From: Deltaproteobacteria bacterium
GTDB lineage: Bacteria; Desulfobacterota; Desulfobacteria; Desulfobacterales; Desulfobacteraceae
Assembly: GCA_027858995.1 (NCBI GenBank)
Contig: JAQIBP010000168.1
Span: 1 to 60,937, forward strand
Direction: 5' to 3'
Length of the DNA: 60,937 nt
Shown here: positions 1-60,937 of the stretch, in pieces
Numbering within the stretch: position 1 is the stretch's first letter
How the letters are laid out: each line of letters starts with the position of its first letter
Program-made: the position numbers and the translations under genes
The notes under the pieces: generated by a model
The model's input: the letters and a program-made list of their open reading frames with translations, nothing else
What the model was told of the DNA's origin: nothing
The model's database searches: none

Positions 1-65
1 AAAAACTCATTGATAACCTCACAATCTACCCTCCAAATTTTATAATAATCTGGTTTTGGGTAACA

Positions 66-140
66 TTATTCGTGAGGCAATAGAACCGCTATGGTTACAT
101 TTAACGTGAGTCAATGCGATGATTTATTAATGAGGCAATA
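66..140. repeat. imperfect 17-bp direct repeat at the 5' edge of the broken integrase
   Basis: Positions 66-82 and 124-140 match at 15 of 17 bases, with the shared core TGAGGCAATA, and are 58 bp apart. Read in frame, both copies give a similar peptide (IIREAIE and INEAIRR). This suggests a local duplication or an insertion footprint at the 5' end of the integrase. The stop TGA at 120-122 lies between the copies and closes the integrase frame upstream. Confidence 0.4.
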
Positions 141-860
141 CGCAGGGAAAAAATAATTGTCGTTGATCAGAAAGCTGAACTTAAATCAAAAATAGCTTTC
201 CTTGATACAAAAGATAGACTGTCTATTTCTGAATTTATACCTCTTTGGGTTAATAATTCAGATAGAAGGGATTTATCAGATAGGACTCTTGAAGCTGATG
301 AACTTGCTTTTAATAATCTCAAAGATGCTCTTGGAGATATTCCTTTAAAACTTGTTGATAAGAATGCAATTAGGAAATTTAAAGAGATATCAGAACTGAG
401 AGTTAAACATATTTCAATTAATACATATCTCAGACATATCAAAAGTGGTTTAAATTGGGCAAAGAGTGAAGAATATATTGATAGAGTTCCTGCTATTAAG
501 ATGTTTAAAATCCCTAAAGATATTATCAGGTATTTATCTAAAGAAGATGTTAAAATTATTTTAGCTCATACCAAAAAAACAAAACCTGAAATGTACAGGA
601 TTATAAAATTTGCTCTTTTTACAGGATGCAGAAGGGAAGAAATTATTAAGGCTAGATATGAGCATATTAAAGGTAATGAAATTAAAATATTTGGTAAGGG
701 TGGTAAACAAAGATTGATAGAATTATTACCTCAAGCCTTGGAAGAAAAACAGGACATTGGTAAAATTTTCTCTTACAAACATGTTTCCACAATATCAAAC
801 TATTTCAGAAAGCTTGCAAGAGAATGTAATATAAAAGCCAGATTTCACGATTTAAGACAT
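123..860 (+). pseudogene. tyrosine-recombinase integrase, 5' part, interrupted at its HxLRH motif
   Basis: The frame is open from 123, just after a stop at 120-122, and no ordinary start codon is visible before 501. Residues decoded from about 160 to 490 form a typical SAM-like core-binding domain (ISEFIPLWV and LRHIKSGLNWA are readable). From 501 the catalytic domain follows, with the first active-site Arg in GCRREEI and the HxLRH box FHDLRH at 843-860. The frame then runs into unrelated DNA. The missing C-terminus, containing the GH box and the catalytic Tyr, is found in the right frame at 4336-4488. The gene is therefore broken twice: the 5' end is unclear and the active-site box is split by the trio element. 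It was probably the integrase of an older integrated element near tRNA-Arg. Confidence 0.8.
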
Positions 861-882
861 TATGTAGAGTCATATATAATGG
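855..882. repeat. left outer terminal inverted repeat of RIT element
   Basis: Twenty-eight bases, beginning AGACATTATGTAGAG, are the exact reverse complement of 4283-4310. The first six bases (AGACAT) are also the Arg-His codons of the interrupted integrase, so the host target and the element end share sequence. That is expected of the crossover core of a tyrosine recombinase. Confidence 0.85.
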
Positions 883-932
883 AGAGAAAGCCTGCCATAA
901 TACTATTAATTGGGTGTAAATTCTTGAAACAC

Positions 933-950
933 TCCCCATAATAAGGCATG
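933..950. repeat. left inner inverted repeat of RIT element
   Basis: The motif TCCCCATAATAAGGCATG matches the reverse complement of 4215-4232 at 15 of 18 positions. It lies about 96 bp in from the outer end, the same distance as its partner on the right. Paired outer and inner sites at both ends suggest two recombinase-binding sites per end. Confidence 0.7.
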
Positions 951-987
951 CTCATCCTATCTTAAAACAATAAAGGATGATATTTTT

Positions 988-2222
988 ATGAATCAATTAC
1001 ATGAAATCAGAGACGCAATAAATTCCGTATTGCGCATTATGGCAGAACGTGAATACGCTGTTTCAACCATTAAGGTACATCGAGGAATTTTTAATTCCCT
1101 GATAAAGTTCATGGAGAAAAATCATTATACCAAGATGGAGGAACATGTTGGTATAGCCTACATCAAGGAAAGAACCGGTGTGACTATGGATGGATTTTGG
1201 GGGCGAGGCAATCGAAAACTTAATGCCGCTCTCAAACCGTTGCAAAACCTGTTTTATTACCTGGATAATGGGGATTTGTCTTTTTTCATGCGCTCCAAAA
1301 TCAAGCCGTTTCAATGTCCACCTGCGTTTAAGTCTGAATATCAGTTGTTTCAAAAAGAATACCGTGAACGAAATTATGCGGATGCAACCATTGTATGCAA
1401 CAACAATATTGTAAGGCGGTTGCTTGTTTTTCTACACAAAAAAAAATCAAATTTTCAGATGATATTACGGCATCCCATTTAACAAAATTTCTGGCGACAT
1501 TCGCCGAATGCCGGCCCAGATATGTTTCTACTGTTCTTTCTGTGTTGAGGAATTATTTCACATTTTTGCAAGATATGAATATCATTAAAACAAATCTTGC
1601 TACATCACTGCCGCATGTAAGAATTCTGCGCAACGCGTTTATTCCTCATGCATGGAAAACAGATGACGTAAGAAAACTACTGGCATCAATCGACCGAAAT
1701 TCTGCAAAAGGGAAGCGGGATTATGCCATTCTTCTTATGGTAGCGCATCTTGGTCTCAGAGTCAGCGATATACGCAACATGAGGTTATCAAATTTAAACT
1801 GGGACAGAAAAACAATTGCACTGAGTATTCGAAAAACAGGACAAGCACAGGAATTGCCACTTCTCGACGACATTGGCTGGGCCATTATTGATTACTTGAA
1901 AAATGGCCGGCCTCAAACCGCATGCAATAGACTTTTTGTTCGACATCGTGCGCCCTTTGATTCTTTTGGGGAAAATCAAAGTTTCTACAGTGAATTACAT
2001 CGATACATGCAAGTTGCAGGCATTACTCCACCTACTGGTGTACATTGCGGACTACATTCCTTGAGAAGCACGCTTGCCAGAAACATGTTGGAAGCCAAAA
2101 CCCCTCTTCCAGTTATTTCAGAAGTTTTAGGGCACACAAACATTAATACCACCAGCATTTATCTTAAGATTGATCTTGACGGATTGAGAAAGTGTGTCTT
2201 GGATCCTGAGGAGGTGCTTTAG
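988..2222 (+). CDS. RIT recombinase A (tyrosine recombinase), with a -1 frameshift at an A9 run
   Basis: First of three recombinases. The start at 988 follows AAAGGATGATATTTTT, with a purine-rich ribosome-binding site. The N-terminal part (988 to about 1440) has a recombinase SAM-like domain. The frame then shifts by -1 at nine consecutive A residues (1438-1446), and the continuation in the other frame runs to the TAG at 2222. The joined product is about 411 residues. The catalytic domain retains Arg in GLRVSDI, HSLR in GLHSLRST, and the GH...Y box LGHTNINTTSIYL. It ends 2 bp before the next gene, so translation is likely coupled. The A9 run could be a slippage site producing two products, a disabling mutation, or a read error. 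The sequence alone does not decide. Confidence 0.75.
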
Positions 2223-2224
2223 TT

Positions 2225-3205
2225 ATGACAGAAATTTACCAATGGCACAGTGATTTATCTGGCATGATGGCTTCCTTCCTTAATGAAAAAAGGATAACTG
2301 GTTATAAATACGGTAATCAGGAAAAATTGCTTATCCGTTTTGACAACTATTTCGACAGAAATGGATATACAGGAATACGTATAACAAAATTTATGGTGGA
2401 TGACTTCATCTATTCACCGCAGGAACAGCCTTCGACTCACTATTTGAAAGAACGCCTGTTGCGGGATTTTGCATTATTTTTGATTCGACAGGGGCACCAG
2501 GAAGTATACGTTGCAAAAATAAAATCAGCACCTGTTAAAAAATGTTCCCATATTCCTTATATTTTTATGAGAAAAGAGATGAAGCATATTTTTGCCGCCG
2601 TTGATGCCTGGGAGGATTCATTTTACACAAACAGGCACCTGATTGATCCGGTTCTTTTCCGTTTGCTTTATGCAACCGGTATGAGAGTATCGGAGGCGTT
2701 AAATATAATGGTCAAAGATTTTTGCGGAACCAATGGTGTTTTGACCGTATATCATGCCAAAAATAATAAGGATCGACTTATCCCGCTTGCGCCAAGTCTT
2801 GCCGATAGGATAGGCAAATTCATTAATATTTTTCACAAATACTCTCCAGATACAGCGTACCTGTTCCAGTCACCCAGAAAGGGTAAGATGGACAATAGTA
2901 CAGTGTACCGTCGTTTCCGCCAATACTTGCAATGTGCCAAAATTCCACATACCGATGCTGGCCCGAGAGTGCATGATTTACGCCACAACTATGCTGTCAA
3001 ATGCTTGAAAAAATGGGTACTGGCCGATGAAGAATTAACCAATCTATTACCTTATCTGGCTGCATACATGGGGCACTCTGATTTCAGAGGCACGCAGTAC
3101 TATCTCCGCCTGACTGGTGATCTGTATCCTGACATTATTAGCCGTTTAGAGGCAGGCTTCGGTTACGTCATACCGGGAGGAGGGCAAACAGATGAAGAAG
3201 AATGA
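2225..3205 (+). CDS. RIT recombinase B (tyrosine recombinase)
   Basis: 326 residues. An N-terminal core-binding region is followed by a catalytic domain. Visible active-site residues are Arg in TGMRVSEAL, the HxLRH box VHDLRHNY, and the C-terminal GH...Y box YMGHSDFRGTQYYL. The ATG lies 2 bp after the stop of recombinase A, behind GAGGTGCTTTAG. The last 14 bp overlap the start of recombinase C. In known RIT elements the three recombinases are always present in fixed order and presumably act together. Their individual roles cannot be read from sequence. Confidence 0.85.
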   Translation: MTEIYQWHSDLSGMMASFLNEKRITGYKYGNQEKLLIRFDNYFDRNGYTGIRITKFMVDDFIYSPQEQPSTHYLKERLLRDFALFLIRQGHQEVYVAKIKSAPVKKCSHIPYIFMRKEMKHIFAAVDAWEDSFYTNRHLIDPVLFRLLYATGMRVSEALNIMVKDFCGTNGVLTVYHAKNNKDRLIPLAPSLADRIGKFINIFHKYSPDTAYLFQSPRKGKMDNSTVYRRFRQYLQCAKIPHTDAGPRVHDLRHNYAVKCLKKWVLADEELTNLLPYLAAYMGHSDFRGTQYYLRLTGDLYPDIISRLEAGFGYVIPGGGQTDEEE

Positions 3206-4214
3206 TTTCCCTAAATACCTCTCTGATTTCCTGTCAAAGTATCTACCTGGGCAGAGAAACGCCAGCACGCACACAATAGCGTCTTATCGCGATGTCTTTA
3301 AGTTGCTATTGATATTCTGCGACTCAACAAAATCAATTAAACCAGAAAAAATTAAGGCGAGTGATCTGTCGAAAGAGCTCATTCTCCACTTTCTTGATTG
3401 GCTTGAAACAGAACGAAAATGTTCCATCTCAACTCGTAATCAGCGACTTGCTGTAATTCATTCATTTGTTCACTACGTACAGAAAGAATCTCCAGAAAAT
3501 CTGTTTGAATTTAAAAAAATACTTTCAATACCGAACAAGAAACACCCCCGGACGTTGGTCGCCTATCTAACTGGTCAAGAAGTGCAAATCCTTCTCTCCC
3601 AACCTGATACGTCAACGATTGAGGGATTCCGGAATGCCATACTTTTATCTGTACTCTACGATACTGGTTCCAGAGTTCAGGAATTGATAAATATTAGGAT
3701 AAAGGATGTGCGTTTATCCTCCCCAGCCGTCATAAGACTGCATGGTAAGGGTAACAAAATTCGACAAGTACCGATCATGGCCAAAACTTCGGAGATCCTC
3801 AGTTTATATCTTGAAATGAAAGAATACCATCCTGGAATTTCCAAGGGCGATAACCACCTGTTTGTAAATCAGAAGAAGAGGCAACTGTCACGATGGGGTA
3901 TCTCTTATATCTTGAATAAATATGTTGGAACTGCAAACGATGATGTTGGTTTCAATGTTGATTTCCCCGTGACACCCCATGTACTCAGACATTCTAAGGC
4001 GATGCATTTGTTTCAATCCGGTGTAAATTTGATTTACATCCGTGATTTTTTAGGCCATGTTGACTGTTCTACGACTGAAATTTATGCTAGGGCAGATAGT
4101 GAAATGAAGCGAAAAGCAATTGAGAAAGCCTATGTAAATCTGGTGCCGGAAACGGTTCCGAAGTGGGAAGAAGATGGTAATTTGATGAAATGGCTGAACT
4201 CATTGTGTAATTAG
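3192..4214 (+). CDS. RIT recombinase C (tyrosine recombinase)
   Basis: 340 residues. It has an N-terminal SAM-like domain (about 10-100) and a catalytic domain with Arg in TGSRVQELI, HVLRH in TPHVLRHSKA, and the GH...Y box FLGHVDCSTTEIYA. The C-terminus ends in a short amphipathic tail (LMKWLNSL). The same kind of tail is seen on the third recombinase of the second trio (LVDWLNSV), so it is a family trait. The start overlaps recombinase B by 14 bp and sits behind GGGAGGAGGGCAAACAG. The inner right inverted repeat starts one base after its stop codon. Confidence 0.88.
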   Translation: MKKNDFPKYLSDFLSKYLPGQRNASTHTIASYRDVFKLLLIFCDSTKSIKPEKIKASDLSKELILHFLDWLETERKCSISTRNQRLAVIHSFVHYVQKESPENLFEFKKILSIPNKKHPRTLVAYLTGQEVQILLSQPDTSTIEGFRNAILLSVLYDTGSRVQELINIRIKDVRLSSPAVIRLHGKGNKIRQVPIMAKTSEILSLYLEMKEYHPGISKGDNHLFVNQKKRQLSRWGISYILNKYVGTANDDVGFNVDFPVTPHVLRHSKAMHLFQSGVNLIYIRDFLGHVDCSTTEIYARADSEMKRKAIEKAYVNLVPETVPKWEEDGNLMKWLNSLCN

Positions 4215-4232
4215 CATGAATTATAATGGGGA
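4215..4232. repeat. right inner inverted repeat of RIT element
   Basis: Partner of 933-950 in inverted orientation (15/18 identical). It directly abuts the stop codon of recombinase C. Confidence 0.7.
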
Positions 4233-4282
4233 TTGTTTTTAGATAAATCACCCGCAACAGTTGAATTGTCAAGCCTCACTCC

Positions 4283-4310
4283 CCATTATATATGACTCTA
4301 CATAATGTCT
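4283..4310. repeat. right outer terminal inverted repeat of RIT element
   Basis: Exact reverse complement of 855-882. It is preceded by CTCACTCC, so the CCCCAT motif continues inward on this side but diverges on the left. Confidence 0.85.
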
Positions 4311-4311
4311 C

Positions 4312-4331
4312 TTATGGGGAGCTCCCCATAA
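4312..4331. repeat. perfect 20-bp palindrome at the right RIT junction
   Basis: TTATGGGGAGCTCCCCATAA is a perfect palindrome between the outer inverted repeat and the resumed integrase reading frame. Its half-site (CCCCATAA) resembles the CCCCAT motif in the inner and outer repeats. It may be a further recombinase-binding site or part of the element's right terminus. Nothing equivalent occurs at the left junction. Confidence 0.6.
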
Positions 4332-4335
4332 ACGG

Positions 4336-4488
4336 CATACAGCAGGAACTCAGATGTTAGCATCAGGAATTCATTTAGAAGTGGTACAGAAGATACTAGG
4401 GCATTCTGATATAAGAACTACACAACTTTATGCTGTTGTTTTAGGAAAAACAATATCACAACAAATGGGATGGTTAAGTTATGATTAA
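4336..4488 (+). pseudogene. integrase, 3' part (C-terminal catalytic segment)
   Basis: From the CAT at 4336 the frame decodes HTAGTQMLASGIHLEVV, then the GH...Y box ILGHSDIRTTQLYA with the catalytic Tyr, and a stop at 4486-4488. Placed after the FHDLRH at 843-860, it gives a continuous, family-typical integrase C-terminus. This is the 3' half of the gene interrupted by the RIT element. There is no start codon of its own and it is not expected to be translated. Confidence 0.85.
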
Positions 4489-4611
4489 AACTACTGCTCG
4501 CATTTTGCTCGCATTTTTGCCTTATTCTGCCGAGATTTGCCGAGATGAGACACTTTTTAAAAAAATCTTGAAAACTTGTGGAAGCTCTGATATATACTGT
4601 TCTCATGTCAC

Positions 4612-4688
4612 GCGCCCGTAGCTCAGCTGGATAGAGTATCTGACTACGAATCAGGGGGTCGCAGGTTCGAATCCTGCCGGGCGCGCCA
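4612..4688 (+). tRNA. tRNA-Arg (anticodon ACG)
   Basis: 77 nt with the 3' CCA encoded. The acceptor GCGCCCG (4612-4618) pairs with CGGGCGC (4678-4684). The anticodon loop CTACGAA gives ACG. The T-loop TTCGAAT is intact. It begins 124 bp after the 3' end of the broken integrase, which suggests that element used this region as attachment site. The spurious reverse-strand frame through this gene is the usual tRNA-Arg artefact. Confidence 0.97.
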
Positions 4689-4716
4689 CTTATAATCAAA
4701 GGTTTTCAGCTTTTGC

Positions 4717-5055
4717 TTGAAAACTTTTTTTTGCCTGTGTGAGAATCTGTGTGAGAAAACTCATCAAAATTCTGATCAAGACCCAATAGTCTTTGGTGTT
4801 ATGGGAAGTGCCTGGCTTGGCTTTGGAGTTGTCTCTCTTTTTGGATTAAGGCCCCCGCTTAAATTTTCACCAATTTTATTGCTGCAATTAGTTTATAAAT
4901 TGATATGGCTCTTTGGTGTTATTCTTCCTCTGATTTTATCAGGGAATTTTCCATTGTACGCGATATTGTATTTAGTAATTTTTATAACTTATATTGTTGG
5001 AGATTTGATTTCTATTCCATTTTCATATATTTTTAAAAAAGGAGAAGAAGCATAG
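4717..5055 (+). CDS. small membrane protein, probably N-terminally truncated
   Basis: 112 residues with about three hydrophobic segments after residue 25 (FGVVSLFGL, LLQLVYKLIWLFGVILP, YAILYLVIFITYIVG). The hydrophobic part resembles a small family of conserved hypothetical membrane proteins. The first 22 residues (MKTFFCLCENLCEK...) overlap short CTGTGTGAGAA repeats just after tRNA-Arg and do not look native. The true gene may have lost its 5' end to the integration event. No specific function can be assigned. Confidence 0.5.
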   Translation: MKTFFCLCENLCEKTHQNSDQDPIVFGVMGSAWLGFGVVSLFGLRPPLKFSPILLLQLVYKLIWLFGVILPLILSGNFPLYAILYLVIFITYIVGDLISIPFSYIFKKGEEA

Positions 5056-5201
5056 TTTTTAAAGAGATTATTTATATCTTTTCATATCATACTTTTCAGC
5101 TATCTTGACTCGTTCCTCGTCTGGAAGAGATGTGATATGTTTTTTCCAACCAGGGCAAAATTATTTTAAATATAAAAAGTACAAATCAAAAAGGATCGAC
5201 A
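5056..5201. other. intergenic region with a remnant gene end on the minus strand
   Basis: On the minus strand, 5160 to 5068 decodes a protein-like tail (PGWKKHITSLPDEERVKIAE and a few more residues) ending at a stop and closed upstream by a stop. It looks like the C-terminus of a small decayed gene. It has no start codon. Confidence 0.35.
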
Positions 5202-5729
5202 ATGACAAAGGCAAAAGCGAACAGTATTCAAATTGAATATGAAACAGGTGTTAAAATGAAAAAAGAATGGCTCACAGCATTCAGCCATATGACCTATGGA
5301 ATTTATGTTTTAACAGTTAAATACGGCGATAATATCAATGGAATGATTGCATCATGGGTTACTCAGGTATCATATGAACCACCGTTAATCATGGTAGCTG
5401 TCCATCCAAACCGATATTCTCATAACCTGATTGAAAAAACTAATGCTTTTGCTCTTCATATTCTGGACAAATCACAAAATAATATGTTGAAAAGATTTAA
5501 AGGTCCTGACCCTGAGAAAAAATTCACTGATCTTTCATGGGAAACAAAAAAAACAGGAGCACCAGTTTTAAAAGATTGCATAGCATGGTTTGAATTACAG
5601 GTTAAAGAACGTCATGACTCTGGCAACCATACCCTTTTTATAGGGGAAGTTATAAACAGTGGGGTTAATTCAACAGGCACTCCTCTTTGTACCCAGGAAT
5701 ATGATGGAATGTATATTGGAAAACAATGA
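5202..5729 (+). CDS. flavin reductase domain protein
   Basis: 175 residues of the flavin reductase-like FMN-binding family (RutF/DIM6/NTAB type). The core runs from FSHMTYGIYVLTVKYGD through NGMIASWVTQVSYEPPLIMV to the C-terminal YDGMYIG. Members bind FMN and either use NAD(P)H to supply reduced flavin or act as flavin-binding partners. No rubredoxin domain is fused. The start at 5202 has AAAGGATCGACA upstream; an internal ATG at 5256 is possible. It stands alone, so its partner cannot be named. Confidence 0.8.
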   Translation: MTKAKANSIQIEYETGVKMKKEWLTAFSHMTYGIYVLTVKYGDNINGMIASWVTQVSYEPPLIMVAVHPNRYSHNLIEKTNAFALHILDKSQNNMLKRFKGPDPEKKFTDLSWETKKTGAPVLKDCIAWFELQVKERHDSGNHTLFIGEVINSGVNSTGTPLCTQEYDGMYIGKQ

Positions 5730-5832
5730 CAAAAAAGCAACCTGTTACTGTGGAAGTCAAAAATCTATATGAAAAATAAAATACGTAATTTAAGTGTTCA
5801 ATAAAATTGATGAACTTGAAAATCCATAAAGT

Positions 5833-6378
5833 TTATCTTTTTCCACTTCTAATAAATCCATAACCAGCTCCAATAAACCCACCAGCAAGGTGGCTGAATT
5901 GTGAAATCCTGTCAATTTTTATGCTTGAGACCACCTCACTGCCAATAAAAAGCACAGCAATTATAATAAATGTTAAAGGGATTTGCCCTGTTTTTATATT
6001 TGAAAATGAACCCAAGAGTATTAACATAAAAGCAATACCACTGCCACCAACAAGAGAATTTGAAAAGAAAAATGCATTTAATAATGCTGTTGTAATGGCT
6101 GTAATTAGAACTATCTCTAAAAGTTTCCCTGAACCATATTTTTCTTCAATGAGTGGTCCCACAAGCAGGATTAGCACCAAGTTTCCAACAAGATGTGACC
6201 AATTGCCATGACCAGCAATATAAGACACCAACCGGATATAAAAATTAGGATCTGAAAAAGACAAATAAGCAGGAGAAGAGAAATATTTTGCTATAACCCC
6301 ACTATTGCAGAATATTAAAACACATATTGAAATTATTGAATATGTAAGTATAACCGGAGAATTGTATTTGATTTTCAT
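5833..6378 (-). CDS. rhomboid family intramembrane serine protease
   Basis: 181 residues from the ATG at 6378, preceded by GGGGGAAAAACAACC. A longer frame to 6435 exists but would overlap the upstream gene. About six hydrophobic segments are visible. Rhomboid signatures are HxxxN in WSHLVGNL, the catalytic serine motif GGSGIAFM, and the catalytic histidine in FSHLAGGFIGA. Rhomboids cleave transmembrane helices within the membrane. It is 16 bp downstream of the DUF3820 gene and probably co-transcribed with it, YheU and HU. Confidence 0.85.
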   Translation of the reverse strand: MKIKYNSPVILTYSIISICVLIFCNSGVIAKYFSSPAYLSFSDPNFYIRLVSYIAGHGNWSHLVGNLVLILLVGPLIEEKYGSGKLLEIVLITAITTALLNAFFFSNSLVGGSGIAFMLILLGSFSNIKTGQIPLTFIIIAVLFIGSEVVSSIKIDRISQFSHLAGGFIGAGYGFIRSGKR

Positions 6379-6394
6379 TGGTTGTTTTTCCCCC

Positions 6395-6625
6395 TCATAA
6401 AAACTTATTTTTATTAAAAAGATACTCGAGGCCATTAAGTTTTATTTCATATACCGCCTGTAACATTTCTCCAAGCTTTCCTTCTGGGAACCCTTTTTGT
6501 GAAAACCAAACCAGATATCGCTCTGGAAGATCAACTAACCGCAAACCTTTGTATTTTCCAAATGGCATTTTTGTGGTTGCAAGGGCAGTGAATGCTTTTT
6601 TGTCAGGTTGTATAAAATTGTTCAT
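6395..6625 (-). CDS. DUF3820 family protein
   Basis: 76 residues with the family core FGKYKGLRLVDLPERYLVWF followed by a G-rich turn and a helix ending in LEYLFN. DUF3820 proteins are short, soluble and sometimes annotated as quorum-sensing-regulated factors. No biochemical function is established. It lies 19 bp downstream of the YheU gene. Confidence 0.75.
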   Translation of the reverse strand: MNNFIQPDKKAFTALATTKMPFGKYKGLRLVDLPERYLVWFSQKGFPEGKLGEMLQAVYEIKLNGLEYLFNKNKFL

Positions 6626-6644
6626 TGTATTTCAATAAATTCAA

Positions 6645-6881
6645 TTACAGCTTCTTCAAAGCAGGATCATCACTCCCCAAAATATTACAGGTTTCAGATT
6701 CCTGATCAAAAACAATGACAGCTTTCCCTGATTTAAGCTGCCCAAGGACCTGTGATATTTTTGCGTCCAGGGAGACTTCAAATTCTCCATAATCAGTGCC
6801 ATCACGGGTTACAAATTCTTCGATGACACCATGTAAGGTTTCAGGATTTAATTGATCGTATGGAATTTTAAGAGCGGTCAT
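6645..6881 (-). CDS. YheU family protein (UPF0270)
   Basis: 78 residues counted from the ATG at 6881 (MTALKIPYDQL). A TTG at 6896 in the same frame is a weaker alternative. Family features are IPYDQLNPETL, FVTRDGTDYGE and a C-terminal GKAVIVFDQESETCNI. YheU is a small conserved protein of unknown role in Gammaproteobacteria, and its presence here in a small-gene cluster is typical. No SD-like sequence decides the start strongly. Confidence 0.8.
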   Translation of the reverse strand: MTALKIPYDQLNPETLHGVIEEFVTRDGTDYGEFEVSLDAKISQVLGQLKSGKAVIVFDQESETCNILGSDDPALKKL

Positions 6882-6953
6882 TGTTTCAGATTTCAATTAT
6901 TCAATCAGAATTTCATTTTAAGGATGTGGCCTTTCCATTATTATTTCTCCTAT

Positions 6954-7238
6954 TTAATTTCCATTAACCCTATCCCGCAATCCCCCACTACACTTAAACA
7001 CCACAACTCTTCTTTTATTTAACATCATAGATTTACCAGTAGCAGGATTCCTTCCCTTGCGGGGTGTTTTTTCATTAACCTGGAATTTCCCAAACCCTGA
7101 TATCATTATATCTTCTCCGAATGCCAGGGTGGATTTCATTATTTCAAGGAGTTGTTCAAGGGTGTCTTTTGCTTCTGATGGTGCCTGGTTATTTTTTTCT
7201 GTGATTTTTTCAATGATTGTTTTTTTGGTAAGCGCCAA
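6954..7238 (-). CDS. HU/IHF family nucleoid DNA-binding protein
   Basis: 94 residues. The HU fold is recognisable: N-terminal helices (MALTKKTIIEKITEK), GFGKFQV, then the DNA-binding arm RKGRNPATGKSMML and a final helix. It starts with TTG at 7238, with AGGAG about 11 nt upstream. HU/IHF proteins bend DNA and assist recombination and replication. A decayed fragment of a second HU gene lies 1 kb away (8272-8385). Confidence 0.92.
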   Translation of the reverse strand: MALTKKTIIEKITEKNNQAPSEAKDTLEQLLEIMKSTLAFGEDIMISGFGKFQVNEKTPRKGRNPATGKSMMLNKRRVVVFKCSGGLRDRVNGN

Positions 7239-7353
7239 GGGCTGGTGTGCTCCTATTTTAGATTGGTATCTGTTTTGTTATTGAATTTATTGTGGCGAGG
7301 TGATGTTGTCAAGGATGCTTTAAAACCCATACAGGATTTTATCATTATTTCCC

Positions 7354-7557
7354 TCAGCCGAAAACTGGGCCACATGACTTTTTAACAGGCGCTTTTTTTT
7401 TGGGATTAGGATGTTCCTTGAAATAAAGTTTGTCCTTGGCAAGGTGACATTTCTTGTATTTCACGCCACTACTACACCAGCAAGGATCATTTTTTCCCGG
7501 TAATATTGAAGGGGGTACCTGCCCATTATTTTTAAAAAGTTGACTGAACCAACCCAT
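7354..7557 (-). CDS. SEC-C motif protein
   Basis: 67 residues from the ATG at 7557 (MGWFSQLFKNN), which has CAGGAG nine bases upstream. The frame is open further 5' but without coding character. The SEC-C zinc-binding motif appears as PCWCSSGVKYKKCH, a C-x-C...CH variant. The C-terminus is basic with PKKKAPVKK. Such small proteins resemble the zinc tail of SecA, but stand-alone members have no defined function. A second SEC-C protein is at 17509-17919. Confidence 0.75.
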   Translation of the reverse strand: MGWFSQLFKNNGQVPPSILPGKNDPCWCSSGVKYKKCHLAKDKLYFKEHPNPKKKAPVKKSCGPVFG

Positions 7558-7760
7558 ATGTAATACTCCTGTTTTTGAAAAATTTACAATGTTTATAATA
7601 ACAATAAGTTGCGCATTCATTTTGTAAAGGATAAATACCAAAATTGAAATCATAAACCATGCCGGAAAATAAAATTTCAAATTTTCAATTTTGACAGTAA
7701 AAAATGTGTTAAGATAGCACGGTGTCAATAAAATGATTTCTGATAAATAGGATTGAATCC

Positions 7761-8195
7761 ATGACAGCATACAAATTGACAACTTTCAATGACCTTAAAA
7801 TAGGACAGAAAGCATCTTTAATAAAGACAATAACTGAAGAGGATTTGTCACATTTTATTGCAATTACAGGGGATAAAAATCCTCTCCATGTTGATGAGTC
7901 TTTTGCTGAACAAACATTTTTTAATCAAAGAATCGTCCATGGTATGTTATCAGCATCATTGTTTTCGACTCTCGTTGGAATGCATATCCCAGGTATCGGT
8001 GCAATTTATAAATCTCAGACTTTAGAATTTTTACTTCCTGTTTTTATCGGCGATATTCTGTGTGCCTGGTTTGAAATTGTGGGGATTGACCTGGAGAAGG
8101 AAGAAATTATTATAAAAAGCTGGATTGAAAATCAGGATGGTAAAAATGTAATTGTGGGTAAAACTGTGGCGAGTCTTTTAAGGGGATCAAAATAA
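7761..8195 (+). CDS. MaoC-like (R)-specific enoyl-CoA hydratase
   Basis: 144 residues, a single hot-dog domain. The hydratase-2 motif is clear: Asp in GDKNPLHVDESFA with the catalytic Asp/His pair, then RIVHGML. This matches PhaJ-type (R)-specific enoyl-CoA hydratases, which hydrate trans-2-enoyl-CoA in fatty-acid or polyester metabolism. It is divergent from the SEC-C gene. It stands alone, so its pathway is not evident. Confidence 0.85.
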   Translation: MTAYKLTTFNDLKIGQKASLIKTITEEDLSHFIAITGDKNPLHVDESFAEQTFFNQRIVHGMLSASLFSTLVGMHIPGIGAIYKSQTLEFLLPVFIGDILCAWFEIVGIDLEKEEIIIKSWIENQDGKNVIVGKTVASLLRGSK

Positions 8196-8271
8196 TTATA
8201 CTCTGTATTTTTTATAGTAGCAAAAGGTATCATTTCCTCGACAACATCCCCTCAATCACAATAGATTTAAC

Positions 8272-8385
8272 AATAAAAACAACCAGACACCTTCCCAGGC
8301 AAAAGATATAGTTGAAACTCTCCTTGAAATTATGAAATCAACCTTGGCTTCTGGAGAAGATATTATGATAATTTGCTTTGTGTGA
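8272..8385 (+). pseudogene. remnant of an HU family gene
   Basis: The frame decodes NKNNQTPSQAKDIVETLLEI and then MKSTLASGEDIMI before a stop at 8383-8385. This closely matches residues 15-46 of the intact HU at 6954-7238. It lacks a start, the beta arm and the C-terminus. It is a duplicated, decayed copy. Confidence 0.75.
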
Positions 8386-8723
8386 CGATGGATTATGTGC
8401 ATGTGACCTGAGATGAAGATTATAGTGTTATAGAAATAACCTCTTTTTGTAATGGAGAGGGATTATTTTTTTACAATAATTTTAAGCTGTTAACCATATT
8501 TTATATTACTATGATTTCGGTGTAGGAATTTTAAAGGTGGGTAATTTATATTAATTTACTTTTTCATTTTTCTTATAGTTTACAGCTCGTTCTTAAGCTT
8601 ATTGACTTGAGTTATCTATTACCTGCTTCATAATTCTTACTCGTATTACACCAATTTTAAAAATATGGTTTGATATACATATATGTTAAAAAAATTCTTT
8701 TACTTTGTTAAAGAGGAGTACTA
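8386..8723. other. intergenic region, AT-rich, no gene seen
   Basis: About 340 bp between the HU remnant and the receiver fragment. I see no coding pattern, RNA fold or repeat that I can support. It ends with AAAGAGGAGTACTA, a good ribosome-binding site for the receiver fragment. Confidence 0.5.
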
Positions 8724-8840
8724 ATGATAAAGACATCAAAAATTCTCATCGTTGATGATGAACCGCGCATGTGTGACAGTTTAAAAACCCTTTTATGCTC
8801 CCGGAACCTTTGTAATGTTTTTAGAATTTTTTTGATTTAA
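8724..8840 (+). pseudogene. truncated response regulator receiver
   Basis: An ATG with AGAGGAG upstream decodes KILIVDDEPRMCDSLKTLL, the first strand and helix of a receiver with the acidic pair DD. It then degenerates and stops after 38 codons. The phospho-acceptor Asp and the rest of the domain are absent. It is probably the 5' end of a response-regulator gene lost by deletion. The 375 bp that follow, up to 9215, hold nothing recognisable. Confidence 0.7.
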
Positions 8841-9215
8841 ATTTTATGAAAAAAATGTTGGCGGTAATTAATCGATTGATAAAAAAATGAGACTTAGAAA
8901 CAGGCTGATTTTGCCACTATTGGAAAGGACTCTCCCATGGGATGCAAGGTCAATAAAAATCTACCATTATGATGTCGTCGGTATAGATTGAGGAGTTTGG
9001 AATCACTGGCCATTAATGAACAAGATAAGTATTCCATAAATATAATTGAGTATTTCTTTACAAAAATTCGAAATATTGATACTGATTTTTAGATTATTTT
9101 TTAAATATAAAAAAATACTGCGGTATAATTGAAAATTTGATTTGATTCTCAAAATGTAACAAGAATATGAATCAGATATAATTATTTTCATATTAAAAAC
9201 CCCAAGGGAATTAAC

Positions 9216-12200
9216 ATGCAAAATATCAAATATTTTTATATACTGTTTATTTTTCTGATTTTTTCCCCCGGCTTGATTTGTGCTCAAGAAACCATTAAAT
9301 CAGCATCTGAATATGATTATCCACCATTTTCCATTGTTACTGAAAAAGGTGAAGCAGATGGTTTTTCTGTTGAACTTTTAAGAGCAAGTCTTAAGGCAGT
9401 AGGTTTGGATGTTGAATTCTATGTGGGCCCATGGGCAAAAATAAAGCAAGATCTAACCCAGGGAAAAATTCAAGTATTGCCCCTTGTGGGCAGAACTCCT
9501 GAACGTGAAAAAATTTATGACTTTTCTGTACCTTACCAAACAATGTATGGCGGGATTTTTGTAAGAACTGGCGAGACAAATATCAACACCTTGAAAGATT
9601 TGGCAGACAGAGAAGTTTTAGTTATGAAAGGTGATAATGCAGAGGAATTTCTCTTACGCGAAAATGTATCCAAACACATTATAACAACTGAGTCGTTTGA
9701 AGATGCATTTAAAATACTTTCAGAAGGCAAACATGATGCAGTAGTTGCTCAGCAAATAGTAGGCACGCAATTAATCGAAAAATTAGGTATCACCAATGTT
9801 ATTAGTATATCCAGGATTGATAAATATAAACAAGATTGGACGTTTGCAGTAAAAGAAGGAGATAAACAATTATTGGCCAGACTTAATGACGGACTGTCAA
9901 TAATTATCATTAATGGAACTTTTGATAGAATTCATGATAAATGGTTTGGGGAAATTTCCATAGCTGATAAAGAAACCCTTTCTGAAAAAAAAGAGCCATC
10001 AATAATCCCAAATGTTTGGGTGTTGGGAATTTTAATTTCAGTTATTTTATTTTTATTAATCTTAAATAAACTGAAAATGGTTAAATTTGAAAAAATTGCC
10101 ATTATGCTTCTTTTATCGATTGCTTTACTATTGATCATCGGGTTATTCATTTTCAATGCATATAATATAACAAACAATTTGAAAAAATCTGCAATTGAGA
10201 ATTATTATGATACTCTGAGGGCTACTGCTTCTATTAAACAGGTGAACATAAAACAGCATATTACCCATATAAAAAGTGCATTTAAAATTTTAAGTTTTAG
10301 AAAGACTTTTTCAAATGAAGATTTAATGGAAATAATTAAATTAGGGGAATATTTTTCTGAGATTTTCATAACAGATTCTAATGGAAAAATAACACATTCG
10401 TCAGACATTTCAAATATTGGTCTTTCTCGTTTAACAGACCCTTATTTTAAAAGTGCAAAAGGAAGCGTTTACATAAAACAACTCTATCTTTTTGAAACTA
10501 TTGGAGAAATTTCATTTACAATCTCTACTCTCTATAATAAGGGAGTATTAGTTGCAAGAATGAATCTTAATCATATTCATGAGATAATTTCTAAAAAAGA
10601 AGGGCTTGGAGAAAGTGGAGAGAGTTTGCTTGCATACAGAAATGAAAATGGAGATGCAGTATTTTTTACAAAGAGAAGATTTACAGCAGAAGCTGAAGCA
10701 AGAGATATAATTCCTAAGAAAGATATTAATATTCCCATAACACAGGCATTGTTAAAAAATGAAAAAAAGTTCTCGGATTATGTGGATTATAGGGGTGTTC
10801 CTGTATTTGCTGTAACAAAGTATATTGATGAAATTGATGCCGGACTTGTTGTTAAGATTGATCAGGAAGAAACACTTAAGTCGGTTTCAGGAAATATAAA
10901 TCAAATTTGGTATTCTACAACCACAATTATCCTTGCAACAATAATTATCGGTATAATTTTCTATTTTCTATTAACATATTCACTTAGAAGGGAAGTAAAA
11001 ACTAAAACTAATGCGCTTGAAAAGGCCTCTAAAGGATTAGGAGAGAAGATAATCCTACTGCAAAATTCAGAAAGAAAACTTATAGAAAGCGAAGAGAAAA
11101 TCAGGAATATCTTTGATAACAGCAGGATCGTTCATTATTCTCATGGTGTAGATCATGTTAGTACTTATGTCAGTCCACAAATTGAACATATTCTGGGCTA
11201 TACTCCAGAAGACGCAGATGAGAACTGGAAAGATTTATTGTCTGATAACCCTATTAATGTGATTGCACTTGAGAACACCATGAAAGCAATAGAAACAGGT
11301 GAACGCCAACCTGCTTATGAACTCGAATTGGTACACAAAAACGGCAAAAAGATTTATGTAGAAGTTTACGAAGCTCCGGTTGTTATGAATGGAAAAACCA
11401 TATCAATAGTTGGGTCATTTGCAGACATCACCGAGCGTAAGCAGGCTGAGGAAACAATTGCACGTTTTGGCCGTATATTTAAAGACTCTTTAAATGAAAT
11501 ATACTTGTTTGAACCGGATTCATTAAGATTTGTTCAAGCAAACCCCGCTGCATTGAATAACCTGGGGTATACAATGGAAGAACTTAAAAAATTAACAGTC
11601 CTTGATATAAAACCTGAAATGACAGCAGAATCGTTTACAAGATTTATTGCACCTCTGATTAAGAAAGAAACACCAAGAGTTGTTTTTGAGACGGTTCATA
11701 AACGTAAAAATCAATCACTTTATAATGTAGAAATTCATTTGCAGTTTTTAAAACATGAACGCAGATCGTTATTTACCGCAATTGTTTTAGACATAACTGA
11801 CCGGAAACGGGCAGAAGAAGAAAAAGTCCAATTAGAGGAACAATACCGCCAGGCCCAGAAGATGGAATCCATTGGGCGTCTGGCTGGTGGAGTGGCACAT
11901 GATTTCAACAATGCCCTCAGCGTGATAACCGGTTTTACTGAAATGGCTCTTGATGATATAGATCCAAAAGGACAGCTGCATGAAGATCTTACTGAAGTCC
12001 TTAAGGCCGCAAAACGTGCGGCAGATATTACCCGGCAGCTGCTGGCCTTTGCCCGTAAGCAGATCATCTCCCCCAGGTTGATTGACCCGAACGAGACCAT
12101 TGAAAGCATGCTAAAGATGCTTGAGCGTCTTATCGGCGAGGACATCAATCTTGCCTGGCTGCCAGGATCGAACCCGTGGCCCGTCAAAATGGACCCATCT

Positions 12201-12983
12201 CAAATTGATCAGATTCTGGTGAACCTCTGCATCAATGCCCGGGACGCCATCGAAGGTGTGGGCAAGATCACCATTGAAATAAACAAGGTGACCTTTGATT
12301 CAGCCTATTGTGCTGAACACGTCGGTTTTATTCCAGGTGAATTTGTCTTGCTGGCTGTAAGTGACAACGGCTGCGGTATGGATAAAGAAGTACTGGACAA
12401 TATTTTTGAACCGTTTTTCACCACAAAGGATGCGGATAAAGGTACCGGCCTGGGACTGGCAACGATCTATGGCATCATCAAACAGAATAAAGGGTTTATC
12501 AACGTCTACAGCGAACCGGGCAAAGGAACGACTATAAAGATCTATCTGCCCAGGCATAAGACTTCAATGGTTGAAACCCAGGGAGAAAGTACGACAAAAA
12601 TTCCACAAGGCAGTGGTGAGACGATCCTCCTTGTGGAGGATGATGTGTCGATTGTGAAGCTCGTTGGGAAAAATCTTAAAGGGCTTGGCTACACAGTCCT
12701 GACCGCATGCACACCGGTTGAAGCCATTGATCTGGCTAAGGAACACGCAAGCGAGATTCTCCTGCTGGTCACCGATGTGATCATGCCTGAAATGAATGGA
12801 CGTGAGTTGTCAGAGCGACTGCAATCCCAATATCCAAATCTCAAATGTATTTTCATGTCAGGATATACAGCCAATGTCATTGCCCATCACGGCGTTCTGG
12901 ACAAGGGGATGGAATTTATTCAAAAGCCATTCTCCAAAATTGATTTGGCAATGATAGTTAGAAAAGTGTTGGATGAAAATTAA
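9216..12983 (+). CDS. hybrid sensor histidine kinase with periplasmic SBP domain, PAS domains and receiver
   Basis: 1255 residues. A signal peptide (1-24) is followed by a SBP_bac_3 solute-binding domain (about 26-245). Two TM helices (about 266-287 and 293-315), an extracytoplasmic sensor region (317-560) and a third TM helix (564-586) come next. Two PAS domains follow (about 625-740 and 750-870). The HisKA domain has H895 in [10 protein letters not shown], then an ATPase domain with N-box [14 protein letters not shown] and GTGLGL (1076). The receiver has D1187 in [14 protein letters not shown] periplasmic ligand such as an amino acid or similar small molecule probably drives autophosphorylation and then transfer to the fused receiver. 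No DNA-binding output is fused. From about 11840 the base usage becomes noticeably more GC-rich than the upstream two thirds. Confidence 0.93.
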
Positions 12984-13076
12984 AGAGGAAGAGATTGATC
13001 AGTAAAAGACAAATGATGGATATGCCGGAACTGACAGCCAGGGTTAGGGTGTTGAAAAAAATTATGGAGCTTTTCT

Positions 13077-16000
13077 ATGGGAAAAAAATTAAATTATAAA
13101 GAGCTTGAAGCAAAGGTAAAAGAATTAAAACTGATAATATCCAGCCGTGACGATTCATACTATGTCCGAAAATACCTGAATATTATGGAACATATAGAAG
13201 ACTGTTATCTGGAAGTGGACCTTAAAGGCAATTTTCAATTGTTTAACCAGTCTCTTTGTAAGATGCTGGGGTGTACAAAAAAGGAGCTGACCGGAAAAAA
13301 CTATCTTGATTTTATAGATGAAAAAAACAAAACAAAAATTTTCAATATTTTTCATAATGTTTACAAGACCGGTAAACCTGTTATTGATGCAACATGGGAA
13401 TATATAAGAAAAAATGGAAAAAAAAGGCATGCAAAATCCACCATATCCCTGGTCATGGATGAAAACAATAAACCTGTGGGATTTCAGGGCTTTGCCAGGG
13501 ATATTACAAAAGAGGTGGCCATAGAAGAAAAACTTCAGCAATCCCTGAAAATCACTGAAAAAATCATTGAAAATATTCCCATTGGCATGATGATCATTGG
13601 CAAAGATAAAGTAATTCAAAGAATCAACAAGGCTGCCCTTTCCATAACCGGATATGATTCCAAAGAAGATATTATCGGCAAGGTTTGTCATAAAAATATC
13701 TGTCCTGCACAAACCGACCAATGCCCCATAACAGACCTTAACCAGAAAGTTGACAAATCCGAGAAAAATGTGATTCACAAAAATGGTCAAAAAATACCGG
13801 TTTATAAAACAGCACTGCCCATGCAACTTAATGGAAAAGATGTTATTATTGAGGCTTTCATGGATATCAGTCTGCTTAAAAAAACTGAAACTGAACTCCG
13901 GGAAAGTGAAAAAAGACTTCAGGCAGTGATGGAAACAATTGTTGATCCGGTGGTGGTATATGATGGCCAGGGAAAGGTGGTATACCTGAATCCTGCCTTT
14001 ACCCGTTTATTTGAATGGACTTTGGAAGAGCTTATTGGAAAGAGGATTGATTTTGTTCCTGAAAAAGAAACAGCAGCAACACAAAAAGCCATTGCCAAGG
14101 TATTTCAAGGAGAAGCCCTGTCAGGATTTGAGGCAATGAGAAAAACTAAAAGCGGCAGTATAAAAACAGTCAAAATCGGTGCGGCACTTCTTCTGGATGT
14201 GCATGGCAAACCCAATGGCATTGTTGCCAATTTCCAGGATATCACCCAAGAAAAAGAGGCAAAAGATAAATTAGAACAGATGAATAAAGAGCTTGAAACA
14301 GCTATTGAACAGGCAAACACAATGGCTCAAAGAGCTGAAGCTGCAAATGTTGCCAAAAGTGAATTTCTTGCCAACATGAGCCATGAAATCCGCACACCTC
14401 TAAATGGTGTTATCGGTATGACTGGTCTTTTACTGGATACAGACCTTACCGATAATCAACGGCATTATTGCAGCATTGTACAAAACAGCGGTGAATCCCT
14501 CTTAATGGTAATTAACGATATCCTTGATTTTTCAAAAATAGAGGCTGGCAAGCTTGATATGGAAATCATTGACTTTGACCTTCGATCCATGCTTGATGAT
14601 TTTGCCTCTATGATGTCTTTGCGTATTCAAAAAAAGAACCTGGAATTTATCTGTGCAGCATCCCCGGATGTGCCTGCCCTGCTCCAGGGTGATCCTGGAC
14701 GACTCCGCCAGATTCTAACTAATCTTGTGGGCAATGCTGTTAAATTCACTGATAAGGGAGAAATTTCTGTTCGATCATACTTAGAAAAAGAGACTAAAAA
14801 AGATGTTGTGGTTTTATTTTCCATTAAAGATACAGGTATTGGTATTCCTGAAGAGAAACATGATATGCTATTTGAGAGTTTTACCCAGGCAGATGCCTCA
14901 ACCACCCGTAAATTTGGGGGCACAGGTCTTGGGCTTACCATCTCAAAAACACTTTGCAAAATGATGGGGGGAGAGATAGGCATAAACAGTGAAGTTGGCA
15001 AAGGATCTGAATTCTGGTTTACAGCTTGTTTTAAAAAACAGGAAGAAGCAAAACATCCTGCAGTTAAGGTACAAATATCTGATATGAAAGGGTTGCATAT
15101 CCTGGTGGTGGATGACAATGAAACCAACCGGGAGATACTCCAGAGCCAGTTAGGTGCCTGGGGGATGAGGGTAAAAGAGGCCGTGGACGGGCCAGACGCA
15201 CTGAATAAATTCTACCAGGCAGTGAAACGAAAAGATCCTTTTCAAATTGCCGTTTTAGACATGCAGATGCCTATAATGGACGGCTTGTCTCTTGGCAAGG
15301 TTATTAAAACTGATGATAAATTCAAATCAGTACACCTGATCATGATGACCTCAATCGGGCAGGCCGGTGATGCCAGAGAATTTGAAAAAACAGGATTTGC
15401 AGCCTACTTAATCAAACCTGTTGGACATTCAGACCTGTTTGACTGCCTGGCAACTGTTCTATCAGATGGTTCCGCACCCAAACAGAAAAAATCCATTATC
15501 ACCCGTCATACAGTCCGGGAAATGCAGCGCAAAAATATCCGGATTCTACTGGCTGAGGATAATCCTACAAATCAGTTGGTTGCCACAGGCATCCTGAAAA
15601 AACTTGGTTTTGCCAATGTAGAAACTGCATCAAACGGTGCAAAAGCTGTTAAAGCAATTGAAGAATCTTCTCATGATCTTATTTTAATGGATATACAGAT
15701 GCCGGAAATGGACGGCATTGAAGCCACCAGACAGATTCGGAAAATAGAATCCAGAGCCAGTAAAAAAAGAACACCCATTATTGCGATGACAGCCCATGCC
15801 ATGAAAAAAGACAGGGATAAATGCTTTTCAGCAGGTATGGATGACTATGTTTCAAAACCTATAGATGCAAACTTGCTTTTAGAAGCCCTGGAACGCTGGT
15901 TACCCAAAAAGAAGACCGTATCCGCTTCTCCTGTTTTGGAATCTGAGCAGACATTGAAACAAAAAACAGATAAGAAAAACAGTCTAATGATCTTTGATAA

Positions 16001-16319
16001 AGATACTCTGATGGAGCGTGTGATGAGTGATGCAGAATTGTTTGAAACTGTCATCTCAGGCTTTTTAGATGACATTCCTAAACAGATTGATCTGCTCACA
16101 AAATTTGTTGATGAAAAAAATACAGAAGATGCAGGCAAACAGGGGCACCAGATTAAAGGTGCTGCCGGTAATGTAGGTGCAGATGATCTTCAAGAAATTG
16201 CATACAAAATTGAAACAGCAGGAAAAGCAGGAGATTTGGATACCCTTATCAGCCTTATGCCCATAGTGAATGAATCTTTTTATAAATTAAAAACAATAAT
16301 GGAGGAAATGGTTTCATGA
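13077..16319 (+). CDS. hybrid histidine kinase: PAS x3, HisKA, HATPase, two receivers, Hpt
   Basis: 1080 residues, no TM segment or signal peptide, so cytoplasmic. Three PAS domains span about 35-145, 165-265 and 278-400. The second has a Cys-rich insert ([16 protein letters not shown]) that could bind metal or sense redox. A short coiled coil leads to HisKA with H436 in [15 protein letters not shown] and an ATPase domain with DTGIGI and GTGLGL. Receiver 1 has D728 ([11 protein letters not shown]) and receiver 2 has D872 ([11 protein letters not shown]). The Hpt domain has H1024 in [12 protein letters not shown]. This is the BarA/EvgS-type layout of a multistep phosphorelay. Its stop overlaps the start of the REC-GGDEF gene by 4 bp, making that protein the likely final acceptor. 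Confidence 0.93.
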
Positions 16320-17215
16320 AGGTATTGATTGCTGAAGATGACATGACTTCCAGGCTTCTATTAGGTTCAATTCTTAAGAAATGGGAGTTCACACCGGTTT
16401 TGGCATGCAATGGAAAAGAGGCATGGGATGTCATGCAGTCAGAAGATGCACCCAGACTTGTCATTCTTGACTGGCAGATGCCTGAAATGAGCGGAATTGA
16501 AGTGTGTAAAAAAATTCGTAAGATTGAAACTTCAGATCCACCCTACCTGATTGTCCTGACATCAAGAGATGAAAAAAAGGATATTGTAAAGGCTCTGGAT
16601 GCAGGTGCAAATGATTTTATCTCAAAACCCTATGATAATGAAGAACTGCAGGCCAGGATCAATGTCGGCAAACGGATGATAGAGCTCCAGTCAGCACTTG
16701 GCGATGCTTATAAAGCACTGCAGCATAAAGCCATGCATGATCCTCTGACCAGTATATACAACCGCCGGGCAGTTATGGAACTGCTGGAAAAAGAGATAGC
16801 AAGGGCAAAACGGGAAAAAACTGCCCTGTGTGTTGGTATGTGTGACATTGATTTTTTTAAAAAGGTAAATGATACATATGGCCATCCAGTTGGGGATGAG
16901 GTATTGATTACTTTTACCCAATTTATCATAAACCAGTTACGTAACAATGACTATTTAGGCAGGTATGGGGGTGAAGAATTTCTGATTGTAGCACCCGGAG
17001 CCAAAGCGTCAAACCATGCAACAATGTTTGAACGGATCTGTAAACATATTCGTGAAAATAAAATTCCCACTGAAAAAGGAAATCTCTCTATCACTGTAAG
17101 TATCGGAGTGGCCCCATATACCGGTGTTGAAAATTCAGATATGCTGCTGGCAGCCGCTGATACTGCAATGTATGATGCCAAGGAAGCCGGGCGGGACCGT
17201 GTGGTTTATGCATAA
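16316..17215 (+). CDS. response regulator diguanylate cyclase (REC-GGDEF)
   Basis: 299 residues. The receiver (about 1-120) has D52 in VILDWQMPEMSG and the conserved Lys in ISKPY. The GGDEF domain has the active motif GGEEF at 218-222 and an RxxD inhibitory site (RNND, 209-212) exactly five residues upstream. It is therefore predicted to make c-di-GMP with product inhibition. Its start overlaps the upstream hybrid kinase by ATGA, so the two are translationally coupled. The Hpt domain of that kinase is the likely phosphodonor. Confidence 0.94.
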   Translation: MKVLIAEDDMTSRLLLGSILKKWEFTPVLACNGKEAWDVMQSEDAPRLVILDWQMPEMSGIEVCKKIRKIETSDPPYLIVLTSRDEKKDIVKALDAGANDFISKPYDNEELQARINVGKRMIELQSALGDAYKALQHKAMHDPLTSIYNRRAVMELLEKEIARAKREKTALCVGMCDIDFFKKVNDTYGHPVGDEVLITFTQFIINQLRNNDYLGRYGGEEFLIVAPGAKASNHATMFERICKHIRENKIPTEKGNLSITVSIGVAPYTGVENSDMLLAAADTAMYDAKEAGRDRVVYA

Positions 17216-17259
17216 ACCATTATACTCGATTAGCAGATAATAATAATCTCAATTATTCA

Positions 17260-17420
17260 CTATTCATTTTGATTTAATAAATGGTGAGGGTCACCTGCGT
17301 TCATTTTTCCAGATTTAAGAAAATCCATTTGCTTTGCATCAGAATATATTGTACGGTAATTATGATTTAAATTCACCAGAATATTAAACGCATTCTGTTT
17401 TTTTAGAGAGTGTGCAGACT
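17260..17420 (-). pseudogene. possible gene remnant
   Basis: The minus strand reads about 50 sense codons with protein-like composition (QNAFNILVNLNHNYRTIY, then SDAKQMDFLKSGKMNAGDPH) up to a stop at 17260-17262. The frame is closed upstream by a TAG and has no start. I do not recognise the family. It may be a decayed insertion-sequence or phage gene end. The rest of 17216-17508 shows nothing else. Confidence 0.3.
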
Positions 17421-17508
17421 ATGGCAATTTATGTTACGACTTTTTTTTGTTGCGTGATTTTCTTATAAAGAATTTTTAAAGGGTACATTTTCTTTGGATT
17501 TAATTCTT

Positions 17509-17919
17509 TTACTTTTTTTCTTCTCTCATTTTCTTTGCTTTTGACAGGTAATATTCAACGCTTTCTTGTTCAAAACCTGGCATAGTTTTGGCAAAATCAG
17601 CAGCTTTTTGGTAATAATCAGATGCTATCTGTTTTTTTCCTCGGGCCTCGTAGACCTGGCCTAAACGCTCAAAACCATCAATTTGGTCAGGATATTCACT
17701 TAATAGTCTTTTGGATACAAATTCTGCCTCATCCAGTTTGTCCTTCTTTATAAGATCCATAACACTATTTGAAAGTTGATCTAATTCTGTGTAAACTGGT
17801 ATGAATTTAGTGGGTTGAGGCTTGGGTTGAATTGCCCCGTTCTGTAACAACAGGCAGCACTTTTTATATTTTTTACCACTGCCACAAGGGCACGGTGTAT
17901 TGCGACCGATCTTTCCCAT
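17509..17919 (-). CDS. SEC-C and TPR-repeat protein
   Basis: 136 residues. The N-terminus carries a classical SEC-C zinc motif, [17 protein letters not shown], at residues 6-22. A linker leads to helical repeats resembling tetratricopeptides ([20 protein letters not shown] and following). SEC-C modules bind zinc and often mediate interaction with SecB or ribosomes in SecA. Here the TPR part implies protein binding. It is convergent with the diguanylate cyclase and divergent from the second recombinase cluster. Confidence 0.8.
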
Positions 17920-17964
17920 GAGGAAAATATTTCATATTTTGAATCTTACTGCAAGGAAAAGATT

Positions 17965-18573
17965 ATGCAGCTTCGATTTGCCACGAATCTTCCAATCGAG
18001 CAATATATACAACGTGAAGCATGGAGAGGCGTTGAACTGGATCAGTGTCCATTGCATCCAGAAGGTGGTTGTAAAATTGCCAGACACGGGACTTATAGCA
18101 GAAAATTTCCTGATGGAGCTAAAATAGCCAGATGGTACTGTCGGAAAGGATGTACAACTTTCAGTAAGCTGCCGGATTGTCTGTCCTCACGATTACCCGG
18201 AACATTGATTGAAGTGGAAACGGTTATTAATCAAATCGAAAGTGCATCAAGCCAAGAGGCCGCAGCTGATAACATTCGGTTGGACATAAGCCTTCCAAGC
18301 GTCCTGCGGTGGATGAGGCGGCGACTGTTTCCTATACGCTTAACCTTGATTTTATTGATTGAACTTCTTCCATCACTGCCGGATAATTGTAAACCAAATT
18401 TTTCATCTTTTCGATCTGCTCTTGGTATTGAATTCGTTTTGCCTCACCTTCGGATGCTTGCCAGTCCATATTTGGATATTTTACCGCCGCCTTTAGGGTT
18501 TGGCCCCCGCCCGAAAGCACATAAATCAAAAAAAAACCATTTCCAACACAAAACAGGGACTGATCCTCCCTAA
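17965..18573 (+). CDS. zinc-ribbon/HTH accessory protein of recombinase-trio locus
   Basis: 202 residues. A zinc ribbon is visible as CPLHPEGGC...YCRKGC (residues 28-59) with ARHGTYSRK between, similar in plan to the InsA-like or transposase zinc ribbons that precede a helix-turn-helix. Residues 75-120 are helical (AADNIRLDISLPSVLRWMR), consistent with a DNA-binding HTH. The C-terminus is basic (KAHKSKKNHFQHK). SD AAGGA precedes the ATG. It is probably a DNA-binding targeting or accessory factor for the downstream recombinases. This role is inferred from context only. Confidence 0.6.
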   Translation: MQLRFATNLPIEQYIQREAWRGVELDQCPLHPEGGCKIARHGTYSRKFPDGAKIARWYCRKGCTTFSKLPDCLSSRLPGTLIEVETVINQIESASSQEAAADNIRLDISLPSVLRWMRRRLFPIRLTLILLIELLPSLPDNCKPNFSSFRSALGIEFVLPHLRMLASPYLDILPPPLGFGPRPKAHKSKKNHFQHKTGTDPP

Positions 18574-18620
18574 AAAACAGTGTAAATTGCCTTTATCTAT
18601 AATTTCAAGGAGGCAATGCC

Positions 18621-19106
18621 ATGAATATCAAACGTAATGGAATTAAAAACTTGGATTCAAGGTCTAAGTGCGGTTTTCGTACGTCTATTGAAAAAAATCC
18701 AATCACACCTTGCCGCATCAGAAAAATTACAGGCAGTTTTGCTTTTATCGAGCACCGTTTTCTACGGGAAGGCTTTTGGGCAAGCCTTGATCACCATCAA
18801 CTCTTGTTGTATCTGTTTCTGATTATCGTTTCTGACCGTCATGGATTATCCTATTACAGCTATGATAAAATCTGCACCCTGCTCAGAGTTTGTGTTGATG
18901 AATACATCCTTGCCAGGAATGCCTTGATTGATAAGGATCTGATTGCATTTGACGGCAGTCTTTTTCAAGTATTATCTCTTCCTGAAAAAACTGTTTTCCC
19001 CTCACCGGCGCCACTTCAAAATCAAAAAGATATGGAACTGCATGATCCGGCAACTGTCCATCATCTTGTCGTGCAATCCTTTGGAAAAAACTATGACAGA
19101 AATTGA
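18621..19106 (+). CDS. winged-helix-like accessory protein of recombinase-trio locus
   Basis: 161 residues with a strong SD (AAGGAGGCAATGCC). The middle reads as a helix-turn-helix of the replication-initiator or DnaD kind: REGFWASLDHHQLLLYLFL, then YYSYDKICTLL, then ARNALIDKDLIAFDG. The last 14 bp overlap the first recombinase. Similar proteins accompany mobile-element recombinases or transposases. No specific function is known to me. Confidence 0.55.
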   Translation: MNIKRNGIKNLDSRSKCGFRTSIEKNPITPCRIRKITGSFAFIEHRFLREGFWASLDHHQLLLYLFLIIVSDRHGLSYYSYDKICTLLRVCVDEYILARNALIDKDLIAFDGSLFQVLSLPEKTVFPSPAPLQNQKDMELHDPATVHHLVVQSFGKNYDRN

Positions 19107-19983
19107 AAATAAGATACCAGAAGAGTTTGAGCGATACCTGGATTATTATAAAATTCAAGTTCGCAGAGAAAAGACAGTTCAGGGGATGAGGAACATACTA
19201 TCCTGCCTTGATGCCTACCTTCAGAAATCAAATATTACTTTTTGTAAAATATCAATCGAACAGGTTGATCACTTTTTGGCGCTTTATAATAAAAATTATG
19301 CTCCAGGAACAAGTAGGATATGTAGATCACACCTTCGTAAATTTTTAAAATATCTTTATCAGGAAGGATATATTAAAAAGGATCTTGCTCCTTTGGTTGT
19401 AAGCCCTCCGGAGTTTGAACGATCAAAACCACCGAAGTTTTTACGTCCCAATGAAGTCCAAAAACTGTTTGACAACCTTGATCTTTCTGTTGCAAAAGAT
19501 CTCCGCACTTATGCTGCAATGCACCTGGCGTACTATCTGGGATTGCGTCCGAGAGAAATCCGCTTGATCACTCTGGATGATATCTCGTTCAGGCAAAAAG
19601 AAATTTTCATTCGATCCAGGAAAAATTATAGCCCGGCACAGCTTCCGCTTCCGGACGACACCATCAAAGCAATCACAGCTTATATCGTGGGTGGGAGACC
19701 TGAAAGTGAGCACCGAACTCTATTTTTACAGCTTATTCCACCTTATAACCCTGTAAACAAAAATGACCTTCCCTGTTATATCCGGGAATGCATGCATAAG
19801 AACAATCTTCGGGCAAGCGCTTATTGGCTACGTCATTCATATGCACAAAATCTTCTGGAGTCCGGTGCATCCATTTATGAAATCAAAGAGATGATGGGTC
19901 ATAAAAGTATCGACTCAAGCCGCAAGTATCTGAGTATCCATATTAATTTGATGCGGGAGGTTATCCTTGATGAAACGGTTTAA
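19093..19983 (+). CDS. tyrosine recombinase 1 of second trio
   Basis: 296 residues from the ATG at 19093, chosen because it overlaps the upstream stop by 14 bp. A longer in-frame extension to 18943 would run deep into the previous gene. SAM-like domain about 5-95. The catalytic residues are Arg in LGLRPREIRL, HxxRH-type WLRHSYA, and the GH...Y box MMGHKSIDSSRKYL. It ends overlapping recombinase 2 by 14 bp. Confidence 0.85.
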   Translation: MTEIENKIPEEFERYLDYYKIQVRREKTVQGMRNILSCLDAYLQKSNITFCKISIEQVDHFLALYNKNYAPGTSRICRSHLRKFLKYLYQEGYIKKDLAPLVVSPPEFERSKPPKFLRPNEVQKLFDNLDLSVAKDLRTYAAMHLAYYLGLRPREIRLITLDDISFRQKEIFIRSRKNYSPAQLPLPDDTIKAITAYIVGGRPESEHRTLFLQLIPPYNPVNKNDLPCYIRECMHKNNLRASAYWLRHSYAQNLLESGASIYEIKEMMGHKSIDSSRKYLSIHINLMREVILDETV

Positions 19984-20944
19984 TAGCTTTTTGGGCGGAC
20001 AGATGGAAAACTTTATCGAATATCGTCTTCAGCTCGGGTATTCCGATAGAATGATGGTTTACAGCCTTCGATTGCTTGATCGGCATGTGGTTGAAAAAAA
20101 TGCGACCAGAGCATCATTTGATCCCTTGTTTTTTATCAGGTTCAGGGCTGATCTTAATCATGAAAAAAGATCCATAAATATGAGCTTTCGAATGATCAAA
20201 ATGTTTTTTAACTTTCTGATACGAAAAGGTTTGATCTTTGAAAATCCATTGATAGAAATTGCTGAATTACCAGAAAACCAGATTGTTCCTTTTATATTTT
20301 CTCCAGAAGAAACAGATCTTTTGCTTAATACCTTAATCAAGCTGATACGCACAACGGAAGTACTCTATTTTGCTGATTTTGGTGCTTATATCGCCTTTTT
20401 ATTAATGGCCCGATGCGGGCTTAGGATCTCAGAGACTCGTAATTTGTTAAAAATCAATTATAGACCCGAAGAAAGGACAATTTATATTGAAAAAACAAAG
20501 TTTAAAAAAGACCGGCTGATCCCCATACCGGAAGCCGTGGCCTGTGAAATAAACAACCTGTTAAACGTTCGCCGGTTGTTTCTTGATGAGGATGACAACC
20601 CTTTATTACTGGTAAAAAAAGATCAAACAGGTTTTTCATGGATGTTTTTGAATCGGAGATTTAAACGGGCCATCAAACATATTCATTTTGATCAACCCAG
20701 AAAGGTAATTGGTTCCACAAATTTTTGTGCCCCCACACACCATTCCTTACGTCACTCATTCGCTGTGAATACTCTAAAACGAATAAAACTGCAGGGCAAA
20801 TCCCCTCAAAATGCTTTGCCGGTGCTGGCAGCTTACATGGGACACAGCGAGTACAAATATACAACCAAATACCTGAAAGTACTGGATGCAGAACATCGCC
20901 GCCAAATGTTTGATTTTTCAATGTCAATGCATGAGGCTATATGA
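19970..20944 (+). CDS. tyrosine recombinase 2 of second trio
   Basis: 324 residues from the ATG at 19970, with GGGAGG nine bases upstream; a TTG three bases earlier is unlikely. Catalytic residues are Arg in CGLRISETR, HSLRH in THHSLRHSFA, and YMGHSEYKYTTKYL with the Tyr. The sequence LPVLAAYMGHS matches the corresponding LLPYLAAYMGHS of RIT recombinase B at 2225-3205, so the two loci share class order. It overlaps the third recombinase by ATGA. Confidence 0.87.
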   Translation: MKRFNSFLGGQMENFIEYRLQLGYSDRMMVYSLRLLDRHVVEKNATRASFDPLFFIRFRADLNHEKRSINMSFRMIKMFFNFLIRKGLIFENPLIEIAELPENQIVPFIFSPEETDLLLNTLIKLIRTTEVLYFADFGAYIAFLLMARCGLRISETRNLLKINYRPEERTIYIEKTKFKKDRLIPIPEAVACEINNLLNVRRLFLDEDDNPLLLVKKDQTGFSWMFLNRRFKRAIKHIHFDQPRKVIGSTNFCAPTHHSLRHSFAVNTLKRIKLQGKSPQNALPVLAAYMGHSEYKYTTKYLKVLDAEHRRQMFDFSMSMHEAI

Positions 20945-21960
20945 GATTATCAAGCTGTTTATATCAGTATTTCAATGAATACTTACCCCGTATAAAAGGA
21001 ACCAGTATACAAAGCATTAAAACGTACCGGCAAACCTTCTCTTTGTTTTTACATTTTTTGGCCGATCATCATTCAATCAAGGTCAAGTCTCTAAAAATAG
21101 AACATTTATCAGCAGATGCCGTGTTGGCTTTTTTACATCATCTGGAGTCCCATAGAAAAAATACGGTTCAAACCCGCAACAACCGGCTGGCCGTGATTAA
21201 ATCATTGGCAAAAATGATCCGATTTATGTATCCGGATAAAAAACACATTGCAGAAGTCATTTTGAATATCCCGCAGAAAAGGGCTCAAAAAAAGCTGATG
21301 GGTTTTTTGTATCCAAAAGAGATCATGACGGTTTTTAATGCAGTGGATCTTAAGAAAAAAGAGGGGATCAGGGATTTTACCATCCTTCATCTTCTTTATG
21401 ACTCTGGTGCCCGGGCCAGTGAAATTGCAACACTGGAGTTTGATTATTTTGATCCTGAAAACGAAACCATCGCAGTTCTGGGCAAAGGGAACCGGTACCG
21501 GATGATTAATCTATGGCCCAAGACAGCATCTCTAATCTCAGACTACATTATAAATTACCGTGTAGATCCAATCCCATTGTCTGGTCACCGTTTGTTCATC
21601 AACCAGCGGAAACGATCATTGACACGGCATGGCATTAATAAAATTTGCAGAAAATATTTGGCTAAAGCGCTGCCGCCAAAGCGCCTTAAAGGCCTGAGTC
21701 CGGCGCATTGCTTTAGACACTCCTGTGCTGTGAATATGCTGACATCAGGTTCCCCGGTGTCTGATATCAAAAATCGTCTTGGCCATAAAAGTATCGAATC
21801 AACTATGATTTATCTACAGCTCGATCTGTCCAGAAAACGTGATATCCAAAAAAAGTTTATTGAATATACACAGTCGAAAGTTAACCATGATAGTAAAATT
21901 GATGAGTTAGTAGACTGGTTAAACAGTGTGGAAATCCTTGCCTGGCTTGACAGTTTGTAA
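20941..21960 (+). CDS. tyrosine recombinase 3 of second trio
   Basis: 339 residues. N-terminal SAM-like domain (IQSIKTYRQTFSLFLHFLA, then NTVQTRNNRLAVIKSL). The catalytic domain has Arg in SGARASEIA, HCFRH in SPAHCFRHSCA and the GH...Y box RLGHKSIESTMIYL. The C-terminal tail LVDWLNSVEILAWLDSL parallels the LMKWLNSL tail of RIT recombinase C. Translation is probably coupled to recombinase 2 through the 4-bp overlap. Confidence 0.87.
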   Translation: MRLSSCLYQYFNEYLPRIKGTSIQSIKTYRQTFSLFLHFLADHHSIKVKSLKIEHLSADAVLAFLHHLESHRKNTVQTRNNRLAVIKSLAKMIRFMYPDKKHIAEVILNIPQKRAQKKLMGFLYPKEIMTVFNAVDLKKKEGIRDFTILHLLYDSGARASEIATLEFDYFDPENETIAVLGKGNRYRMINLWPKTASLISDYIINYRVDPIPLSGHRLFINQRKRSLTRHGINKICRKYLAKALPPKRLKGLSPAHCFRHSCAVNMLTSGSPVSDIKNRLGHKSIESTMIYLQLDLSRKRDIQKKFIEYTQSKVNHDSKIDELVDWLNSVEILAWLDSL

Positions 21961-21975
21961 CGAGTGGAACGGATT

Positions 21976-21988
21976 TTGCCAGACACGG
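21976..21988. repeat. 13-bp direct repeat after the second trio (other copy 18077-18089)
   Basis: TTGCCAGACACGG here is identical to 18077-18089. In the matching frame the right copy reads FARHGDLRSKTKDYVV before a stop, similar in style to IARHGTYSRK at the left copy. It could be a short target duplication, a recombination core, or a fragment of a related zinc-ribbon gene. The 210 bp up to the next gene hold nothing else. Confidence 0.35.
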
Positions 21989-22200
21989 TGACCTACGTAG
22001 TAAAACAAAAGATTATGTTGTCAGTAGTTTAAAGAAATTTTAAATCTTACTTTAAGTTATTGAATTTTAAAGGAATATTCATTTGCAAAACCGGAATCCA
22101 AATCTGTTTAAAAATTCAAGCAGTTACGACCACTCGCAACATAAAACTATTATTTACTGTTCAAATCTAAAAATTTATTTCGATATAAAAGGTGCTTCAT

Positions 22201-24981
22201 ATGGCTGAAAAACCCACTTATGAAGAATTAGAAAAAAAAATTCAGGAATTAGATAGAGCAGAATCTGAGCACAATCAGATGGAAGACACACTAAAAAATA
22301 GTGAAGCTGAAATTAAAAGTATATTTCGCGCTGCACCCATAGGTATTGGAGTTGTTTGTGACAGGACATTTCAACAGGTGAATAACCGCTTCTGTGAAAT
22401 AACCGGGTACTCAAGAGCAGAGTTGATCGGGCAAAATTCGAAAATGATTTACCCTTCTGATGAGGAGTATGAATATGTCGGCAGCGAAAAATACCGCATG
22501 ATCAAAGAAAAGAGAACAGGAACGGTTGAAACGCATTTCAGGCGTAAGAATGGAGAAATCATTAATGTATTATTAAGTTCAACTCCGATTGATCTGACAG
22601 ATTTATCAACTGGAGTATTGTTTACAGCATTAGACATTACTGAGCGTAAGAAAACAGAAAAAGCACTGAAGAAAAATGAATCCAGATACAGACTTCTTAC
22701 TGATAACCTGAACGATGTTATCTGGACGATGGACATGGAGCAGCATCTCACCTATTTCAGCCCCTCAATTCAAAAACTGTGTGGGTACACTCCAGAGGAG
22801 GCTTTGCAGATACCTTTAGAAAATGTGTTGACGCCTGAATCATGTGAAAAGGCCGTTCAAGTTATGATGGAAGAAATTGAACGGGAAGGTAAACCCGGGG
22901 TTTCACAGGATCGATACCGAATCCTTGAGCTTGAACATATTCGAAAAGACGGCAGCACCGTCTGGGCTGAAGTAACAACATCATTCCTTCGAAATGAAGA
23001 CGGATTGGCAACTGGGTTTATTGGCATTAGCCATGACATAACCGAACGTATGAAGGTGGAGGTAGCCTTAAGAGAGAGTGAACGCAAATTCCGGCTTTTG
23101 GCCGATCATACATTAGACTGGGAATACTGGATAGATTTAGATGGAAACTATGTTTATATATCACCATCCTGTGAACGGGTTACCGGCTACAAACCGGAAG
23201 AATTTATTTCCAACCAAGAACTATTATTAAAAATAGTAAAACCTGCTTATACTAAAAATGTCCAAAATCATTACTCTGATGAAAACTACAAAGATACTCC
23301 GGTATTTTCAATGGAGTTTCCCATCATTGCCAAGAGTGGAAAAGAAGTCTGGCTGGAGCATAATTGCAGTCCGATTTTTGATGATAAGGAGAATTATGCA
23401 GGCCGTCGGGGCAACAACCGTGACATCACTGATCGAAAAAGGGCTGAAGACGCATTGCGGTCAATCTCCCAGCTTAATGAGAGCATTATTGCTTCATCTC
23501 CCATCGGGATAACAATTTATAATTCCAATGGTAATTGTATCACTGCCAATAATGCAGCAGCAAAAATTATTGGGGCAACAAAGGAGAAGATCCTGCAACA
23601 GAATTATAATCAGTTAGATTCCTGGAAGAAGAGCGGCTTATATGATGTTGCCTTGCACTCGGTGCATGAGAAAGAAAAAAAACACCATGAAATAAAAGTT
23701 AAAACAACGTTTGGGAAAGATCTTTTTCTTGATATCCATCTGGTCCCCATCATTATAAAAAACGAACCCCATCTTCTTATTATGTTTGAAAATATAACAG
23801 AGCGTAAACAAGCACAAATAGATAAAGCACGGCTTGAAGAGCAATACCATCAAGCCCAGAAGATGGAATCCGTAGGACGTCTGGCAGGTGGCGTGGCACA
23901 TGATTTCAATAATGCTCTCAGCGTGATCACAGGTTTTACTGAAATGGCTCTTGGTGAAACAGATCCGGCAGGACAGCTGCACGATGATCTCAATGAAATC
24001 AGCATGGCAGCAAAACGTGCAGCAGACATCACCCGGCAATTGATGGCTTTTGCTAGAAAGCAGAAAATCACTCCTCAAGTGCTTAACCTGAACGATAATG
24101 TGAAAAATACGCTCAAAATGATGAGACGTCTTATTGGTGAAAATATTGATCTTGCCTGGCTGCCAGGTGCGAATTTGTGGTCAGTCAAAACAGACCCCAC
24201 CCAGATCGACCAGATTCTGGCCAACCTTTGTGTCAATGCAAGGGATGCCATTGAAGGTGTGGGTAAGATCACCATTGAATCGGAAAACACCTCACTTACA
24301 GAAGACTATTGTGATACTCACCCGGGTTTTGTTCCCGGCGAGTTTGTCCTGTTGTCTGTAAGCGACAATGGTTGCGGTATGAACAGGGAAATACTGGATA
24401 ATATTTTTGAACCGTTTTACACCACAAAGGATGTAGATAAGGGCACTGGTCTTGGACTGGCCACCGTCTATGGTATCGTCAAGCAGAACAAAGGATTCAT
24501 CAATGCTTACAGCGAACCGGACGTAGGGACAACCATAAAGATTTACCTGTCAAGGCATGAGACTGAAACTGCAAAAATCCATGGAGAAAGCAAAGAAAAG
24601 ATTCCAACAAGTAAAGGAGAGACAATCCTGGTGGTAGAAGATGATCCTGCAATCCTGAAAATCATTCAGAAAATTCTTAAAAGACTGGATTACACCGTTT
24701 TGACCTCAATCGCACCTGAAAAGACTATGGAAATAGTCAAGGAACACACCGGCAAGATCCATCTGCTCATCACCGATGTTATCATGCCCAAAATGAACGG
24801 ACGTGATCTGGCAGAACTATTGCAATCCATTAACCCTGATCTCAAATGCGTTTTCATGTCTGGATACACAGCAGATGTCTTAGACAGTCATGAAATTCTG
24901 GATAAAAAAATGAACTTTATTCAAAAACCTTTCTCCAGAAAAGAACTTGCAGAAATTATCAGAAAAGTGCTTGATGAGTAG
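22201..24981 (+). CDS. hybrid histidine kinase: PAS x4, HisKA, HATPase, receiver
   Basis: 926 residues from the ATG at 22201 (AAAGG eight bases upstream), which gives the family-typical N-terminus MAEKPTYEELEKKIQEL; a GTG at 22192 is a weaker option. There is no TM segment. Four PAS domains occupy about 30-145, 155-285, 290-415 and 420-535. HisKA has H567 in [10 protein letters not shown], the ATPase has DNGCGM and GTGLGL, and the receiver has D859 in LLITDVIMPKMNG. The C-terminal kinase-receiver module is very similar, at base level too, to that of the kinase at 9216-12983. The sensor halves differ completely. Confidence 0.92.
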   Translation: MAEKPTYEELEKKIQELDRAESEHNQMEDTLKNSEAEIKSIFRAAPIGIGVVCDRTFQQVNNRFCEITGYSRAELIGQNSKMIYPSDEEYEYVGSEKYRMIKEKRTGTVETHFRRKNGEIINVLLSSTPIDLTDLSTGVLFTALDITERKKTEKALKKNESRYRLLTDNLNDVIWTMDMEQHLTYFSPSIQKLCGYTPEEALQIPLENVLTPESCEKAVQVMMEEIEREGKPGVSQDRYRILELEHIRKDGSTVWAEVTTSFLRNEDGLATGFIGISHDITERMKVEVALRESERKFRLLADHTLDWEYWIDLDGNYVYISPSCERVTGYKPEEFISNQELLLKIVKPAYTKNVQNHYSDENYKDTPVFSMEFPIIAKSGKEVWLEHNCSPIFDDKENYAGRRGNNRDITDRKRAEDALRSISQLNESIIASSPIGITIYNSNGNCITANNAAAKIIGATKEKILQQNYNQLDSWKKSGLYDVALHSVHEKEKKHHEIKVKTTFGKDLFLDIHLVPIIIKNEPHLLIMFENITERKQAQIDKARLEEQYHQAQKMESVGRLAGGVAHDFNNALSVITGFTEMALGETDPAGQLHDDLNEISMAAKRAADITRQLMAFARKQKITPQVLNLNDNVKNTLKMMRRLIGENIDLAWLPGANLWSVKTDPTQIDQILANLCVNARDAIEGVGKITIESENTSLTEDYCDTHPGFVPGEFVLLSVSDNGCGMNREILDNIFEPFYTTKDVDKGTGLGLATVYGIVKQNKGFINAYSEPDVGTTIKIYLSRHETETAKIHGESKEKIPTSKGETILVVEDDPAILKIIQKILKRLDYTVLTSIAPEKTMEIVKEHTGKIHLLITDVIMPKMNGRDLAELLQSINPDLKCVFMSGYTADVLDSHEILDKKMNFIQKPFSRKELAEIIRKVLDE

Positions 24982-25171
24982 AAATAGAAAATTTTTGTAT
25001 ATCTTTAACCCTGATAATTAAGGATTAAATTAATTTTTTAAAGGTATCAAAGGCCATGATCAACATTATGAATTACTTCGGATATCTCTGCTACCCTGCA
25101 ATTTCCAAAAGCTCTGACAAGCAAACCAACAAGGGTTGTAGGGAATTGCTTCCTTTCTGAATGCCTTCCTG

Positions 25172-26251
25172 TCAAAGTGTCTCATTATGTATTGTATCCC
25201 GTTTACTGAGAACAAATTTTTTATATGCTTCACCTTCAAATGTACCAATCTTGCCCCTGATTTTCAAAAATTGATCAAAATTAGTTATAAAAACATCAAG
25301 GATCTCAGGGTCAAAGTGTTCCCCCTCTTCTTTTTGCATGATACTATATATGATCTTGGGTGGATAAGGATCTTTATAAGGCCGTTTTGAACTGAGTGCG
25401 TCAAAGGTATCAGCGATGGCAACAATTCGTCCGGAAAGAGGGATGTCAGTCCCTTTTAATTGATTGGGATATCCGCTCCCATTAAATCTTTCATGATGGC
25501 TCAGGGCAATTTCATGGGCCATCTGAAGGATCTTTGATTTGGATTGGGATAAAAGCCTTGCACCGATCTCTGTGTGGGTTTTTATGATTTTAAACTCGCC
25601 AGGGGTGAGCTTGCCCGGCTTTAGCAAAATCTTATCCGGGATACCGATTTTTCCAATATCATGCATGGGTGCAGAATAATATATAATTTCTTGATATTCT
25701 TTGGAAAGAGTTAACTTTTCAGCCAGGAACAGGCAATATTGCCCGATTCTCATAATGTGATCTCCAGTGTCTTCATCTTTATACTCTGCTGCCATGACCA
25801 GGCGATGGATGGAGTCGATATAAGATCCTTTAAGCTCTTCGTGGGCTTTTGCCGCTTTTTGTTTAAGGCTTCTTTCCCGTAACACGCGATTTACCCTGAG
25901 AACCATCTCTCTGAGTGAAAAAGGTTTTTCAACAAAATCACTGGCACCGATATTAATAATTTCATCATACTGGTAGCTTCTGATCTGGCCTGTCATTACA
26001 ATCACATCTGCAGTAAATTTTGATTTAATAATTTTGGCAAGCTCAATACCATTCATGATCGGCATGTCAATATCAGTAACCACCACATCAAATATCTGCC
26101 TGGAAAGCAGTTCGAGAGCAGCTTCACCATTCTCTGCAAAAGAACAATCATAACCAGCTCCTTCCATGACCCTTTGAAACAATTGTCTTAGACTGGGTTC
26201 ATCATCAACAATTAAGATATTAATATTTTTTTTATGTATAGAATTATCCAT
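25172..26251 (-). CDS. response regulator with HD-GYP c-di-GMP phosphodiesterase domain
   Basis: 359 residues. The receiver has D60 in VVVTDIDMPIMNG and the conserved Lys in VEKPF. The HD-GYP domain has HDIGKIGIPD (HD at 197-198) and HHERFNGSGYP (252-262), with all residues needed for metal binding and the GYP signature. It is predicted to hydrolyse c-di-GMP when phosphorylated. It is convergent with the hybrid kinase at 22201-24981. With the REC-GGDEF at 16316 it gives opposing c-di-GMP enzymes in one block. Confidence 0.93.
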   Translation of the reverse strand: MDNSIHKKNINILIVDDEPSLRQLFQRVMEGAGYDCSFAENGEAALELLSRQIFDVVVTDIDMPIMNGIELAKIIKSKFTADVIVMTGQIRSYQYDEIINIGASDFVEKPFSLREMVLRVNRVLRERSLKQKAAKAHEELKGSYIDSIHRLVMAAEYKDEDTGDHIMRIGQYCLFLAEKLTLSKEYQEIIYYSAPMHDIGKIGIPDKILLKPGKLTPGEFKIIKTHTEIGARLLSQSKSKILQMAHEIALSHHERFNGSGYPNQLKGTDIPLSGRIVAIADTFDALSSKRPYKDPYPPKIIYSIMQKEEGEHFDPEILDVFITNFDQFLKIRGKIGTFEGEAYKKFVLSKRDTIHNETL

Positions 26252-26628
26252 TATGGGTTGTCTCCAATATTATTTTCCAACCAGCATTGATTCATGCAAA
26301 ATGTAATTATTACTATTTGCATTTTATTGTTCTACTTTAAAGCTTATAGACATTAGTTTCAAGTTTTACCTTTACTCCCGGCCAATAATATTAAAACCGG
26401 TTTTCAATTTACCTGTAATTGCCCTTCTTTTGTTACAGGAAACACATATCACAGATGCCGGTGCCCAGAAAAATAATCAAGATTGTCAGCTTTCACTTGA
26501 ACACCTTATTGACAGACAACTCACCTTTCAGAACTTTTCATAAACAGCTGGATACAATCAAATTTTTATTGACTTATATGAGTAAAAATAATAATTGTAT
26601 ATGCAAACATTTTAATTTTGAGGTGAAT
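26252..26628. other. divergent intergenic region
   Basis: About 380 bp between the HD-GYP gene (minus) and the MarR gene (plus). The MarR frame is open upstream to 26419, but the decoded residues lack domain character and the SD lies at the internal ATG. The region probably holds both promoters; I cannot point to them with confidence. Confidence 0.4.
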
Positions 26629-27075
26629 ATGGATACTGATGACAATTTTTTAGAAAGCTGCCTGTTTTTTAATACCAATGCATTGTCCAGATATTTATTA
26701 AAACTTGCTGAAAAAGAGTTTAAATACCTGAATATTTCTCCTGCCCACGCCTCATTACTGCTGCTGGTTTATGACTCTCCCGGAATCAATCCAAAACGAC
26801 TGGGCCAGCTTCTTCATCTGACACCTTCCACTATAACAAGGTTCATTGATTCTCTTGAAAAAAAAGATTTTGTAACACGCAAAACTCAAGGTAAATCAGC
26901 CTTCATATCTCCAGGCAAAAAAGGGTTGGAACAAAAAAAATCAATTGCTGCTGCCTATAAAAAATTATACCTGAAATACACTGAAATTCTCGGATCTGAC
27001 ACAGCCAATCAACTCTCTTTTTCAATTTTTAAGGCCAATAGAGAACTTGCCTCCTTTTTAGACAATAATGAATAA
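26629..27075 (+). CDS. MarR family transcriptional regulator
   Basis: 148 residues from the ATG at 26629, which has TTTTGAGGTGAAT upstream. The winged-helix core is clear: INPKRLGQLLHLTPSTITRF as recognition region, then SLEKKDFVTRKTQGKSAF as wing. Flanking helices form the dimer interface. MarR proteins usually repress nearby genes and respond to small ligands. The last 8 bp overlap truA, an unusual partner, so the overlap may only reflect compact packing. Confidence 0.85.
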   Translation: MDTDDNFLESCLFFNTNALSRYLLKLAEKEFKYLNISPAHASLLLLVYDSPGINPKRLGQLLHLTPSTITRFIDSLEKKDFVTRKTQGKSAFISPGKKGLEQKKSIAAAYKKLYLKYTEILGSDTANQLSFSIFKANRELASFLDNNE

Positions 27076-27808
27076 AAATTTTAAAATTATCATTGAGTAT
27101 GATGGTACCGGTTTTTTTGGATGGCAAAGGCAAAAAGATAAAAAAACTGTCCAGGAAGAGATTGAAATTATTCTAAGTATGATTTTGAATCAGAGCATTA
27201 AAATCTTTGGTTCCGGCAGAACTGATTCAGGTGTCCACGCATTTGGACAGGTTGCCAATTTCCATGCTGACAGTGGTATAAATCCTTTGAAACTGAAAAA
27301 ATCTGTAAATTCTCTTATCAAACTGCCAATTGTTATAAAGGATTGCACTATTGTTGATGATAAATTTCATTCCAGATATAATGCAATTTCCAAAGAGTAT
27401 CATTATTTTATTTTAAACCAGGAAGACCCCTGTGCCATAAATAGGAAGTATCAATGGCATATAAGGCATGATCTTGATATCAAAATAATGAATCAATGCT
27501 GTCAGGCAATCACTGGAATTATGGATTTTAAATCATTTGAAAACAGCGGTAGCCCAAGATCCTCAACCATAAGAGAGGTGTTGTTCTCAAATATCAATCC
27601 AATAAAACAAAACAGGCTTGTATTTAAGATCTGTGCCAGAGGGTTTTTAAGGTATATGGTGAGAAACCTTATTGGAACCATTGTTCTTGCAGGGGCAAAC
27701 AAAATAACACTTAATGAATTTATAAAAATAGTTGAAGCAAAAGATAGAGCACAAGCCGGCCCCACAGCTCCACCCCATGGTTTGTTTCTAAAAAAAGTAA
27801 ATTATTAA
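27068..27808 (+). CDS. truA: tRNA pseudouridine(38-40) synthase TruA
   Basis: 246 residues, the normal family size. The catalytic Asp is D53 in GSGRTDSGVHAFGQ. Other family signatures are YDGTGFFGWQ at the N-terminus, YHYFI and RGFLRYMVRNLIG near the C-terminus. TruA modifies uridines 38-40 in the anticodon arm of many tRNAs. The start overlaps the MarR gene by 8 bp. Confidence 0.96.
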   Translation: MNKNFKIIIEYDGTGFFGWQRQKDKKTVQEEIEIILSMILNQSIKIFGSGRTDSGVHAFGQVANFHADSGINPLKLKKSVNSLIKLPIVIKDCTIVDDKFHSRYNAISKEYHYFILNQEDPCAINRKYQWHIRHDLDIKIMNQCCQAITGIMDFKSFENSGSPRSSTIREVLFSNINPIKQNRLVFKICARGFLRYMVRNLIGTIVLAGANKITLNEFIKIVEAKDRAQAGPTAPPHGLFLKKVNY

Positions 27809-27871
27809 GGAGACAAGTTAAAATAAGTTGTAAAAAACAAACAAAGGGTGCAAGTTGTTTTGAATTAACGA

Positions 27872-29650
27872 CTACGCTTTTATTTTTTTAATATGGTCAT
27901 TGTAATATGAAATAATATCTCTTCTGTCTATAAGACCTATAAGACTGCCGGCTTCATTTTTATCCATAACCGGCAAACTATCAATATTTTTCTGGGTAAG
28001 CTTTAACAATACTGTGTTCAAGTCTTCCAAAAGAGTAGTATGAATCAGATCTGTCACCATAATATCTTTCATGACAACCAGTTGTTCTATGTGCATTGTA
28101 AATATCACTTCTCTGACATCATTGGAAGAAAAAATTCCTGATACGTCTCCGCTGTTATTGATAACAGGAAAATAGTGCTGTTTAGTGGTTGCAAATATTT
28201 TTTTAAATTCACTAAAAGGCATATCTTCATTCACACACCTGACCTCTTTTATCAGATGTTGTAAATCACCTATTTTCAGAGTTTGGAGAACATCCATCAT
28301 AACCTCGCCGGCATGGGCTGGAGAATCAATCCTGGATTTAAGTTGATTTTCAAAGATAGTCCACTTTTTGCTGAGTAGATAGCAGATTGAACATACCAGA
28401 AGGCTTGGCAGCAAAAGATGGTAGGAGTTGGTCATCTCACTGATAAAGATAATGGTTGAAATGGGAGTATTGGATGCAGCAGCAAAAAAGCCTGCCATAC
28501 CCACAATAACAAAAGAGCCGGGATTGGTTACAATGGAAGGTATAAACAGGTGAAAAATTTTACCCACAGCTCCGCCCATGGCTCCTCCAATAACAATTGA
28601 TGGGCCGAATACCCCGCCACTGCCACCGGAACCAATGGAAAACGAGGTTGTAAATATTTTACCGAGTGCCAGGGCAATCAAAACAGGGATAGCAACTTGA
28701 TTATAAATTGCCTGCTGAGCCATTCCATAGCCAAATGCAAGGGTATAGGGAAGAAAAAATCCAATAATCCCTGTAAGCAGACCACCTATTGCAGGTTTTA
28801 TATGGTTTGGGATTGAAAACTTTTTAAATATACCAATTACCCCGTAAAATACTTTAATATACAAAATAGCTGTAAGAACAAGGACAAAGGATAAAACAAT
28901 ATAAGGACCTAATTCCAGAGGATTGGTAAACAGAAAATCCGGAGAGTCAAACAGTGTTCCCCACCCAAAGACAAGACAGAAAGTACAATATGCAACAACA
29001 GAAGATATACCTGCAGGTATTATAACTTCAGATTCAAAATCAGGATCACGATATAAAACTTCTGCTGCAAAAAGTGCTCCTGCAAGGGGAGCACGAAATA
29101 TTGCCCCTACCCCTGCTCCAATACCGGCAGCCATCATTATTCTTCTCTCCCTTTCAGAAAGATTGAATTTTGTGGCAAGAAAAGAGCCAAACCCTGCACC
29201 GATCTGTGCTATGGGACCCTCCCTGCCGCCTGATCCCCCGGTTGTCAATGTTATGGTGGAGGCAATTGTTTTTATGAAGGGAATTCGACTGCGGATAAAT
29301 CCGCCTTTATGATGGTAGGCATCAATGGCAGCATCTGTTCCATGGCCTTCTGCTTCAGGAGCAAAGGTATATACAAGCCATCCGCTTACAAGACCGCCGG
29401 CAGCCGGTAAAATCAAAAGTATCCATCTATTAAAATCAGTTTTTGTATGGGGTAAAAGAAGATGTTCTCCAGCTGGAGCATCAGGTCTGTAACCTGCCAT
29501 GAGATCCAGAAAATAGTGCATGCCAAGACCGCACAAATAGTGGAAAAGAATGGCACCACAGCCTGCAATAAGACCGATCAATACAAAGTAAAACAGCCAC
29601 CTTCCTGCAACAGCGATATCATGTGACCTGACCTTCTCTCTAAAACCCAT
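27872..29650 (-). CDS. CLC-family chloride channel/transporter with two CBS domains
   Basis: 592 residues. About ten or more hydrophobic helices form the CLC core, followed by a CBS pair (from about residue 450). The gating glutamate is E144 in GGREGPIAQIG, and GSGGSGGVFGPS is the third selectivity segment. The first selectivity motif is GHGTD (102-106) rather than GSGIP. At the internal proton-pathway site the sequence is APLAGALFAAEVLYRD, where V198 aligns with E203 of the E. coli antiporter. This favours a channel-like protein without proton coupling, although the inference depends on a from-memory alignment. It lies 5 bp downstream of the aminotransferase gene. Confidence 0.9.
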   Translation of the reverse strand: MGFREKVRSHDIAVAGRWLFYFVLIGLIAGCGAILFHYLCGLGMHYFLDLMAGYRPDAPAGEHLLLPHTKTDFNRWILLILPAAGGLVSGWLVYTFAPEAEGHGTDAAIDAYHHKGGFIRSRIPFIKTIASTITLTTGGSGGREGPIAQIGAGFGSFLATKFNLSERERRIMMAAGIGAGVGAIFRAPLAGALFAAEVLYRDPDFESEVIIPAGISSVVAYCTFCLVFGWGTLFDSPDFLFTNPLELGPYIVLSFVLVLTAILYIKVFYGVIGIFKKFSIPNHIKPAIGGLLTGIIGFFLPYTLAFGYGMAQQAIYNQVAIPVLIALALGKIFTTSFSIGSGGSGGVFGPSIVIGGAMGGAVGKIFHLFIPSIVTNPGSFVIVGMAGFFAAASNTPISTIIFISEMTNSYHLLLPSLLVCSICYLLSKKWTIFENQLKSRIDSPAHAGEVMMDVLQTLKIGDLQHLIKEVRCVNEDMPFSEFKKIFATTKQHYFPVINNSGDVSGIFSSNDVREVIFTMHIEQLVVMKDIMVTDLIHTTLLEDLNTVLLKLTQKNIDSLPVMDKNEAGSLIGLIDRRDIISYYNDHIKKIKA

Positions 29651-29655
29651 TATTA

Positions 29656-30966
29656 TTAACTTTTTCTAAGGTCATTGATACCGTTTAAAATTATGCCAAA
29701 CAGTGTTTCAACATCACTCTCTTCAAGACAGGAAAAGGCCACCCTGATATTGTTATCACCAATGGAAATCAAGCCTGTTCCATAATTTTCAAGAAGATGA
29801 AGTCTTAGTGCTTCAGCATTGACATCTTTAAGCCGGATACACATGAAATAGCCGGAATTAAATGGATAGACATCAAATGCATCTTGATATTTCGGATCTT
29901 TTAAGACCTCTTTCATTTTCAAAGCTCTATTTTTCAAAAGATCGAATTTCTCTTTTTTATAAACTTCGTAGTTTGCATCTGCCATGGATTTTAAAAGAAT
30001 GGTCTGGCTTAAATGGGAAGCATTGGAAATATTTCCCCTGATGCACCCTGCACTCTTTTTTTCCAGAGCCAGCAGAGTGTCAGCATCATTTCCTGCAACT
30101 CCATAGGTGATAAAACCTGTTCTAAAACCCCAGACATAGTCTTCTTTAGTTGCACCATCAAGTTTTACAGCTACAATTCTCTTGTCAGCTCCTGCAAGCC
30201 TTGCAAATATGGATTCCTTACTTGTCTGTTCTTCAAAAAAAAGTCCAAAATATGCATCATCACAGGCTGCAACCACATTGGTTCCCTTTTGGGCAACATC
30301 AATAAGGATTTTTGCAACTCTGTCAGCTTCAGACAGACTTAAAGAGTATCCAGTTGGATTATGGGGGAAATTTAATACTGTAATAATTTTATCATTTTTT
30401 TCAGCCTGTTCTTGAATAACCTTTTCAAAGGATTCCAGATTAAACCGGGTCAGTTTTTCATCATATGCTTTGTAATGAATTATCCGTGCTTTGTTTCTAA
30501 CACAAAATGTCATATTATAATTGCCCCACATCATATCAGGCAAAACAATCACATCATCGGGATTAATCCACATATCAGACAGTATGCTGACACCGTGGGT
30601 TATACCGGAAGTTACAACTGGAAGGCTTATTTGTCTGCCGCCAAGAGATGAATTCTTCTTATACAAACTCTCTTTCCATCTCTTTCTAAGTTCAGGAACG
30701 CCAAATGATGGTGCATAGGGCAGATAGTTATCAGGTTCAATACCTTGAATATATTTTGTAATGGAAGAGAGACTGAATACTTTGTTCCCCTCTTTAGCAA
30801 TACCTATTGTGGCATTGATTTTATCTGCTTTTTGCTTGGCTTCAGCACTTTGACTTAAAATACCTTTTGGAAAAAACAGCTCTCTGCCCATATCAGAAAG
30901 CATTTCAAAAATGTAAGGGTTGGATCCATTAATAATTTTATTTAATTCTTGTGCAATAGGATTCAT
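29656..30966 (-). CDS. class I/II pyridoxal-phosphate aminotransferase
   Basis: 436 residues of the fold-type I aspartate aminotransferase superfamily. The substrate and cofactor motifs are LNFPHNPTGYSLS, CDDAYFGLFF (Asp binding the PLP ring nitrogen) and DGATKEDYVWGFRTGF, with the Lys expected to hold PLP and the Arg its phosphate. The length and the N-terminal ILSQSAEAKQKADKINATIG resemble a distinct bacterial subgroup, not AspC itself. The exact amino-acid substrate cannot be told. It is close to the CLC gene on the same strand, with no evident metabolic link. Confidence 0.85.
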   Translation of the reverse strand: MNPIAQELNKIINGSNPYIFEMLSDMGRELFFPKGILSQSAEAKQKADKINATIGIAKEGNKVFSLSSITKYIQGIEPDNYLPYAPSFGVPELRKRWKESLYKKNSSLGGRQISLPVVTSGITHGVSILSDMWINPDDVIVLPDMMWGNYNMTFCVRNKARIIHYKAYDEKLTRFNLESFEKVIQEQAEKNDKIITVLNFPHNPTGYSLSLSEADRVAKILIDVAQKGTNVVAACDDAYFGLFFEEQTSKESIFARLAGADKRIVAVKLDGATKEDYVWGFRTGFITYGVAGNDADTLLALEKKSAGCIRGNISNASHLSQTILLKSMADANYEVYKKEKFDLLKNRALKMKEVLKDPKYQDAFDVYPFNSGYFMCIRLKDVNAEALRLHLLENYGTGLISIGDNNIRVAFSCLEESDVETLFGIILNGINDLRKS

Positions 30967-31040
30967 AATAAACTCTTATATAAAGATTTAAATATATAAA
31001 AAAAACTCTGCAGTTATATTACAGCTAAAACCACAGAGCT

Positions 31041-31135
31041 TAAATAGTGCCCGCCCAAAAACCACTAATTTGCCCAATTACGGCGTTGGTAAAAACCAAT
31101 TCTATAAAATCAGGTAATCCTCGAAATACTATTTG
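31041..31135. repeat. dispersed repeat, copy A (partial)
   Basis: The first 49 bp match 41756-41804 at about 88 percent, including the shared segment CCAATTACGG and later AATCCTCGAAATACTA. The terminal TAGTG end is present but no opposite inverted end is visible, so this copy looks truncated. It sits between the aminotransferase start and the PxxKW gene end. Confidence 0.6.
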
Positions 31136-31143
31136 AGCAGAGG

Positions 31144-31416
31144 CTATTTTCTTTTGGAAGCTTTAATCGGGTTAATCTTCTGTTTTTTAGTGGCTGCAGC
31201 AGTTTTAACATGGGTTGCAATGTTACACTCGCCGTTTTTCCATTTCAGTGAAGGATCAGGAGCAGCAGTGCAGTATACACCTGTTTCAAATTCTGATGTT
31301 CTCCTGCAGCCTTTGCATTCATCAATAATTGATAGACAGGCACCTTCATTGTAGGTGCAGCCGCTTGCTGCCATAAATACGCACTCATCACCTTGTCGGA
31401 CAGTTGTACAAATCAT
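31144..31416 (-). CDS. PxxKW family cysteine-rich protein
   Basis: 90 residues with eight cysteines. The name-giving motif is present as PDPSLKWKNGEC near residue 55. The first half carries CVFMAASGCTYNEGAC and CKGC. The C-terminus is Lys-rich (ATKKQKINPIKASKRK). The family is found mainly in anaerobic deltaproteobacteria and has no assigned function; the Cys pattern suggests metal or disulfide binding. It is probably monocistronic. Confidence 0.75.
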   Translation of the reverse strand: MICTTVRQGDECVFMAASGCTYNEGACLSIIDECKGCRRTSEFETGVYCTAAPDPSLKWKNGECNIATHVKTAAATKKQKINPIKASKRK

Positions 31417-31708
31417 AATAATAATCCTGTATATTTATCTTTGTAAATTGAATTCATAAAAACCGCCATGTGGCGAATCTGCCTGATCGCTGCACAACAA
31501 AATATAAAAGAGTAGAAGTTTATAGCTTGTTCTTCCATATAATTTAATATGAACTATAATGTTCCATAACCCGAAATAATTATCACAACATCAATTAAGT
31601 GTCAATATTTTTGATTGTTTTTGATCAGGAAAATAAATTGCTTTGAACAGTAAATTACTGTACTGTGCATAAAGTAAAAATCAAAAACAGAATTTAAAAA
31701 AATAGGTC

Positions 31709-32707
31709 ATGATAATAGATAAAGCCAGAGAAGTATTAAAAATAGAAGCTGACAGTATTTTAAAATTAATAGAAAATATTGATTCCTCTTTTGAAGAACT
31801 TGTTAACGCCATATGCTCTTCCACAGGGCGGGTTGTAATTTCAGGGATTGGCAAATCAGGCCTTATTGGTAAAAAAATTGTTGCCACCCTTATTTCAACT
31901 GGAACAAATTCAATGTTTCTGCACCCGGTTGAAGCCCTGCACGGAGATCTGGGAATGGTGAACAAAAATGATATTTTCATAGCTATTTCCAATAGTGGAG
32001 AGACCAGTGAACTCAATCAACTGCTGCCGGTAATCAAGGATATCGGGTGCAAACTTGCAGGGTTCACAGGAAAAATCGACTCTACCATGGCTCAATTTTG
32101 TGATATTGTGATTGATACAGGTGTTGACAAAGAAGCATGCCCCTTTAATATGGCTCCCACTTCCAGTACAACAGCCCAGCTTGCAATGGGCGATGCCCTT
32201 GCAGTTGTTTTGATTACAAAAAAGAAATTCAAAAAAACAGATTTTATGAAATCCCATCCTGGAGGAATCTTAGGGCAGCGCCTTAGTTTCAGGGTTGGTG
32301 AAATTATGTTTAAGGCCTCAAAAGCACCATGTGTATTAGCAGGGTCTACCATGAGCCTTGCCATAGAACAAATGGACAAATTCAGTCTCGGTGCTGTGAT
32401 TGTCCTTGACAGAGAAGAGAAGCTTAAAGGAATCATCACTGACGGAGATATAAGACATTTTATCGCCAAAGACAAAGATAGCCTGAACACCAGGACAGTG
32501 GATGCATTTATGAGTGAAGATCCATACTCATTAAGTGCAGATTCATTTTTATACGAAGCATTGAATCTAATGGAAAAATATCAGATTACAGTGCTGCCTA
32601 TTGTTGATAAATCAAACAGACTTGACGGGCTTTTGCACTTACATGATATTCTTGGAAAAGGATCATTTCAATTTAATGGGGCAGTCAATGACAAATCTAA
32701 ATTTTAA
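31709..32707 (+). CDS. kdsD: D-arabinose-5-phosphate isomerase (KdsD/KpsF)
   Basis: 332 residues. An N-terminal SIS domain (GIGKSGLIGKKIVATLISTG, SNSGETSEL, TSSTTAQLAMGDALA) and a linker HPGGILGQRL lead to two CBS domains. This order and length match KdsD/KpsF. The enzyme converts ribulose-5-phosphate to arabinose-5-phosphate for Kdo synthesis, hence LPS. The next gene starts inside its last 20 bp. Confidence 0.93.
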   Translation: MIIDKAREVLKIEADSILKLIENIDSSFEELVNAICSSTGRVVISGIGKSGLIGKKIVATLISTGTNSMFLHPVEALHGDLGMVNKNDIFIAISNSGETSELNQLLPVIKDIGCKLAGFTGKIDSTMAQFCDIVIDTGVDKEACPFNMAPTSSTTAQLAMGDALAVVLITKKKFKKTDFMKSHPGGILGQRLSFRVGEIMFKASKAPCVLAGSTMSLAIEQMDKFSLGAVIVLDREEKLKGIITDGDIRHFIAKDKDSLNTRTVDAFMSEDPYSLSADSFLYEALNLMEKYQITVLPIVDKSNRLDGLLHLHDILGKGSFQFNGAVNDKSKF

Positions 32708-34007
32708 TACTGAAATTCCAACTATTGGAGAGGCAAAAATCGAATCTCCTTTAAAACGCCATGCAAAAAAAAGGGGCTCTGCAAAAAAATTTGTTTCCGA
32801 TGATGCAAGGATTATTGCTGATGTTCAAATGGATAATCTTAAGACATCTTTGAAAAAAAATCTCAGTTTTGACCAGGCAGGACCCAGGGAAAAAATATAT
32901 TTTGATCCAAGTAAACTCAAATGCGCCATTGCAACCTGTGGAGGGCTGTGTCCCGGTTTAAATGATATTATCAGATCAATTGTACTGGAACTTTACCATA
33001 TCTATAGCGTTAAGACTATTTATGGGATAAAACACGGGCTCCAGGGATTTATCCCTGAATTTAAACACGATGTCATTGATTTACATCCTGGTTCTGTTTC
33101 AGGAATTCAGGATACCGGCGGATCAATTTTAGGTTCTTCAAGGGGAACCCAGGATATTGACCAAATAGTTGATTGCCTTGAAAGAATGACTATTCGTATC
33201 CTTTTTATGGTTGGTGGTGACGGGACTTTAATGGCATCTAAAAAAATTGCTGAAAAAATTGAAAAAAGAGGCTTGAAAATTTCTATTATCGGTATTCCCA
33301 AAACCATTGATAATGACATTCATCTGGTATCGAGATCTTTTGGATTTGATACTGCAGTTGATGTTGCAACCCTTGCCATAAAAGGTGCACACAATGAAGC
33401 TGTTGCATATCCCAACGGGATAGGCTTGATTAAACTCATGGGAAGGCATTCAGGATTTCTTGCTGCAACAGCAGCCCTTGCCCAGCAGGATGCCAATTTT
33501 GTTCTTATTCCTGAAGTTGATATTTCCCTCTATGGAAAAACCGGTTTTCTACAGGCTCTTGAAAATAGGATTAATCGACGGAAACATGCAGTCATAATTG
33601 TTGCTGAAGGTGCAGGCCAGAATTTATTTGAAGAGCAGGAAAAACAATTTGATCCTTCCGGAAATATAATACTGCAGGATATTGGCCTTTTTCTTAAAAA
33701 TAAAATCACACAATGGTTTAAAGGAAAAGATATGCCTGTTTCAATAAAATATATTGATCCAAGTTATATTATCAGAAGTCTCCCAGCTAATGCCAATGAC
33801 AGTGTATTCTGTGGTTTGCTCGGCCGTGAAGCCGTTCATGCCGGCATGGCTGGAAAAACCAAATTACTGGTCAGCTTCTGGAATAATCATTATGTACACA
33901 TTCCCATGGATGCATCTTCAGGAAAGCGCAAAAAAATAGACCCCCAGGGAAGACTCTGGCAGTCAGTATTGGAAGCCACGGGTCAGGACGCCTCTTTTAC
34001 CGAATAA
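32688..34007 (+). CDS. 6-phosphofructokinase (ATP-type signature of the long, plant-like group)
   Basis: About 439 residues from the ATG at 32688 (MTNLNFNTE), with GGGG six bases upstream. An ATG at 32676 or even 32601 is possible. The PFK fold is clear: ATCGGLCPGLNDIIR, then GGDGT at the nucleotide site, PKTIDNDI at the active site with the catalytic Asp, and GRHSGFLA. A Gly after GGD together with a Lys before TID is the pattern of long ATP-dependent PFKs from plants and protists; PPi enzymes have Asp at the first site. ATP use is therefore predicted. It overlaps kdsD and, convergently, the LppC-like gene by 11 bp. Confidence 0.88.
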   Translation: MTNLNFNTEIPTIGEAKIESPLKRHAKKRGSAKKFVSDDARIIADVQMDNLKTSLKKNLSFDQAGPREKIYFDPSKLKCAIATCGGLCPGLNDIIRSIVLELYHIYSVKTIYGIKHGLQGFIPEFKHDVIDLHPGSVSGIQDTGGSILGSSRGTQDIDQIVDCLERMTIRILFMVGGDGTLMASKKIAEKIEKRGLKISIIGIPKTIDNDIHLVSRSFGFDTAVDVATLAIKGAHNEAVAYPNGIGLIKLMGRHSGFLAATAALAQQDANFVLIPEVDISLYGKTGFLQALENRINRRKHAVIIVAEGAGQNLFEEQEKQFDPSGNIILQDIGLFLKNKITQWFKGKDMPVSIKYIDPSYIIRSLPANANDSVFCGLLGREAVHAGMAGKTKLLVSFWNNHYVHIPMDASSGKRKKIDPQGRLWQSVLEATGQDASFTE

Positions 34008-35703
34008 TTTCAACAAATTTACCTTTTTTGATTGTCATTAAAAAAAGCTGTCTGTGGGCGATGCCATTTTCATCAAAAATAGTATTTCCGGTTACTCCTT
34101 CAAAAATCCGCCTGCCCTGCAAAGAGTCTTTTAACTTCTCTCTCGAATCAATGTATTCATCCATGGCAAATGTTAAAAGTATTGATGCTGTATCATAGGA
34201 TATGGCTTCAAGAAATTTCGGTTTTATATCAAACATGGATTCAAATTTATCTGTAAACTCAATGACAGCCGGGTTCTGGCTGTTATTAAAAAAACCATCA
34301 CTGATTACAGCATTCTTATTATATCCCCTGGCATCCTTTAAAAGGCTTTTATGATGCCACAAATTTGTTCCGACAAGATAAATATCTTTGGCATCGTTAT
34401 ATGCAAGCTGCGGTAGTATCATATTTACTATGGAAGGTGAATCAGGAATAAACAAAGCCTCAAAGTCAATCTCAATTTTTCCTTCTTCCTCCTGCTTTAA
34501 ATTTTTTAGAATATCAGATGGTAAAAATTGTATATTTTCAAATTCAATGGGTTCGGGCTTTAAAACATCAGGAACAGGATAATATTCTCCTGTAAGCTTT
34601 TGTATGGGCTCTTTAAAATCTGTTTTTTTGCCGTCATAGGATTCAACACCAACAATTTCACCTCTGTACTGGTCTACAATATCCCAGAAAAGCTCCATAT
34701 ATATTTTACCATATTTTTCATCAGGATAGAGGATGGCCACTTTTTTAACACCAAGTTCCTGGAACAGATAAGCTCCAAGTGTCTGCACCTGCATCCTGGG
34801 CGTAATAAAATTTGCAAACAGATAATCTCCCAGTAGAGGAAAATCGGTTTTCTGTGTTAAAGCGATTAAAGGAATTTTAAGTTTTTGAGCTTCAATGCCT
34901 GCCTTATCAATACTCAACAGAGGTCCTATAATCCCTGCAACATTTTTTTTATGTAATTTTCTCACACCCTGGGCAGCAATTTCAGGATCTGCCTTAGTAT
35001 CTATAATTATGATCTTGAATTGTTTAGAATATTTATTTGACAACTCCTCTATTGCCATCTGGATTCCAGTTAATACTCTCTGTCCAAAAAGGGCATATTT
35101 GCCTGTTAAAGGCAAAAGACAACCTATGGTGTCTCTTGCAAACATTGACTCTTTTAAGGCCTCAACAAGTCCGAGAGTTTCTGAATGGTAAGAGTGATCC
35201 GGATATTCAGACAAAAAAGTTTCAAGTGTTTCTATTGCTTTGACAGTATTGTTTTCCAGAGCATAATTTAAACCAAGCCAGTACAGCAAAAGAGATCTTG
35301 GAATCTTAATATTTTTTATCCCGATAAACTCTTTTATCACCATGGCAGGGGTTTGTGAAAGCAATGATTCAATATCTGCTATAAGCTTGGACATTTCTGG
35401 TCCATCTGATTGGACTGAAGCCTGGTCAAAAGCCTGATTATATAAAAAGAGAGCATCCTGATAATTTTCCTGCAATGCAAATTCACTTGCCTGGTCAGAT
35501 AAAATCTTTACTATTGAAGGTTCAAGCTGTTCTTCTCTGGCTGTTTTATCCTTGTCTGATGTAACTTGTTCGTCTTTTGGAACCTGCTTGTCCTTATCAG
35601 CAGAAGGTGCTACGGGCATTTTTGCACATGAGGACAGGCTCAGAATAACAGTGCAGATTAACAGCAAGCTATAATGTAAAAGATTAGAATATTTAACATT
35701 CAT
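33997..35703 (-). CDS. LppC-like lipoprotein (penicillin-binding protein activator type)
   Basis: 568 residues. It has a lipoprotein signal with lipobox LSSC (cysteine about residue 26), a Lys/Asp/Glu-rich linker and TPR-like helices (about 60-180). From about residue 190 there is a periplasmic-binding-protein fold (CLLPLTGKYALFGQRVLTGI, then VAGIIGPLLSIDKAG). The order lipobox, TPR and type I PBP is that of LpoA/LppC, which activates peptidoglycan synthases from the outer membrane in Gammaproteobacteria. In Deltaproteobacteria the ligand or partner is unproven. Its 3' end overlaps the PFK gene. Confidence 0.8.
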   Translation of the reverse strand: MNVKYSNLLHYSLLLICTVILSLSSCAKMPVAPSADKDKQVPKDEQVTSDKDKTAREEQLEPSIVKILSDQASEFALQENYQDALFLYNQAFDQASVQSDGPEMSKLIADIESLLSQTPAMVIKEFIGIKNIKIPRSLLLYWLGLNYALENNTVKAIETLETFLSEYPDHSYHSETLGLVEALKESMFARDTIGCLLPLTGKYALFGQRVLTGIQMAIEELSNKYSKQFKIIIIDTKADPEIAAQGVRKLHKKNVAGIIGPLLSIDKAGIEAQKLKIPLIALTQKTDFPLLGDYLFANFITPRMQVQTLGAYLFQELGVKKVAILYPDEKYGKIYMELFWDIVDQYRGEIVGVESYDGKKTDFKEPIQKLTGEYYPVPDVLKPEPIEFENIQFLPSDILKNLKQEEEGKIEIDFEALFIPDSPSIVNMILPQLAYNDAKDIYLVGTNLWHHKSLLKDARGYNKNAVISDGFFNNSQNPAVIEFTDKFESMFDIKPKFLEAISYDTASILLTFAMDEYIDSREKLKDSLQGRRIFEGVTGNTIFDENGIAHRQLFLMTIKKGKFVEIIR

Positions 35704-35788
35704 CTATTTTAATTCCATTCCATAATATTTTTATTTACCAACCGCCATAATCATACAATTTAAGGAAGACTATATGAAGATTGCAAAA

Positions 35789-36700
35789 TTATGTCAAAAA
35801 ATCTTTTATCAGATTTTTAGTCTCTTCAAACTGAGAAGGTCTAACCCAGTTAATTTCTCTCTCCTTGTTAAACCATGTAAACTGTCTTTTGGCATATCTT
35901 CTTGTATCACGCTTCAGCAGCCTTACGGCTTCTTTCCAGTCAACTTCACCTTTAATGAACATGCCCATATGTTTATACCCTATAGACTGCATGGGTTTTA
36001 AATCCAGAGAATACCCATTTTCAACAAGGGTTGTAACTTCTTTGAGCAAACCTTGAGAGAGCATGATATCAACCCGTTTATTAATACGTTCATAAAGTTT
36101 TTCCCTATCTGTATAAAGCCCTATTTTGATAAAATCATACCTGTTTTTATCAAAATTATGGTCTGTTTTCTGGTCAGAAATTTTCTGCTTATTTGTCTGA
36201 TAAAACTCCAGGGCTCTGATTACCCTGAAAGAATCATTGGGATGGAGTCCTTTTGCACTCTTTGGGTCACACTCTTTAAGCTTTTGATAAAGATACAGAC
36301 GTCCCTTCTCTTCAAGTTCCCTGTTCAATTTTGATAATGTTTTTTCACAAACGGGTTCAGATCTGAACAGACCATGCAGGAGAACCTTGATATAAAGGCC
36401 TGTGCCACCTGCAATAAAAGGGGTTTTCCCCTTGGCAAAAATCTCTTTGATTACCCTGTCAGCAGCTTTTGCATACATGGCAGCATCAAAGTTTTCCCTG
36501 GGATCAAGAAAATCAATTAAATGGTGTGAAACAAGTTTTTGCTCTTTACCATCAGGTTTTGCAGTTCCAATATCCATGTGTCTGTATATCTGCATTGAAT
36601 CAGCCCCGATGATCTCACCGTTAAAACGTTTTGCAAGTTTTATTACAAATGAGGTTTTGCCGATCCCGGTGGGGCCGCAGATTATAATTATTTTTTCCAT
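35789..36700 (-). CDS. miaA: tRNA dimethylallyltransferase MiaA
   Basis: 303 residues, standard length. The P-loop is GPTGIGKTS (9-17), then DSMQIYRHMDIGTAKP and FIAGGTGLYIKVLLHG. The C-terminal part has RDTRRYAKRQFTWFN. MiaA transfers a dimethylallyl group to A37 of tRNAs reading UNN codons. It is upstream of the LppC-like gene on the same strand and divergent from dsrC. Confidence 0.96.
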   Translation of the reverse strand: MEKIIIICGPTGIGKTSFVIKLAKRFNGEIIGADSMQIYRHMDIGTAKPDGKEQKLVSHHLIDFLDPRENFDAAMYAKAADRVIKEIFAKGKTPFIAGGTGLYIKVLLHGLFRSEPVCEKTLSKLNRELEEKGRLYLYQKLKECDPKSAKGLHPNDSFRVIRALEFYQTNKQKISDQKTDHNFDKNRYDFIKIGLYTDREKLYERINKRVDIMLSQGLLKEVTTLVENGYSLDLKPMQSIGYKHMGMFIKGEVDWKEAVRLLKRDTRRYAKRQFTWFNKEREINWVRPSQFEETKNLIKDFLT

Positions 36701-36781
36701 TATTATTGCAAGTTAAAATTCCTGAATGGTTAAAGTATCCCTTTATAACATTATTTTTAATTAAATCTAAATGATTTTATA

Positions 36782-36810
36782 TTGACAAATACCTACTTGT
36801 TAATATATGT
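36782..36810 (+). promoter_or_regulatory. candidate sigma-70 promoter for dsrC
   Basis: TTGACA at 36782-36787 is followed, after 16-17 bp, by TATATG/ATATGT at about 36804-36810. It lies some 80 bp before the dsrC start, leaving a leader. The -35 is perfect and the -10 is weak. Confidence 0.4.
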
Positions 36811-36889
36811 TTAGTTTTTATATATAGAAGCTGAGACAAAATGTCTTAAAATGATAGTAAAGTTAACAAATTACAGGAGGTAAGGTTAA

Positions 36890-37207
36890 ATGGCAACAGT
36901 AGATTTTGAAGGTAAATCTTTTGAAATAGATGAAGATGGATTTCTTCTTGATTACAATACATATTGTGTTGAGTGGGTTGATTATGTAAAAGGTCAGGAA
37001 GGTATTGACGAGATGAATGACGAACACTGGAAACTTATAAAAGTTCTCCAGGATTATTATGAAAAAAATGGTATTGCACCAATGGTTCGTGTTCTTTCCA
37101 AGCTGACCAAGTTTAAACTTAAACACATTTATGAACTTTATCCCTCAGGTCCTGGAAAAGGTGCATGTAAAATGGCTGGTCTTCCAAAACCAACAGGATG
37201 TGTATAG
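36890..37207 (+). CDS. dsrC: DsrC, sulfur-carrier substrate of dissimilatory sulfite reductase
   Basis: 105 residues, exactly the DsrC/TusE fold. The flexible C-terminal arm carries both redox cysteines: C93 in GKGACKMAG and the penultimate C104 in PTGCV. In sulfate reducers DsrC binds the sulfur from sulfite at these cysteines as a trisulfide, which is then reduced at the membrane. TusE lacks the first of the two. The SD is very strong (CAGGAGGTAAGG), fitting a highly expressed protein. It is monocistronic, with a terminator at 37245-37277, and is not next to dsrAB, as is usual in this group. Confidence 0.97.
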   Translation: MATVDFEGKSFEIDEDGFLLDYNTYCVEWVDYVKGQEGIDEMNDEHWKLIKVLQDYYEKNGIAPMVRVLSKLTKFKLKHIYELYPSGPGKGACKMAGLPKPTGCV

Positions 37208-37244
37208 TATAAAAATCAAATCAACTATTTGTATTTAAAATTTT

Positions 37245-37277
37245 AAGAGCTCTGCATTTTTATGCAGAGCTTTTTTT
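37245..37277 (+). terminator. rho-independent terminator after dsrC
   Basis: Stem AGCTCTGCAT (37248-37257) pairs perfectly with ATGCAGAGCT (37262-37271) across a TTTT loop and is followed by a run of T. It ends dsrC transcription before the Ahb-type gene. Confidence 0.92.
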
Positions 37278-37293
37278 ACATGGGATCAATAAA

Positions 37294-37749
37294 ATGCCTG
37301 TAATTGATAATACCAACAAAAAAATCCTTAACAATATCCAGGTTGATTTCCCTATCTCTTCAAGGCCTTATAAAATTATTGCAGACAGGCTTGGCATTTT
37401 GGAAGACGAATTAATTCAAAGAGTTATCCAGATGAAAGAGGATATGCTTATCAGACGTATTGGAGGCAATTTCAGCCCTGATAAACTTGGATACCATTCA
37501 ACTCTCTGTGCTGCAAAAGTACCTGAAGCCAGATTAAAACTGTTTACAAAAACTGTCAATTCCTACTCAGGAGTAACACACAATTATAAAAGAGATCATC
37601 AATTTAATGTCTGGTTTACTTTTATTGCTCCTTCAATTGAAATAATAGAGAAAAGCCTTAACGAAATATCTCAGGAAACCGGTGTTGAAAACATACTCAA
37701 CCTGCCTGCAACAAAAGTATTTAAGATAAGTGCTAATTTTAAATTATAA
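37294..37749 (+). CDS. siroheme decarboxylase subunit (AhbA/NirD-like, Lrp/AsnC fold)
   Basis: 151 residues. It has an Lrp-like N-terminal winged helix (ILNNIQVDFPISSRPYKIIA) and the Ahb/Nir signatures IRRIGGNFSPDKLGYHSTLC, VNSYSGVTHNYKRDHQFNVWFTF and ILNLPATKVFKI. AhbA and AhbB form the complex that decarboxylates siroheme to didecarboxysiroheme, the first step of the alternative haem pathway of sulfate reducers. The sequence resembles the AhbA side more, but A versus B is not certain. The second subunit is not in the window. The nitrilase gene starts 6 bp later. Confidence 0.85.
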   Translation: MPVIDNTNKKILNNIQVDFPISSRPYKIIADRLGILEDELIQRVIQMKEDMLIRRIGGNFSPDKLGYHSTLCAAKVPEARLKLFTKTVNSYSGVTHNYKRDHQFNVWFTFIAPSIEIIEKSLNEISQETGVENILNLPATKVFKISANFKL

Positions 37750-37755
37750 AAGTGT

Positions 37756-38556
37756 ATGAAAGCTGCCCTGATTGTCCAAAACAGTATTGCCGGAGATTTT
37801 AAGAACAACACTGTTTCAACTCTTGATTTTATATCAAAGGCTTTTAAAAAAAAAGCAAAAATAGTTGTTTTTCCTGAAATGAATCTTACCGGTTATGTTT
37901 CAGGTTCAGATATTTTTTCCATATGCAGGCCTGTTAAACAGGATATGGTCAAAAAATTTTCAGACATTGCAAAACAGTTAGAGATGACCATCTTAGTCGG
38001 CCTTGCTGAAAAAGCTCCTGAAAAACATATTTATGCTTCACATCTGATCTTTAATCCAACAGGAACTTTTGAAATATACAGAAAAATTCATACCTCACCC
38101 TATGAAAAGCAATTTTTTTCTCCGGGAAATCAAATCAAAATTTTTACCTCACATGGATTTAAAATTGGTGTTCAGCTCTGTTATGATGCACATTTCCCTG
38201 AACTTACCCTTGCAATGGCTTTAAAACAGGCTGATGTAATATTTATCCCCCATGCTTCTCCCCGGGGCAGTTCCCAGGATAAATATAATTCATGGATTCG
38301 GCATTTAACAGCCAGAGCATATGATAACGGGCTTTATATTGCTGCATGCAACCAGACAGGGGATAACTTGAAAGGGCTTGTATTTCCAGGCATAAGCCTG
38401 CTTATAGGCCCGGATGGTAATATTATATATAAATCAATTGATCAAAAAGAGGGTGTGCATATTATCCATCTTGAACAGTCTGCAATAGATAGTGTCAGGT
38501 CACATAAGATGAGATATTTTCTTCCACACAGACGTAACGATCTCTTTAAATTTTAA
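37756..38556 (+). CDS. carbon-nitrogen hydrolase (nitrilase superfamily)
   Basis: 266 residues. The Glu-Lys-Cys triad is visible: E41 in VVFPEMNLTGY, K110 in EIYRKIHTS, and C142 in GVQLCYDAHFPEL. This is the amidase-type C-N hydrolase fold, with neither a GAT nor an NAD synthetase domain. The substrate is unknown. Its 6-bp spacing from the Ahb-type gene suggests an operon. Confidence 0.88.
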   Translation: MKAALIVQNSIAGDFKNNTVSTLDFISKAFKKKAKIVVFPEMNLTGYVSGSDIFSICRPVKQDMVKKFSDIAKQLEMTILVGLAEKAPEKHIYASHLIFNPTGTFEIYRKIHTSPYEKQFFSPGNQIKIFTSHGFKIGVQLCYDAHFPELTLAMALKQADVIFIPHASPRGSSQDKYNSWIRHLTARAYDNGLYIAACNQTGDNLKGLVFPGISLLIGPDGNIIYKSIDQKEGVHIIHLEQSAIDSVRSHKMRYFLPHRRNDLFKF

Positions 38557-38582
38557 ATTTTTTACACTTAATTTTAAATGCC

Positions 38583-38719
38583 TGTTTGGATGAAAAATTG
38601 CCAATATGTTAGGCGCAAGAAATTTTAAAACCGGAGTGTACTGTAGTACATGAGGCCAGTTTTAAGATTTGGTAAAATTTTGAAGCAACGACGCAGATGG
38701 GTGAGTTTTCGTTCAAACA
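38583..38719. repeat. imperfect palindromic repeat (MITE-like) between convergent genes
   Basis: Terminal inverted repeats TGTTTGGATGAAAAATTGCC (38583-38602) and 38700-38719 match at 15 of 20 bases. The interior arms (AATTTTAAAACCGG against CCAGTTTTAAGATTT) pair around the centre GTACTGTAGTAC. The whole 137 bp could fold into one long hairpin. It separates the nitrilase (plus) from mlaA (minus) and may serve as a two-way terminator. I have the impression of a repeat seen elsewhere in this bacterial group. Confidence 0.6.
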
Positions 38720-38724
38720 TTAGC

Positions 38725-39597
38725 TTATTTGCTTATCTTTTCATTACGGTTTTGTATATATGCATCCTTCAGAGCGATATAAGGATCAAATGCCGCCTTT
38801 TTCAAAGCTTCATAATCACCAAGGCGAAATGAAGTTGAATTAATTGTATCAAAGGCCTTTATCCCATATCTCACTTCCCATGGATCTACATAGTTGACAG
38901 GTTTTAAAAAAAAATCTCCGGCAAATCCTACAGTATCTCTTAAACTTGATGGCCCAAAGATAGGAAGCACAATATAAAAGCCATTGCCAATTGAATAGGA
39001 ACCAAGGGTTTGACCCAGATCTTCATTGGAAGTGTTTAAATTAAAATCATTTTGAGCCACCTGGTGATAACCTGCTAAACCAAAAGTTGTATTTATTAAA
39101 AATATTCCAACTTCAGTTCCTGCTTCTTTGATTTTCCCCTGCAAAAGGTTATTTACAAACCGGACAGGAAACAGAAGATTATGAAAAAAATTTCTAACTC
39201 CTTTGCGCAAAGCGGTAGGGGTAACAGTTTTATATCCGGTTGCCAGAGGTTTTAAAGCAGCAAAATAGAGAAAATCGTTAAAGGAATACATTGCATAATT
39301 AAAATAGTACAGCGGATCAGCAATCTGTTGTGTCTGTTTTATATCATCAAAATCTTCATCAAAGAAATCAGCATCAAGCTCATCAACAGACTCTTTTTCA
39401 TCAGGTATGGGCTGACTGTTCTGGGCAAGCATAATTTTATCACTCTGATTGGTTCCGTAGAAAATATACAAATCAGATATACAATCATCTGATAAAACAG
39501 GAGTGATGTCACGTGTACCTTGAGCAAAAGCACTCATATTCATGAAAAAGGCTATTAGAGAAACAATAAAAATTAAAAAACAGTATCTTTTTTTCAT
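38725..39597 (-). CDS. mlaA: MlaA-type (VacJ) phospholipid transport protein
   Basis: 290 residues from the ATG at 39597 (MKKRYCFLIFIV), giving a proper signal peptide ending at SAFAQ. A longer frame to 39636 is possible. There is an acidic linker (about 80-100), then the MlaA domain: ADPLYYFNYAMYSFND, VRNFFHNLLFPVRFVNNLLQ, GLGQTLGSY-type NEDLGQTLGSYSIGNG, and YIVLPIFGPSSLRDT. MlaA sits in the outer membrane and removes phospholipid from its outer leaflet. The mature N-terminus has no lipobox Cys, so it may not be a lipoprotein. It is last in the mla cluster. Confidence 0.9.
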   Translation of the reverse strand: MKKRYCFLIFIVSLIAFFMNMSAFAQGTRDITPVLSDDCISDLYIFYGTNQSDKIMLAQNSQPIPDEKESVDELDADFFDEDFDDIKQTQQIADPLYYFNYAMYSFNDFLYFAALKPLATGYKTVTPTALRKGVRNFFHNLLFPVRFVNNLLQGKIKEAGTEVGIFLINTTFGLAGYHQVAQNDFNLNTSNEDLGQTLGSYSIGNGFYIVLPIFGPSSLRDTVGFAGDFFLKPVNYVDPWEVRYGIKAFDTINSTSFRLGDYEALKKAAFDPYIALKDAYIQNRNEKISK

Positions 39598-39663
39598 ATT
39601 TCTTCCGCCTGTATTGATAGAATCAACCTGACACATTATTCAAAGGCCTCACATTAATTTGTT

Positions 39664-40113
39664 TTATTGATCGTTATTAAAAATAAATTTCCTGACAATG
39701 GATTCAATATCAAGTGATGATTCAGTATTGTATATTGCCTCTCCTGATTCAAGCATGATATCAGAACCTCCCGGCAAAATATCAATATATTTTTGTCCAA
39801 TTATGCCAGATGTCTTGACAGAAGCAATAATATCTTCAGAGAGTTCAATATCTTTGTTAATACTGAATTCAACTTTTGCAAGCAGCTGTTTTTTATCAAT
39901 ACTAACATTTGAAACAATACCGATTTTAACTCCTGCCATTTCAACTCTGGCTCCAGTTTTAAGCCCTGATACAGAAGTAAAAAAACCATGGACAGGATAA
40001 TATTTGTCTCTACTAAAATTAACTGAACCAAGAGTAACAAACAGGTAAAGAGTACATAGAACACCGATAATAACAAAAAGCCCTACATAGAATTCAGTTT
40101 TTCGCCTGTTCAT
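39664..40113 (-). CDS. mlaD: MlaD-type MCE-domain protein
   Basis: 149 residues. A single N-terminal TM anchor (FYVGLFVIIGVLCTLYLFV) is followed by an MCE domain (FTSVSGLKTGARVEMAGVKI, then SGIIGQKYIDILPGG). MlaD forms a hexameric ring on the MlaE permease that passes lipids. It lies between mlaF and mlaA with 25 bp to mlaF. Confidence 0.93.
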   Translation of the reverse strand: MNRRKTEFYVGLFVIIGVLCTLYLFVTLGSVNFSRDKYYPVHGFFTSVSGLKTGARVEMAGVKIGIVSNVSIDKKQLLAKVEFSINKDIELSEDIIASVKTSGIIGQKYIDILPGGSDIMLESGEAIYNTESSLDIESIVRKFIFNNDQ

Positions 40114-40138
40114 GTTATTCCTTCATTTACATATAATT

Positions 40139-40879
40139 TCAAAAATTTTCACCTTTTATAAAACTGTTTAATATTTTACTTTGAGAATTAAACAACTCCT
40201 CTTTTGATCCCTCAAATCTAATTATCCCCTCATCCAGCAAGGCAATACGCTGAGAAATATTAAAAATTTCAGGGATATCATGGGTAACGATTACAGCAGT
40301 AAATCCAAATTTTTCCTGGTACTCTTGTATCATTAAATGTACATTTTTCTTTCTAACAGGGTCAAGTCCTGCTGTTGGTTCATCAAACAAAACAATTTGC
40401 GGGTCAGTTACAAGAGCTCTTGCAAGGGCAACACGTTTTTTCATACCTCCCGAGAGCTGGGCAGGAAATTTATTTTCTATTCCGGTTAATCCCAATTGCT
40501 TCATTTGAGTAAAAACCCTTTTTTCTATCTGATCTTTTGGAAAATTTGAATTTTCAACCAATGGCAGTGAGATATTATCATAAATATTCATAAAATCAAA
40601 CAAAGCATTATCCTGGAACATATAGCTCAGTGTTTTTTGAAAGTTTCTTTTATCCTTGAAAGACAATTGCTTGAGGGGTGTTCCATTAATAAGTAATTTT
40701 CCAGAATCCTGCTCAATAAGCCCTATAATATGTTTGAGCAGTACAGATTTACCAGTGCCGCTTTTCCCAATAATAGCAATAATTTCACCTCTATAAAGAG
40801 ATAAATTAACTCCTTTCAAAACACTATTGGTTCCAAAACTCTTTTTAATATCAGTGAATTGAATAAAAGGATTTGTCAT
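40139..40879 (-). CDS. mlaF: MlaF-type ABC transporter ATP-binding protein
   Basis: 246 residues with all ABC motifs: Walker A GKSGTGKS, signature LSGGMKKRVALARAL, Walker B IVLFDEPTAGLDP and switch THD. High similarity in layout to MlaF. It powers phospholipid movement through MlaE-MlaD. It starts 3 bp after mlaE. Confidence 0.93.
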   Translation of the reverse strand: MTNPFIQFTDIKKSFGTNSVLKGVNLSLYRGEIIAIIGKSGTGKSVLLKHIIGLIEQDSGKLLINGTPLKQLSFKDKRNFQKTLSYMFQDNALFDFMNIYDNISLPLVENSNFPKDQIEKRVFTQMKQLGLTGIENKFPAQLSGGMKKRVALARALVTDPQIVLFDEPTAGLDPVRKKNVHLMIQEYQEKFGFTAVIVTHDIPEIFNISQRIALLDEGIIRFEGSKEELFNSQSKILNSFIKGENF

Positions 40880-40882
40880 TAT

Positions 40883-41668
40883 TTAAACCAGAAAAAATGT
40901 TATAATATAGTCGGAAATAAAAATAAATATGCAGGATTGTACTACTGCATTGGTCGTGGACAGGCTGACACCTCTGGCTCCAAATTCTTTGAACAGATGC
41001 GTATAAAACCCTTGATAACAGCAGATTGTGGTCACAACAACAGCAAAAACAGATGCTTTATAGAAACCCCCTGTAATGTCATTTACAGAGACACTTGAAA
41101 TAACAGTATCCATATAAACATATTTATTGATCCCAAGCATTAGCGAACCTGAAACAAATCCTCCCAAAAGCCCAAAAATATTAAACAATGCTGTGAGCAG
41201 AGGAAAACTAATAATAGAAGCTATGATCCTCGGGGTAAACAAAAATCGGACAGGACTGATATGCATGGTTTTAAGGGCATCAATCTGTTCTGAAATACGC
41301 ATGACCCCAATCTCTGCTGCCATTGCAGAGCCTGCCCTTGCTGTGATCATAATAGCGGTAAAAACAGGGCCTAATTCGCGAATCAAAGTCATGGCAACAG
41401 CAGAACCAAGAGCTGCTTCAGAGCCATATTTAAGCAGAGAGTAGTAACCTTGAAGGCCAAGAACCATTCCTGTAAAAAAACCGGTTAAAGCAATAACAAA
41501 CATAGATTTAGTTCCAATAAACCAAGTATGGTCAATTATTTTAGCAAATTGGAAGGGTAAAACAAATATATTCGCTGTCCCTGTTAAAAAAAAAATCATA
41601 ATCCTGCCAACAGATTCAATGATTTTTATGATTTTTGCACCAAAATTTTCAATGATTTCAACTAACAT
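40883..41668 (-). CDS. mlaE: MlaE-type ABC transporter permease
   Basis: 261 residues with five hydrophobic segments. MlaE signatures are LGPVFTAIMITARAGSAMAA and EIGVMRISEQIDALKTM. It is first in an mlaE-F-D-A order on the minus strand. No mlaC (periplasmic shuttle) or mlaB (STAS) gene lies between or beside them. Confidence 0.93.
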   Translation of the reverse strand: MLVEIIENFGAKIIKIIESVGRIMIFFLTGTANIFVLPFQFAKIIDHTWFIGTKSMFVIALTGFFTGMVLGLQGYYSLLKYGSEAALGSAVAMTLIRELGPVFTAIMITARAGSAMAAEIGVMRISEQIDALKTMHISPVRFLFTPRIIASIISFPLLTALFNIFGLLGGFVSGSLMLGINKYVYMDTVISSVSVNDITGGFYKASVFAVVVTTICCYQGFYTHLFKEFGARGVSLSTTNAVVQSCIFIFISDYIITFFLV

Positions 41669-41755
41669 GATGACTGTTTATAACTTTTAAATTTAAAAAA
41701 TTCAAGATTCAATTTATGATTAAAACATGTTATATAAGACGGCTTAAAGAGATTA

Positions 41756-41923
41756 TAAATAGTGTCCGCCCGAAAACCGCTAATTTATCCAATTACGGTG
41801 TTGGGGGAAAATTTTAATCCTCGAAATACTACTTGTATGTCTGTGGTTAAAATTTTTCCCCGCCTTGTACTTAAACAAATTAGTTTCTGCCCTTTAGGGT
41901 ATCAGGTTTTCAGTCAGACACTA
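41756..41923. repeat. MITE-like repeat, copy B, with terminal inverted repeats
   Basis: The ends TAGTGTCCGCCCGAAAACC (41760-41778) and 41905-41923 are inverted repeats matching at 16 of 19 bases. The first 49 bp also match copy A (31041-31089). It contains no gene. It ends 4 bp before the ATG of the activase gene, so it supplies that gene's 5' leader. Confidence 0.65.
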
Positions 41924-41927
41924 AATA

Positions 41928-44900
41928 ATGAAAAATTATAATAGAGGGAAAACATTAAAAGACATGATACCATCTTCAAATATTCTCGGCATTGATGTAG
42001 GTTCCGTATGTATTCATATTGCAGTTATAGACACTGAAGGCAGGCTTGTTCATACAGATTCCATTCATCATCATGGAGAGATCAAACAATGCCTCTCAAA
42101 GTTAATCAAAAAGACTGATATCAATAAAATACACTATATTGCTGCCACAAATGCAACTCCATCATACATAAATGCAAATAAATCCTATGACGAACAACTG
42201 AGCATCATTAAAGCTGCAAGATTTTTCCATAAAAAATTTGATGCTGTTTTACATATTGGTGGTGAAAAATTTTCTTTAAGCCGATTTAATTTTGATGGAA
42301 AATATATTGGTGCAAGACACAACACTTCCTGTGCTGCAGGTACAGGAAGCTTTCTTGATCAACAGGCCAGACGATTAAATCTGTTGGGAGGTTCTGAAGA
42401 ACTCAGCAAAAAAGCTCTTAAAAATACCAGAAAAATACCGGGTATTGCAACCCGCTGTTCTGTTTTTGCTAAAACAGACCTTATTCATGCTCAGCAGGAA
42501 GGTTATAATATTGAACAGATCTGCGAAGGTTTATGCCATGGCCTTGCAAAAAATATTTCCAATACTCTTTTTAAATACAAAAATATTGGTAAAAAAATTA
42601 TCTTTTGTGGAGGCGTCTCTTCTAATATTTCTGTTAAAAATCATCTTGAAAAAATTACAGACTATCAATTTATAATTGATTCTGAATCAAATTTTTATTG
42701 TGCAATAGGTGCTTCTTTATGCCTTCTTGATGATATTGCAGCTGATAAAGAAAGTGGAGAAAATATTAAAAAAATTCACTGTTTTTCAATAAAAAATTTT
42801 TTCATACCGTCAAAGAGAGAGGATCTCTCCGTATATCCTCAGCTTGAACTCAAGCTGTCACAATATCCAGATTTTCAATGTTTCTCTTCTAAAGTTTCAG
42901 AAGATGTTGAAATCGATATTTATCACGATCCTGATGAAATTAAAATCAAGAAGGGATATCTTGGAATGGATGTAGGATCAACAAGCACAAAAAGCATCCT
43001 TATAAATCAAGATGGACTGCCCATTGCAGGATTTTATACTAAAACAGCATCAAAACCGGTAAAAGCAGTTCAAAAAATATTTAAAGCCTATGATCATTTC
43101 TTTAAGGATTATGAAATTAAAATTGAAATCATAGGATGCGGAACCACAGGGTCGGGCAGAAGAATAAGCGGTAAAATCATTGGTGCTGATATAGAACCGG
43201 ATGAAATTACAGCCCATGCCACAGCAGCGGTTAATTTAAATAAAAATGTGGATACGATTATTGAAATTGGCGGGCAGGATGCCAAATTTACCCTGCTAAA
43301 GAATGGTATTGTAACTTCATCTTTTATGAACAGTGTGTGTGCTGCAGGGACCGGAAGTTTTATAGAAGAGCAGGCTTTAAAACTTGACTGTCCGTTATCT
43401 AACTATTCTGAACGTACACAAGGCGTTTCTTCTCCTGTGGCAAGTGACAGATGTACTGTATTTATGGAGAGAGATATTAATCATTACTTTGCCAATGGAT
43501 ATACAACAAATGAAATTCTTGCTTCGGTTTTACATTCTGTAAGGGATAATTATCTCACCAAAGTTGCAAATATAGCAAAAATTGGTGACTGTATTCTTTT
43601 CCAGGGAGCAACTGCAAGGAACAAGGCACTTATTGCAGCATTTGAACAAAAACTGAACAAACCAATTCATGTATCAAGATATTGCCACTTAACAGGTGCT
43701 CTTGGTGTTGCACTGTTGTTAAAAGAGGAGCAAATCCAGTCATCTGATTTTAGAGGATTTGATTTATACAAACACAAAATTCCTCTGCGCCAGGAGACCT
43801 GTGAATTATGCACAAATAACTGCAAGCTTACAATTGCAGACATTAACGGGCAGGCAGTTGCATATGGTTTTTTGTGCGGCAGGGATTATGATACAAAAAA
43901 AATGATTCCAAAGAAAAACAGTTATGATTTACTGAAAATAAGGAAACAGGCAATCCCTGAATTTAAAAAACCTTCAATCAACAACAATTTAATTAAACAT
44001 GACTTTACAATTGGAATACCTCATGCCCTTCATCTTGTAGAAGATTATGAATTCTGGATCTCTTTTTTTGCAAAACTTGGAATCAAAACCAGAACAAGTT
44101 CAAATCTTAAAAATCCAGTAAGTTTAGGAAAACTCAATGCAAATGCAGAATTTTGCTCCCCTGTTGTATCTTTGCATGGTCATGTCAAATATTTAATGGA
44201 AAAAACCGATTACGTCTTTTTACCATTCTATTTTGAAGAAAAACACAATAAAACAGAGGGGCGCAGGCAGCATTGCTACTATACTCAATTTGCTCCATCA
44301 ATTATTTCCTGCCTTCCAGAGTTTGATAAATCAAGATTAATATCTCCGATTATAAAGTATCTTTATACAAATTTTCATACAAAACTTGAGCTTTATAAAT
44401 CCTTAAAAAAAATATCTTCAAATTTTTTATTCTCTTTCTTTGATATCTCAAGTGCATATGATAATGCTCTGGAACTCAAAAAAAAGATTGACTCAAATAA
44501 AAAAGATTTATATCAGCAATACAAATCTCAAAATTCAAACATTGATGTTGTTCTTCTTGGCAGACCCTATACCATTTTAAGCAAAACAATGAATAACAAT
44601 ATTCCTCAGATTTTTAATAACCTGGGTATAAAAACTTTTTTCCAGGATATGCTTGATGTTGAAACCCATGATTTCACGCAAATTAACCCTTTGCTCGGAG
44701 AAATCCACTGGAAATATGTAGCTCAGATTATAAAAGCTGCATATATTGCTGCCACAAGTGATCATCTATATCCCGTATATATCAGCTCATTTAAATGCTC
44801 ACCCGATTCGTTTGGTATTGATTATTTTAAACAGATAATGGAGAGTTTTAACAAGCCCTATCTTGTACTCGAACTTGATGAACATGATTCAAGTGTTGGT

Positions 44901-46205
44901 TATGAAACAAGAATTGAAGCTGCTGTGCGTGCGTTTTCAAATCATAACAGCAGCCATGTAAAAACAGAAGAGAACAATCTTTCTCATCTGCATCCAAACT
45001 TTTTACCAAAGATGGGCAGTAAAACCATTATTTTTCCAAACTGGGATTCATTTTCAGGCAGCCTGGTTGTCTCTGTTATGCAAAGTGAAGGCTATAATGC
45101 CATTTTAATGGATGAAACCAAAGAATCATTGAAAAAAAGTATTCTTACCAATACAGGGCAGTGTATTCCTCTAAACGCCATAGCAGCAGGATTTATTAAT
45201 ACTGTTGAGAAAAACAATCTTGATCCATCCAATTGTGCTTTATGGTTAAATTATTCAGATATAGCCTGCAATATCAAGATGTATCCATTTCACATCAATA
45301 AAATACTTCAAAGGCATGGTAATGGTTTTGAAAATTCCAAAGTATATAAAGGTGAACTCTCTTTGTTTGATATATCATTCAAAGCATCAACCAATACATA
45401 TTATGCATATATGTTTGGTGGACTTCTGCGAAGTATTGGCTGCAAACTCAGGCCATATGAAGTAAATAAGGGTCAAACTGATCTTATAATTGACAAAGTA
45501 TTAAATATCCTGTGTAAAACATTTAGAGAAGGCACATCCAAGGAAGAGGCATTAAAAACTGCCTGCGAGCTGTTTTCAAGTATTGAAACAAAAGAGGAAT
45601 CAAAGCCCAAGGTTGGAATTTTTGGAGATCTTTATGCAAGAGATAATGGCATATTAAATCAGAATTTAATTCATTTTATTGAAGAAAACGGGGGTGAAGT
45701 TATTACAACACCCTATTATAAATATATTAAAATAATAGCAAGTTCATACTTTAAAAAATGGTTCAAGGAGGGTAAATATATAAGTCTTATTTCCAATGGC
45801 GCGCTTCTTGTTGCCATGCAGGCAATGGAGAAAAAATATTATAAATATTTTGAACCAATCTTGAGCAAATCAGCGTTTGAGGTAAAAGATTCCTATGATA
45901 ATATTCTTCCGGAATATGGCATTCTCCCGGAACATACCGGTGAATCCATGGATAACATTTTAAAAATTCACCATATCATAAAGGAACATCCTGATTTAAA
46001 GCTGCTGGTTCAAACCAATCCGGCCTTTTGCTGCCCGGGACTTATTACAGAAGCCATGGCTCAAAAACTTGAAGCAAAAATCAATGTGCCAATAGTAAGC
46101 ATTACGTACGATGTCTCTGGCGGCAACAAAAACAGTGTGATTATCCCGTTTCTCAAAGAGTCAAGGGAAAAGGATTATCCCCATAATTTAAAAGTTTCAG
46201 TCTGA
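41928..46205 (+). CDS. fused 2-hydroxyacyl-CoA dehydratase activase-like protein (BadF/BcrA ATPase x2 plus DUF2229)
   Basis: 1425 residues. Two tandem ASKHA ATPase units occur at about 17-290 and 343-620, starting LGIDVGS and LGMDVGSTSTKS. Each has the Fe-S cysteine pair of activases: CAAGTGSF, then RCSVF or RCTVF. A Cys cluster (CELCTNNCKL, then FLCGRD) leads into a long C-terminal DUF2229/dehydratase-subunit-like region. Such fusions relate to the ATP-driven electron injectors of 2-hydroxyglutaryl-CoA dehydratase and benzoyl-CoA reductase. The substrate of this class is not established. The start is unsure: the ATG at 41928 has no SD and lies against a repeat; an ATG at 41964 follows GAGGGA at a rather long distance. 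Confidence 0.85.
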   Translation: MKNYNRGKTLKDMIPSSNILGIDVGSVCIHIAVIDTEGRLVHTDSIHHHGEIKQCLSKLIKKTDINKIHYIAATNATPSYINANKSYDEQLSIIKAARFFHKKFDAVLHIGGEKFSLSRFNFDGKYIGARHNTSCAAGTGSFLDQQARRLNLLGGSEELSKKALKNTRKIPGIATRCSVFAKTDLIHAQQEGYNIEQICEGLCHGLAKNISNTLFKYKNIGKKIIFCGGVSSNISVKNHLEKITDYQFIIDSESNFYCAIGASLCLLDDIAADKESGENIKKIHCFSIKNFFIPSKREDLSVYPQLELKLSQYPDFQCFSSKVSEDVEIDIYHDPDEIKIKKGYLGMDVGSTSTKSILINQDGLPIAGFYTKTASKPVKAVQKIFKAYDHFFKDYEIKIEIIGCGTTGSGRRISGKIIGADIEPDEITAHATAAVNLNKNVDTIIEIGGQDAKFTLLKNGIVTSSFMNSVCAAGTGSFIEEQALKLDCPLSNYSERTQGVSSPVASDRCTVFMERDINHYFANGYTTNEILASVLHSVRDNYLTKVANIAKIGDCILFQGATARNKALIAAFEQKLNKPIHVSRYCHLTGALGVALLLKEEQIQSSDFRGFDLYKHKIPLRQETCELCTNNCKLTIADINGQAVAYGFLCGRDYDTKKMIPKKNSYDLLKIRKQAIPEFKKPSINNNLIKHDFTIGIPHALHLVEDYEFWISFFAKLGIKTRTSSNLKNPVSLGKLNANAEFCSPVVSLHGHVKYLMEKTDYVFLPFYFEEKHNKTEGRRQHCYYTQFAPSIISCLPEFDKSRLISPIIKYLYTNFHTKLELYKSLKKISSNFLFSFFDISSAYDNALELKKKIDSNKKDLYQQYKSQNSNIDVVLLGRPYTILSKTMNNNIPQIFNNLGIKTFFQDMLDVETHDFTQINPLLGEIHWKYVAQIIKAAYIAATSDHLYPVYISSFKCSPDSFGIDYFKQIMESFNKPYLVLELDEHDSSVGYETRIEAAVRAFSNHNSSHVKTEENNLSHLHPNFLPKMGSKTIIFPNWDSFSGSLVVSVMQSEGYNAILMDETKESLKKSILTNTGQCIPLNAIAAGFINTVEKNNLDPSNCALWLNYSDIACNIKMYPFHINKILQRHGNGFENSKVYKGELSLFDISFKASTNTYYAYMFGGLLRSIGCKLRPYEVNKGQTDLIIDKVLNILCKTFREGTSKEEALKTACELFSSIETKEESKPKVGIFGDLYARDNGILNQNLIHFIEENGGEVITTPYYKYIKIIASSYFKKWFKEGKYISLISNGALLVAMQAMEKKYYKYFEPILSKSAFEVKDSYDNILPEYGILPEHTGESMDNILKIHHIIKEHPDLKLLVQTNPAFCCPGLITEAMAQKLEAKINVPIVSITYDVSGGNKNSVIIPFLKESREKDYPHNLKVSV

Positions 46206-46999
46206 CGTTTTCCTGGAAGATAGGGTGTGACTTCTGGATGTTTTTTTTTAAACTTATTCTGGAAATCAATGCGCTTTACATTGAATCTGTTATGACTGTC
46301 AACAGCCCTGCGATATCTTAAATAATATTGATCATAATTTTGCAGATATTTCTGGGTTTTAAGATCTTTAATATGAGAAAAATTGACATAGGTGTATCTT
46401 AATAAATCTTCAAAACTATCAAGATATGTTTTCATCCTTTTATAGGATTGAACAACATTGTGGTTATCATAAAATTCCTGAATTTTAAATAACCATGAAA
46501 AATTTTTTTTTGCAAAAAAACTCTTATTATCATACAAATAATTTTCAAGCCGTAAAATTGCATTCTTGTTTACAGCCTCGATGTCTCTGACTTCATAAAT
46601 AAAATCAATGGTATTTTTTATTTTATGAATTCTGGATTCAACTTTACTTAAACCTGCCAGTTTAACCAGAGCGTTATCAAGTTCTACCGTAGTGGCCTTT
46701 AAATCTTCTGTAAGGCGAATCATTTGTCGTATTACAGGTGACAGGTCTGAATATCTGTTTTTTTCAATATATTCTGTATAGAGGAAAAACTCTGTCCCTA
46801 CAACTGCTGCAAAGGTAATTAAAAAAACCATAAATAATATAATGCCTGATTCTTTACGGGATTTAAATATAAACCAGGGAGTTGTAATTGGAGCAAATAA
46901 AACCATAATTGCCCACCACTTTGGCCTGTCTCTTTTATAACACTCCAGAAGCATCAATAAAGCTGTAATTACAACATAGGTGAAATATATATAATACAT
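46175..46999 (-). CDS. membrane protein of unknown function
   Basis: 274 residues. Two or three N-terminal hydrophobic segments (YYIYFTYVVITALLMLLE, WWAIMVLFAPITTPWFIF, GIILFMVFLITFAAVVGTEF) are followed by a long helical, charged soluble part (about 80-270), much of it likely coiled coil. I do not recognise the family. Its 3' end overlaps the activase gene by 31 bp on the opposite strand. Confidence 0.65.
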   Translation of the reverse strand: MYYIYFTYVVITALLMLLECYKRDRPKWWAIMVLFAPITTPWFIFKSRKESGIILFMVFLITFAAVVGTEFFLYTEYIEKNRYSDLSPVIRQMIRLTEDLKATTVELDNALVKLAGLSKVESRIHKIKNTIDFIYEVRDIEAVNKNAILRLENYLYDNKSFFAKKNFSWLFKIQEFYDNHNVVQSYKRMKTYLDSFEDLLRYTYVNFSHIKDLKTQKYLQNYDQYYLRYRRAVDSHNRFNVKRIDFQNKFKKKHPEVTPYLPGKRQTETFKLWG

Positions 47000-47072
47000 A
47001 TTAATAAGTAATAATTAATAATAAAAAATTAATGATGAGAACCTTCCTTAATTCTTCATTTTTCATTATTCA

Positions 47073-49487
47073 TTATTCATTTCTAAAGGTTTTTATTGTA
47101 TGATTTTTACCATCACTTGAAACAAAAACTGCTCCATTTTCATCAGTCCTGAAGATATTAATTCCCATTGCATTATACCTCTTTAGAACCTTATTGTCAG
47201 GAAAATTATACCTATTATGCCAGCCACAAGATATTACTACACTTACCGGGGACACTTTTTCAAGAAAAACTTTTATGCTTGACGATGAACTACCATGGTG
47301 GGGCGATAGAATGACATCAGAATGAAGATCAATACCCATTAATCTGCTTAAATTTTTTTCCCTCTGTTGAAGTATATCACCTGGAAACAGCATTGAAAAA
47401 TTATTATAAATTAATTTAAAAACAAGAGAGTTATTATTCAGGTTATATGAAAAAATCTCTTTTGAAGAGTTGAAAAATCTTAATTTAACACTGTTTAAAT
47501 CAAAATTTTTATCATGCTCCAGAGGATTGTATATTTTAATATTATTCTTTTTACAGATTTTCATCATGTTGTCATAGGTGGTTGAATCCCTTGAATCTCT
47601 GTTTTTAATCAAAATTTTAACACTGAAATTATCAAGGATAAAAAGCAGACCATTTAAGTGGTCAGACTCAGGATGAGTTAAAATCACATAATCAATTGTA
47701 CCTATTCTTTTTTTCCATAAAAAAGGAGCAATGATATACCTGCCTGTATCAAATGTGGAAATATCAGAGAATCCACCTCCATCCACTAATATATTTTGTC
47801 CTCCCGGTGTCTGGATAAGAGTGCTGCTGCCCTGCCCCACATCAATTATTGTAACCTGTAAATTATTATCAAACGCTTTTTTTGAACTGATATTTACAAA
47901 ATTGGATATCACCAGTAAAAAACTTAAAACTAATACTGCAATGGAAGATTTTTTATATCCCTTTAGAATTAAAAATATGGAAGTAAAACCCATATAAATT
48001 GCTACAATTTCAACCCATTGTATTGTAATTGTCCTTGACCAGGAAAATGGCAGGGAAACAAGCAGTTGAGAAAATTTTATTAAAAACTCAATAATCTGAC
48101 TGCACACCTGGATTATAAAACCTGCAAATGCAGGGAGCCATGAAAAAAAGACCAGACACACAAGTCCAAGAGGCAGGACAATAAATCCCAAAACAGGTAT
48201 GGCAATAAGATTTGATACAAGTGTAATTGTGGAGACAATATTAAAATAGTGCGCTGTTAAAGGCGATGTCCCAAGACCTGCAAAAAGAGTTATAAACACC
48301 ATTAAACCCAGTTTTGACCATATATTATTGTGCAGCATTAATGAATAGTGTTTTAGTAAAGAAGCTCCATAAATGATAAAGACAACAGCAGAGAATGACA
48401 ATTGAAATGATATGGAAAACAGTGCAGCAGGATCCATAATTAATATTAAAATGCCGGCAAAGGAGAGACTTGAAATAATATCTTTCTCTTTTTCCCGAAT
48501 TAAAGCAAAGATAAGAACTATTATCATTATAAGTGCGCGTTGACATGATGGAGAAAGTCCAGTAAAAATACCATACAGTATCAAAGGCGCAACAGTTAAT
48601 ATCCCTGCAATTTTTTTTGATTTTCCAGCAATTAAGAGTGCTGGGATCAATGAAAAAAGCCTGTAAAACAGAGAAAAAAACAGCAAACTGACAATGGAGA
48701 GATGAAGGCCTGAAATGGCAAGAAGATGACTGATGCCTGCCTTGGAAAACAGGTCCCTTATCTCAATTGGAATGATCTCTTTTTTCCCGGTAATAAGGGA
48801 AGCCATTATTTTACCTGGGTTGGAATAACCGGTCTGGTTTAATATAAAGTGGAAACACCTTACCCTCAACTCCTCAATTTTCCTGATCAATTTAGAAAAA
48901 AAATCTATTTGAGCATCATTTGTTAAAATTTTGATTTTCTCTGCCCCGGTCCAGGTAGAACCATATATTTTTTTTAATTTTAAATATCTCTGATAATCAA
49001 AAGCCCCTGGATTTTGAAAATTTCGAATGGATTTAATGGATGATTTAAATCTTATAATATCTCCATATTCTGGTAATTGTTTTGATTTTCCATAAACAGA
49101 GAGTTTGATCCTGCCTGTAATATCTTGTTGTATGCCTTTTTTTGTTTTAATTTTCTGACATAAAAGAGTTACTGTTAATTTTCTCTTATGGTGTTTTGCA
49201 AACGAGACAATTTTTCCGGTAATAATATTATCTTTTGTATCAAGGTAACTGGTTATATGATGCAATGGTAAACCGGGATTAACCCTGGTTTGAATGGAAA
49301 GAAACCCGAAAACAGAGATTAAAACAGCTAAAATGAAAATGCCCCGGCTTTTTTTGTAATAAAAAAAAGACCAGGGCAGAATAAATAGAGAAAAAACAGC
49401 AAAAAAATAGAGAAAGGTGTGATCAGCAGAAAAATTTCCCGCTAATATCCCTGCTGTCAAAGAACAAAATATAGATAATATTTTCAC
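47073..49487 (-). CDS. comEC: ComEC/Rec2 family DNA uptake protein
   Basis: 804 residues. An N-terminal DUF4131 region is followed by the competence membrane domain (SHLLAISGLHLSIVSLLFF and GLSPSCQRALIMI signatures, about eight or more TM helices). A C-terminal metallo-beta-lactamase-like domain follows (GQGSSTLIQTPGGQNILVDG, LTHPESDHLNG, SPHHGSSSSS). ComEC forms the inner-membrane channel for single-stranded DNA in transformation, and its C-terminal domain may be the nuclease. It is downstream of murA on the same strand. Confidence 0.93.
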   Translation of the reverse strand: MKILSIFCSLTAGILAGNFSADHTFLYFFAVFSLFILPWSFFYYKKSRGIFILAVLISVFGFLSIQTRVNPGLPLHHITSYLDTKDNIITGKIVSFAKHHKRKLTVTLLCQKIKTKKGIQQDITGRIKLSVYGKSKQLPEYGDIIRFKSSIKSIRNFQNPGAFDYQRYLKLKKIYGSTWTGAEKIKILTNDAQIDFFSKLIRKIEELRVRCFHFILNQTGYSNPGKIMASLITGKKEIIPIEIRDLFSKAGISHLLAISGLHLSIVSLLFFSLFYRLFSLIPALLIAGKSKKIAGILTVAPLILYGIFTGLSPSCQRALIMIIVLIFALIREKEKDIISSLSFAGILILIMDPAALFSISFQLSFSAVVFIIYGASLLKHYSLMLHNNIWSKLGLMVFITLFAGLGTSPLTAHYFNIVSTITLVSNLIAIPVLGFIVLPLGLVCLVFFSWLPAFAGFIIQVCSQIIEFLIKFSQLLVSLPFSWSRTITIQWVEIVAIYMGFTSIFLILKGYKKSSIAVLVLSFLLVISNFVNISSKKAFDNNLQVTIIDVGQGSSTLIQTPGGQNILVDGGGFSDISTFDTGRYIIAPFLWKKRIGTIDYVILTHPESDHLNGLLFILDNFSVKILIKNRDSRDSTTYDNMMKICKKNNIKIYNPLEHDKNFDLNSVKLRFFNSSKEIFSYNLNNNSLVFKLIYNNFSMLFPGDILQQREKNLSRLMGIDLHSDVILSPHHGSSSSSIKVFLEKVSPVSVVISCGWHNRYNFPDNKVLKRYNAMGINIFRTDENGAVFVSSDGKNHTIKTFRNE

Positions 49488-49523
49488 ATCGTGACCTTTG
49501 CAGAATGCTCAATTTTGTTTTAG

Positions 49524-49622
49524 TGCAAGGAAGATGAAAATTATAACCGGAGGAATACATTGAATATTGTGAGCATACGCTCCTCTTCGAGCTGAGGATT
49601 ATCATTTTCATATTCCGTGGCA
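49524..49622. repeat. long imperfect inverted repeat between murA and comEC
   Basis: The arm GCAAGGAAGATGAAAATTAT (from 49525) and its extension to 49553 pair with 49592-49622, allowing for a few mismatches, around a 38-bp loop. The element may extend to 49510-49640. It could attenuate read-through from murA into comEC or be a dispersed repeat. Confidence 0.55.
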
Positions 49623-49653
49623 ATTGGGCAAAAGTGGGTATTATGCAAAAATC

Positions 49654-50907
49654 TCACTTCATACGTTTAATATCAGCACCCAGCAGGGATAGTTTTTTTT
49701 CAATGGCTTCATATCCCCTGTCCATATGGTATACCCTTGATATAGTGGTAGTTCCTTTTGCAATAAGCCCTGCAATAACAAGGGAAGCACTCGCCCTTAA
49801 ATCAGAAGCCATAACAGGTGCTGCCTGCAGTTCTTTAACACCTCTGATGGAAGCAATATTGCCATTTCTTATGGATATATCAGCACCCATTCGCAATAAT
49901 TCATTTGCATGTATAAAACGATTCTCAAAAACAGATTCATGTATCATACTGTTTCCGGTAGCAATTGTCATCAATGTCATGAACTGAGCCTGCATATCTG
50001 TTGGAAACCCAGGATATGGAAGGGTTTTAATATCAATGCTTTGAATTGTTTTAGAACCAACTACCCTTATACTGTCCTTGAAAATTTCAATTATTGCTCC
50101 TGCTGCTTTAAGCTTGCTTATAATACCACCAATATGATCAGGCTCACACCCTTTTATGAGAATATCTCCGCAGGTGGCAGCAGCAGCAACCATAAAGGTT
50201 CCGGTTTCTATCCTGTCCGGTATAATTTTAATATCAGCAGGATGGAGTTCCTTCACTCCTTCTATGGTGATAATAGCAGTGCCTGCACCCTCTATTTTTG
50301 CACCCATTTTATTCAACGCCTGTGCAAGGGTAACTATTTCAGGTTCTCTTGCAGCATTTCTTAAAACACTTTTTCCTTTTGCAAGAGTTGCGGCCATCAT
50401 TAAATTTTCAGTGCCGGTAACAGTAGGCATATCAAAATAGATTTCACTGCCCACAAGTCTGTCTGCTTTTGCTTCAATATATCCATGCTCTATACTAATG
50501 GTGGCTCCAAGAGCTTCAAGGCCTGAAAGATGCATATTTACAGGCCTTGCTCCAATGGCACAACCTCCGGGCATAGAAACTTTGGCATGGCCGAATCTTG
50601 CAACAAGAGGACCTAACACAAGGATTGAAGCTCTCATTTTTCGAACAAGATCATATTCAGCTTCAATTTTGTCAATTAAAGAACCATCTACTTCAAGACA
50701 GCCTGGTGATACATTGCACTCAGCCCCAAGATCTTCAAGAAGAAGTCTTATGCTGGTTATATCCATAAGGTCCGGCACATTAGTAAAACATATTTTACCA
50801 TTGACAAGAATACTTGAAGCAATTAAAGGAAGGGCTGCATTTTTTGCCCCACTGATATTAACTTCTCCTTGAAGTTTTCTACCACCAGTGATTTGAATTT
50901 TATCCAT
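49654..50907 (-). CDS. murA: UDP-N-acetylglucosamine 1-carboxyvinyltransferase MurA
   Basis: 417 residues, typical size. K22 in ISGAKNAAL and the catalytic C116 in [13 protein letters not shown] are both present, so it should be fosfomycin-sensitive in type. Other signatures are [11 protein letters not shown] and the C-terminal [13 protein letters not shown] and HMDRGYE. It makes the first committed step of peptidoglycan synthesis. Confidence 0.97.
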
Positions 50908-51318
50908 AATATGATTAAACCTGCTCTGTTTTAAAAAAGGGTTTCGGTGAAAATGTCAAGACCTCTATTTTTTAGACCATTATTTATACTAAATTTTAGT
51001 ATAAATCAATTCAATATTCTCTAATTAGTCACTATTTTGAAGTACTGAATTTGTTGAATTTATTTCAAGGATATTTTTAACCTGCTACATTTATGTTGTA
51101 CTATTATGTAAAAAATTACATAAATTAGATAAAAAATGTAATAATAACAAAATTTAACGCTGTGTTAACAAACAGCGGAAACACTGAATACATATACGTT
51201 TTAAGGATAAATTTAAAATATTAAATCCTGGTATGTTAATTGCAATTTTTAAATTTTAAATATTAAAGAATTAAACAAACTAAAATTATTATATAACCTA
51301 AAGTATAAGGAGGGTAAA
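50908..51318. other. AT-rich intergenic region upstream of a small ORF
   Basis: About 410 bp, very A+T-rich, with no coding pattern. It must hold the murA promoter (minus strand) and probably one for the small ORF at 51319. Confidence 0.5.
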
Positions 51319-51429
51319 ATGGGAGAGTTTAGCCGCTTAGCAGGTATGGTTATAATCTTGTTACTATGGGGGTTTTTTATGGCAATGGGTGAGGGAATTA
51401 AAAACCTTTTATTCAAGTGGAGGTACTAA
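51319..51429 (+). CDS. candidate small membrane protein (36 aa)
   Basis: An ATG with a near-perfect SD (AAGGAGGGTAAA) decodes 36 residues: a short charged N-terminus (MGEFSRLAG), one hydrophobic helix (MVIILLLWGFFMAMGEGI), and a basic end (KNLLFKWRY). The SD, the helix and the positively charged C-terminus argue for a genuine single-pass peptide. I do not know its family or function. Confidence 0.55.
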   Translation: MGEFSRLAGMVIILLLWGFFMAMGEGIKNLLFKWRY

Positions 51430-51617
51430 TGGATATTCTTGAAAGTGATTGGTTGATATTTTCCCAGGTAAAAAACCTTTTTCAGTATTAACTTTTGAAG
51501 CATCTCCATCAACCAGGCAAGATGTGAAAAAACAAGAGCAGAAAGAACGCAAATCTTAGCAAGGAATGCCTAAAAAAAATTGTGAATAAATACGCAACGT
51601 TCCCTATTCTTCCCCCA

Positions 51618-51657
51618 TAAAAATAAAAAAGGATTAACCGTTTCTGGTTAACCCCTT
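51618..51657 (-). terminator. terminator downstream of the tRNA-Leu fragment
   Basis: On the minus strand, GGGGTTAACC and GGTTAATCC form a stem around AGAAAC and are followed by a T-rich run. It directly follows the 3' end of the tRNA-Leu fragment, so it is most likely the original terminator of the tRNA gene, left on the chromosomal side of the integration. Confidence 0.75.
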
Positions 51658-51667
51658 TATATTTGCT

Positions 51668-51729
51668 TGGTACCTGGGACGAGAATTGAACTCGTACAGA
51701 GATTATCTCCGAGGGATTTTAAGTTCCTT
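51668..51729 (-). other. 3' fragment of tRNA-Leu(UAA): probable attachment site
   Basis: Read on the minus strand this is the 3' part of tRNA-Leu(UAA): anticodon loop CTTAAAA, long variable arm (GGAGATAATCTC), T-arm with TTCAATT, acceptor 3' strand CCCAGGT, A and CCA. The 5' acceptor partner (ACCTGGG) and a normal D-arm are absent upstream, and the anticodon stem already has a mismatch. This is the signature of an att duplicate left by integration into tRNA-Leu. The complete tRNA should lie at the other end of the element, beyond the window. Confidence 0.85.
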
Positions 51730-51921
51730 TTCATACCCTTTGACCACGTTTTATCCTGTATATGTAAGCAATATAATCCTTGACAAGCAAGGCGCTTAGG
51801 TTTAATTTAATCCCATGTAGCTTGATGGCGTTGTATCTTTTCTGCTTACATAGTGCTTACATTTTGTTACAAGGCCATTTTTAAATATGTGCTGTACTAA
51901 CAAAAAGGGGGGAAAATAGCA

Positions 51922-53175
51922 ATGGAAAAAACCAAGAACCAAAACAAGATAACAAAGAGTCTTATTGATAAATTAGAATTGCCAAAAAAGGGGCAAGTTT
52001 TTGTTTGGGATGATAAATTAAAAGGTTTTGGTATCAGATTGACACCTGGGAATATTTCATATTTTATTCAAGGTCGGGTTAATGGCCTATCAAGACGTAT
52101 CACGATTGGAAAGCATGGAGTATTCACACCCCAAGAGGCACGAAATGAGGCAAAAGAAAAATTAAGGGACCTGGCAAAAGGGACGGACCCGGTTATTCAA
52201 AAGAAACTTAAAAAGGCCCATGTTATTACCCTTAAAGATGCCGCCGAAAAATACAAACAAAACAAAAGAACCAAGAAAGGGCACCTATTAAAAGAAAGTA
52301 CCAAAAATGATATTGATAAGCATATACGCACCACGTTTTTAAAATGGAAAGATTTACCGATTGTTAGCATAACTGAAGACATGGTTCATGATTTATATGT
52401 GGAATCTTGCGAAAGGTCTATTGCTCAAACGAACCAGGCATTTAGAATTTTTAGAGCTATTTTCAATTATACCCGGGACAAATCAAAGACAAAGGAAAAT
52501 TTTCCTGAAAATCCTGTCAACACATTAAAAGGCGAATGGGGACACGTTCCTGTCAGAAATGGAAAAATAATAGCTGAAAAATTTGGCATGGCATGGAATT
52601 ATCTTGACCATTTACGCACCTGGCCGGGGCAAACTGTAGCCAGCAGAACGGGGGCAGATTTAGTGCTTTTTCTTCTTGTTACCGGTGCAAGATTTACCGA
52701 GGCGGCATCCCTGCCCTGGGAGAATGTCAACATTAAAGAAGGTTTTTGGGAATTAGTAGACCCAAAAAACAGAAAACCTATTACATTTCCATTATCGTCA
52801 GTGGCAATCGAGATACTTGAAGACAGACCCATAGAAGGTGAATATGTTTTCCCAGGAATCGGAGAAAAGGGATATTTTGGGGATCTCAGAAATACCATGG
52901 GTAAACTGTCAGAAAAAATCGGGGAAAATTTAATTCCCAGCGATTTGAGAAGGTCTTTTTTACTTGCAGCCGGTGAAGCAAAAGTCGAATTTATTAGATG
53001 TAAACTTTTAATGGGGCACACCCTTTCAGGTGATGTAACGATAAATAATTATATGGAAACGTCAGATCTCAGATGGTTGTCTGATGATTCTGAAACTATA
53101 TCACAATGGATGATCAGGCAGGGAAAACTTGAAAAAAATAAAATTGTTGATATCAACACGGCAAGGGAGGCGTAA
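51922..53175 (+). CDS. tyrosine integrase of the tRNA-Leu element (P4/Arm-DNA-binding type)
   Basis: 417 residues. It has an N-terminal Arm-DNA-binding domain (about 10-95: KGFGIRLTPGNISYFIQ, RITIGKHG), a SAM-like core-binding domain (about 110-200) and a catalytic domain. Arg is in VTGARFTEAASL, the second box is SDLRRSFLLAAG with Ser in place of the usual His, and LMGHTLSGDVTINNYM has the GH and Tyr. It lies 192 bp inside the element from the tRNA-Leu fragment. AGGGGGGAAAATAGCA gives the SD. It presumably integrates and, with AlpA, excises the element. Confidence 0.92.
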   Translation: MEKTKNQNKITKSLIDKLELPKKGQVFVWDDKLKGFGIRLTPGNISYFIQGRVNGLSRRITIGKHGVFTPQEARNEAKEKLRDLAKGTDPVIQKKLKKAHVITLKDAAEKYKQNKRTKKGHLLKESTKNDIDKHIRTTFLKWKDLPIVSITEDMVHDLYVESCERSIAQTNQAFRIFRAIFNYTRDKSKTKENFPENPVNTLKGEWGHVPVRNGKIIAEKFGMAWNYLDHLRTWPGQTVASRTGADLVLFLLVTGARFTEAASLPWENVNIKEGFWELVDPKNRKPITFPLSSVAIEILEDRPIEGEYVFPGIGEKGYFGDLRNTMGKLSEKIGENLIPSDLRRSFLLAAGEAKVEFIRCKLLMGHTLSGDVTINNYMETSDLRWLSDDSETISQWMIRQGKLEKNKIVDINTAREA

Positions 53176-53837
53176 TGAAAAAATATCCTGATTGGGAAAA
53201 TATAAGTGACGCCATGCGTATGTCAGACGAGTGGGATGAGTGGCGCTATAATTTAGAATATGAAATTAATTCGATGCAAGATGAAGAAATATTCATAGAA
53301 TGCAAAGATCAAAACTTTGGGCAAGAATATCTTAGACATGCTGAAAATACAATCATCAAAAATGATGCAGGTGATAGCAGAACTCTTTTATTGATAGATG
53401 ATCTAAGGGAGTCTATAAAAGACCAAGAGGCATGTCTTATTTTTATGAAAGCGCTTCAAATTATCACTATTACAAATCGGGCAGGTATCGTTCCAAAATT
53501 AGCACAAACACAAGCAGAAATGAAAGAAGGTAGTGGAATAACATGGGAAATTAAAAAACGAGTTATAAGGGCGGCAATCAGTCATATTTTTAAAAAATAT
53601 CCTGAGATGAAAAAAACTCTTGGTACAGTATGGAATAAATTTGATATCGTAAACAAAGATCAAACCTTTGAAGCGCCTAAAAATAAAATTAATAAATTTG
53701 GAAAAGGCGTTTACAGAGTAAAAAGAGGTAAAGACGAAAAAGGGAACAAAGTCGTTTTTATCACTAAAAACAATGAACCATTTCGTGAACCTTATAAAAA
53801 GAGATCCCTTCAAAACTTCATTGATGAATTAAAATAA
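53175..53837 (+). CDS. element-encoded protein of unknown function
   Basis: 220 residues, soluble, charged, mostly helical. It starts on the A of the integrase stop codon (TAATG), so it is translationally coupled. The C-terminal third is very Lys-rich (KRGKDEKGNKVV, PYKKRSLQNFIDELK), compatible with nucleic-acid binding. I do not recognise the family. Confidence 0.65.
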   Translation: MKKYPDWENISDAMRMSDEWDEWRYNLEYEINSMQDEEIFIECKDQNFGQEYLRHAENTIIKNDAGDSRTLLLIDDLRESIKDQEACLIFMKALQIITITNRAGIVPKLAQTQAEMKEGSGITWEIKKRVIRAAISHIFKKYPEMKKTLGTVWNKFDIVNKDQTFEAPKNKINKFGKGVYRVKRGKDEKGNKVVFITKNNEPFREPYKKRSLQNFIDELK

Positions 53838-53850
53838 CACTCCCCAAAAG

Positions 53851-53874
53851 TTACACAATAACGTTATAGTGTAA
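53851..53874. promoter_or_regulatory. 24-bp dyad, candidate operator
   Basis: TTACACAATAACGTTATAGT and the next four bases (GTAA) form an inverted repeat with one mismatched pair, centred on AACGTT. It lies upstream of the AlpA-like gene and downstream of 53175-53837. An operator for an element repressor is the simplest reading. Confidence 0.45.
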
Positions 53875-53929
53875 TAATTCTTAATTATTTCAAATAGTTA
53901 CGCTTGACATCTTCATATGAATCGGTATT

Positions 53930-53961
53930 CTTGTATAAAGTTTAAAATGAATTTATACAAG
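53930..53961. promoter_or_regulatory. inverted repeat overlapping the ribosome-binding site of the AlpA-like gene
   Basis: CTTGTATAAA (53930-53939) and TTTATACAAG (53952-53961) are perfect 10-bp arms with a 12-bp spacer. The right arm runs into the SD AAGGAG (53959-53964). It may be an operator, or an RNA hairpin that hides the SD. A TTGACA lies 20 bp upstream. Confidence 0.55.
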
Positions 53962-53972
53962 GAGAACTGACC

Positions 53973-54191
53973 ATGTCGAACAATCAAACAACAAATCAAA
54001 CAAGCAATCAATTTTTGAACAGAAGCCAGGCAGCGGAATTTTTGAACCTGCGAAAATGCACCCTGGAAGCCTGGGCCATTCGTGGCGGTGGGCCTGCGTT
54101 CGTAAAATTTGGCCGGGCTGTCCGTTACAGAATTTCTGACCTTGAAAACTATATTAAAGATCGAACCAGACAAAACACTATTTCAGCTTAG
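53973..54191 (+). CDS. AlpA/excisionase-like helix-turn-helix protein
   Basis: 72 residues. It is a MerR-like HTH_17 fold: FLNRSQAAEFLNLRKCTLEA, then GGPAFVKFGRAVRYRISDLE. AlpA-type proteins activate excision or transcription in P4-like prophages and phage satellites. It sits 12 bp before the next gene and has inverted repeats in its leader. The start codon follows AAGGAGAACTGACC. Confidence 0.85.
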   Translation: MSNNQTTNQTSNQFLNRSQAAEFLNLRKCTLEAWAIRGGGPAFVKFGRAVRYRISDLENYIKDRTRQNTISA

Positions 54192-54202
54192 GGCGGTATA
54201 GC

Positions 54203-55699
54203 ATGTACCAGGCAAACTCAAAACTCCCGCCACAAAATTTAGACGTTGAAGAAAAAATCTTAGCAAGTATTTTTGTAGATGCCAGCGTTTTTGAAAAAAT
54301 TCAAAGCATTTTAAAACCCGAAGATTTTTACAAATCAGAATATCGTCTAATATTTGAATCGTTTTTATCCTTGAGAATTAGTGGGCAGGAAATTGATATC
54401 GAAACGGTTTGTGCAGAGCTTGAAAAAAAGGGCAATCTGAAAAAGGCGGGCGGGCAAAGTGGGTTTTTAAAAATTATGAACAACGCTCCTGTTTCTCTCA
54501 ATCCTGAAGGCCATGCCCGTATTATAAAAGAGTGCGCTTTAAAAAGGCAAGTTTTGACCCTGGGCCTTAATTTATCCGATGGATCTTTAAATAATAAATC
54601 CATTGATGATCTTTTAAAAATTGCCAAAGATGGAATAGAAAAAATCCAACCACCCACGGTAAGTAAAAAGTCAATGTTTCGACTCAAACGCCTTTCCGAG
54701 ATTGAATTCAAACCACCCGAATGGCTTATAAATTCATTATTTGAAAAAGACACCCTAAACATGGTCTTTGGTGATCCTGGGGCAGCAAAGAGCTTTTACG
54801 CTATTGATCTTGCGGCCTGTATTGCCACAGGTAAAGATTTTCATAGTATGGAGGTCAAACCCGGGCCAGTGGTTTATATTGCCGGTGAAGGGCAAAATGG
54901 GATCAAACGTCGGTTTACAGCCTGGGGAATTAGGCACGGTTATAATACTGATGAAGCCCCTATTTTCATTTCTTTAATGCCAGCAGGATTATGTGATCCA
55001 GATCAGGCCCAATGGGTTATTAATGCCATCAAAGATGTTTCAGAGGATTGCGGAAAACCTGTTTTAATCGTTTTTGATACTGTTGCCAGGAACTTTGGAC
55101 CAGGGGACGAAAACAGCACAAAGGATATGAGTGCATTCATTTCCGGCGCTGATCAGATCCGGGAACAATGCAAAGCTTGCCTTTTATTGGTTCATCATAC
55201 CGGCCATGGAGACAAATCAAGAGGCCGGGGAGCAATGGCTTTAAAGGGTGCCCTTGATGCTGAATACAGACTTGAAAAAGATGAACTGGAAACCGTCAGG
55301 GTTACGAATACTAAAATGAAGGATTTTAAACCACCAGCACCGACGGCTTTTAAGATCCGAACGGTTGAATTGGGTATTGTTGACGAGGACGGGAAAGAGG
55401 TCACAAGTGCGGTTTTAGATTCAATAGATTTTGAAGCGCCAACCAAACCGAGCAATACGGGCCGGGGCAAATGGCAAGCTATTGCATTAAATGCCTATCA
55501 AGCCTTGGAAATTGAACATAAAGAGCGATTGGAACAAAAGGGATATGATCCCGGGGCCGCTCGTGTATTGGTCACAGATTGGCGTAATAAATGCTACGAT
55601 TTAAAAATGTCCAAACAAACTTTTGGGAATTGCAAAAAATCATTACTTGAACAAGGAATTTTTAAAATAGAACACGGCTATATTATGAGGTCAATATGA
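54203..55699 (+). CDS. DnaB-N domain fused to RepA-like AAA ATPase (replication protein)
   Basis: 498 residues. The N-terminal DnaB-like helicase domain (about 8-115: PPQNLDVEEKILASIF, EDFYKSEYRLIFE) is followed by a RecA-like ATPase (AAA_25/RepA). That ATPase has Walker A GDPGAAKSFYAIDLA and Walker B VLIVFDTVARN, then LLLVHHTGHGDKSRGRGAMA. This layout is common to replication helicase-loaders of plasmids and prophages. A C-terminal 100 residues likely bind DNA. The repeat array at 55700-55818 directly downstream could be its binding site. Confidence 0.82.
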   Translation: MYQANSKLPPQNLDVEEKILASIFVDASVFEKIQSILKPEDFYKSEYRLIFESFLSLRISGQEIDIETVCAELEKKGNLKKAGGQSGFLKIMNNAPVSLNPEGHARIIKECALKRQVLTLGLNLSDGSLNNKSIDDLLKIAKDGIEKIQPPTVSKKSMFRLKRLSEIEFKPPEWLINSLFEKDTLNMVFGDPGAAKSFYAIDLAACIATGKDFHSMEVKPGPVVYIAGEGQNGIKRRFTAWGIRHGYNTDEAPIFISLMPAGLCDPDQAQWVINAIKDVSEDCGKPVLIVFDTVARNFGPGDENSTKDMSAFISGADQIREQCKACLLLVHHTGHGDKSRGRGAMALKGALDAEYRLEKDELETVRVTNTKMKDFKPPAPTAFKIRTVELGIVDEDGKEVTSAVLDSIDFEAPTKPSNTGRGKWQAIALNAYQALEIEHKERLEQKGYDPGAARVLVTDWRNKCYDLKMSKQTFGNCKKSLLEQGIFKIEHGYIMRSI

Positions 55700-55818
55700 T
55701 GTTGGGGCAAGTCAAAGGTCAAATAGTCAAATACCTAAAGGTATATTTGACTTTATTTGACCGTTTTTTGACCAAACTTGTCTAAACTTGACCGTAATTT
55801 GACCGTAATTTGACCTAT
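55700..55818. repeat. array of TTTGACC/GGTCAAA repeats, possible origin or regulator sites
   Basis: About eight copies of a TTTGAC(C) core occur in 119 bp. The first four form a large near-palindrome, GGTCAAATAGTCAAATACC facing GGTATATTTGAC...TTTGACC across TAAA (55717-55762). At least three direct copies (TTTGACCG) follow. The arrangement is that of iterons, next to a replication-type gene. A regulator-binding array is the alternative. Confidence 0.6.
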
Positions 55819-55835
55819 GAAATAAGGCAAAAACA

Positions 55836-56324
55836 ATGAATGACTTAATAAAAATATCAATTCTTACAGATACCAGAGAACAAGCCCCTTATTTATTTAA
55901 AAGGTGGAATATAAAAACCCAGGAAACCGGATTGACCACAGGTGATTATAGCCTACCAGGATTTGAAGATAAGGCAGCCATTGAGAGAAAAACCCTGGAT
56001 GACCTTATCGGTTGTCTGATGGGTAAAGACCGGGAACGATTTGAGAAGGAACTATCAAGGGCCAGGTCATTTGAATTATTTGCGGTGGTTGTTGAGGCGA
56101 ATTTATCAGACATTGCAAACGGTCAGTATCAATCAAACATGAAACCCACAGCAGCGTTACAGACCCTTGCAGCGTTCTTTATTAGATATAGGGTGCCTTT
56201 CTTATTTTGTTCTAATCGAGCTGGGGGAGAATATCAGGTTTATTCATTGCTCCAAAAATATATTCAGGAAATCGAAAAGCGTTTTAAACAATCTCAAAAA
56301 CATAATCAAGAGGTGATGGAATGA
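55836..56324 (+). CDS. ERCC4-type nuclease
   Basis: 162 residues. The XPF/ERCC4 nuclease core is present: DTREQAPY at the N-terminus, TTGDYSLPG, and the metal-binding IERKTLDDL. A helical end follows. These small nucleases are common in phages and integrative elements and may resolve branched DNA. SD is AATAAGGCAAAAACA. Confidence 0.85.
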   Translation: MNDLIKISILTDTREQAPYLFKRWNIKTQETGLTTGDYSLPGFEDKAAIERKTLDDLIGCLMGKDRERFEKELSRARSFELFAVVVEANLSDIANGQYQSNMKPTAALQTLAAFFIRYRVPFLFCSNRAGGEYQVYSLLQKYIQEIEKRFKQSQKHNQEVME

Positions 56325-56479
56325 GTGAGGAGCGGACAGGTAAGGCGAACGCTGGAGAGGTGCATGGATAGGGGCATACCGGGGGCAGGGTAAATGCTCC
56401 CATGACCAAGACCCAAAAGCGGGGAGTCAGTTCAGCTTTGTGGATATTAAGTTTTCCCTTTAAAAAAAAATGAGGACAT

Positions 56480-56794
56480 ATGAAATTTGCAAGAAAAACC
56501 AGGTTAGCAAGTAAACGAGAAGTCAACAGACTTGCCAGAGAATACAATATAACAGATCCTGGGGGCGAGGCATTGTTGCGAACATTTGCCTCTGCTTTCT
56601 CCCTTGAGATAAATTGTCAAGAACAAATTGATAAGGAGGGCCTCACGGTCGTGGACAGGTTTGAACAACTGAAGGCCCACCCATTACTTGCCACGCTCAG
56701 GGATGCCAGAAGCCAAAAGCTGGCAGCGCTCAAGGCAATGAACCTTGATTTTGAACCACTACATGATGGGCCTGGACGGCCAACCAGGAGGTAA
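56480..56794 (+). CDS. P27-type phage small terminase-like protein
   Basis: 104 residues. Typical P27 features: DPGGEALLRTFASAF, KEGLTVVDRFEQLKAHPLL, RDARSQKLAALKAMNLD, and the end DGPGRPTRR. Small terminases recognise packaging sites for the large subunit. No large terminase follows here, which would let the protein redirect a helper's packaging, as seen in some satellites. The start follows an A-rich stretch with AATGAGGACAT. The 155 bp before it (56325-56479) show no gene. Confidence 0.75.
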   Translation: MKFARKTRLASKREVNRLAREYNITDPGGEALLRTFASAFSLEINCQEQIDKEGLTVVDRFEQLKAHPLLATLRDARSQKLAALKAMNLDFEPLHDGPGRPTRR

Positions 56795-56796
56795 AC

Positions 56797-57036
56797 ATGC
56801 CAACAACACGAAAACGTCAACGACGAACGGCAAAAGCCTTAAAACCATGGGAATATGCCTTTTTAACCGGCGATGATTCTGAGATCCTGCCCGATACCAG
56901 AGACGCTGCCAGGCTTAAAATTTTAAAGACAGATCCTGAAGGGTGGCTGTTATTCGGTGACAGGACGGCCAGCCAGCTATTGAAAGACTTTCCAGAGTAT
57001 AATTGGAAGCAATTAAAAGAGAATCAAAGAAAATAG
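56797..57036 (+). CDS. small phage-type protein of unknown function
   Basis: 79 residues, basic N-terminus (TTRKRQRRTAKALKPWEYAF), acidic middle. It starts 2 bp after the small terminase stop behind AGGAGGTAAAC, so it is coupled. The family is unknown to me. Confidence 0.6.
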   Translation: MPTTRKRQRRTAKALKPWEYAFLTGDDSEILPDTRDAARLKILKTDPEGWLLFGDRTASQLLKDFPEYNWKQLKENQRK

Positions 57037-57093
57037 GCGAATATTAAAGAAAATGCTTGAAAATCTATATATATTGATTTATAGTGAAGTAAA

Positions 57094-57135
57094 AAGACCC
57101 CACAACTGGGGCAGAAGACCCCACAACTGGGGCAG
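57094..57135. repeat. tandem 21-bp repeat with hairpin
   Basis: Two identical units, AAGACCCCACAACTGGGGCA plus G, lie head to tail. Each can fold as CCCCA-CAAC-TGGGG. A further CTGCGATCAG duplicate follows (from about 57142). The surrounding 57037-57332 has no convincing gene, so these are probably non-coding structures such as binding sites or an RNA element ahead of the capsid gene. Confidence 0.6.
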
Positions 57136-57332
57136 AAAAGATGCTGCGATCAGCAAAAACGGTTCTGCGATCAGAGCCAAAAAAGCCGCAGGAGATGCGC
57201 AAACGAAGGAAATCAGACAAGGCGATCCTTGCAAAAAAAAGACCTTACCGAGGCGAAGTCGGGACGACTCCCGCATTTTACGAAACATTAAGTTTATAAA
57301 CAACGATTTAAAAAATCATAGAGGTATATATC

Positions 57333-58670
57333 ATGAATAAAGATGAAAAATTGGCAAAAATGCAGGGCGAATACAGGACAAAACTTGCCAGGCTGAAAGA
57401 GTTGAAAAACCTGGAAACCAGATCCTCAAACCAGGAAACCGAAATGGATACCCTGCTGACAGATATGGAAACCCTGGGAAAAGATATTGACAGGCAGCAC
57501 AAGGCGGTTGAGATTGAAAATGAGGCGCTGTTTGATGAAGGCGGAGACGGTGAAGGAGACGGTCAAGAAGATCGAGAGGGGATAGAATCAAACGGTTACG
57601 AGATGAGATCCCCTGGGAGCAAAAAAAATTTCCGTTCTTTATTTGGGAAAGAGCCAATAAATGATTATCGGTGGAACGATCAGGACACGGATTATTTTTC
57701 CGCTGTATTTGCTGGCCGGTTTCATCCTAATTTAACAACCCGGTCAATGGTGGAAGAAATAGCCAGTGATGGTGGTTTTTTGGTCCCAACAGAAACAAGT
57801 GAAACCATTCATAATGTTGCATTGGAAAATGAAATTATTCTCCCTAACGCATTTGTCATGCCAATGAAGACCAATGAAAAAAACATACCCGGTTTGAATA
57901 TCGGGGATCATAGCAGCAATCTCTTCGGTGGTTTTACTGCTTCCTATAAACCGGAAGCCGGAACCCTTGACGAAGCAAACCCCAAAGCAAGATTAATGAC
58001 TTTGAATGCTAAAAAATTGACTGGTTTTTTGAAAATGTCCCGGGAATGGTTTGACGACGTCCCAGGGGGCGGAAACCAGGTTGCTGAAATTTGCGGAAAA
58101 GGTCTTGCATGGTATAGGGATAAATCCTTCTTGAAAGGCACAGGTTCCGGGGAACCCATGGGAATCATAAACAGCGATTGTCTGGTAACTGTGGATGCGG
58201 AAAGCGGCCAGAATGCTGATACTCTCATCTATGAGAACTTGATCAATATGATGGCAAGAATGTTTGCAGGCAGCTTTTCGAATTCTGTTTGGGTTTGTCA
58301 TCAAACTTGCATTCCACAGCTTTTGACCTTGTCGGTAGCTGTCGGAGTTGCTGGAAGTCATATCCCTGTCATGACAAAGGGAAAAGATGGTGGTTTTGAG
58401 ATCCTAACAAGGCCGGTTATCTTCACAGAAAAAACGGAAAGCTTGGGCAACAAAGGCGATATCATGCTTTGTGATTTTGCTCAGTATGTTGTCGGTTTAA
58501 GGGAAGAATTGAGACTTGAATATTCTCCCCATGTTTATTTTACCACGGACCAGATTGCAGCTCGTTTGATTGCCAGGCATGATGGCATGCCATTGTGGGA
58601 TAAAGCCTTGACTCTTGAAGATGGAGCCACAACGGTTTCACCTTTTGTCACATTGGCAGAGAGAGCCTAA
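57333..58670 (+). CDS. HK97-family phage major capsid protein
   Basis: 445 residues. An N-terminal coiled-coil delta/scaffold-like region (about 1-110: LAKMQGEYRTKLARLKELKN and acidic EGDGQEDREG) is followed by the HK97 capsid fold. That part includes SDGGFLVPTETSETI, SREWFDD, KGTGSGEPMGIIN and the C-terminal RHDGMPLWDKAL. The N-domain length suggests it carries its own scaffold. No protease gene is seen. The start ATG follows AGAGGTATATATC. Confidence 0.88.
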   Translation: MNKDEKLAKMQGEYRTKLARLKELKNLETRSSNQETEMDTLLTDMETLGKDIDRQHKAVEIENEALFDEGGDGEGDGQEDREGIESNGYEMRSPGSKKNFRSLFGKEPINDYRWNDQDTDYFSAVFAGRFHPNLTTRSMVEEIASDGGFLVPTETSETIHNVALENEIILPNAFVMPMKTNEKNIPGLNIGDHSSNLFGGFTASYKPEAGTLDEANPKARLMTLNAKKLTGFLKMSREWFDDVPGGGNQVAEICGKGLAWYRDKSFLKGTGSGEPMGIINSDCLVTVDAESGQNADTLIYENLINMMARMFAGSFSNSVWVCHQTCIPQLLTLSVAVGVAGSHIPVMTKGKDGGFEILTRPVIFTEKTESLGNKGDIMLCDFAQYVVGLREELRLEYSPHVYFTTDQIAARLIARHDGMPLWDKALTLEDGATTVSPFVTLAERA

Positions 58671-58725
58671 TTTTAAACCAAAGGGAGAGGTTTGCGCTTC
58701 TCCCTTTTAAAAAAGGATTTTAAAT

Positions 58726-59055
58726 ATGGCTATTTCAATAACCAGTCCCCAGGCGCAAGTAGGCTACATAATCAATGCAACGTCAGCAGATGCAAGTGGA
58801 ACCGAAACACTATTGGCCGGAATTTCAGGACAAAGAATAAAAATAAGGCATATCAGTATGCACAATCTAACAGTAGGCGTTTTGTCTTTTACCTTGTCAG
58901 GTGCCGCTGCTTTGATAGGTCCTGTCAGTATTGGCGGCAATAGTTCTCTTAGATGGGATTTTAATCCTGCCATGGTGCTTGCATTCGGTCAGGATCTTGA
59001 AATCACAGCAGACGCCGGGAATATTCTAATTTTTGTTCAAGGTGCAATCAATTAA
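58726..59055 (+). CDS. probable phage structural protein
   Basis: 109 residues, beta-rich, few charged residues (MAISITSPQAQVGYIINATS, then GVLSFTLSGAAALIGP). Position directly after the capsid suggests a decoration or head-completion protein. SD is AAAAGGATTTTAAAT. I do not recognise the family. Confidence 0.55.
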   Translation: MAISITSPQAQVGYIINATSADASGTETLLAGISGQRIKIRHISMHNLTVGVLSFTLSGAAALIGPVSIGGNSSLRWDFNPAMVLAFGQDLEITADAGNILIFVQGAIN

Positions 59056-59074
59056 ATAAAAAAAGAGGTATAAA

Positions 59075-59545
59075 ATGGAATTATCAGAAAAATATAAATT
59101 TGTCCCATTACTTATCAGTGCCGATATTAACGCCGGTGTTGATCTTGATTCAATTAATATGTCACATTTTCATTCTGCAACATTTGTTTTAATTTTTGGC
59201 GCTGATTTATCCGGGGATGCAATTTTAACCCTTAATTCAGCGGTCACAGATGGCGCAAAAACCACAGCAGAAACCTTTTCATATCGGTATGGAAGTGCGG
59301 CTACAAAAAGCGCTACAGCGGACACATTAACGGACAGGGCAACGTCAGCAGCTTTAACCTTGACAGGCACAACATTTTTATCACGGATGTTGATTTGTGA
59401 AATAGACAGCGATTCAATGACAGCAGAACAGCCTTTTTTAACAGGTTCATTGTCAGCAGCGGCAAGCGCTGGAACATGTAATGCCTTTGCTATTTTGACA
59501 CCACGATATCCGGGTCATGCCGTGGCAAGTGCAATCCCGGCATAA
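59075..59545 (+). CDS. probable phage structural protein
   Basis: 156 residues, Ala/Thr/Ser-rich and beta-like, with a stretch of repeats (TDGAKTTAETFSYRYGSAAT). It starts 19 bp after the previous gene behind AAAAGAGGTATAAA. It is probably part of the same capsid-associated group. Confidence 0.55.
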   Translation: MELSEKYKFVPLLISADINAGVDLDSINMSHFHSATFVLIFGADLSGDAILTLNSAVTDGAKTTAETFSYRYGSAATKSATADTLTDRATSAALTLTGTTFLSRMLICEIDSDSMTAEQPFLTGSLSAAASAGTCNAFAILTPRYPGHAVASAIPA

Positions 59546-59710
59546 CAGTTTCTTGCCGGGTTTCATCGGCCAGGCTAGGGACCCCAGTATGAAAAATGTT
59601 GGGGATAAGGGCCTTAAACCAGCCCGAAGATTAAGATGTCAATGGAACCGGTCTGCTTTTCGCAATAATGCGGGAATGTGGGCCGGTTCAACTTCAAAGG
59701 AGTGAAAAAT

Positions 59711-59899
59711 ATGTTTTGTCCTATCTGTATTAATAATTCAAAATTAAAAATAATCGACAGCAAGCCGAATGGAAAGTTTTCCAGAATTAGGCAGTATAAA
59801 TGTCCTGCCTGCGATTATCAAAATTTAACGACAGAAAATATGGAAGTCTCAAAAAAAGATCAAAACCAACTACTTTTTAACCCCTCAAAAACAGGGTAA
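59711..59899 (+). CDS. zinc-ribbon protein
   Basis: 62 residues. Four zinc ligands: CPIC at residues 3-6 and CPAC at about 34-37, with IRQYKCPACDYQNLTTE between. It resembles an NrdR-type N-terminal zinc ribbon or a phage Ogr-like activator, but without the rest of NrdR. It starts behind AAGGAGTGAAAAAT. It may regulate element genes. Confidence 0.65.
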   Translation: MFCPICINNSKLKIIDSKPNGKFSRIRQYKCPACDYQNLTTENMEVSKKDQNQLLFNPSKTG

Positions 59900-60004
59900 A
59901 CACTTACACTATCAAGCCTTTTGGCATTTTGAAATCAAGGGGTTGTCCACCATGTTTATTTTGGTTACGAATATACCCGTTGAGAGATCCCCAGGGAACC
60001 CACC

Positions 60005-60268
60005 ATGGCGCATACCGGCGCCGGAACTGCGACTGTTACCAGGGCGCTTGCAGAGAATATCAATGAGGCTGCGTTACCACAGGATAAAATTAATCCAAAG
60101 TCATTACAAAATAAAGTTAGTTATGCAGAAAATGACAAATCTATTATCTTAAATTCAGACAATAAACCAGAACCAAAACAAGAACCGTCATTACAAGACA
60201 AAACAATTTATGGATTAAATAAAAAACAAAAACAAAAGGAGGTTATGCCGGGTTTTTTATTTTTTTAA
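60005..60268 (+). CDS. uncertain ORF, possibly phage-derived
   Basis: 87 residues, starts MAHTGAGTATVTRALAENIN, then a Lys/Gln/Asn-rich tail (KPEPKQEPSLQDK). AGGGA lies eight bases upstream. Composition changes after about residue 25, so it may be the truncated start of a larger gene. Confidence 0.35.
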   Translation: MAHTGAGTATVTRALAENINEAALPQDKINPKSLQNKVSYAENDKSIILNSDNKPEPKQEPSLQDKTIYGLNKKQKQKEVMPGFLFF

Positions 60269-60473
60269 TTCTTGACACCTTTTTTTAAATTTGCAAAAGT
60301 GAAATATCCTAAAATCATAGACGGTGAGCCAGGCCGTAAAACTGGTTTTTTTATTTGTATGAAAAGATTCAAAATAAATTTGGGGTATGGTGCCGGGAAC
60401 TGGAAACAGCCGGAAAAGTTTTTTATGAACTTTAGGACACCTAAGCCCCATTAATTTTTTGGGAGGTAAGACA

Positions 60474-60788
60474 ATGAAAAAGATTATCGACAGCAAAAGG
60501 TACGACACAGAGACAGCCGAGCAGATCCATGGATGGGACAATGGGATCTATGGCAATGATTTTAAATCCTGTAAAGAAACGCTTTACAAGACAAAGAACG
60601 GAGCTTATTTCCTGTATGGATCAGGTGGGCCAATGTCAAAATATGCGGAGCCTTGTGGCAATAATAACGTGGGCGGTAGTTCTGATATCATCCCCATGGA
60701 TGCAGAAGAGGCTTTTCAATGGTTATGTGACCATGGCGGAGAAGATGCAGCAGAAGTGGAATTTCCGGAAATGATCCACGAGGCTTAA
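60474..60788 (+). CDS. conserved hypothetical protein of mobile elements
   Basis: 104 residues from the ATG at 60474 (MKKIIDSKRYD), with GGGAGGTAAGACA upstream; an ATG at 60459 is less likely. Recognisable conserved pattern: KRYDTETAEQIHGWDNG, then LYKTKNGAYFLYGSGGPMSK, then EEAFQWLCDHGG. It is found in many genomes next to phage or integrative genes; function unknown. Aromatic-rich beta hairpins resemble a small binding domain. The last 150 bp of the window hold nothing recognisable. Confidence 0.7.
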   Translation: MKKIIDSKRYDTETAEQIHGWDNGIYGNDFKSCKETLYKTKNGAYFLYGSGGPMSKYAEPCGNNNVGGSSDIIPMDAEEAFQWLCDHGGEDAAEVEFPEMIHEA

Positions 60789-60937
60789 ATAATTCATGAA
60801 GGGTTTCTTTGATCCGGAGAGGCCCTTCACATTAAAAAGCTGGTAGTATTACCTTGTTCCACAACTATTTACATGTATCGATAATCGATGCATTGCAGGG
60901 TAGAGCTTATTTCTTCGATGAACCCACGGTATATGTT

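Follow-up and report, generated by a model that had tools for sequence, protein, structure and literature searches.

Recombinase in trio (RIT) elements, in print since 2009, have been described from Cupriavidus and other hosts (PMC3414803, PMC2864759). In the parts of those papers available to us, earlier single insertions are recorded in IS66 tnpA, in radC and in a Tn6049-like transposase gene (PMC3414803, PMC2864759), while the element ends are said to be unlike usual recombinase sites and no target rule is reported (PMC3414803). The published accounts, as far as their accessible text goes, leave these elements with no clear target and with three recombinases that are hard to explain, and the literature searched, available in part and with Ricker 2013 outside it, states no target rule. 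Here, we describe an element whose insertion point can be read at the level of codons. The window, that is, the whole 60,937-nt stretch of DNA analysed (contig JAQIBP010000168.1 of a Deltaproteobacteria bacterium), contains the two halves of one tyrosine integrase separated by a 3.5-kb RIT element, and the split point is the Arg-His codons of the HxLRH motif. The features are the following, in window coordinates.

123-860, forward strand: 5' part of the integrase, ending ..FHDLRH; Pfam PF00589 to position 134; usual start codon not found
854-859, forward strand: 6-nt overlap (coupling) at the N-end, AAGACA, an Arg codon plus CA of His; edges drawn from empty sites and His wobble bases
855-882, forward strand: left terminal inverted repeat, 28 bp, exact inverse of 4283-4310
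860-4331, forward strand: RIT element, from arm TTATG through the end of the palindrome (extent under the model)
930-957, forward strand: subterminal repeat, similar, inverted, to 4208-4235
988-1482, forward strand: ritA, first frame
1395-2222, forward strand: ritA, second frame, which holds the catalytic domain (HSLRS..LGH..Y); the frame changes near an A9 run
2225-3205, forward strand: ritB
3192-4214, forward strand: ritC
4283-4310, reverse strand: right terminal inverted repeat, with the inner coupling as its outermost bases (AGA-CAT on the reverse strand)
4312-4331, no strand: 20-bp palindrome TTATGGGGAGCTCCCCATAA, right of the second repeat
4332-4337, forward strand: 6-nt overlap at the C-end, ACGGCA
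4333-4488, forward strand: 3' part of the integrase, RHTAGTQ..LGHSDIRTTQLY..; PF00589 from position 133
4612-4688, forward strand: tRNA-Arg(acg) adjoining the broken integrase

The intervening DNA has the features of a RIT element. Three consecutive tyrosine recombinase genes lie on the same strand in the order A-B-C, with 2 nt between ritA and ritB, a 14-nt overlap between ritB and ritC, and ritA split over two frames. The size of ~3.5 kb, the 28-29-bp inverted repeat and the palindrome, a type also present at the ends of related elements, match the description in PMC3414803. Moreover, RitB shares 36.5% identity, over 95%, with a recombinase from a three-recombinase array of Cupriavidus pHG1, a plasmid named as RIT-rich in the available part of PMC3414803. 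Besides the three Rit genes, the ORFs of at least 60 aa inside the element are only small overlapping or antisense ones. The outer 101 nt of the two ends are 75% alike, and no further copies of the element were found in the window's own genome.

As for the interrupted gene, its left half is a single open frame that closes on AGA CAT (855-860), its right half opens with CGG CAT (4333-4338) and runs to a stop codon at 4486-4488, and the frame is kept across the element (738 nt on the left, 150 nt, 4339-4488, on the right). Against PF00589 (172 positions), the left piece (156-860) reaches position 134 of the profile and the right piece starts at position 133; the two are thus complementary halves that meet at Arg-His. 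Uninterrupted homologues, the best of which (L008; loci are given by our L numbers) shares 61% aa identity, read FHDLRHTAGT or similar. The original prediction, which placed the RIT element inside the HxLRH motif of another tyrosine recombinase, with AGA CAT left on one side, CGG CAT on the other and the halves joining in frame, is borne out by these complementary matches and unbroken homologues, the right half now being taken from 4333. There is no ATG, GTG or TTG ahead of codon 127 in the broken frame, which is also short of roughly the first 25-30 residues present in L050, so the integrase may have decayed for another reason besides the insertion. The adjoining tRNA-Arg(acg) is possibly the attachment gene of the host island.

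To see where related copies sit, we took as one lineage all loci whose RitB scores at least 218 bits against that of the window, which, after the duplicates L036, L054, L055 and L076 were removed from 37 rows, gave 33 non-redundant loci, window included (L051, L052 and L134-L136 are repeats of viral contigs). At least one end is readable in 30 of the 33, and in 27 of these 30 (26/29 without the window) the element interrupts a tyrosine recombinase gene at this same codon pair. Counted by ends, 45/52 readable ends are at Arg-His, not all of them independent, since the elements of L068 and L069 are almost identical. The broken genes are many different recombinase genes, from Bacillota, Actinomycetota and Thermodesulfobacteriota. 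The idea that the trio recognises a conserved site within recombinase genes, and that other copies would share the preference, is therefore strongly supported, and the empty sites of two copies, described below, agree with it. The other seven ends (L063 both, L065 both, in a DUF932 gene, L071 left, L073 left and L077 right) were judged by eye, L065 by Pfam as well.

Read in the frame that the junction sets, 34 of the 45 peptides hit a recombinase HMM at E<0.01, a model trained partly on the window element and homologues of the window's integrase, and the boundary falls at model position 257/258 in 33 of these 34. No match at E<0.01 was obtained in the two other frames or among 140 control peptides from loci outside the group, a control set that excluded six loci (L063, L064, L065, L067, L074 and L087). 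The 11 Arg-His ends with no HMM hit under 0.01 are assigned by motif and junction layout. Pfam independently puts the breaks at PF00589 positions 132-135 in the window (N and C), L035 (both), L038 (right), L068 (both), L058, L059, L060, L066, L072, L075 and L081. Among counted ends, Pfam is weak for L083 left (no match in one run, 0.018 in another), L040 right (0.017) and L056 left (0.024), and the match of L088 left ends at 121. L061 right was scored as Arg-His despite a lost palindrome, and the ends of L037, L038, L056 and L062, which the automatic repeat search over- or undershot, were read by hand. Six of the 18 elements with both ends at Arg-His (L037, L038, L060, L062, L069 and L075) join two 5' or two 3' gene halves; five of these six are MAG records, and such layouts are possibly the product of mis-assembly or inversion. 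Below the score cut, and thus uncounted, the right ends of L091 and L098 lie at LRH, and L087 has one end at MHDNRH and the other not at Arg-His.

The junctions share a layout. The element ends carry inverted arms, of CTCCCCATAA / TTATGGGGAG type, around an overlap of roughly 6 nt that reads N-Arg-CA; the 5' half of the gene joins one arm directly, and the 3' half joins via the palindrome, which in the window (4312-4331) we read as two recombinase arms placed back to back. A second, inner copy of the overlap adjoins the inverted repeat. Its coupling codon is Arg in 19/21 cases (p 5e-18 against 6/64; the exceptions are AAA in L058 and GGG in L081), as would be expected had earlier targets been recombinases. 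One edge of the overlap is set by the wobble base of the His codon, T in 22/23 N-ends as against T in 15 and C in 7 of 22 C-ends; the second edge follows from one case in this lineage (L038 left) and one in the reverse transcriptase (RT)-targeting lineage. The original prediction had the outer repeat begin with AGACAT. The 28-bp repeat is indeed exact, but AGACAT at 855-860 is better read as the overlap plus the first arm base, with CGGCAT as the other overlap copy.

Empty sites with flanks 99-100% identical are present in the genomes of two other copies, L038 and L062, and point to an overlap swap. In the L038 genome (G011), the target is the ritA of another RIT, present intact and identical over 108/108 nt from CAT on; the empty site reads CTTCGCCATAGCC versus AAGAGACATAGCC at the junction, and the TCGCCAT of the target occurs also at the inner coupling of the same end. 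The L062 genome has an intact copy (99%) that reads CACTTAGACATGCCTTTGCC, and each of the two junctions continues into this gene from AGACAT or AGGCAT. The expectation that empty sites would join at the Arg-His codons thus held for these two copies. For the window's own integrase, no close intact copy was found, either in the same genome or among 193 relatives (best 61% aa).

We conclude, with a probability of about 0.87, that this lineage homes into tyrosine recombinase genes at the catalytic Arg-His codons of HxLRH, a reading built on comparison of sequences. In the mechanism that we propose, RitA, RitB and RitC would cut the element out as a circle, with two core sites (arm-o1-arm and arm-o2-arm) at its joint. 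One core site would recombine with the gene by swapping the ~6-nt overlap N-Arg-CA, with no need for a full match. Because the exchange would tolerate mismatch, one junction would keep the Arg codon of the target and the other a codon from the previous host gene. The signs of mobility are indirect, namely copies in different genes and the overlap swap. Tyrosine recombinases have their remaining catalytic residues, His/Trp and the Tyr nucleophile, toward the C terminus. The insertion parts these from the rest, so the integrase should be disabled while the element is present. Since Arg-His is usually still encoded by whichever overlap copy stays behind, excision would restore an intact gene.

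More distant RITs occupy motif codons in genes of other kinds, with a recognised target in 17 of the 42 such loci read, including PQGG of group II intron RTs, the P-loop of istB, PCQ of a C5 methyltransferase, a DDE transposase and a ParA gene. The RT-targeting lineage agrees with the recombinase-targeting one, and identical empty copies occur within one genome. The integrase break on pHG1, near the catalytic Tyr box, comes from the record annotation and a by-eye reading, Pfam being silent on the piece; L107 has only a sub-threshold Laminin_G_3 match. L122 (SpoVG) was dropped as a catalytic-motif target, its best domain match stopping before the break. On a RitC tree (IQ-TREE), used, like the other tree, solely for the clustering of target types, the nine types need nine changes (0/200 shuffles as low). 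The rows that target istB hardly cluster (3 changes, 31/500 shuffles as low). The recombinase-targeting group has moderate support on the RitC tree (SH-aLRT 82) and is split in two on a RitB+RitC tree (FastTree). It is an even proposition that all RITs are motif homers with one att architecture (inverted TTATG-type arms and a ~6-nt overlap) and a lineage-specific overlap tuned to catalytic or nucleotide-binding codons of a gene family carried by mobile elements, such as Arg-His, RT PQGG, IstB Walker A or B, the first Asp of DDE, PCQ, ParA DADAQ and, weakly, the pHG1 Tyr box; we put it no higher because a target was recognised in so few distant loci. The trapped inner overlap would then be a record of past hosts.

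Why recombinase genes are chosen is a separate question, to which the original prediction offered inactivation of competitors, or spread on their backs, as candidate answers. We lean slightly towards the DNA site being what is recognised, the driver being a conserved codon run that is safe and ever-present as a landing place, as tRNA genes are for phages, with no gain from disabling the recombinase. The use of other highly conserved codons by distant lineages (RT PQGG, istB P-loop, PCQ, DDE transposase) favours this, as does an overlap that mostly still encodes Arg-His and so makes clean excision possible, but such logic alone would not need the recognised targets to be, as they seem to be, mostly mobile-element rather than housekeeping genes. 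It is less probable, indeed unlikely, that the element profits by disabling competing integrases, RITs included. Broken genes do lie within other three-recombinase arrays (L035, L037, L066, L068, L081, L082), L038 left breaks a ritA and the target in the window is an island-type integrase, yet several distant lineages occupy non-recombinase genes (methyltransferase, ParA). A purely anti-recombinase purpose is also less likely as a general RIT rule, since RITs of distant lineages that share this end layout are found in other conserved genes, e.g., C5 methyltransferase.

That the window's Arg-His break arose by chance, through RITs gathering in integrase-rich genomic islands, is very improbable: ~68% of 19 chromosomal RITs with known context are on predicted islands (available part of PMC3414803), but island bias cannot put 45/52 ends on one codon pair of many recombinase genes or yield Arg inner couplings in 19/21. 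Equally improbable is that the junctions are assembly chimeras of the element's own recombinase genes with others, for although many loci are MAG contigs, as are most with two like halves, the same junctions occur in named strains (Anaerovirgula multivorans L058, Desulfosporosinus L066, Muricomes intestini DSM 29489 L070, Arthrobacter sp. H35-D1 L081), RT-lineage junctions occur in complete plasmid records (L158, L159), and the half-gene that flanks the element in the window resembles island-type integrases (61% to L008) rather than the element's own Rit genes.

Compared with the RITs already described, the codon-level target rule, the ~6-nt overlap and the two-site circle joint are what many copies allow us to read or propose here. 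GInt and SE elements each also have several tyrosine recombinases or related proteins, but carry four conserved genes plus cargo, and the available parts of their descriptions mention no tie to recombinase active-site codons (PMC5385486, PMC10214605). Together with the empty sites and the readable overlap, the target rule makes RIT chemistry directly testable, and it suggests mobile elements that prey on the recombinase, transposase and RT genes of others. Since other lineages keep the arm layout and switch target, the family could reveal how specificity shifts in tyrosine recombinases. Tn916, which prefers AT-rich DNA rather than one gene family and uses a single Int with Xis, integrates through a 6-nt coupling that differs between junctions, its bases being carried from the previous site. 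The couplings in the window likewise differ (AAGACA versus ACGGCA), AGACAT and CGGCAT being the exchanged overlap copies, although in this element the overlap consists of an Arg-His codon pair and the recombinases are three Rit proteins as against one Int; by analogy, the element may work like Tn916 without being a member. Inteins and homing introns target active-site codons, and the RIT lineage too targets the most conserved codons of a gene, but without splicing, so that the element breaks the gene; the target rule suggests DNA-level homing into active-site codons with no intron or intein. The Tn554 family inserts in radC. Like these elements, whose recombinases are named in the available part of PMC8138268, the RIT is a multi-recombinase element with a gene as its site; whereas the Tn554 site is one gene, that of this RIT lineage is a motif common to a whole superfamily of mobile genes.

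The element in the window, a recombinase-in-trio (RIT) element encoding RitA, RitB and RitC, is flanked by two pieces of a tyrosine integrase gene whose Pfam matches have complementary edges, the left piece reaching position 134 of PF00589 and the right one beginning at 133. This bears out the original prediction that a trio element has split one integrase at its Arg-His codons; since the insertion separates catalytic residues, the integrase is disabled. The relevant features are as follows.

123-860: 5' piece of the tyrosine integrase, opening the window, in a frame ending FHDLRH
860-4331: three-recombinase element, between the integrase pieces
4333-4488: 3' piece, the remainder of the tyrosine integrase
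4612-4688: tRNA-Arg(acg), 3' of the integrase remainder

The element, single-copy in its own 3.98-Mb assembly of 172 contigs, carries inverted repeats of 28 bp that match perfectly (855-882 and 4283-4310), with a 20-bp palindrome at 4312-4331, outside the right repeat. The split integrase, with no conventional start codon (window 1-200) and missing the N-terminal ~25-30 residues present in L050, may have decayed irrespective of the insertion. At 1395-1482, two overlapping ritA frames surround an A9 run; this frame break, common to the window and the 90% identical copy L037 and absent from L038, is possibly a slippage signal or a shared old mutation.

A RitB-alignment scan of genome contigs yielded the best 80 of 135 confirmed loci. 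Two related copies are ~90% identical, L037 (G056, same family) and L038 (G011, same genus), and all four of their ends open with the R-H of a recombinase 3' half, L037 reading RHTAATHLNKV.. on both sides and L038 RHSLASALLEDN.. and RHSFATHLLEDG... Two copies on viral contigs (L035, L036) lie inside ritC-like genes broken at the LRH box. For a census, we retained loci with a RitB scoring at least 218 bits against that of the window (37 rows, or 33 loci after four duplicates were dropped, window included), locating element ends by inverted-repeat alignment and reading them at the junction, partly by hand. At least one end falls at Arg-His codons in 27 of the 30 readable loci, no end being readable in L064, L067 and L074. 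In all, 45 of the 66 ends are at Arg-His, versus 7 elsewhere (both ends of L063 and L065, the left ends of L071 and L073, and the right end of L077); the other 14 could not be read, being lost, nested or at the end of a contig. The target of L065, a member of the recombinase-targeting lineage, is not a recombinase but a DUF932 gene according to Pfam, entered at 7590 and 11100 (CGCCAA/CGCCAT), and is an off-target of similar sequence. In L040, 3.3 kb of other DNA (1750-5020) breaks ritB away from Arg-His.

Once the junction sets the frame, a recombinase HMM detects 34 of the 45 Arg-His ends (E<0.01), and the boundary falls at model position 257/258 in 33 of these, the exception being the left end of L088, which ends at 240. 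No match came from the other two frames of these ends (at E<0.01), and none from 140 control peptides taken at element ends in loci that are not group members (six loci excluded). Because the training set of this HMM included the element and homologues of the window integrase, Pfam was added as an independent check. It places the break at PF00589 132-135 for both window ends (N and C, joined to the 5' and 3' halves of the target), both ends of L035 and L068, the right end of L038, and in L058, L059, L060, L066, L072, L075 and L081. For L040, L056, L083 and L088, the Pfam match is weak or incomplete.

The ends are of two types. At N-ends, the gene runs ..HxLR-CA and then meets TTATG (ATATG in L035). 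C-ends, read inward from the gene, show an overlap of ~6 nt (N-Arg-CA), a CTCCCCATAA-type arm, its inverted partner (the two forming the palindrome), a second overlap, and TTATG with the inverted repeat. This layout is lost in L061 right. Arms vary with their symmetry kept (CTCTACATAAT, CTCCCCATTT and TTCCACATAA, the last mostly in actinobacterial loci), and the lineage targeting reverse transcriptase (RT) genes has an equal layout, CTTTGCATAA-N6-TTATGCAAAG. The inner overlap is an Arg codon in 19 of 21 C-ends (p 5e-18 vs 6/64; L061, lacking an inner overlap, is the 22nd), the others being AAA (L058) and GGG (L081). Outer and inner codons match in just 6 of the 21, and the inner overlap is therefore not a fixed element sequence. 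The AGACAT shared by repeat and gene is the overlap, and the element's own Arg-His bases fit an earlier host gene.

Uninterrupted targets were found in three cases. The left flank of L038 is the ritA of another RIT, intact on a separate G011 contig (108/108 nt from CAT onward), where the empty site reads CTTCGCCATAGCC vs AAGAGACATAGCC at the junction; TCGCCAT, bases of the target itself, occupies the inner position of that end. In the L062 genome, an intact copy of the target (99%) reads CACTTAGACATGCCTTTGCC, the junctions AGACAT and AGGCAT, and the inner codons AGG and AGA. In G063, a genome with elements of the RT-targeting lineage, two RT genes identical to the interrupted one over 674 nt before the site continue through it (empty site CCCCAGGGAGGTCCGC; interrupted ends CCCCAGGGTAGT-TTATG and CATAA-GGAGGTCCGC), one of them with a stop in the motif. 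Intact targets of L038 and L062 thus aligned with their junctions agree with the predicted join, and all three cases fit a swap of ~6 bases.

Most likely, the element would form a circle and integrate by a ~6-nt exchange at a core site whose two arms are inverted and would be matched weakly by the target; we infer the enzymology, including the circle and the part each Rit protein plays, from sequence. Both ends lie at Arg-His in 18 elements, of which 12 are N + C, three C..C and three N..N. Five of these last six carry MAG titles, so assembly is a possible cause; a two-site joint would also permit inversions producing C..C and N..N. A strain genome, Clostridium sp. DSM 17811 (L108, 8980-9030), has a bare solo palindrome joining an integrase C-half head to head with a RitB C-half, a product that could be obtained under the two-site model. 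By its arms (AAATCCAAACGTTTGGATTT type), L108 groups with a second lineage (L074, L126) that likewise ends at the Arg-His position, as read from the junction only.

The prediction that the trio recognises a short conserved site in recombinase genes was right, and the targeting proves broader than claimed. Among 42 more distant loci whose ends were read, 17 have a recognised target, 12 with Pfam backing.

Group II intron RT: L042, L043, L046, L047, L096
istB Walker A (IS21-type elements): L044, L053, L092
istB Walker B (IS21-type elements): L045
C5 DNA methyltransferase, catalytic PCQ codons: L123, L128, L133
DDE, first Asp: L112, L119
DDE transposase, another motif (by eye): L041
ParA: L124
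SpoVG (break beyond the main domain match): L122

Where both sides went through Pfam, the edges are complementary (RVT_1, N stops at 123 and C starts from 122; IstB, 104 and 104-105; PF00145, 72 and 73). Beyond the 17, L095 and L097 are further istB Walker A cases, and two complete Rhodococcus plasmids (L158, L159) each have a RIT within an RT gene. The two RITs face opposite ways, as would be expected if the circle joint can recombine through both of its core sites. L046 and L047, both in G063, have identical RitC and lie in different RT genes, each at PQGG codons. The remaining 25 loci have ends at contig edges, undetected, or in genes without recognised identity; L107 weakly matches a non-mobile domain. 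Nine labelled target types require 9 changes on the RitC tree (shuffled mean, 17.6); istB targets taken alone are scarcely clustered. In L155 (pHG1; 6500-6650 and 3000-3110), a RIT apparently splits an annotated integrase near its catalytic Tyr (STTERY), a reading from annotation and by eye, the N piece having zero Pfam hits.

Our literature search found no published RIT target rule, including in the portions covered of PMC8138268 and PMC10214605; since Ricker 2013 fell outside this coverage, priority is uncertain. In the parts consulted, PMC2864759 places RITs in radC (two species) and, once, in an IS66 tnpA, and PMC3414803 describes RITs with a 28-29 bp repeat and a palindrome, variable ends and a few insertion genes, whose end features are unlike usual recombinase sites.
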